Shown one piece after another: positions 1 to 24,300 of a stretch of 24,300 nt of DNA. The notes beneath the pieces are model-generated. The model was given only the letters and a program-made list of their open reading frames with translations, had not been told where the DNA came from and searched no databases. Origin of the DNA: a virus. The translations under genes were made by a program, and so were the position numbers. Location: positions 1 to 24,300 of IMG/VR virus record IMGVR_UViG_3300005664_003410, one strand, 5' to 3'. Position 1 is the first letter of the stretch; every line of letters begins with the position of its first letter.

Positions 1-1
1 A

Positions 2-349
2 AAAGCTTCTAGTAAAAGAAATCTACAAGTCGATGAAAAATTAATAAAAAGTGTAGTGGTAAAAATCTCTTCAAATGAAAAGAATCTAATTTTAATCTCA
101 CCACTTTCAAAAACAATTTATCTTCAAACATCTAATAAAGATTATACTATTGTATTAGAAGAACACAAAATAAAAATAACAAATCACCAATTATTTATTG
201 AATCTCAAATTGATGAATTTTTTAGTAGAGAATTATTTAATATAGTATATCACTATGTTGAAAAATTCCGTCTTCAATTGAATAAAGAAATATTCAATAA
301 TGAAGTTGATGGATTAAATTATATGTTAAATCAATTAAATAAAAATTAA
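2..349 (+). CDS. Hypothetical protein, 3' end only
   Basis: The frame is open from base 2 to the TAA at 347-349, so the gene enters from outside the window and its start is not visible. A GTG at 56 could be read as a start, but the codons before it continue in frame with no stop (KASSKRNLQVDEK...), so I treat the whole stretch as the C-terminal 115 residues of a longer protein. The visible part is rich in Lys, Asn and Ile, with alternating hydrophobic residues in the first half and a likely helix near the end. There is no recognisable motif. It lies 5 bp before the GTP cyclohydrolase gene, so it is probably cotranscribed with it. Confidence 0.6.
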   Translation, partial: KASSKRNLQVDEKLIKSVVVKISSNEKNLILISPLSKTIYLQTSNKDYTIVLEEHKIKITNHQLFIESQIDEFFSRELFNIVYHYVEKFRLQLNKEIFNNEVDGLNYMLNQLNKN

Positions 350-354
350 ATTTT

Positions 355-984
355 ATGTTAAAAAAAGCAAACGAAAACCAATTCCGCTCATCAGAAGAAA
401 TTGAAAAAATGATAGAGGAAGCAACTAAACATTATGGAAGTTTTTTAAATTCACTAGGATGGGATTATCTAGCTGATAGACAAACAATCGATACTCCTAA
501 ACGTGTAGCTAAGGCTTGGTTAAAAGATTTAGTATTAGGTTCAGTAACTAAAGAACCATCAATGACAGTATTTCCAAACGAAGAAAATTATGATGGAGTA
601 GTTATTCAAACAGGTATTCCAGTAGTTAGTTTATGTGCTCACCACAATTTACCTTTTACAGGTTATGCTTCTGTAGCATATGTACCAGGTGAAAAAGTAG
701 TAGGTTTAAGTAAATTAAATCGTGTTGTTGATTGGTTTGCTCGTAGACCACAAATGCAAGAGTCATTAACTCAACAAATTCATGAATTTTTATCTAAAAA
801 ATTAGATTGCCCATCAGTAGCAGTTAGTATTGCTTCTAAACATATGTGTTGTTCAAATCGTGGGATTAAACATCCAACATCAACTATGACTACTAATAAA
901 TTTAGTGGTGTGTTTATGGAACCAAATAACTTAATTCGTGAAGAATTTTTACAAGCAATAATGAAAAACGGAAAAGATTTTTAA
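355..984 (+). CDS. folE: GTP cyclohydrolase I
   Basis: Converts GTP to 7,8-dihydroneopterin triphosphate, the entry step to folates and, in some phages, to 7-deazaguanine bases. The 209-residue protein has the family core: C94-x-H96-H97 (LCAHHNL), GLSKLNR at 117-123, RRPQMQESLTQQ at 130-141, and H163-x-C165 followed by RG. C94, H97 and C165 correspond to the zinc ligands of the E. coli enzyme, and H96 and H163 to its catalytic histidines. Length is normal for the family (about 190-220). The HMCC-x3-RG stretch looks closer to unimodular or eukaryotic-type enzymes than to the E. coli one. No QueD, QueE or QueC gene is visible here, so the pathway it feeds is unknown. The next gene starts 4 bp after its stop. 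Confidence 0.95.
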   Translation: MLKKANENQFRSSEEIEKMIEEATKHYGSFLNSLGWDYLADRQTIDTPKRVAKAWLKDLVLGSVTKEPSMTVFPNEENYDGVVIQTGIPVVSLCAHHNLPFTGYASVAYVPGEKVVGLSKLNRVVDWFARRPQMQESLTQQIHEFLSKKLDCPSVAVSIASKHMCCSNRGIKHPTSTMTTNKFSGVFMEPNNLIREEFLQAIMKNGKDF

Positions 985-988
985 TCAA

Positions 989-1465
989 ATGATGGAATTA
1001 GTAACAACTTACATATGTAAAGTTTCTGACATTGGCGTTCATTCCAATATGTTTGGAGGAACTATTTTAGGATTAGTAGACCAAAGTTCAGGAGCTTATG
1101 CTTCTCAAATTTGTGATACACCTAAAATGGTTACCATCAAAATTGATGAATTGGTTTTTAAAAACCCCGTAAAAGAAGGAAACATTATTAAAATATATGC
1201 TACTGTAAAAGAATTCGGAAATACATCCGTTACCATGTATACAGAAGTAAGAAAACACAATGTTTATACAGGTAAACAAGAAGTAGTATTACATACCAAT
1301 ATCAAATTTGTAAGAATAGACGAAGAAGGACATCCAATTCCAATTTCGGAACGTGTTAAAAAGCGTTATGAAACAAGAATTGAAAAATATGGTAAAGGTC
1401 TTCTAGATTCTGAAGAAAGGAAATTGGAAAATTTTAATGATGTTATAGCCAAATCTAATATATAA
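989..1465 (+). CDS. Acyl-CoA thioesterase, hotdog fold (YciA/BACH-like)
   Basis: Predicted to hydrolyse acyl-CoA thioesters to free acid and CoA. The 158-residue single hotdog domain shows the usual pattern: H18-S-N20-M-F-G-G (the N-x-x-x-GG loop before the long helix), D31 in the helix, then VTIKIDELVFKNPVKEGNII, which matches the family's V-x-x-D-x-x-F-x-x-P-x-x-x-G-D strand pair. The C-terminal 35 residues are charged. The two ATGs at 989 and 992 are equivalent starts; the first gives a 4 bp gap after folE, and the stop overlaps the next ATG by one base (TAATG). A thioesterase is an unusual cargo for a phage. Family assignment is firm; the natural acyl substrate is unknown. Confidence 0.85.
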   Translation: MMELVTTYICKVSDIGVHSNMFGGTILGLVDQSSGAYASQICDTPKMVTIKIDELVFKNPVKEGNIIKIYATVKEFGNTSVTMYTEVRKHNVYTGKQEVVLHTNIKFVRIDEEGHPIPISERVKKRYETRIEKYGKGLLDSEERKLENFNDVIAKSNI

Positions 1466-1962
1466 TGAATCCTGCTGATTTAGTAACTCCATCACTAATA
1501 AATTATTGTTCAAATATGAATACAATAGTAGTGTGTGGATTTACAAAAACAGGGAAAATTACATTAGCAAATAAATTAGCCAAAGAATTAAATAGAAAAA
1601 TATTCTTATCAGATGATTATCAGTTTGTAGATCCTAATGAATCATTATATGCTTTTATGAAAGATATAATTCCATTTCATCAAAATAAAACTCCTATTAT
1701 TGTAGAAGGAATATTATGTTTTAGATTATTGAGAAAAGGTATTCAAGAAAGTTTATTTTTTCCTGATTTAATATTAAAAACAAATTGTAATGAATCTACT
1801 ATTCGATATTTTTATAATAAAGATAGAGAAGAACACAAAATAGAAAGAGCCTTATCTTTTAATAAAGGATTAGATAAAATTTGGAATGAATATTTAGATT
1901 TATTATCTAAAAATCCATGGATTAGAAAACCTCAATATGTTGAATTAAATACATCTTTATAA
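1465..1962 (+). CDS. P-loop kinase-like protein (uridine kinase-type fold), altered Walker A
   Basis: A 165-residue protein with the layout of small P-loop nucleoside or nucleotide kinases. The phosphate loop G25-F-T-K-T-G-K31-I-T33 has the canonical GxxxxGK, but Ile follows the Lys where Ser or Thr normally binds magnesium; a Thr comes one residue later. LSDDYQF at about 48-54 resembles the substrate-binding Asp segment of uridine kinases, and IIVEGIL at about 78-84 resembles their Walker B region. A second in-frame ATG at 1516, just before the first strand, is an alternative start. The gene overlaps the thioesterase stop by one base. Role probably lies in nucleoside or metabolite phosphorylation; the substrate is unknown and the enzyme may be inactive. 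Confidence 0.6.
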   Translation: MNPADLVTPSLINYCSNMNTIVVCGFTKTGKITLANKLAKELNRKIFLSDDYQFVDPNESLYAFMKDIIPFHQNKTPIIVEGILCFRLLRKGIQESLFFPDLILKTNCNESTIRYFYNKDREEHKIERALSFNKGLDKIWNEYLDLLSKNPWIRKPQYVELNTSL

Positions 1963-1963
1963 A

Positions 1964-2122
1964 ATGAACCAAGACGAAATAATCAAATTACAACAAGAAT
2001 TAATCGATTTGTATGAACAACAAATTATGGATTTAACCCTAATGTCTAAAATTGAATTAGGTGATGATGTAATTGAAGAAATTAACAGATTAAAAGAATT
2101 AATACATGAACAGATTAATTAA
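1964..2122 (+). CDS. Small hypothetical protein, 52 residues
   Basis: An ATG one base after the previous stop opens a 52-codon frame ending with TAA at 2120-2122, overlapping the next gene by 17 bp. The product (MNQDEIIKLQQELIDLYEQQ...) is acidic and almost entirely helix-forming, with hydrophobic spacing suggesting a short coiled coil. It fills what would otherwise be a 143 bp hole in a tightly packed operon, which supports it as a real gene. No known family was recognised. Confidence 0.6.
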   Translation: MNQDEIIKLQQELIDLYEQQIMDLTLMSKIELGDDVIEEINRLKELIHEQIN

Positions 2123-2780
2123 AACACAAGAAGAATTTAACCAATATATGGAAGAAATTCGACTTAGAGGAAAAAGTTTTGAACCAAACCCAACAACAGT
2201 AAGTTTTACTAATGATTCATGGGATAACTTAGAACCATATGATTTTAATAAAGAATATATAAGAATAGTAAAAGAAAATAATCACGAAACAATAGAGCGA
2301 ATTATGAAAGAAAAAAAATATGTACCATTTGTTTCTGAAGTAGAAATATTTAACACTACTTTTGGAAAATTAAACAACGAAACACCTACCACAGATATTC
2401 CTGAATTTGAGAAGAAATTTATTTATGATTTTATTCTTGAAGAATTAGAAGAATATAAAGAAGCTTATGAAAAAGATGATATCGTAGGTATTGCAGATGC
2501 ATTTGGTGATATAATGTATGTCCTTTCTGCTGGGATTTTAGTTTATGGATTAAAAGATAAATTCGAAGATATATTTCAAGAAATCCAAGCTTCAAATATG
2601 TCTAAATCTTGTTCAACAGAAGAAGAAGCAATTGAAACTGTTAAAGTAAGATCACAAGAAAAAGGTTATGATTGTCACTACGAAAAAGTAGATGATAAAT
2701 GGATAGTATATCGTTCTAGTGATAGAAAAGCCCAAAAATCAATCAACTATTTTTCTCCAAATCTTAAAAAATTCATCTAA
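2106..2780 (+). CDS. MazG/HisE-like nucleotide pyrophosphohydrolase
   Basis: Predicted all-alpha NTP pyrophosphohydrolase, hydrolysing nucleoside triphosphates (or phosphoribosyl-ATP) to monophosphates and pyrophosphate. The signature is in the middle: E112-E-L-E-E116 (EExxE) and, one helix later, D131-AFG-D135-IMY, the acidic residues that coordinate magnesium in MazG, HisE and dUTPase-2 families. About 100 residues before and 80 after the core are not recognised, so at 224 residues it is longer than single-domain HisE/MazG proteins. The start overlaps the 52-residue ORF by 17 bp, and only 3 bp separate its stop from the DNA polymerase ATG. The placement suggests nucleotide-pool management for replication. 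Confidence 0.75.
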   Translation: MNRLIKTQEEFNQYMEEIRLRGKSFEPNPTTVSFTNDSWDNLEPYDFNKEYIRIVKENNHETIERIMKEKKYVPFVSEVEIFNTTFGKLNNETPTTDIPEFEKKFIYDFILEELEEYKEAYEKDDIVGIADAFGDIMYVLSAGILVYGLKDKFEDIFQEIQASNMSKSCSTEEEAIETVKVRSQEKGYDCHYEKVDDKWIVYRSSDRKAQKSINYFSPNLKKFI

Positions 2781-2783
2781 ATA

Positions 2784-5378
2784 ATGTATCAGTCAATCTA
2801 TTACGATTTTCAAACTTATACATATCATTTACGTGATGACAAAATTGGATGGTCTGAATTTAAATATCAACCAACATTTTGGAAACGAGTAAATAATCAC
2901 CAAGAAGGTGCCCAACCAGTATTAACCGGAGGTTGGGCTGTTCCTACTAAAAAATTTAATAAAGAAGATTCTAATTTATTAGAAAAAGATATAAATAAAG
3001 AATTATTAATATTAAGAGAATTATACTACAAATATGATGATGTAGTACCTTCATTTCATAATATAGTTTATTTCGATATTGAGATTGAAATGGGAGGAGC
3101 ACTAACCCCAGAATATATTAAAGCTGCTCCAATGCCAATTACATCAATTGCTTTAATAGATGTTTCAACCAAAACTAAAATATGTTTTATTACAGATAAA
3201 AGTAAAAAAATCAATGAAACAAATGAAAAGGATGAATATGAAAAAATAATTATTCCTTGTGGTTCGGAGAAAGAATTAGTTAATAAATTTTTTAATAAAT
3301 GGGAAGAATTAGATCCAACTATTATAGTAGGATGGAATAGTGCTTATTTCGATGTTCCTTATTTATATTTTAGAATTCAACAAATAATGGGAGATGAAGT
3401 ATTAAGACTATCTCCTATAAGAAAAATCAATTATAGAGAATTCATGGGTGAAACCCAAATTACTATAGCTGGGATTAACCATTTAGATTACATGCTTCTT
3501 CATAAAAAATATATTATGAAGGAAGAACCATCATATAAATTAGGAGATATAGGAACTAAATATGTTGGATTAGGAAAAATTGAATATGAAGGAAATTTAA
3601 ATACTCTATTTGAATCAGATATTCATAAATTTATTGAATATAACTTTCGAGATGTTGAAATTATTGAAGCATTAGAAAATAAACTGAAATTCATAGATTT
3701 AACAATCATGATTTCACATATTTGTAACATTCCTTATGAAAGTATATATTATAATACTGTAATGAATGAAGGAGCTATATTAAAATATCTCAAACGAGAA
3801 GGAATAATTTCTCCTAATAAACCTACAACTCACAATCCAGTTCTAAAAAATGCTAATTCATCTTATGCTGGTGGTTATTTACTAGAACCTATTCCAGGAT
3901 TGTATTTTGATGTAATAGATTTGGATTTTACCTCATTATATCCATCAATTATAAAATCCCTTAATTTAGGAATTGAAACTCTAGTATGTAGAATTAAAGT
4001 GGAAAATAATCCTACCTATGAACAAAATCATTCATTAGAAAAACTAAAAAAAAGAGACCCTAAAGAACTACTTACTATTGAGAAAGTAAACAATATAAAT
4101 TATACTCTAAAGTCAACTAAAATTAATATTGAAACATTAATTAGACTTATAGAAGAAAATGAATATACCATATCATCATCAGGAGCTATATTTAGAACAG
4201 ATGAAAAAAGTGTTGTATCTAAAATATTAGAGGGGTGGTTTGAAAAACGTGAACATTATAGAGGATTAAAGAAAAAAGCAGGTAAAGATGAAGATTGGAT
4301 TAATTACAAATTATATGATTTATTCCAACATGCATTTAAAATCCTTCAAAACGCAATGTATGGTACATTTGCTATTAATGGGTGGAGATATACTGATGGT
4401 CATTTAATCTGTAGTTCAGCAATTACTAATTCGGGACAAAGATTAACTTGTGAATCCATAGATTTTGTAAACCACAAAATAAATAAGGAATTAAATTCCA
4501 ATAAACAACATATTTGTATTTCTGATACAGATTCAATGTATATAGTATTAGGTGATTTATTAAAACATAGATATCCTGATATTAAACCTGAGGAAAAAAA
4601 CGATAAAATATTAGAATTAGCATTAGAAATACAGAATGAAGCAAATGATGATTTAAATCGTATTTGTAGAAGTTTATTTAATATTAAACCTGATACTCAT
4701 TATTTTCAATTAAAACAAGAAGTAATTTGTGCTGGTGTATTAACTACTGGTAAAAGAAGATATGCGATGTACGTCACTAACAAAGAAGGTGTACCAGTTG
4801 AAGAATTAGATATGAAAGGACTTGAATTGATGAAGTCTAATATGAATAAATTATTTAAACAATTTGGAGAAAATTTTATTAAAAATATACTTTTTGGTAA
4901 AGAAAAATCCCTAATAGATAATTCAATAGTAGAATTTTATAAAACTCTAAAAACATTAGATCCAAGACAATTAGGTAAACCTACAGGTGTAAAACAAATT
5001 AAAAACTACCAAATCCCAGCTAAAGCTGGAGACATGTTTTCAGGTTTTATTAAAAAGGCTCCATCAAATACAAAAGCAGCAGTTAGATATAATGATTTAT
5101 TAAAATTTAAAAAATTAGATAAAAAATATGAATCAATTATTGAAGGAGATAAATTATTTATTATTAATTTAAAACAAAATCCTTACCATTTAGAAACTAT
5201 AGGTTTACCAAATGCTACTACACCTCCAGAAATTGAAGAGTTTGTTAAAACATATATTGATGTAGATGAAATTTTTGATTCTTTATTAGCTAATAAACTT
5301 AAAAACTTATATGAAGATTTAAAATGGGATTTCCCACCATTAAACCCAAATGTAAATAAATTTTTCACATTCAACTAA
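2784..5378 (+). CDS. DNA polymerase, family B (T4 gp43-like), with proofreading exonuclease
   Basis: Replicative polymerase of 864 residues. Exonuclease motifs: Exo I D98-I-E100, Exo II GWNSAYFD (183-190), Exo III Y286-NFR-D290. Polymerase motifs: A, D381-FTSLYPSII; B, K519-ILQNAMYGTF; C, S580-D-T-D-S with D581 and D583; then TTGKRRYAMY as the KKRY-type segment. All catalytic residues are present, so both activities are expected. Length is close to T4 gp43 (about 900). The C-terminus, KFFTFN, is a hydrophobic-aromatic peptide where T4-type polymerases carry the clamp-binding tail. The clamp gene follows 7 bp downstream. No intron or intein interrupts it. Confidence 0.97.
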   Translation: MYQSIYYDFQTYTYHLRDDKIGWSEFKYQPTFWKRVNNHQEGAQPVLTGGWAVPTKKFNKEDSNLLEKDINKELLILRELYYKYDDVVPSFHNIVYFDIEIEMGGALTPEYIKAAPMPITSIALIDVSTKTKICFITDKSKKINETNEKDEYEKIIIPCGSEKELVNKFFNKWEELDPTIIVGWNSAYFDVPYLYFRIQQIMGDEVLRLSPIRKINYREFMGETQITIAGINHLDYMLLHKKYIMKEEPSYKLGDIGTKYVGLGKIEYEGNLNTLFESDIHKFIEYNFRDVEIIEALENKLKFIDLTIMISHICNIPYESIYYNTVMNEGAILKYLKREGIISPNKPTTHNPVLKNANSSYAGGYLLEPIPGLYFDVIDLDFTSLYPSIIKSLNLGIETLVCRIKVENNPTYEQNHSLEKLKKRDPKELLTIEKVNNINYTLKSTKINIETLIRLIEENEYTISSSGAIFRTDEKSVVSKILEGWFEKREHYRGLKKKAGKDEDWINYKLYDLFQHAFKILQNAMYGTFAINGWRYTDGHLICSSAITNSGQRLTCESIDFVNHKINKELNSNKQHICISDTDSMYIVLGDLLKHRYPDIKPEEKNDKILELALEIQNEANDDLNRICRSLFNIKPDTHYFQLKQEVICAGVLTTGKRRYAMYVTNKEGVPVEELDMKGLELMKSNMNKLFKQFGENFIKNILFGKEKSLIDNSIVEFYKTLKTLDPRQLGKPTGVKQIKNYQIPAKAGDMFSGFIKKAPSNTKAAVRYNDLLKFKKLDKKYESIIEGDKLFIINLKQNPYHLETIGLPNATTPPEIEEFVKTYIDVDEIFDSLLANKLKNLYEDLKWDFPPLNPNVNKFFTFN

Positions 5379-5385
5379 AAATTAT

Positions 5386-6126
5386 ATGATATCAAAATTA
5401 GAATTACAAAGTGTTATAAATAAATACTATTTAAATGGACTTATTGAATCAGTTAAATGGGATATAAAAGATAATCAACTATCCATTAAATATACAGCTC
5501 CAACTAAAGAAATGTTAGGAGAAATTACCCATACCAACTTTAATTTAGAAAATTCTACTGTAGGTATTAGTAATACTTCTCAATTACTAAAATTAATCAA
5601 CATTACTAGTGGAGAAATAATGTTAAATTATATAAAAAATAATAGAGTATTTTCTAAACTTATTATATCTGATAATCAATTTACTGTTAATTATACATTA
5701 GCTGATACATTAACAATATCAAAATCAGGAACATATAATGGGAGTGAAGAGTATGAATTATCTACTCCATTAAATAAAGAAATTATTTCTGCTTTAATCA
5801 AAGCAAAATCTGCTCTAGATGAAAGTAAAACAGTAGTAATTAAACCATATATGGGTTTAGATGGAGATTCTCAATTAGAATTTATTTTTGGAGGAGATAT
5901 AGAATACTCCAATAAAGTTTCATATTATTTAACAAATATTAAAGTTACATCTACTATTCTAGATTTCACATTAGGTTTCAACTCAGATTTATTCAAAGAA
6001 ATCCTTACAGCTAATAAAGATATAGATGAAGCTAATTTATCTATTAATCTAGATGGTTTAATGAAACTAGAATTCAAATCAAATAACATTAAAAGTGTAT
6101 ATTATTTAGTTAAAAAAGATATTTAA
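5386..6126 (+). CDS. DNA polymerase sliding clamp (T4 gp45-like)
   Basis: A 246-residue protein immediately after the polymerase, with the alternating strand and helix pattern of PCNA/gp45 clamps (T4 gp45 is 228 residues). Recognisable parts are an N-terminal helix (SKLELQSVINKYY), a mid-protein strand series, LGFNSDLFKEILTANKD at about 196-213 (a typical clamp helix), and a final strand pair in which DGLMKLEF is followed by SVYYLVKK, matching the end of PCNA folds. Sequence similarity is weak, as is normal for phage clamps, and the call rests on fold pattern plus position between polymerase and clamp loader. It would encircle DNA as a trimer and tether the polymerase. Confidence 0.8.
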   Translation: MISKLELQSVINKYYLNGLIESVKWDIKDNQLSIKYTAPTKEMLGEITHTNFNLENSTVGISNTSQLLKLINITSGEIMLNYIKNNRVFSKLIISDNQFTVNYTLADTLTISKSGTYNGSEEYELSTPLNKEIISALIKAKSALDESKTVVIKPYMGLDGDSQLEFIFGGDIEYSNKVSYYLTNIKVTSTILDFTLGFNSDLFKEILTANKDIDEANLSINLDGLMKLEFKSNNIKSVYYLVKKDI

Positions 6127-6127
6127 A

Positions 6128-6159
6128 CTTGACTACTAGATAAAAATTTTATATATTAA
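6128..6159 (+). promoter_or_regulatory. Candidate promoter before the chaperonin genes
   Basis: The 66 bp gap after the clamp gene holds CTTG (6128-6131), 20 bases, then TATATTAA (6152-6159). This fits the Bacteroidota -33 TTTG / -7 TAnnTTTG pattern with one or two mismatches; read the enterobacterial way it is TTGACT-N17-TATATT. The groES ATG is 33 bases further on. It would give the chaperonins their own transcript. Similar arrangements precede the genes at 17672, 21075 and 23665. Confidence 0.45.
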
Positions 6160-6192
6160 TTAAAATAAAAAATAACCAAAAAAATAATTTAT

Positions 6193-6477
6193 ATGTTAAA
6201 AGCAGTTTTCAATTCAATTATTGTTAAGCCCCAAGAACAAGATGAAACCACTTATGGTTCAATTATAGTTCCAGATTTAGGTAAAGAAAAAGGATTAAGA
6301 GGAACCATAATATCTGTAGGAGAAGGATATCATTCAGCAACTGGAACATTTGTTGAATCAACACTTAAAGTAGGACAACAAGTAATTTTACCTTCAATAG
6401 GTCCTACTAAAATAGAAGATGATGGTCAAGAATATTGGTCATGTTCTGAAAACCAAGTATTAGCTATTGTAGAATAA
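6193..6477 (+). CDS. groES: GroES co-chaperonin
   Basis: Heptameric lid for GroEL; 94 residues against 97 in E. coli. The N-terminus (LKAVFNSIIVKP) matches the usual L-x-P-L-x-D-R-V-x-V-K strand, the mobile loop holds the hydrophobic segment YGSIIVPD that contacts GroEL, and RGTIISVGEG follows as in bacterial GroES. The later DDGQEYWSCSENQVLAIVE replaces the common EYLIMRESDILAIV-type end. The gene stands 66 bp after the clamp gene and 22 bp before groEL, the normal groES-groEL order. A phage-specific lid could change cage size or GroEL preference, as T4 gp31 does, but that is not readable here. Confidence 0.93.
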   Translation: MLKAVFNSIIVKPQEQDETTYGSIIVPDLGKEKGLRGTIISVGEGYHSATGTFVESTLKVGQQVILPSIGPTKIEDDGQEYWSCSENQVLAIVE

Positions 6478-6499
6478 TTAAAAAATATAAAACAAATTT

Positions 6500-8134
6500 A
6501 TGAATAAAAATACAGAATTCGGCCCAGAAGCACGTAAAAAAATAGTTAAAGGTATTAATAAAGTTGCAGATGCAGTTACATCTACACTTGGACCTAATGG
6601 TAGAAATGTTATTTATACTGAGATGGGAGAAGTTAGAAGTACTAAAGATGGTGTTACAGTAGCAAAACAAATTTTTAATGTTGAAGATCCATTAGAAGAA
6701 ATGGGAGTTCAAATGATAAAACAAGTATCTATTAAAACAGCAAATACTGCTGGTGATGGAACAACAACTTCTACTCTTTTAGCTCAAAAAATGATTAATG
6801 AAGGAATCACTTATTTAGATAGAGGTTCCAATGCTGTAGATATTAAAAAAGGAATTGATTCTGCTGTTAAAGAAGTAGTAACTCATCTACGTAAAAAAAT
6901 ATCTAAAGATATATCTTCTGAAACTCAATTAGAACAAGTAGCTACAGTATCAGCAAATAATGATTCATCAGTAGGTAAATTAATTTCATCTGCTATGAAA
7001 AAAGTAGGTCGTGAAGGAGTAGTTACTATTGAAGAATCAAAAAGTGGAGAAACATATCTTGAAACAGTTGAAGGGATGCAATTCGACAGAGGATATAAAT
7101 CACATTATTTTGTTACTAATAACAATGATATGACTTGTACTCTAGAAGATCCTTATATATTAATTGCAGATAGAAAATTTACTGCAGTAAAAGATTTACT
7201 TCCAATCTTGGAAAGTGTTTCACAAAGTGGTAAATCCCTACTTATTATTGCTGAGGATATTGAAAGTGAAGCTTTATCTACTCTTATTGTTAATAAAATG
7301 AGAGGTATTTTAAAAGTAGCTGCTGTTAAATCTCCAGATTTCGGAGATAGAAGAAAACTTATCTTAGAAGATATTGCTGTAATGACAGGAGGAGAAGTGT
7401 TTAGTCCTGATAAAAATATGAAATTGGATAAATTTGATATGAAGTGGTTTGGAAGAGCTCGCTTAGTTACTATCACAAAAGATCAAACAACAATTGTTGA
7501 TGGAAAAGGAGAATCTGAAAAAATAGATGAACGAGTAAAAAATCTTCAAACACAAATTGAAAAAGCACCTTCCCCATTCGAAAAAGAAAAATTACAAGAG
7601 CGTTTAGCTAAATTTATAGGAGGAGTAGCTATTATTCATGTTGGTGGTAATTCGGAATTAGAAATGAAAGAAACCAAAGATAGAGTTGATGATGCACTTC
7701 AAGCAACAAAAGCAGCAATTGAAGAAGGTATAGTACCAGGAGGTGGAGCAGCTTTATTATATGCTAGAGAAAGTATTACTAAAGTAGATTCTATTGATGA
7801 ACAAATTGGTAAACAAATAGTTTATAAAGCTTGTGGTTCTCCATTCTTGAAAATATTATTAAATGCAGGTGTTGAAGAAAGTGAATGTTATGGTTTAATA
7901 AATCAAATTAAAACCGAATCCAAAAACAAATATTGGACTGGATATAATTTAAAAACCAAACAATTTACAGATATGGAAAAAGCAGGTATTATTGATCCTA
8001 CCAAGGTAACAAGAAATGCTATTGAAAATGCTGCATCAATTGCTGGTACAGTATTATTAACAGAAGCTGCAATCGTTGAAATAAACAACGATAAAAAAGA
8101 ACCTGAAATGGGTGGAATGCCTGGAATGTATTAA
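6500..8134 (+). CDS. groEL: GroEL chaperonin
   Basis: ATP-driven folding chamber, 544 residues, full length and strongly bacterial-like. ATP-site residues are intact: T-LGP at 29-32, STKDG with D50, AGDGTTT with D86, and D398 in RVDDAL. Apical substrate and GroES contacts also survive: Y199, Y203, F204, L234, L237, L259, I263 and V264. The C-terminus ends in a short GGMPGM, like the GGM tail of bacterial GroEL. Nothing suggests inactivation. The pair lies inside the replication operon, between clamp and clamp loader. It is more bacterial-looking than typical divergent phage chaperonins, which would fit a relatively recent capture from a host, but that is inference. Confidence 0.97.
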
Positions 8135-8145
8135 TTATAAAATAA

Positions 8146-8367
8146 ATGAGAGGAGCAATAGATCTTTTAGGGAAATTCATTCAAATAGATGAAACCCAAT
8201 ACGAAATTACTAATATTAATTTTGTCCCTGAATCAAATGGATTTTACATTGAATTAGAAAACGATGAAGGATTACTTAATATTTCCCTAAAAGATATTCT
8301 CATTCATATTAATGAACAATTAAATTTAAAAAGTGGAAAATTTAACAAGAAAATTGTTAATATTTAA
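8146..8367 (+). CDS. Small hypothetical protein, 73 residues
   Basis: Starts 11 bp after groEL and ends 9 bp before the clamp-loader ATPase. The protein (MRGAIDLLGKFIQIDETQYE...) alternates short strands with acidic turns and ends in a basic segment; it has no cysteine, signal peptide or membrane segment. The pattern could be a small beta-barrel, but no family was recognised. Conserved placement inside the operon and matching base composition support a real gene. Confidence 0.65.
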   Translation: MRGAIDLLGKFIQIDETQYEITNINFVPESNGFYIELENDEGLLNISLKDILIHINEQLNLKSGKFNKKIVNI

Positions 8368-8376
8368 ATACAAGTT

Positions 8377-9312
8377 ATGTCAAAAAGGTTACACACAATA
8401 TTAAATGAACGTTATCGTCCTGATACTTTAGAAGGATATATTTGTAAAGATGAAATTAAATTAAAATTCCAAGAATTTATTGATAAACAAGATATCCCTC
8501 ATCTTTTATTCGCAGGTAAACCTGGTGCAGGTAAAACTACTATTGCTAAAATTTTAATTAAAAATATTGATTGTGATTATTTATATATCAATGCTACAGA
8601 TGAACGTTCAATTGATGTTATGAGAGATAAAGTAGGAGCATTTGCTTCTGCTGGATCTTTTAAGCCCCTCAAAATAGTAATATTAGATGAAGCAACTCAT
8701 ATCTTACAAGCATCTCAAGTTATATTATTAAATATGATGGAAACTTATAGTTTAACTACAAGATTCATATTAACAGGTAACTTCCCAGAAAGACTAATTG
8801 AACCATTAAGAAGCAGATGTCAAGAATTTGATTTATCTCCTCCATCCAAACCCGTTGTAGCAAAACATATTGACGATATTTTAAATAAAGAAAATATTGA
8901 ACATTCCTCCGAAGATATAGTAACAATTGTAAAAAAATTCTATCCTGATTTTCGTAAGATTATAAATAATTGTCAAAAATATACTGTTGATAATGTTTTA
9001 AAACTTGATAATTCAATAAATAATATAGATGATTATTCATTAAATATATTAACTGAATTAAAAACTCCATCATTTAAAACATTTAATAATATTAGACAAA
9101 TAATAGCTAATGCTGAATTAAATGATTATGAAGATTTATATAGATTTTTATATGACAATTTAAAAGAATATTCTAAAGGAAATGATGGGTATATTATTGT
9201 AACAATTGAAGAATATCTTTATCATGCTACATTTAGACTAGATAAAGAAATAAATTTTATGGCTTGCATAAGTAAAATAGTAGAAATAATAAACAATAAA
9301 AAAGTTATATAA
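8377..9312 (+). CDS. Clamp-loader ATPase subunit (T4 gp44 / RFC-like AAA+)
   Basis: AAA+ ATPase that opens the sliding clamp and loads it at primer-template junctions. The N-terminus has ERYRPDTLE, the RFC box typical of loader subunits. Walker A is G47-K-P-G-A-G-K53-T-T, Walker B is VILDEAT (D104, E105, with Thr in place of the usual Asp or His), sensor 1 is LTGNF, and the S146-R-C arginine-finger motif is present. At 311 residues it matches T4 gp44 (319). It would work with the gp62-like subunit encoded two genes downstream and the clamp encoded upstream. Confidence 0.93.
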   Translation: MSKRLHTILNERYRPDTLEGYICKDEIKLKFQEFIDKQDIPHLLFAGKPGAGKTTIAKILIKNIDCDYLYINATDERSIDVMRDKVGAFASAGSFKPLKIVILDEATHILQASQVILLNMMETYSLTTRFILTGNFPERLIEPLRSRCQEFDLSPPSKPVVAKHIDDILNKENIEHSSEDIVTIVKKFYPDFRKIINNCQKYTVDNVLKLDNSINNIDDYSLNILTELKTPSFKTFNNIRQIIANAELNDYEDLYRFLYDNLKEYSKGNDGYIIVTIEEYLYHATFRLDKEINFMACISKIVEIINNKKVI

Positions 9313-9313
9313 A

Positions 9314-9559
9314 ATGAACAAACAACCACAACTACAAGTAGATATTACTCAATCTACACCAATCAAATCAGAAGATGGAGGACAAGTCTTTCAAGAAGCA
9401 ACAATACTAAGAAAAATCAGTAAATTTCTAACTGGTACTAGTGAAGATGCTGTCGTACCTATCCCAGTATTTGTTGATATAAAAACAAATAAAATATTAT
9501 TAGAAATGCTTCCTAAAGAATTGAGAGCAGAATATGAAGAGTACAACAAAACAGTCTAA
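9314..9559 (+). CDS. Small hypothetical protein, 81 residues
   Basis: Lies one base after the clamp-loader ATPase stop and overlaps the start of the next gene by 26 bp, so it is embedded in the loader operon. The N-terminal half is polar and probably disordered (MNKQPQLQVDITQSTP...); the second half has VVPIPVFVDIKTNKILLEML followed by a charged helix. No domain was recognised. Its place between the two loader subunits makes a replication-linked role plausible but unproven. Confidence 0.65.
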   Translation: MNKQPQLQVDITQSTPIKSEDGGQVFQEATILRKISKFLTGTSEDAVVPIPVFVDIKTNKILLEMLPKELRAEYEEYNKTV

Positions 9560-9986
9560 ACCGTTTTCTATATTTGATTTTTTAAAAGCTATTATTGATA
9601 TTAAACCATCATGGGATACTTTTACTCTTGAACAACAAAAAATATTTAATGGATACATGATTAATAAATTTTTAAGCATGAATTCTAAATATATTGAAGT
9701 TGTAAATTATGTTCAAGGTTTTAACATTAAAGATAGTGAAAAATTATATAATATATATTGTGAAGTTATTCCTCAATCAAAAAATACTTATTCACCGTTT
9801 ATAAAATCAAATAAAAAATCCCCTATAAATCCTGAATTATCTAAACATATTTCTAATTATTTTGAATGTTCAACTTCTGAAGCAGAAGAATATATAACAT
9901 TAACAGATAAAGAATTCATTCAGGATATTTTAACTAAACAAGGGATTGATGAAAAAGAAATTAAAAAAATAACAAAAAATGGCTAA
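9534..9986 (+). CDS. Probable clamp-loader small subunit (T4 gp62-like)
   Basis: A 150-residue helical protein in the position where T4-like phages encode gp62. It has the general plan of phage gp62: an N-terminal FDFLKAI segment, a tryptophan (PSWDTF), NGYMINKFLSM (the Y/F-x-x-N-R-x-L-S pattern), a central YNIYCEVIPQ helix, PFIK, then a C-terminal unit of aromatic-rich helix plus SEAEEYITL and a final helix. T4 gp62 is somewhat longer (187). It has no ATPase motifs, as expected for this subunit, which completes the pentameric loader with four gp44. The call depends on pattern plus neighbours, so it is moderate. Its end overlaps the next gene by 8 bp. Confidence 0.65.
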   Translation: MKSTTKQSKPFSIFDFLKAIIDIKPSWDTFTLEQQKIFNGYMINKFLSMNSKYIEVVNYVQGFNIKDSEKLYNIYCEVIPQSKNTYSPFIKSNKKSPINPELSKHISNYFECSTSEAEEYITLTDKEFIQDILTKQGIDEKEIKKITKNG

Positions 9987-10332
9987 AGAAGAAATATCTG
10001 TTATCGAACAATTAGAAAAAGAATACCCAACCATAGCGGCTGGATATAAACAAATCATTAAAGAGCAATATGCTTTATTTGCACAAAAGATGCTAGATTA
10101 TGGAGTTGATAATATATCAATGGGTACTAGATTAGAAAGTCCTGAAGATAAAAAATTATCATTAACAGCAATTTGGATTCGTTGTAATGATAAAATGAAT
10201 AGATTAAAAAATCTAGTATTGTTTAATAAAAAAAATCAAGTAGAAAATGAACCAACAACCGATTCATATATGGATTTAGTTAATTATAACATCATCGCTC
10301 AACTTGTTTCAAAAGATCTTTGGAAAAAATAA
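9979..10332 (+). CDS. DUF1599 / Nmad1-like protein (nucleotide-modification associated)
   Basis: A 117-residue helical protein. Its C-terminal half matches the pattern of DUF1599, also called nucleotide modification associated domain 1: R68-C-N-D-K72-M-N-R75-LKNL followed by E91-x3-D95-S-x-x-DLVNYNIIA, and an earlier DYG segment. The family occurs in phages and has been predicted, not shown, to act with DNA-base modification. The spaced acidic residues on helices also recall MazG-type pyrophosphohydrolases. It overlaps the gp62-like gene by 8 bp. Substrate and activity are unknown. Confidence 0.6.
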   Translation: MAKEEISVIEQLEKEYPTIAAGYKQIIKEQYALFAQKMLDYGVDNISMGTRLESPEDKKLSLTAIWIRCNDKMNRLKNLVLFNKKNQVENEPTTDSYMDLVNYNIIAQLVSKDLWKK

Positions 10333-10348
10333 TAAAAATGTTTTTTAG

Positions 10349-10361
10349 CAATATTTATAAT
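10349..10361 (+). repeat. 13-base motif shared by two homing-endonuclease leaders
   Basis: CAATATTTATAAT stands 12 bp before the HNH endonuclease ATG. The same 13 bases recur at 16872-16884, directly before the short ORF leading the first GIY-YIG gene. It contains AATATTTA (one mismatch from the TATATTTA element of candidate promoters elsewhere) and TATAAT. It may be a shared promoter or part of a transferred 5' module. Confidence 0.35.
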
Positions 10362-10373
10362 AAAACATAAATT

Positions 10374-10961
10374 ATGGCAAACAAATATTGGACTAAAGAA
10401 AAGCAAAAAGAGTATTATGAACGTAAAGGTAAGGAATTAGCTAAAAAATATTATCAAAATAATAAACAAGATAGAAAAGAATATCAATCTGAATATTATC
10501 AAGATAATAAAACGGAACAATATAAAAAGAATAGAGAACGTTTAGCTAAAAATAAAGAAAAATATAATGAAACAATTGATAAATGGAGAGAAAAAAATAA
10601 AGAAAAACTAAGAGTTAGACAACGAGAATACATGAAAAAATATCGTAAAAACTCTCCCACTTATCGACTTAGAGAAAACATTGGACATTATATAAGACAA
10701 GCTTTAGTAGATTCTATTCCTAAATCTGGTACATATAAAAAATATCTTGGGTGTTCAATAAATGAATATAAACAATATTTGGAAAAATTATTCCAACCCG
10801 AGATGACTTGGGAAAATTATGGAATATATTGGGAAATAGATCATATAAAAGCAATTTCAAATTTTGATTTAACTAAAGAAGAAGAAATATTAAAAGCATT
10901 CCATTACTTAAATACTCAACCATTATCAATAAAAGAAAATAGACAAAAAAGCAACAAATAA
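10374..10961 (+). CDS. HNH homing endonuclease
   Basis: Free-standing site-specific nuclease of the phage type. The N-terminal 90 residues are Lys, Tyr and Gln-rich imperfect repeats (KKYYQNNK, EYYQDNK, WREKNKEK), probably a DNA-binding arm. The C-terminus holds the HNH core: WEIDH with D156 and H157, an aromatic-rich spacer with FHYLN (N180) and TQPL, then KENRQKSNK, matching the common phage IDHI...NLQPL...N-x-x-K-x-NK pattern. It interrupts an operon between the DUF1599-like gene and the PD-(D/E)XK nuclease, as mobile endonucleases often do, and its stop overlaps the next ATG (TAATG). It is expected to spread its own locus during mixed infection. Confidence 0.88.
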   Translation: MANKYWTKEKQKEYYERKGKELAKKYYQNNKQDRKEYQSEYYQDNKTEQYKKNRERLAKNKEKYNETIDKWREKNKEKLRVRQREYMKKYRKNSPTYRLRENIGHYIRQALVDSIPKSGTYKKYLGCSINEYKQYLEKLFQPEMTWENYGIYWEIDHIKAISNFDLTKEEEILKAFHYLNTQPLSIKENRQKSNK

Positions 10962-11917
10962 TGTCTAAAACTAAACAAACCCCTTCTATAGTAAAACAAA
11001 TTCGTGATTTTGTTCCACAGGAAATAAATTATGCTTTTCAAAAAAGTATTTCTTATTCCCAATTATCAATGTATTTATCATGTCCTAAAAAATGGGCATT
11101 ACAATATAGAGATGGTCATAAAATATACAATCAATCTATTAATATGACTTTTGGTACTTCAATTCATGAAACATTACAAAATTATCTTCATGTATTATAT
11201 ACTGAAAGTGGTGTTAAAGCTGATGAAATAGATCTAGAAGATCATTTTGAAGAAAGATTTAAAGAAAACTATTCTAAAGGATATAAAGATAATAAAAATA
11301 TCCACTTTAGTAATTCTGAAGAAATGAGAGAATTTTTTGATGATGGAATAGCTATTTTAGAATTTATAAAAAAGAAAAGAGGAGAATATTTTAGCATAAG
11401 AGATTGGCATTTAGTAGGGATTGAAATCCCTATAGTTCTTTCCCCAGATAAACGATATAATAATATTTTATATAGTGGATTTATAGATTTAGTTTTATAC
11501 CATGAAGCTACAGAAAAATTTGTTATATATGATATAAAAACTAGTACTAGAGGATGGACAGATAAAGAAAAAAAAGATGAAATAAAACAATTTCAAATTT
11601 TACTTTATAAACAATTTTTTAGTGAACAATTTGGAGTACCTGAAGAAAATATAGATGTTGAATTTTTTATAGTTAAAAGAAAAATTTGGGAAGAATGTGA
11701 ATTTCCTCAAAAACGAGTACAACAATTCTCCCCATCAAATGGAAAAACCAAATTAAAAAAGGCTAGAACTGCGTTAAATAAATTTATTGAAGAAATATTC
11801 ACCATAGATGGGACTTATAATGCCGCAGATCACCTCCCTACCCCATCCAAATCCACTTGTAAATATTGTCCATATAAAACCAAAAAAGAATTATGTGATA
11901 AGGCTATCCTTCACTAA
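10961..11917 (+). CDS. PD-(D/E)XK nuclease, Cas4/RecB-type, with Fe-S cysteines
   Basis: Predicted DNA exonuclease or endonuclease of 318 residues. Motifs in order: SYSQLSMYLSCPKKW with C41; GTSIHE with H69; E155 in GIEIPI; G173-F-I-D176; Y190-D191-I-K193 (the D-x-K core); QFQILLY with Q212 and Y216; and C300-KYC303-P followed by C312. One N-terminal and three C-terminal cysteines in this spacing are how Cas4 and AddB bind a 4Fe-4S cluster. No CRISPR array or other cas gene is visible, so it is more likely a phage recombination or end-processing nuclease than an adaptation factor. It may depend on other replication proteins of the operon. Confidence 0.88.
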   Translation: MSKTKQTPSIVKQIRDFVPQEINYAFQKSISYSQLSMYLSCPKKWALQYRDGHKIYNQSINMTFGTSIHETLQNYLHVLYTESGVKADEIDLEDHFEERFKENYSKGYKDNKNIHFSNSEEMREFFDDGIAILEFIKKKRGEYFSIRDWHLVGIEIPIVLSPDKRYNNILYSGFIDLVLYHEATEKFVIYDIKTSTRGWTDKEKKDEIKQFQILLYKQFFSEQFGVPEENIDVEFFIVKRKIWEECEFPQKRVQQFSPSNGKTKLKKARTALNKFIEEIFTIDGTYNAADHLPTPSKSTCKYCPYKTKKELCDKAILH

Positions 11918-11946
11918 TATTATATATTTATATACAAAATAAAGTC

Positions 11947-12135
11947 ATGGAAAATCAAACCCAATTAACATCTGTAAAAGTAGATAAAGAGCTATTTAAT
12001 ACTTTTAAGATAGAATGCGTAAAAAGGAAATTTAGTTTAAATAAGCTTGTGAATCGAACAATGGATTTATACCTTACAGATGAAAATTTTAGAAAACAAG
12101 TTTCTAATTACATTAATCCTAAAATTAACGAATAA
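11947..12135 (+). CDS. Ribbon-helix-helix protein
   Basis: A 62-residue protein with an Arc/CopG-type pattern: a short strand (LTSVKVDKEL), a first helix (FNTFKIECVKRK), the turn FSLNKLVN, and a second helix (RTMDLYL). Such proteins dimerise and bind DNA through the strand pair; many are autorepressors. The 29 bp gap before it holds TATATTTA at 11923-11930, the same -7-like element seen before other genes, but no TTTG at the expected distance. It stands at the border between the replication block and the glycan cassette, so it could regulate either. Targets are unknown. Confidence 0.7.
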   Translation: MENQTQLTSVKVDKELFNTFKIECVKRKFSLNKLVNRTMDLYLTDENFRKQVSNYINPKINE

Positions 12136-12156
12136 CCCAACCAAAAATTAGTTTTT

Positions 12157-13593
12157 ATGAATTCAAGTTTTGCTTATCTTCCTCCAAATGAGAGGAAAAA
12201 AATCCTATTAATTTGTGACGATATAAGAGTACATTCAGGAGTAGCTACAGTTGCTCGAGAAATGGTACTTAACACTGCTCAACATTTTAATTGGGTACAA
12301 ATTGCTGGAGCTATAAATCATCCAGATAAAGGAAAAAAATTAGATTTATCTCAAGATACTAATACAACTACTGGATTGAAAGATTCTTCAATCCAAATTT
12401 ACCCAACTGATGGGTATGGTGATCCAAATATTATAAGAAATTTGATTCGTTTGGAAAAACCAGATGCAATATTTTTGATTACTGACCCAAGATATTTTAT
12501 GTGGTTATTTCAAATCGAAAATGAGATTCGTAGAAAAATTCCTATTGTATATCTTAACATTTGGGATGACTACCCAGCACCAATGTATAATAGACCATAT
12601 TATGAGGCTTGTGATGCTTTATTAGGAATTTCTAAACAAACAGTTAATATTAATAAATTAGTATTAGGTGATAAAGCAAAAAACAAACTTATTGAATATG
12701 TTCCTCACGGATTAAATCATGATATATTTAAACCTATTGATCAAAACGATCCTGAGTTTAAAGCATTTAAAAGTCAAATGTTTAAAGGAAAAGAATATGA
12801 TTTTGTTTTATTCTTTAACTCAAGAAATATTCGTAGAAAACAAATTCCAGATACTCTTTTAGCATATAAATATTTCATAGATCAATTACCTGAAGAAAAA
12901 GCTAAAAAATGTGCCTTTTTACTTCACACCCAAGTCATAGATGATAATGGAACAGATTTAAAAGCAGTATGTGATTTTTTATTTGACAATAATGAAAAAT
13001 ACAACATCATATTCTCAGAAAAACCATTACCACCACAACAAATGAATTATTTGTATAATATGACTAACGTACAAATATTATTAACAAGTAATGAAGGATG
13101 GGGATTAAGTTTAACAGAAGCGATTTTAGCAGGAAATCCAATTATAGCAAATGTAACTGGTGGAATGCAAGATCAAATGCGTTTTGTTAAGGATAATAAA
13201 TGGATTGATTTTGATAAAGATTTTCCTTCAAACCATAATGGTACTACTAAAGAACATGGAGAGTGGGCATTACCAGTTTATCCAAGTAATAGATCAATAC
13301 AAGGTTCTCCAGTCACACCTTATATTTGGGATGATAGATGTAAAGCAGAAGATGCTGCTGAACAAATCAAATTTGCTTATGAATTAGGTAAAGAAGGATG
13401 TAAAAAAAGAGGATTAGCAGGTCGTGAATGGGCTTTAAGTGATGAAGCAGGATTTACAGGAGAAAAAATGGGTAAAAGAATTATAGAAAATTTAGATAAT
13501 TTATTTAAAACTTGGAAACCCAGAGAAAAATTCGAATTATTAAATACAAAGAATGTTGAAAAAAGAGTTTTAAACCATAAATTATTATACTAA
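12157..13593 (+). CDS. Glycosyltransferase, GT-B fold (GT4-like)
   Basis: Predicted retaining glycosyltransferase of 478 residues using a nucleotide-sugar donor. The N-terminal Rossmann domain begins ILLICDDIRVHSGVATVARE, with the glycine-rich loop near the acceptor site. The C-terminal domain has the family signature E313-GWGLSLT-E321-AILAGNP (E-x7-E), contacting the donor sugar. A middle segment, YVPHGLNHDIFKP, is the usual linker leading to the second domain. There is no signal peptide or membrane helix, so it acts in the cytoplasm. The acceptor could be DNA, a virion protein or a lipid-linked glycan. Another GT-B enzyme follows after one small gene. Confidence 0.87.
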   Translation: MNSSFAYLPPNERKKILLICDDIRVHSGVATVAREMVLNTAQHFNWVQIAGAINHPDKGKKLDLSQDTNTTTGLKDSSIQIYPTDGYGDPNIIRNLIRLEKPDAIFLITDPRYFMWLFQIENEIRRKIPIVYLNIWDDYPAPMYNRPYYEACDALLGISKQTVNINKLVLGDKAKNKLIEYVPHGLNHDIFKPIDQNDPEFKAFKSQMFKGKEYDFVLFFNSRNIRRKQIPDTLLAYKYFIDQLPEEKAKKCAFLLHTQVIDDNGTDLKAVCDFLFDNNEKYNIIFSEKPLPPQQMNYLYNMTNVQILLTSNEGWGLSLTEAILAGNPIIANVTGGMQDQMRFVKDNKWIDFDKDFPSNHNGTTKEHGEWALPVYPSNRSIQGSPVTPYIWDDRCKAEDAAEQIKFAYELGKEGCKKRGLAGREWALSDEAGFTGEKMGKRIIENLDNLFKTWKPREKFELLNTKNVEKRVLNHKLLY

Positions 13594-13595
13594 AA

Positions 13596-13730
13596 ATGAG
13601 CAAATCATCAACCCAACAAAAAATCAGTTGTTTAATACAAGCATTACCTAGCTTTCAAGCTAGCTATAAAAAATATTTAGCATCAAGAAGACAAGGAACA
13701 CGTCCTAAAAAACAATCTAAAAATAATTAA
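13596..13730 (+). CDS. Small basic protein, 44 residues
   Basis: An ATG 3 bases after the preceding stop opens a 44-codon frame ending in TAA at 13728-13730, three bases before the next gene. The product (MSKSSTQQKISCLIQALPSF...) ends in a strongly basic tail (RRQGTRPKKQSKNN), suggesting nucleic-acid binding or disorder. It exactly fills a 140 bp gap between two glycosyltransferase genes, which favours a real gene. No family was recognised. Confidence 0.6.
   Translation: MSKSSTQQKISCLIQALPSFQASYKKYLASRRQGTRPKKQSKNN
13648..13663. repeat. Inverted repeat inside the 44-residue ORF
   Basis: CTAGCTT-TC-AAGCTAG has 7-base arms around a 2-base centre. As RNA it could form a 6 bp stem with a four-base loop. 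It is not followed by a T-run, so it is not a standard terminator. Function unknown; it may be incidental. Confidence 0.3.
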
Positions 13731-13733
13731 TTT

Positions 13734-15044
13734 ATGAGTAAAAATACTTGCGTTATTTACGCACCAATAGATACCTTATCAGGTTATGGAGCTAGAGCTC
13801 GTGATACAGTTAAATCAATAATTCAACTTAAAAAAGAAGAATGGGATATTAAAATCATTCCTTGTAATTGGGGGAATACACCTACAGGATTTATTGAAGA
13901 AAATCCTGAATGGAAATTTCTTGAATCATATATAATTAATGGACAATTAACCACTCAACCAGATATTTTTGTTTGGATAACTGTACCAAATGAATTTCAA
14001 AAAGTAGGTAAATACAATATTGGTATTACAGCAGGTTTAGAAACAACTTTAGTACCAGGTGATTGGATTGAAGGAGTAAATAAAATGGATTTAGTACTTG
14101 TTTCATCTGAACATTCTAAAAAAGCATTTTTAGATTCTAAGTTTCAAAGAGTAAATGATCAAACAAAACAAGTAGAAGGTATAGTTGAAGTAAAAACTCC
14201 CATTGAAGTTATTTTTGAAGGTATTGATACTAATATTTATAAACATTTAGGAGAAATTCCAAAAAATAAAGAAATAGGAAATTTAAAATCAATTCCTGAA
14301 AGTATTTGTTATTTGTTTGTAGGACATTGGCTTCCAGGAGATCTAGGAGAAGATAGAAAAAATGTAGGTTTATTAATTAAAGCATTTCTTGAAACATTTA
14401 AAAATAAAAAAACAAAACCTGCATTAATTTTAAAAACATCAATTGTTGGTCCATCTTATATGGATAGAGATGAAATCTTAAAACGTATCCAACAAATTAG
14501 AGACACAGTTAATTCACCAGATTTACCTAATATTTATTTATTGCATGGTGAATTTACAGATGAAGAAATGAATGAAATATACAATCATCCAAAAGTAAAA
14601 TTAATGGTATCTCTTACTAAAGGAGAAGGATTTGGACGCCCATTACTTGAATTTACTCAAAGTAAAAAACCAATTCTAACAACTAATTGGAGTGGACATT
14701 TAGATTTCTTAAATACTGGATTTACAACACTAATTTCAGGTACATTAACAAATGTTCATCCAAGTGCTGCTAATCAATTTTTAATGAAAGAATCTCAATG
14801 GTTTTCTCCCGATTTAGGTAGGGTAGGATATTATTTAAAAGATATATTTGAAAATTATGAAGATTATGTTGATGGAGGAAAACGTCAAGCATATCATTCA
14901 AAACAAAATTTCTCATTTGAAAAAATGAATGAAAAAATGGCTGAGTATTTAAAACGTATTCCTGAATTTCCAAAACAAATTCAATTGAAATTACCACAAC
15001 TTAAAAAAATCGAATTGCCTAAATTACAAAAACTAGAAAAATAA
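13734..15044 (+). CDS. Glycosyltransferase, GT-B fold (GT4-like), with repetitive tail
   Basis: A 436-residue predicted glycosyltransferase. The N-terminal domain has CVIYAPIDTLSGYGARARD, a glycine-rich loop like that of the previous enzyme, and the C-terminal domain has E298-GFGRPLL-E306 (E-x7-E) followed by KKPILTTNWSGH. VIFEGIDTNIYK at about 161-172 is the interdomain segment. The last 20 or so residues form a Leu, Pro and Lys repeat (LPQLKKIELPKLQKLEK), unlike the rest, possibly a binding tail. Donor and acceptor are unknown. The two GT-B proteins are not close copies, so they probably add different sugars or act on different acceptors. Confidence 0.87.
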   Translation: MSKNTCVIYAPIDTLSGYGARARDTVKSIIQLKKEEWDIKIIPCNWGNTPTGFIEENPEWKFLESYIINGQLTTQPDIFVWITVPNEFQKVGKYNIGITAGLETTLVPGDWIEGVNKMDLVLVSSEHSKKAFLDSKFQRVNDQTKQVEGIVEVKTPIEVIFEGIDTNIYKHLGEIPKNKEIGNLKSIPESICYLFVGHWLPGDLGEDRKNVGLLIKAFLETFKNKKTKPALILKTSIVGPSYMDRDEILKRIQQIRDTVNSPDLPNIYLLHGEFTDEEMNEIYNHPKVKLMVSLTKGEGFGRPLLEFTQSKKPILTTNWSGHLDFLNTGFTTLISGTLTNVHPSAANQFLMKESQWFSPDLGRVGYYLKDIFENYEDYVDGGKRQAYHSKQNFSFEKMNEKMAEYLKRIPEFPKQIQLKLPQLKKIELPKLQKLEK

Positions 15045-15066
15045 AAATCAAAAAAACAACAAAAAA

Positions 15067-15825
15067 ATGAAAAAACTTATATTTACTTTATTCACATTAA
15101 TTTCTCTTAGTGTTTTATTCTCATGTCAAAATACTACTAATCCAACATCAACATCACAATATACAGATGTAATCATTAGAAATTCATCTAAATTAGACAG
15201 TGTTCAAGTATTTGTTACACTTCAATCTACTGAAAGTATTATTGGAAAATTTGGAATGGATTCAACAAATTTCAATCCTAACAGTAAAAACCCAGATGGT
15301 AGTCCCGTTACATGTAAAGGAGTATTTTGGGCATATAAAAATATAGAATACCATTTAGGCGATACAGCTACACTTTATGGTGCTGTAGTTAGTTTTGGAG
15401 CAGATAATTATGCTTGTGATGCTGCTATATCACATGGTTGGGAATATGGAGTAAATATCTTTGAATTTACAGTCAACACACCAAGTACAGGTAATGAATC
15501 AACTGATTTATCGTGTTTAGATGGTTTAAATTCATTTCTACAATTAACAGTTTCAGATACAGTTAATTGGATTGCTGGCGGGAATGTATTCAAAAACCCA
15601 GCAAAAAATAATTGGCCATTAAATACAAATTGTAATATAATTGGTGTGTATCCATATCATTGTGATGTATGTATAGATACATTAACACCACCACATCCAG
15701 TATGTTTTCAATTTGAAGGATGTTCATCAAATTCTGTTAATAATTGTCAATTAGATAGAGCAACAGTTCGTGGAGGAAATATTAAATGTGAATTTTTAGG
15801 ATTCACTCCAGTACCAATGAAATAA
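15067..15825 (+). CDS. Cysteine-rich secreted lipoprotein
   Basis: A 252-residue protein with a lipoprotein signal: MKK, a hydrophobic stretch (LIFTLFTLISLSV), and the lipobox L17-F-S-C20. Cleavage before C20 and acylation are predicted; the mature protein begins CQNTTNPTSTS, a flexible Ser/Thr/Asn linker. The rest is rich in beta-type sequence and has ten further cysteines, enough for five disulfides, which fits an oxidising compartment. Faint similarity in layout to thaumatin-like folds (F-E-F-T-V-N ... D-L-S-x-L-D-G) was noticed but is not firm. It could be a surface protein altering the infected cell, for instance in superinfection exclusion. No known family was recognised. Confidence 0.8.
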   Translation: MKKLIFTLFTLISLSVLFSCQNTTNPTSTSQYTDVIIRNSSKLDSVQVFVTLQSTESIIGKFGMDSTNFNPNSKNPDGSPVTCKGVFWAYKNIEYHLGDTATLYGAVVSFGADNYACDAAISHGWEYGVNIFEFTVNTPSTGNESTDLSCLDGLNSFLQLTVSDTVNWIAGGNVFKNPAKNNWPLNTNCNIIGVYPYHCDVCIDTLTPPHPVCFQFEGCSSNSVNNCQLDRATVRGGNIKCEFLGFTPVPMK

Positions 15826-15834
15826 TTATAAAAA

Positions 15835-16380
15835 ATGATTAAACTTTTAGATTTACTATTTGAAAATAGTACTAGTTCATATAAATATGGGTGTGTAATG
15901 TTATATTTTGATTTTCCCCAAATCAATAAAATTCATAATATTATTAACAAAGATGATATATATGAGGAAGATAAAGATAAAACATTTGGTTTGGAAGATG
16001 AACCCCACACTACTCTTTTGTATGGGTTACACAAAGAAGTATCAAATGATGATGTAGAAAAAACTTTAAATAAGTACACTTATTTCCCTTGTACAATAAA
16101 AAATGCTTCATTATTTGAAAATGAAAAATATGATGTTTTAAAATTTGATGTGGAAGGAAAAAATTTAACAGAAACAAATGAATCTCTTAAAAAATTTCCA
16201 TTTACTAGTGATTATCCAAAATATCACCCACATCTAACTATAGGATATATAAAACCAGGATTGGGTAAAAAATACACCAAAATTTTACAAGGATTAGAAT
16301 ATAAATTAATTCCTAAATATGCAATTTATTCTCATCCTGATGGAACTAAAACTAAAATAAAAATAAAAACCAATGAATAA
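15835..16380 (+). CDS. 2H phosphoesterase (2'-5' RNA ligase-like)
   Basis: A 181-residue protein with the two HxT motifs of the 2H superfamily: H58-T-T60 in EPHTTLLYGLH and H133-L-T135 in HPHLTIGYI, about 75 residues apart as usual. These enzymes open 2',3'-cyclic or 2'-5' phosphodiester bonds. Some phage members act on tRNA ends, and the anti-CBASS protein Acb1 of T4-like phages, also a 2H fold, cleaves cyclic oligonucleotide signals; sequence alone does not choose between them. The N-terminus, MIKLLDLLFEN, is a short amphipathic segment separate from the domain. The gene is 9 bp after the lipoprotein and overlaps the next gene by 8 bp. Confidence 0.82.
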   Translation: MIKLLDLLFENSTSSYKYGCVMLYFDFPQINKIHNIINKDDIYEEDKDKTFGLEDEPHTTLLYGLHKEVSNDDVEKTLNKYTYFPCTIKNASLFENEKYDVLKFDVEGKNLTETNESLKKFPFTSDYPKYHPHLTIGYIKPGLGKKYTKILQGLEYKLIPKYAIYSHPDGTKTKIKIKTNE

Positions 16381-16834
16381 AATAGAAGACAACTTAGTTA
16401 TATGCAACCATTGTGGTTCAGATGCATGTTACATGATAGAAAACTCCCCAGAAGTTAAAACATATTCATGTTTTGGTTGTGGATTTACTACAAACTCTTT
16501 AATGAAAGAAGGAGAAGAATTTTATAAACAACAATTAGAAACTCTTCCTGAATTATATAAAGATGTAATGATTAAAGATAATGAAGGATTAATTTGGATG
16601 CCTACTACTATTAATAATCCACAAAACGGAATGGTATTTTATAATGGAACTTCTGTTGAAAATGCTAAATGGGCATCAGTGAAAGCTGTTAAAGTTGAAG
16701 AAACAGAAAAAGAAAAATACCCAATTAAAGGAAAACCAGGAGAATTCTATGAATGGAGAATGGATATGACTACTATGAAAGCTTTTGAGATGAAAGAATT
16801 TATGGATGCCTTGGAATATATAAATATCCTTTAA
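16373..16834 (+). CDS. Zinc-ribbon protein of unknown function
   Basis: A 153-residue protein starting with a zinc ribbon: C11-N-H-C14 and C33-F-G-C36, with an extra C19. The rest has no enzyme motif; it contains IWMPTTINNPQNGMVFYNG and a C-terminal acidic helix (MKEFMDALEYINIL). The start overlaps the 2H phosphoesterase by 8 bp, so the two are probably translated together. Zinc ribbons of this size often bind nucleic acid or another protein; the role here is unknown. Confidence 0.7.
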   Translation: MNKIEDNLVICNHCGSDACYMIENSPEVKTYSCFGCGFTTNSLMKEGEEFYKQQLETLPELYKDVMIKDNEGLIWMPTTINNPQNGMVFYNGTSVENAKWASVKAVKVEETEKEKYPIKGKPGEFYEWRMDMTTMKAFEMKEFMDALEYINIL

Positions 16835-16849
16835 AATATTGTGATTTCT

Positions 16850-16880
16850 TTTGTGATCTTTACAAATTTACCAATATTTA
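16850..16880 (+). promoter_or_regulatory. Weak candidate promoter before the first GIY-YIG gene
   Basis: TTTG at 16850-16853, 19 bases, then AATATTTA at 16873-16880. This differs by one base from the TATATTTA element seen at 17660 and 21061. The predicted transcript would begin almost at the ATG at 16887. The gap also holds a direct repeat, TTGTGATTTCTT followed by TTGTGATCTT (16839-16860). Confidence 0.3.
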
Positions 16881-16884
16881 TAAT
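16872..16884 (+). repeat. Second copy of the 13-base endonuclease-leader motif
   Basis: CAATATTTATAAT, identical to 10349-10361. Here it ends two bases before the ATG at 16887. Both copies precede ORFs encoding Lys/Tyr-rich N-terminal arms of the homing-endonuclease type. Confidence 0.35.
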
Positions 16885-16886
16885 CG

Positions 16887-17024
16887 ATGGGAAGAATTAA
16901 AAAATATCAAACGCCTGATGAAAAACAAAAAGCTAGGGCAAACGCTTCCAAAAAATATTATTGGAAAAATAAAGAACAAGAAGATGAAAAAGCACGACAA
17001 CGCTATTATAGAAAGAAAAGTTAG
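16887..17024 (+). pseudogene. Out-of-frame N-terminal segment of a homing endonuclease
   Basis: A 45-codon frame from ATG 16887 to TAG 17022-17024, the only TAG stop among all frames called here. Its product (MGRIKKYQTPDEKQKARANA...) ends KKYYWKNKEQEDEKARQRYYRKK and aligns with the start of the HNH endonuclease (KYWTKEKQKEYY...KKYYQNNKQD). It overlaps the GIY-YIG frame that starts at 16918. Losing one A from the run at 17016-17019 would fuse the two into one protein of about 248 residues reading RYYRKKVSIYF. I therefore read it as the original N-terminus separated by a single-base indel. A programmed frameshift, an assembly error or a separate small gene are alternatives. Confidence 0.45.
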
Positions 17025-17634
17025 TATATACTTTATCCATAAAGGAGACAATATTCCTCTTTATGTAGGTAAAACAAAAACTCCTTTTAGTAAAAGAATA
17101 TATTCTCATAAATTAAGATTTGGAGAAGATATATTAATGGAAGAGATAGATAAAATTGAAGAAATTAATTGGAAATTTTGGGAAAAACATTATATAAGTT
17201 TATTTAGATCTTGGGGTTTTAAACTAGATAATAAAAACAATGGTGGTGGTGGATTGAATTTTCATTCTGAAATATCTAAGGATAAAATAAGAAAAAAATG
17301 GGATAATAAAACCAAAAATGAAAAAAATAATATAAATTATAAAAGGGGAAAAGGAAATAAAGGAAAGAAAAAACCCAAATCAGGGAGGAAACAATATACC
17401 AAGGAACAACTAGAGTATTCTAAAAAACATAGTCGTTTTAGTCAATCGGATTGGAGTGAAAAATGTAAAAAATCTGTACTTATGTTAGATAAATATAGTG
17501 AAAAAGTAATAAAAGAATTCTCCTCTGTTAGTGAAGCTGCTAATTTTATAAAAGTATCCCAATCAACATTATCGGGATGTTTAACTAAACATCAAAAAAC
17601 TTCTGGGGGTTATAAGTGGAAATTTAAAAATTAA
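16918..17634 (+). CDS. GIY-YIG homing endonuclease with NUMOD1-type tail
   Basis: Predicted free-standing homing endonuclease. The catalytic domain begins at S36-I-Y (GIY position) and L48-Y-V-G51-K-T (YIG position), with R60 as the likely catalytic Arg; the conserved WGFKLDNKNNGGGG follows. A basic linker (KGNKGKKKPKSGRK) leads to a C-terminal helix-turn-helix of NUMOD1/IENR1 type, VSEAANFIKVSQSTLSGCL, ending GGYKWKF. The first 34 residues look like out-of-frame translation and are not typical; ATG 16984 is an alternative start. It sits between the zinc-ribbon and glycosyltransferase genes. It shares the central WGF...N-x-NGG...FHS segment with the GIY-YIG protein at 22931. Confidence 0.85.
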   Translation: MKNKKLGQTLPKNIIGKIKNKKMKKHDNAIIERKVSIYFIHKGDNIPLYVGKTKTPFSKRIYSHKLRFGEDILMEEIDKIEEINWKFWEKHYISLFRSWGFKLDNKNNGGGGLNFHSEISKDKIRKKWDNKTKNEKNNINYKRGKGNKGKKKPKSGRKQYTKEQLEYSKKHSRFSQSDWSEKCKKSVLMLDKYSEKVIKEFSSVSEAANFIKVSQSTLSGCLTKHQKTSGGYKWKFKN

Positions 17635-17636
17635 AC

Positions 17637-17667
17637 TTTGATATTATAAAAAGACTTCTTATATTTA
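17637..17667 (+). promoter_or_regulatory. Candidate promoter before the GT2 gene
   Basis: TTTG at 17637-17640, 19 bases, then TATATTTA at 17660-17667. The start codon follows 4 bases later, so the transcript would be nearly leaderless. This fits the Bacteroidota -33/-7 pattern with the last base of the -7 element changed. Confidence 0.45.
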
Positions 17668-17671
17668 AAAT

Positions 17672-18283
17672 ATGAAAATTAGTTATGCAATCACTTGCTT
17701 TAATGAATTAAATGAAATTCAATATTTACTCCCATTTCTTTTTAAATATAAAAGAGATGAAGATGAAATTGTAGTTTTATTTGATGATAAAGGTCCTAAT
17801 GAAGTATGGAAATACTTAGAATCATTAGGAGATCAAATCAAACTTCATCCTGCCAATTTCACTAATCATTTTGCTGAATGGAAAAATAAATTAATAAATT
17901 TATGTTCAGGTGATTATATATTCCAAATTGATGCAGATGAAATTCCAAATGAATTTTTAATAGAAAATTTACATACAATTTTAGAAACTAACGAATCAGA
18001 TATAATTTTGGTTCCTAGAGTTAACATTGTAAATGGTATTACTCCACAACATCTACAAGCATGGCAGTGGAAACAAAATGAAAAAGGCTGGGTTCAATGG
18101 CCTGACCATCAATGGAGAATACATAAAAATATTCCTGAAATCAGATGGAAAAATAAATTACATGAAATTTTAGATGGTTATAAAACATACGCTAATCTCC
18201 CAGAATTGGAAGAATATGCTTTATATCATTTTAAATCAATCGAAAGACAAGAAAAACAAAATAATTATTATAATACGTTATGA
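17672..18283 (+). CDS. Glycosyltransferase, GT-A fold (GT2-like)
   Basis: A 203-residue predicted inverting glycosyltransferase. It starts MKISYAITCFNELNEI, the typical first strand and nucleotide-binding turn of GT2 enzymes, and has the metal-binding D87-A-D89 in FQIDADEIP. Later W-rich segments (WKQNEKGWVQWPDHQWRIH) and KLHEIL resemble acceptor-side motifs of small GT2 proteins. At 203 residues it is a minimal form without membrane helices, so cytoplasmic. The stop overlaps the next ATG (ATGA), coupling it to the methyltransferase. Confidence 0.87.
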   Translation: MKISYAITCFNELNEIQYLLPFLFKYKRDEDEIVVLFDDKGPNEVWKYLESLGDQIKLHPANFTNHFAEWKNKLINLCSGDYIFQIDADEIPNEFLIENLHTILETNESDIILVPRVNIVNGITPQHLQAWQWKQNEKGWVQWPDHQWRIHKNIPEIRWKNKLHEILDGYKTYANLPELEEYALYHFKSIERQEKQNNYYNTL

Positions 18284-18804
18284 CAAAATTACACTTAGGT
18301 TGTGGAACAAAACATCTAGAAGGATACACTAATATAGATATTAGATATCTTCCAGGTGTAGATGAAGTAAATAACATTCGTTTTTTACGAAATTACAAAG
18401 AAAATTCAGTTGATGAAATTTATGCTTGTCATGTTCTAGAACATTTTGGAAGATGGGAATATAAAGATGTACTTAAACGTTGGTTTGAAATCCTAAAACC
18501 AGGAGGACAATTACGTTTAGCAATCCCCAATTTTAATTCAATATGTGAATATTATCAAAAAACTTCCGATTTAAAACCATTAATTGGATTACTTTATGGA
18601 GGACAAGATTATGATGAAAATTATCATTTTATAACTTTTGATAACAAATCATTAATCCCCGAATTAAAAATAATAGGTTTTACAAAATTTGAATATTGGG
18701 ATCAAGAAGAATATACCGTAGATGATTTTAGTAAAGCCTACTTACCACATATGGATAAGGAAAATGGAATATTAATGAGTTTAAATATATTAGCAACAAA
18801 ATAA
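18280..18804 (+). CDS. SAM-dependent methyltransferase, class I
   Basis: A 174-residue methyltransferase-like protein. Motif I is LHLGCGTKHLEGYTNIDI (residues 4-21), with the acidic residue at the end of strand 2; the later HVLEHF and LKPGGQL are the common motif IV and post-IV elements of the Methyltransf_11 group. There is no target-recognition domain, which argues against a DNA methylase and for a small-molecule or sugar substrate. Its place between two glycosyltransferases (ATGA overlap with the first) supports a sugar-modifying role. Confidence 0.87.
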   Translation: MTKLHLGCGTKHLEGYTNIDIRYLPGVDEVNNIRFLRNYKENSVDEIYACHVLEHFGRWEYKDVLKRWFEILKPGGQLRLAIPNFNSICEYYQKTSDLKPLIGLLYGGQDYDENYHFITFDNKSLIPELKIIGFTKFEYWDQEEYTVDDFSKAYLPHMDKENGILMSLNILATK

Positions 18805-18815
18805 AACAATGGACA

Positions 18816-19373
18816 ATGGAACATTTTTACAAAACATTGGGAGAAAATTGGTTCACTTACCCAGAACTTTACACATATATGGTAAATAAATTTCCAACTG
18901 ATTCACACTTCGTAGAAGTTGGTACTTGGAAAGGTATGAGTGCAGCTTATATGGCAGTTGAAATCATTAATTCAGGAAAAAATATTAAATTTGATTGTAT
19001 TGATACTTGGGATTATGTAGATTCACAAACAGAAATTAGTAAGGAAATGTGTGAAGGATTATACGAAACATTTCTTAAAAATATAGAACCTGTAAAGGAT
19101 AAAATTACTCCACTCAAAGCCTTATCATGGGATGGAGCAGCATTTTATGAAGATAATTCATTAGATTTTGTGTTTATTGATGCAGCTCATGATTATGAAT
19201 CAGTAAAAAAAGATATCAATGCTTGGTTTCCTAAAGTTAAAAAAGGAGGAGTAATAGCAGGTCATGATTATACTTGGTGTGCTGATGTTCAAAAAGCAGT
19301 TAATGAGTTTTTTAAAGATAAAACAATTTATGAAACTGAAGGATGTTGGGCTTATTTTATTGAGGAGGTATAA
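18816..19373 (+). CDS. SAM-dependent methyltransferase-like protein (MTase_24/CmcI type)
   Basis: A 185-residue class I methyltransferase-like protein. HFVEVGTWKGMSAAYMA (residues 31-47) is the glycine-rich SAM loop, DCIDTW the acidic end of strand 2, and DFVFIDAAHDYESVKKD with KKGGVIAGHDY the D-x-x-H-x-Y region typical of the MTase_24/CmcI group, which often methylates sugars. The final TAA overlaps the next ATG by one base. Substrate unknown. A second protein at 21075 has the same general plan but weak similarity. Confidence 0.82.
   Translation: MEHFYKTLGENWFTYPELYTYMVNKFPTDSHFVEVGTWKGMSAAYMAVEIINSGKNIKFDCIDTWDYVDSQTEISKEMCEGLYETFLKNIEPVKDKITPLKALSWDGAAFYEDNSLDFVFIDAAHDYESVKKDINAWFPKVKKGGVIAGHDYTWCADVQKAVNEFFKDKTIYETEGCWAYFIEEV
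19362..19369 (+). promoter_or_regulatory. Isolated Shine-Dalgarno-like sequence
   Basis: GAGGAGGT ends 3 bases before the ATG at 19373. It is the only strong Shine-Dalgarno match I noticed before a gene here; other starts have A/T-rich leaders. It also encodes the last residues (EEV) of the upstream protein, so it may be coincidence. Confidence 0.3.
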
Positions 19374-20185
19374 TGAAAATATTTACTAAATTTTTTAACC
19401 CGAAAACATTTGAAGAAAAATTATCACATTTAAAACATGTAGATTTTTCTTTATTTATCGACCAACCACCTTCTTCCCAAGAAGATTTATCTTCAATTAA
19501 CATAATGGTTCTAGCTGAACCAAATGAATATTTTGGTTTACATGATTGGACTATAAAGAATAAAGATTTATTTCAAGTTATATTAACTTGGGATGATAAA
19601 ATATTAAATACTTACGATCATTCTACATTTTTCCCATTTGGTCAAACCTGGTTTAAACCAGAACAATATGAAAAAGAACATAATAAAAAATTTGAACTAT
19701 CTCATTTATGTGGTGTTTTAAATAAAAGTTATGGTCATTCAATGCGTCATGAAATTTTATCAAGAAAAGATGAATTCAAATGTCCTACCAATTTTCATTA
19801 CACAATAGGAGATAGACACAATGAAGATGATGCTCGTATTGGTAAAGAAATAGTATTTGGTAATTCAATGTTTGGAATAGTTATTGAAAATTTTTCCCAT
19901 AGAGGATATTTTAGTGAAAAATTAATAGATTGTTTCCTAATGAAAACAATCCCAGTATATTGGGGATGTTCAAATATTGATGATTATTTTAATTATAGAG
20001 GTATACTTAAATTTAGTAATATAGATGATTTAATTCACCTTTCAAATTGCTGTATTATTAAAACAGAATATGATATATTACATAATGTTATAGAAGAAAA
20101 TTATCAAACAGCACTTCAATATGTTAGTTATGAACAAAGTATTATAAATAAATTAGAAGAAATATTTAAATTAAATGGGTTATGA
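19373..20185 (+). CDS. Glycosyltransferase, GT10/fucosyltransferase-like
   Basis: A 270-residue protein whose C-terminal half carries the donor-binding signature of alpha-1,3-fucosyltransferases (GT10): FGIVIEN with E172 and N173, then YFSEKLIDCFLMKTIPVYWG with E182 and K183, and CSNIDDYF. The N-terminal half (acceptor side) is poorly conserved, as is usual. No membrane segment is seen. It would transfer a GDP-activated sugar such as fucose or a related deoxysugar, though the donor cannot be read from sequence. It overlaps neighbours on both sides by 1 and 4 bases, so it is tightly coupled to the methyltransferase and the next glycosyltransferase. Confidence 0.8.
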   Translation: MKIFTKFFNPKTFEEKLSHLKHVDFSLFIDQPPSSQEDLSSINIMVLAEPNEYFGLHDWTIKNKDLFQVILTWDDKILNTYDHSTFFPFGQTWFKPEQYEKEHNKKFELSHLCGVLNKSYGHSMRHEILSRKDEFKCPTNFHYTIGDRHNEDDARIGKEIVFGNSMFGIVIENFSHRGYFSEKLIDCFLMKTIPVYWGCSNIDDYFNYRGILKFSNIDDLIHLSNCCIIKTEYDILHNVIEENYQTALQYVSYEQSIINKLEEIFKLNGL

Positions 20186-21060
20186 TTCAAATAGTTATAC
20201 ATGTTTTGCCTCATGAAATAGATCAATTAGAACAAACTCTAATTAGATTAAAATACAATTCTACTCAATTGGGAGAAGAAGATAAAATATTAGTTGATGT
20301 TTTATTAAATCTCAACTTAGTAGAATGGGAAAAATCTCAAATTCCTAAATCTTTCTTTATAAATAAATTCAATCAATTAGAACAATTAACTAAAACATGG
20401 GCTGAAACTAAATTTGAAGTTAATGAAGATGGAAATATTCAAGGTTGTGTTTCTCACAGAAGAAAAGCATTAAAAGATACAAAAGCAGATGCATTACTGT
20501 TTTTAGACACAGATATATTTTTTGAATCTGATTTAATATCGTATTTAGTATCTGCTAGTAAAATTTTAAAAGAAACTCAAGAATATTATATTGTAACTCC
20601 TCAAATTACTCCAATGTGGGATAATAGTTGGGATGTTTTAGTTAATGATAATTTCAAAGATGATGGAATCCATTTCCAAAAAAGAGATCCTTATATAAGA
20701 GTTTTAAAATCATTTCCAAATGTTTCTATTAGTCAAATAAGTGAATTTAAATTTGGAGGTGGATGGGCTACATTAATTAGTACCCCTTTACTTAGAAAAA
20801 TAGGTATTCCTGAATCATTAGGTCATTACGGATTAGAAGATACATTTATAATGTATTGTTCAATTTTAATGAAACAATATGGTATTAGAGTAGATCAATT
20901 TATTTTAAATGATGTTGTTATAATCGAAGATCATTTATTCAGATTTAATCCTTACAAAGAATACTTATCAGTTATTAATAAACAGGAAGAGTTTAAAAAA
21001 ATAGCCAATGAAAATTTTTCAGAAGAAATAATTAAATTTGGGAAGACATTAAAAAATTAA
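20182..21060 (+). CDS. Glycosyltransferase, GT-A fold
   Basis: A 292-residue protein with a metal-binding D109-T-D111 in ALLFLDTDIFFESDL, and downstream GGGWATLISTPLLRKIGIP with GHYGLEDTFIMY, which resembles the acceptor-side G-x-ED motif of GT2/GT7-like enzymes. The N-terminus (MIQIVIHVLPHEIDQLEQTL) is the first Rossmann-like strand and helix. The start lies in an ATGA overlap with the GT10-like gene. It is cytoplasmic by appearance. The sugar is unknown. Confidence 0.78.
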   Translation: MIQIVIHVLPHEIDQLEQTLIRLKYNSTQLGEEDKILVDVLLNLNLVEWEKSQIPKSFFINKFNQLEQLTKTWAETKFEVNEDGNIQGCVSHRRKALKDTKADALLFLDTDIFFESDLISYLVSASKILKETQEYYIVTPQITPMWDNSWDVLVNDNFKDDGIHFQKRDPYIRVLKSFPNVSISQISEFKFGGGWATLISTPLLRKIGIPESLGHYGLEDTFIMYCSILMKQYGIRVDQFILNDVVIIEDHLFRFNPYKEYLSVINKQEEFKKIANENFSEEIIKFGKTLKN

Positions 21061-21068
21061 TATATTTA
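21037..21068 (+). promoter_or_regulatory. Candidate promoter before the gene at 21075
   Basis: TTTG at 21037-21040 (inside the end of the upstream gene), 20 bases, then TATATTTA at 21061-21068, with the ATG 6 bases later. The -33 side lies in ATTTGGGAA, and the same ATTTGGGAA stands at the identical distance from TATATT before the gene at 23665. Confidence 0.45.
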
Positions 21069-21074
21069 CTTTAA

Positions 21075-21698
21075 ATGAATAAGTTAGAAAAAATTGTAAA
21101 TTTTCTTTATGAATATCCTAGTGATATAAATGAACATATACCAACTCTAATAAAGTATGGTTCCGAATGTGAAACTATTACTGAAATGGGAGTTAGATGG
21201 ATTACCTCAACATGGGCATTTTTAGGATGTGCTCCAAAACAACTCACATCTTATGATATGAGAGATCCTTCAACTTGGGATGTGGGAGGAAATGGAGAAA
21301 ACCAAAATATAATTAAAAGAGGTTATAATAATTTAAAAGAGGTTTATGATGTTGCTGAAGAATTTAATTTAAATTTTAAATTTATTCAAGCAAATGTACT
21401 AGAAGTTGATATTGAACCAACAGATTTATTATTTTTAGATACTTGGCATTCTTATAAACAACTTAAAGCTGAATTAGCAATTCATGCTTCAAAAGTAAAT
21501 AAATACATTATATTTCACGATACAACAACATATGCTACCACAGATGAGACTAATTATGAAGAATTAGGAGAAGAATGGAAAGCAGAAGGAATTGGTATTT
21601 GGAAAGCAATTGAAGAATTTCTTAAAGCTAATCCACAATGGGTTTTAGTTGAAAGATTTACTAATAATAATGGATTAACAATAATTAAAAAAATCTAA
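21075..21698 (+). CDS. Methyltransferase-like protein (class I fold)
   Basis: A 207-residue protein with a Rossmann-type order: ETITEMGVRWITSTWAFL in the SAM-loop position (only one glycine where usually two or three are present), TSYDMRD as strand 2 end, then DLLFLDTWHSYKQLKAEL and KYIIFHDTTTY, which parallel the DxxHxY and HD elements of the MTase_24/CmcI group. The weak glycine loop leaves SAM binding uncertain. It follows the GT-A gene by 14 bp and has its own candidate promoter. Likely a sugar or small-molecule methyltransferase of the cassette, or a degenerate one. Confidence 0.65.
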   Translation: MNKLEKIVNFLYEYPSDINEHIPTLIKYGSECETITEMGVRWITSTWAFLGCAPKQLTSYDMRDPSTWDVGGNGENQNIIKRGYNNLKEVYDVAEEFNLNFKFIQANVLEVDIEPTDLLFLDTWHSYKQLKAELAIHASKVNKYIIFHDTTTYATTDETNYEELGEEWKAEGIGIWKAIEEFLKANPQWVLVERFTNNNGLTIIKKI

Positions 21699-21700
21699 TT

Positions 21701-21835
21701 GTGAATAAAATATTGGAATTATTGTGGAATGAATTTGCTTTAAAACAAGTAATAAATTTCTTTGAAGATGATTCTCACAATATTATTTCTAAAAAAGGTT
21801 GGATTAAATTAAATAATCACGAATATGAAAAATAA
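21701..21835 (+). CDS. Small hypothetical protein, 44 residues, GTG start
   Basis: A GTG two bases after the preceding stop opens a 44-codon frame ending in TAA at 21833-21835, overlapping the next ATG by 11 bp. The product (MNKILELLWNEFALKQVINF...) looks like two helices with a hydrophobic face and a basic end. It fills the 126 bp between two called genes. No family was recognised; the non-ATG start lowers confidence. Confidence 0.45.
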   Translation: MNKILELLWNEFALKQVINFFEDDSHNIISKKGWIKLNNHEYEK

Positions 21836-22073
21836 AGGTAGAATTGGAAATCAAGGTGGTTATATTAATAGAACATGTTTTAGATTAGGAGATAGACTAG
21901 GTGATGAAGGAATAACATTCTCAGAAAAAGATATTAATGATGAAATTGAAATTAATATAGATCAAATAATATCTACTGAAAATAGTTTTGGTCATGTTAA
22001 ACTTAGAACTTTCATGAATCAAACAGATTTAAAATTATTTATTGAGTTTTTAAATCAACAATTAATTAAATAA
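21825..22073 (+). CDS. Small hypothetical protein, 82 residues
   Basis: Begins MKNKGRIGNQGGYINRTCFR, a basic and glycine-containing start, followed by an acidic segment (SEKDINDEIEINID) and a C-terminal helix (QTDLKLFIEFLNQQLIK). No domain was recognised. It overlaps the GTG-started ORF by 11 bp and stands 24 bp before the DegT-like gene. The gap of 24 bases (22074-22097) shows no clear promoter. Confidence 0.6.
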   Translation: MKNKGRIGNQGGYINRTCFRLGDRLGDEGITFSEKDINDEIEINIDQIISTENSFGHVKLRTFMNQTDLKLFIEFLNQQLIK

Positions 22074-22097
22074 AACTATACGAAATTTTTAAATAAT

Positions 22098-22874
22098 ATG
22101 GCAAAAGGAGTTTACGCAATAACAGAAGAATTTGAAGAAGCATTAAGTGAATACACAGGTGCTCCTTATGTGGTTACAATAGATAATGCTTGTAATGCAT
22201 TATTTTTATGTTTATATTATGAAAAAAATATAGTAAAAACAATTACTACAGACACAATAAAAATTCCAGCTCGAACATATCCTGGTGTTCCACCAGAAAT
22301 TATTCGCAATGGGTTTAAAATTGATTTTCATCCACCAACAGAAAAAACATTAAAAGGTCCATATCTATTAGAAGGATCTAATGTTTGGGATTCAGCTTTA
22401 AGATTTACTCATAATATGTACATTCCAGGAAGTTTTATGTGTATATCAATGACTGGAGGATTAAAAAATTTCAAAATGGGTTCTAAAGCAGGAGCTATTC
22501 TAACAGATAATGCAGAAGCTGCTGCTTGGTTTAAACGTGCTAGATTTTCAGGACGTAGAGAAATACCTTATATGGAAGATAATTTGGATATGCTTGGATG
22601 GAATTTTTACCTAAATCCTGAATTATCAGTTAGAGGTTTAATATTAATGACTGGATTTTATAAAGATGGAAAACCAATTAACGTTCCTGATAAAGAATTA
22701 CCATATCCTGACTTGTCAAAGTTTGAAGTTTACAAACAACCTAAAAATGTATTTAATAGAGAAGAAGTTGAAAAATTAGTTAAAAAAGCTATTACCTTTG
22801 GACATGATGAAAGTACAAATGATATATATTTGTCTAGAGTTAATTTTGATAAATGGATAGGGGAGAATTTATAA
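22098..22874 (+). CDS. Short DegT/DnrJ/EryC1-like aminotransferase domain protein
   Basis: Resembles the large PLP domain of sugar aminotransferases: ITEEFEEALSEYTGAPYVVT (usual start of the fold), NACNALFLCL in place of S-G-T-A-A-L-H-L-A-L, IPARTYPGVPPEI, a W97-D98 in the position of the PLP-nitrogen Asp, and CISMTGGLKNFKMGSKAG, where K123 or K126 would be the PLP lysine. LGWNFYLNPELSVRGLIL matches the family's G-x-N-x-R-x-x-E-x-x-A. The normal C-terminal domain of about 100-130 residues is absent, and a tail (FNREEVEKLVKKA...DKWIGENL) follows instead. Catalysis is uncertain. It could make an amino sugar for the cassette or bind sugar nucleotides only. Confidence 0.7.
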   Translation: MAKGVYAITEEFEEALSEYTGAPYVVTIDNACNALFLCLYYEKNIVKTITTDTIKIPARTYPGVPPEIIRNGFKIDFHPPTEKTLKGPYLLEGSNVWDSALRFTHNMYIPGSFMCISMTGGLKNFKMGSKAGAILTDNAEAAAWFKRARFSGRREIPYMEDNLDMLGWNFYLNPELSVRGLILMTGFYKDGKPINVPDKELPYPDLSKFEVYKQPKNVFNREEVEKLVKKAITFGHDESTNDIYLSRVNFDKWIGENL

Positions 22875-22876
22875 TT

Positions 22877-22929
22877 CCTATATAGGGAAAATGATATCAT
22901 AATATGTATTATCGAATATAAATTGATAA
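22877..22929. repeat. Three successive palindromes between two genes
   Basis: The 56 bp gap after the DegT-like gene holds CCTATATAGG (22877-22886), ATGATATCAT (22891-22900), both perfect 10-base palindromes, then TTATC and GATAA (22909-22913 and 22925-22929) around an 11-base loop that contains TATAAATT. The last stem ends one base before the GIY-YIG start codon, so as RNA it could hinder ribosome access. Operator, control hairpin or chance are all possible. Confidence 0.4.
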
Positions 22930-22930
22930 G

Positions 22931-23638
22931 ATGATACAAACTACAAAAATTTACTTAGTAACTAATATAGATAATAACCCAAATAAGGTCTATATAGGTA
23001 AAACCAAATCTTCAAGAAAATCTGCTCATAGATGTACATTTGGTTCTCAAATCACTTATAATTATATAGATCAAATAGATTCTTTAGATCAAAAAATTTG
23101 GAAACCTTTAGAATCATTTTGGATTGAACAATTTAGAGTATGGGGTTTTGAAGTGGTAAATTTAAATAATGGAGGAAGTGGACCTAGTTTTCATTCTAAA
23201 GAAACTAAATCCACCATGAGTAAAATTCGAAAAGGAAAACCTAAACCTAAAGGATTTGGAGAAAGAAATTCACAAGATAAAACTAGAAATATTAAAATAG
23301 GTAATTCTATGAGAGGAAGAATTCAAAGTGAAGAAGAAAAACAAAATCGAAGGATACCAAAACCTAAAGAATTTGGGGATAAAATTAGTAAGGCTTTAAC
23401 TGGAAAATCCAAATCTAAAGAACATATTAATAATATGATGAAAAATAGATTAGGTGTTATAGAAGCCACAATTAAAGCACTTAGTAAACCTATTATTCAA
23501 AAAGATCTAGAAGGTAATTTTATTAAAGAATGGCCTTCTACTAAATCAGCAAAAGAATGGTTAGGTAAAGGAGACATAACAGGATGTCTTTTAGGAAAAC
23601 AAAAAACAGCTGGTGGTTTTATTTGGGAATTTAAATAA
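22931..23638 (+). CDS. GIY-YIG homing endonuclease with NUMOD3 and NUMOD1-type segments
   Basis: A 235-residue predicted homing endonuclease. The catalytic domain starts at once: K6-I-Y8 (GIY position), V20-Y-I-G23-K-T (YIG position), R33 region, then WGFEVVNLNNGGSGPSFHS. Two NUMOD3-like basic segments follow (KIRKGKPKPKGFGERNS and KALTGKSKSKEHINN), and the C-terminal NUMOD1/IENR1 unit (STKSAKEWLGKGDITGCLLG, ending GGFIWEFK) is a DNA-binding helix-turn-helix. It lies between the DegT-like and WbqC genes. It lacks the Lys/Tyr-rich leader found before the other GIY-YIG gene. Confidence 0.88.
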   Translation: MIQTTKIYLVTNIDNNPNKVYIGKTKSSRKSAHRCTFGSQITYNYIDQIDSLDQKIWKPLESFWIEQFRVWGFEVVNLNNGGSGPSFHSKETKSTMSKIRKGKPKPKGFGERNSQDKTRNIKIGNSMRGRIQSEEEKQNRRIPKPKEFGDKISKALTGKSKSKEHINNMMKNRLGVIEATIKALSKPIIQKDLEGNFIKEWPSTKSAKEWLGKGDITGCLLGKQKTAGGFIWEFK

Positions 23639-23653
23639 AGGTTAGTATATTAA
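23622..23653 (+). promoter_or_regulatory. Candidate promoter before the WbqC-like gene
   Basis: TTTG at 23622-23625 (inside the end of the endonuclease gene), 20 bases, then TATATTAA at 23646-23653; the ATG follows 11 bases later. It shares ATTTGGGAA and spacing with the candidate at 21037. Confidence 0.45.
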
Positions 23654-23664
23654 AAATAAAATTT

Positions 23665-24300
23665 ATGAAAACAATAGGAATTATGCAGGGATATTTCTTC
23701 CCTTATATAGGTTATTTCCAACTTATAGATGCGGTTGATATTTATGTAAATCTTGATCATGTTTCATTTATGAAAGGAAGTTATATGACTAGAAATACAT
23801 TAAAAAATAATGTAGGAATAAATATTCCTTGTAAAGGAGGATCTCAAAATAAAACTTGTGATGCTGTAGAAGTTATTTTAGACCGAAAATGGTTTTCTAA
23901 TTTTAATAAAACTTTAGAATATCTTTATAAAAAAGAAACTAATTTTACTGAAATAATGGAAGTAATTCTAATCCCTTGGTATGATTGTTTAAATCAATAT
24001 TTTATTTATGATAATTATCCTTGTACTATTTCTAATTTCAATAGAATAATTATCCAACAAATTTGTGAATATTTAGATATAAAAACAAAACTTATTGATA
24101 CTTCATTTGGAATTACAGGTAAAAAGAAAAATGAAGGTTTACAAGATATTGTAAAATATTATGGGGGAACTCATTATATAAATGCTATTGGAGGACAAAA
24201 ACTTTATACTAAAGAAGACTTTGCTTCCCAAAATATAGATCTTACATTTATAAAAATGGGAGATGTGGAGTTTGATAACCCATATTCTTCAATACTTGAT
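23665..24300 (+). CDS. WbqC-family protein, 3' end outside the window
   Basis: The frame runs open from ATG 23665 to the window end (212 codons seen), so the C-terminus is missing. The start GIMQGYFFPYIGYFQLIDAV matches the family's I-x-Q-P-x-Y-x-P-x-x-G-Y-F opening, followed by D-x-Y-V-x-L-D-x-V. IGGQKLYTKEDF and NPYSSILD near the edge match the family's second half (G-x-x-L-Y ... F-x-P-x-L-S-x-x-D). WbqC proteins occur in O-antigen and glycan loci, often beside DegT aminotransferases; their reaction is not established. This fits the nearby DegT-like gene and glycosyltransferases. Confidence 0.85.
   Translation, partial: MKTIGIMQGYFFPYIGYFQLIDAVDIYVNLDHVSFMKGSYMTRNTLKNNVGINIPCKGGSQNKTCDAVEVILDRKWFSNFNKTLEYLYKKETNFTEIMEVILIPWYDCLNQYFIYDNYPCTISNFNRIIIQQICEYLDIKTKLIDTSFGITGKKKNEGLQDIVKYYGGTHYINAIGGQKLYTKEDFASQNIDLTFIKMGDVEFDNPYSSILD

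Follow-up and report, generated by a model that had tools for sequence, protein, structure and literature searches.

A predicted lipid-anchored, cysteine-rich accessory protein in a variable slot of the glycosyltransferase operon of a putative T4-like Bacteroidota phage

The DNA analysed here, referred to as the window, is the whole of IMG/VR virus record IMGVR_UViG_3300005664_003410, which is 24,300 bases long and presumably a fragment. It encodes a family-B DNA polymerase, a clamp loader, GroES and a PD-(D/E)XK nuclease, together with a glycosyltransferase related, at 56.5% identity, to that of Flavobacterium phage immuto, and from these genes we infer that the window probably belongs to a T4-like phage of Bacteroidota. 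The closest relative of the polymerase in the phage collection is that of phage Mel-JY01 (PP395634.1), for which Microcystis is the recorded host; Mel-JY01 has the glycosyltransferase in common with Flavobacterium phages, and this host entry may be worth verifying. The gene of interest (Table 1) lies among glycosyltransferases, methyltransferases and replication genes, a setting amid enzymes that had been described correctly in the original prediction, and no structural genes were recognised near it in the window. Gaps of only 22 bases to the preceding gene and 9 to the next place it in an operon-like run.

Table 1. Features of the lipoprotein gene and its immediate neighbours in the window
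Feature	Position	Strand	Basis or remark
Upstream glycosyltransferase	13734..15044	+	22-base gap to the lipoprotein gene; also its neighbour in L147
Cysteine-rich lipoprotein gene, 252 aa	15067..15825 (ATG 15067, stop 15825)	+	ORF, lipobox, homologues
Signal peptide with lipobox LFSC, predicted lipid-attachment Cys20	15067..15126	+	Lipobox rule; kept in L147
Short Asn/Thr/Ser-rich linker, no acidic residues	15127..15159	+	Sequence
Mature domain, ten cysteines, purifying selection	15160..15822	+	dN/dS 0.12
Residues 129-165, aligning with the thaumatin core LAEFxLN...DISxVxGxN	15451..15561	+	Profile comparison
2H phosphoesterase resembling anti-CBASS Acb1	15835..16380	+	In the window slot; absent from the L147 slot
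Zn-ribbon protein closing the variable slot	16373..16834	+	Adjacency count in relatives

The N-terminus of the encoded protein has the characteristics of a bacterial lipoprotein, namely a positively charged start, a hydrophobic stretch and a lipobox with its invariant cysteine. A strict lipobox rule of our own finds C20 (..LFSC), and when sequences were shuffled 100,000 times the same rule was satisfied in only 5 cases for the whole protein and in 6 for residues 2-35, such that the lipobox on which the original prediction was built is beyond chance. The ten further cysteines noted there are C83, C117, C150, C189, C199, C202, C213, C219, C227 and C241, giving 11 in all. A homologue 78% identical overall, and 81% over residues 20-251, is encoded on a 12,976-base phage contig (L147) in the same position, between the same glycosyltransferase and Zn-ribbon gene. 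Its signal peptide has diverged with retention of the lipobox (C17), and the ten mature cysteines are identical (10/10). Using a simple Nei-Gojobori-type count of our own (dS 0.6-1.0), dN/dS between the two was 0.121 for the mature part and 0.160 for the whole lipoprotein; the two neighbouring glycosyltransferases gave 0.164 and 0.219 and the Zn-ribbon protein 0.188. Purifying selection thus acts on the mature part, which is more constrained than the neighbouring genes, and this is a real gene and not a chance frame.

To define the genomic context more broadly, we surveyed 67 loci carrying the upstream glycosyltransferase, 15 of which were too short, leaving 52 testable. The Zn-ribbon gene stood directly behind the glycosyltransferase in 34/52 and was not found within 4 kb of it in 10/52, while the remaining 8 had an intervening gene, of five kinds, two of them homing-endonuclease-like (by eye). 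In the window this slot holds the lipoprotein gene and the Acb1-like phosphoesterase; the lipoprotein gene thus occupies a variable slot of a glycosyltransferase operon. It was absent from all 130 other loci inspected (67 chosen by the neighbouring glycosyltransferase, 63 by the phosphoesterase), and a search of 50 related records at full length gave one match, confined to residues 1-48 in the signal-peptide region. The phosphoesterase itself scores 27.6 bits against a Pfam cut-off of 27.0 for Acb1, has 63 viral and 3 genome relatives, and is a possible counter-defence gene by sequence resemblance. Elsewhere inside the glycan cassette are two homing-endonuclease-like ORFs with NUMOD-type matches (16918-17634 and 22931-23638) and a DegT-type aminotransferase ORF (22098-22874) of only 258 aa, which matches positions 26-87 of a 360-position profile; it may be a truncated sugar aminotransferase, with a homing endonuclease as its neighbour.

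With the window protein alone as query, no relative was found in phages, plasmids, viral contigs or genome contigs, and no family match in Pfam, PHROGs, NCBIfam or PADLOC, nor any in the PDB. The candidates that did appear, phrog_4002 (E 0.17), the NCBIfam matches and a match in L096/L097 (E 0.0026), covered only the signal peptide and adjoining part and were rejected as relatives; porin and endolysin-like PDB matches were at chance level. Homologues detected by tblastn in unrelated large-phage contigs were 44% identical (L158, 317,983 bases, and L159, 132,425 bases, whose matched places are alike in identity and coordinates) and 37% identical (L160, 106,306 bases), with a single copy in each phage record. 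The L160 record encodes a terminase; a PF03237 terminase match is absent from the L158 and L159 records, so that they are taken as phage from their IMG/VR listing and their phage-type genes. The L158 and L160 proteins begin with a hydrophobic stretch (19-residue Kyte-Doolittle values of 2.2-2.4) that does not end in a lipobox, and for this reason we regard it as probably a signal anchor, that is, a membrane helix. All four distinct phage sequences therefore have a predicted N-terminal anchor, either a lipobox (window, L147) or a membrane helix (L158, L160), so that phages appear to conserve a predicted exported, membrane-tethered domain while varying the type of anchor, and the proposed cell-envelope location gains support from every phage relative.

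The organization of the more distant loci is that of a moron. Upstream of the L160 homologue, at 7902-7933, lies the pattern TTTG-N20-TANNTTTG, which we take to be a Bacteroidota promoter; it occurs 7 times in the L160 locus against 1.9 expected, a number that none of 200 shuffles reached. In L158 the homologue stands alone on the + strand, flanked by genes on the - strand and followed by a terminator-like hairpin (by eye). In the window the same promoter pattern was found 3 times against 2.8 expected, never on the strand of the lipoprotein gene. No glycosyltransferase was recognised near the L158 and L160 homologues (by eye, with Pfam and PHROGs on some ORFs). The tie to the glycan cassette that had been proposed therefore stands as an operonic one in the window and L147 and is weakened as a fixed one. 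Two further lipoprotein-like ORFs are present at 455-1998 of L158 and small ones in four other loci (L075, L079, L086 and L088), and Bacteroidota phages may carry many.

Homologues were also identified in cells. Among 395 Bacteroidota genomes searched, a single one had a clear homologue (E 6.8e-11); seven of the eight genomes listed matched weakly (E 4e-4 to 4e-3) and were not counted as members. Alignment queries of two and then six sequences added four further genomes with a homologue. By sample, the counts were 4 of 291 genomes of the order (the first one included), 5 of 196 of the family (those four included), 1 of 395 in a later sample of the phylum (again the first one) and 1 of 8 in the genus of genome G868, so that in cells, too, the gene occurs rarely and patchily. 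The five Bacteroidota proteins (L139, L149, L150, L151 and L156) are homologous to the phage mature domain, phage and cell profiles aligning with an hhalign probability of 98.8%, and in a tree the four phage sequences are separated from the cellular ones by a long branch. On this sequence evidence the window, L147, L158/L159 and L160 proteins form, together with the five cellular ones, a small undescribed family. None of the five cellular members has a hydrophobic N-terminus or signal peptide, and the ancestral job of the domain need therefore not be in the envelope. In L156 the homologue has a PixA inclusion-body protein gene (2256-2852, E 3.8e-42) beside it on the same strand; the other cellular homologues adjoin unrelated genes, and this context points to no function. 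Cysteine positions are only partly fixed across the family, with 5-12 per (trimmed) member and 10 in the mature part of the window protein. C83, C189, C219 and C241 are present in 4/4 phage forms and 0/5 cellular forms, the latter having other cysteines of their own, a distribution that fits extra disulphides in the exported forms.

A resemblance to the thaumatin core, first noticed by eye, was examined by profile comparison. Aligned by hhalign with six thaumatin-like proteins, the nine-member family gave a probability of 66% (P 5.5e-5, score 37.4) over 36 columns only. None of 600 column shuffles reached this score (best 25.2), and 54 unrelated families scored at most 18.2. The P value needs a discount, since thaumatin was picked after looking, and would be non-significant if corrected for a Pfam-sized library. 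Profiles of the subsets barely exceeded the best of 100 shuffles each (phage-only 29.6 against 26.0, cell-only 31.9 against 30.4). Searched with PF00314 at E up to 10, the window gave no match, nor did six alignment members by hmmscan, and the pattern G-x-[GF]-x-C-x-T-[GA]-D-C, presumably the thaumatin signature, was found in 6/6 thaumatin controls and 0/9 family members. Nor does the family have the thaumatin cysteine pattern (16 conserved, 10 in small forms). Acidic residues that may correspond to the REDDD cleft (E133, E144, D147 and D152) are present in 4/4 phage members and partly in the cellular ones. AlphaFold models had a mean pLDDT of 32 (2 sequences) and 36 (4 sequences), too poor for a fold; with the latter, too poor to judge by, Foldseek and VIA-align returned nothing at E < 0.001 or Z >= 5, and no thaumatin was among the matches listed. 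Thaumatin family members were not detected in 325 Bacteroidota genomes either, but the controls were equally silent, so this is not evidence of absence. Among the matches listed in the open-licence literature, no paper on a phage thaumatin-like protein was found. We give distant kinship with thaumatin-like proteins about an even chance.

Where in the envelope the protein would reside can be addressed from the residues behind the lipobox. According to PMC5080379, surface lipoproteins of Bacteroidota carry an export signal such as K-(D/E)2, Q-A-(D/E)2 or an SDD-type motif just behind the +1 cysteine. By this rule, no such signal is present behind the lipobox cysteine of the window protein, where the sequence reads QNTTNPTSTSQYT and the first acidic residue is D34 (the L147 homologue reads NCPTNPCPS), suggesting that the protein faces the periplasm. 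T5 Llp, a phage lipoprotein that excludes superinfection, is described in PMC9586334 as acting from the periplasmic face of FhuA. Together, the missing acidic signal and the Llp precedent make the surface a less likely site, and the idea of action on the cell surface is not upheld to that extent.

Overall, the data support the view of the window protein as a predicted exported, lipid-anchored, cysteine-rich accessory phage protein encoded outside the structural genes. Most likely, by analogy, it would be an accessory envelope protein that faces the periplasm and acts like Llp or like Ltp of TP-J34, a superinfection-excluding phage lipoprotein (PMC3952083); on the strength of these two precedents, superinfection exclusion is plausible. 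In full, the explanation we favour, tentatively and with somewhat less than even confidence, is that the window phage, T4-like and infecting Bacteroidota, carries in its variable slot a moron-type gene for a lipoprotein that the infected cell would export through Sec, cleave and lipidate at Cys20. The lipid would hold it in the envelope facing the periplasm, where the ten-cysteine domain may fold with disulphides and bind a host envelope component, and further phages would be blocked at entry from the periplasmic side, as by Llp at FhuA or Ltp at the cytoplasmic membrane. Export and anchoring of the conserved domain are predicted from sequence and comparison, while the target and the exclusion effect are suggested by analogy. 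In favour of this explanation are a lipobox kept in L147, a mature domain more constrained than its neighbours, a predicted anchor of one kind or the other in all four phage sequences, the moron-like layout in L158 and L160, other inserts in the slot of 8/52 relatives, and the sporadic recurrence of the domain in unrelated phage contigs with different neighbours; against it are the lack of any family match, a size much larger than that of Llp, the setting among glycan genes in the window, and five cellular homologues with no export signal.

Several other roles could be served by the same architecture. The window protein may serve the glycan cassette, since its gene lies tightly among glycan genes of the same orientation and lacks a promoter of its own of the type searched for. 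It could then be a glycan-binding or glycan-cleaving envelope protein, with a thaumatin-like fold and an acidic cleft, acting for the phage cassette or on host polysaccharide, a reading consistent with the operon shared with glycosyltransferases in both the window and L147, with profile similarity to thaumatins over a segment holding several acidic cleft residues, all four of them kept in every phage member, and with the glycan-lytic activity to which PMC3048497 links thaumatin-like proteins. However, the alignment spans 36 columns with neither PF00314 match nor signature, the subset profiles do little better than the best shuffles, and no glycan cassette was recognised near the L158 and L160 homologues, leaving this role somewhat unlikely. 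Some other protection or alteration of the infected cell, such as a response to envelope stress, nutrient uptake, or a block of outer-membrane receptors against toxins or predators in place of exclusion, would equally suit a sporadic accessory gene under strong constraint, as any moron function would; nothing specific points there, however, and we consider it unlikely.

Phage lipoproteins are often o-spanins, and a lysis role as an outer-membrane spanin-like lipoprotein therefore deserves mention, but a cysteine-rich protein of 252 aa with no C-terminal membrane helix (best Kyte-Doolittle 0.86 past residue 35), the replacement of the lipid by a membrane helix in relatives, and the lack of a recognised holin or endolysin in the window make it highly improbable. 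A disulphide-stabilised domain would also be stable outside the cell, which would suit a virion component; set against the conserved membrane anchors, the lack of recognised structural genes nearby and the absence of the gene from nearly all relatives of the window phage, this too is very unlikely.

Returning to an exclusion protein in the envelope, what is new is the family, whereas phage exclusion lipoproteins as a kind are already known, mainly from coliphages and phages of lactic acid bacteria. As far as a limited literature search shows, none has been described from Bacteroidota phages. A conserved domain anchored in two ways by unrelated phages offers a clean, testable candidate. A bolder proposal, which we think rather unlikely, is that here, for the first time, a family of thaumatin-like proteins is seen that phages encode and tether to the membrane. 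Its ectodomain would have been passed among unrelated Bacteroidota phages and re-anchored by lipid or helix; in the envelope of the infected cell it would grip a glycan or an outer-membrane receptor and so represent an entry block of a new class. If the thaumatin link were true, a fold known from plant defence proteins would also be used by phages.

The family can be set beside four known groups of proteins. It resembles thaumatin-like proteins (PF00314) in the LAEFxLN...DISxVxGxN core, in length and in cysteine richness, but differs in lacking the PF00314 match and signature, in having 5-12 instead of 16 cysteines and in its predicted membrane anchoring in phages. The leaderless Bacteroidota homologues share the mature domain, but have neither a signal peptide nor the four phage-specific cysteines. 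Family databases (PHROGs, Pfam, NCBIfam and PADLOC) tie the window protein to no exclusion protein such as Llp, Cor or Ltp; having no family match in Pfam, PHROGs and NCBIfam, it matches none of the Ltp type there. Like the Ltp family, which PMC3952083 describes as membrane-tethered and scattered among phages and bacteria, it appears to be a tethered phage moron, although Ltp comes from temperate phages of Gram-positive bacteria. Like T5 Llp, as presented in PMC9586334, it would be a disulphide-bearing, periplasm-facing phage lipoprotein accessory to a virulent phage, but Llp is small and Cor-like according to that source, whereas the window protein has 252 aa and ten mature cysteines.
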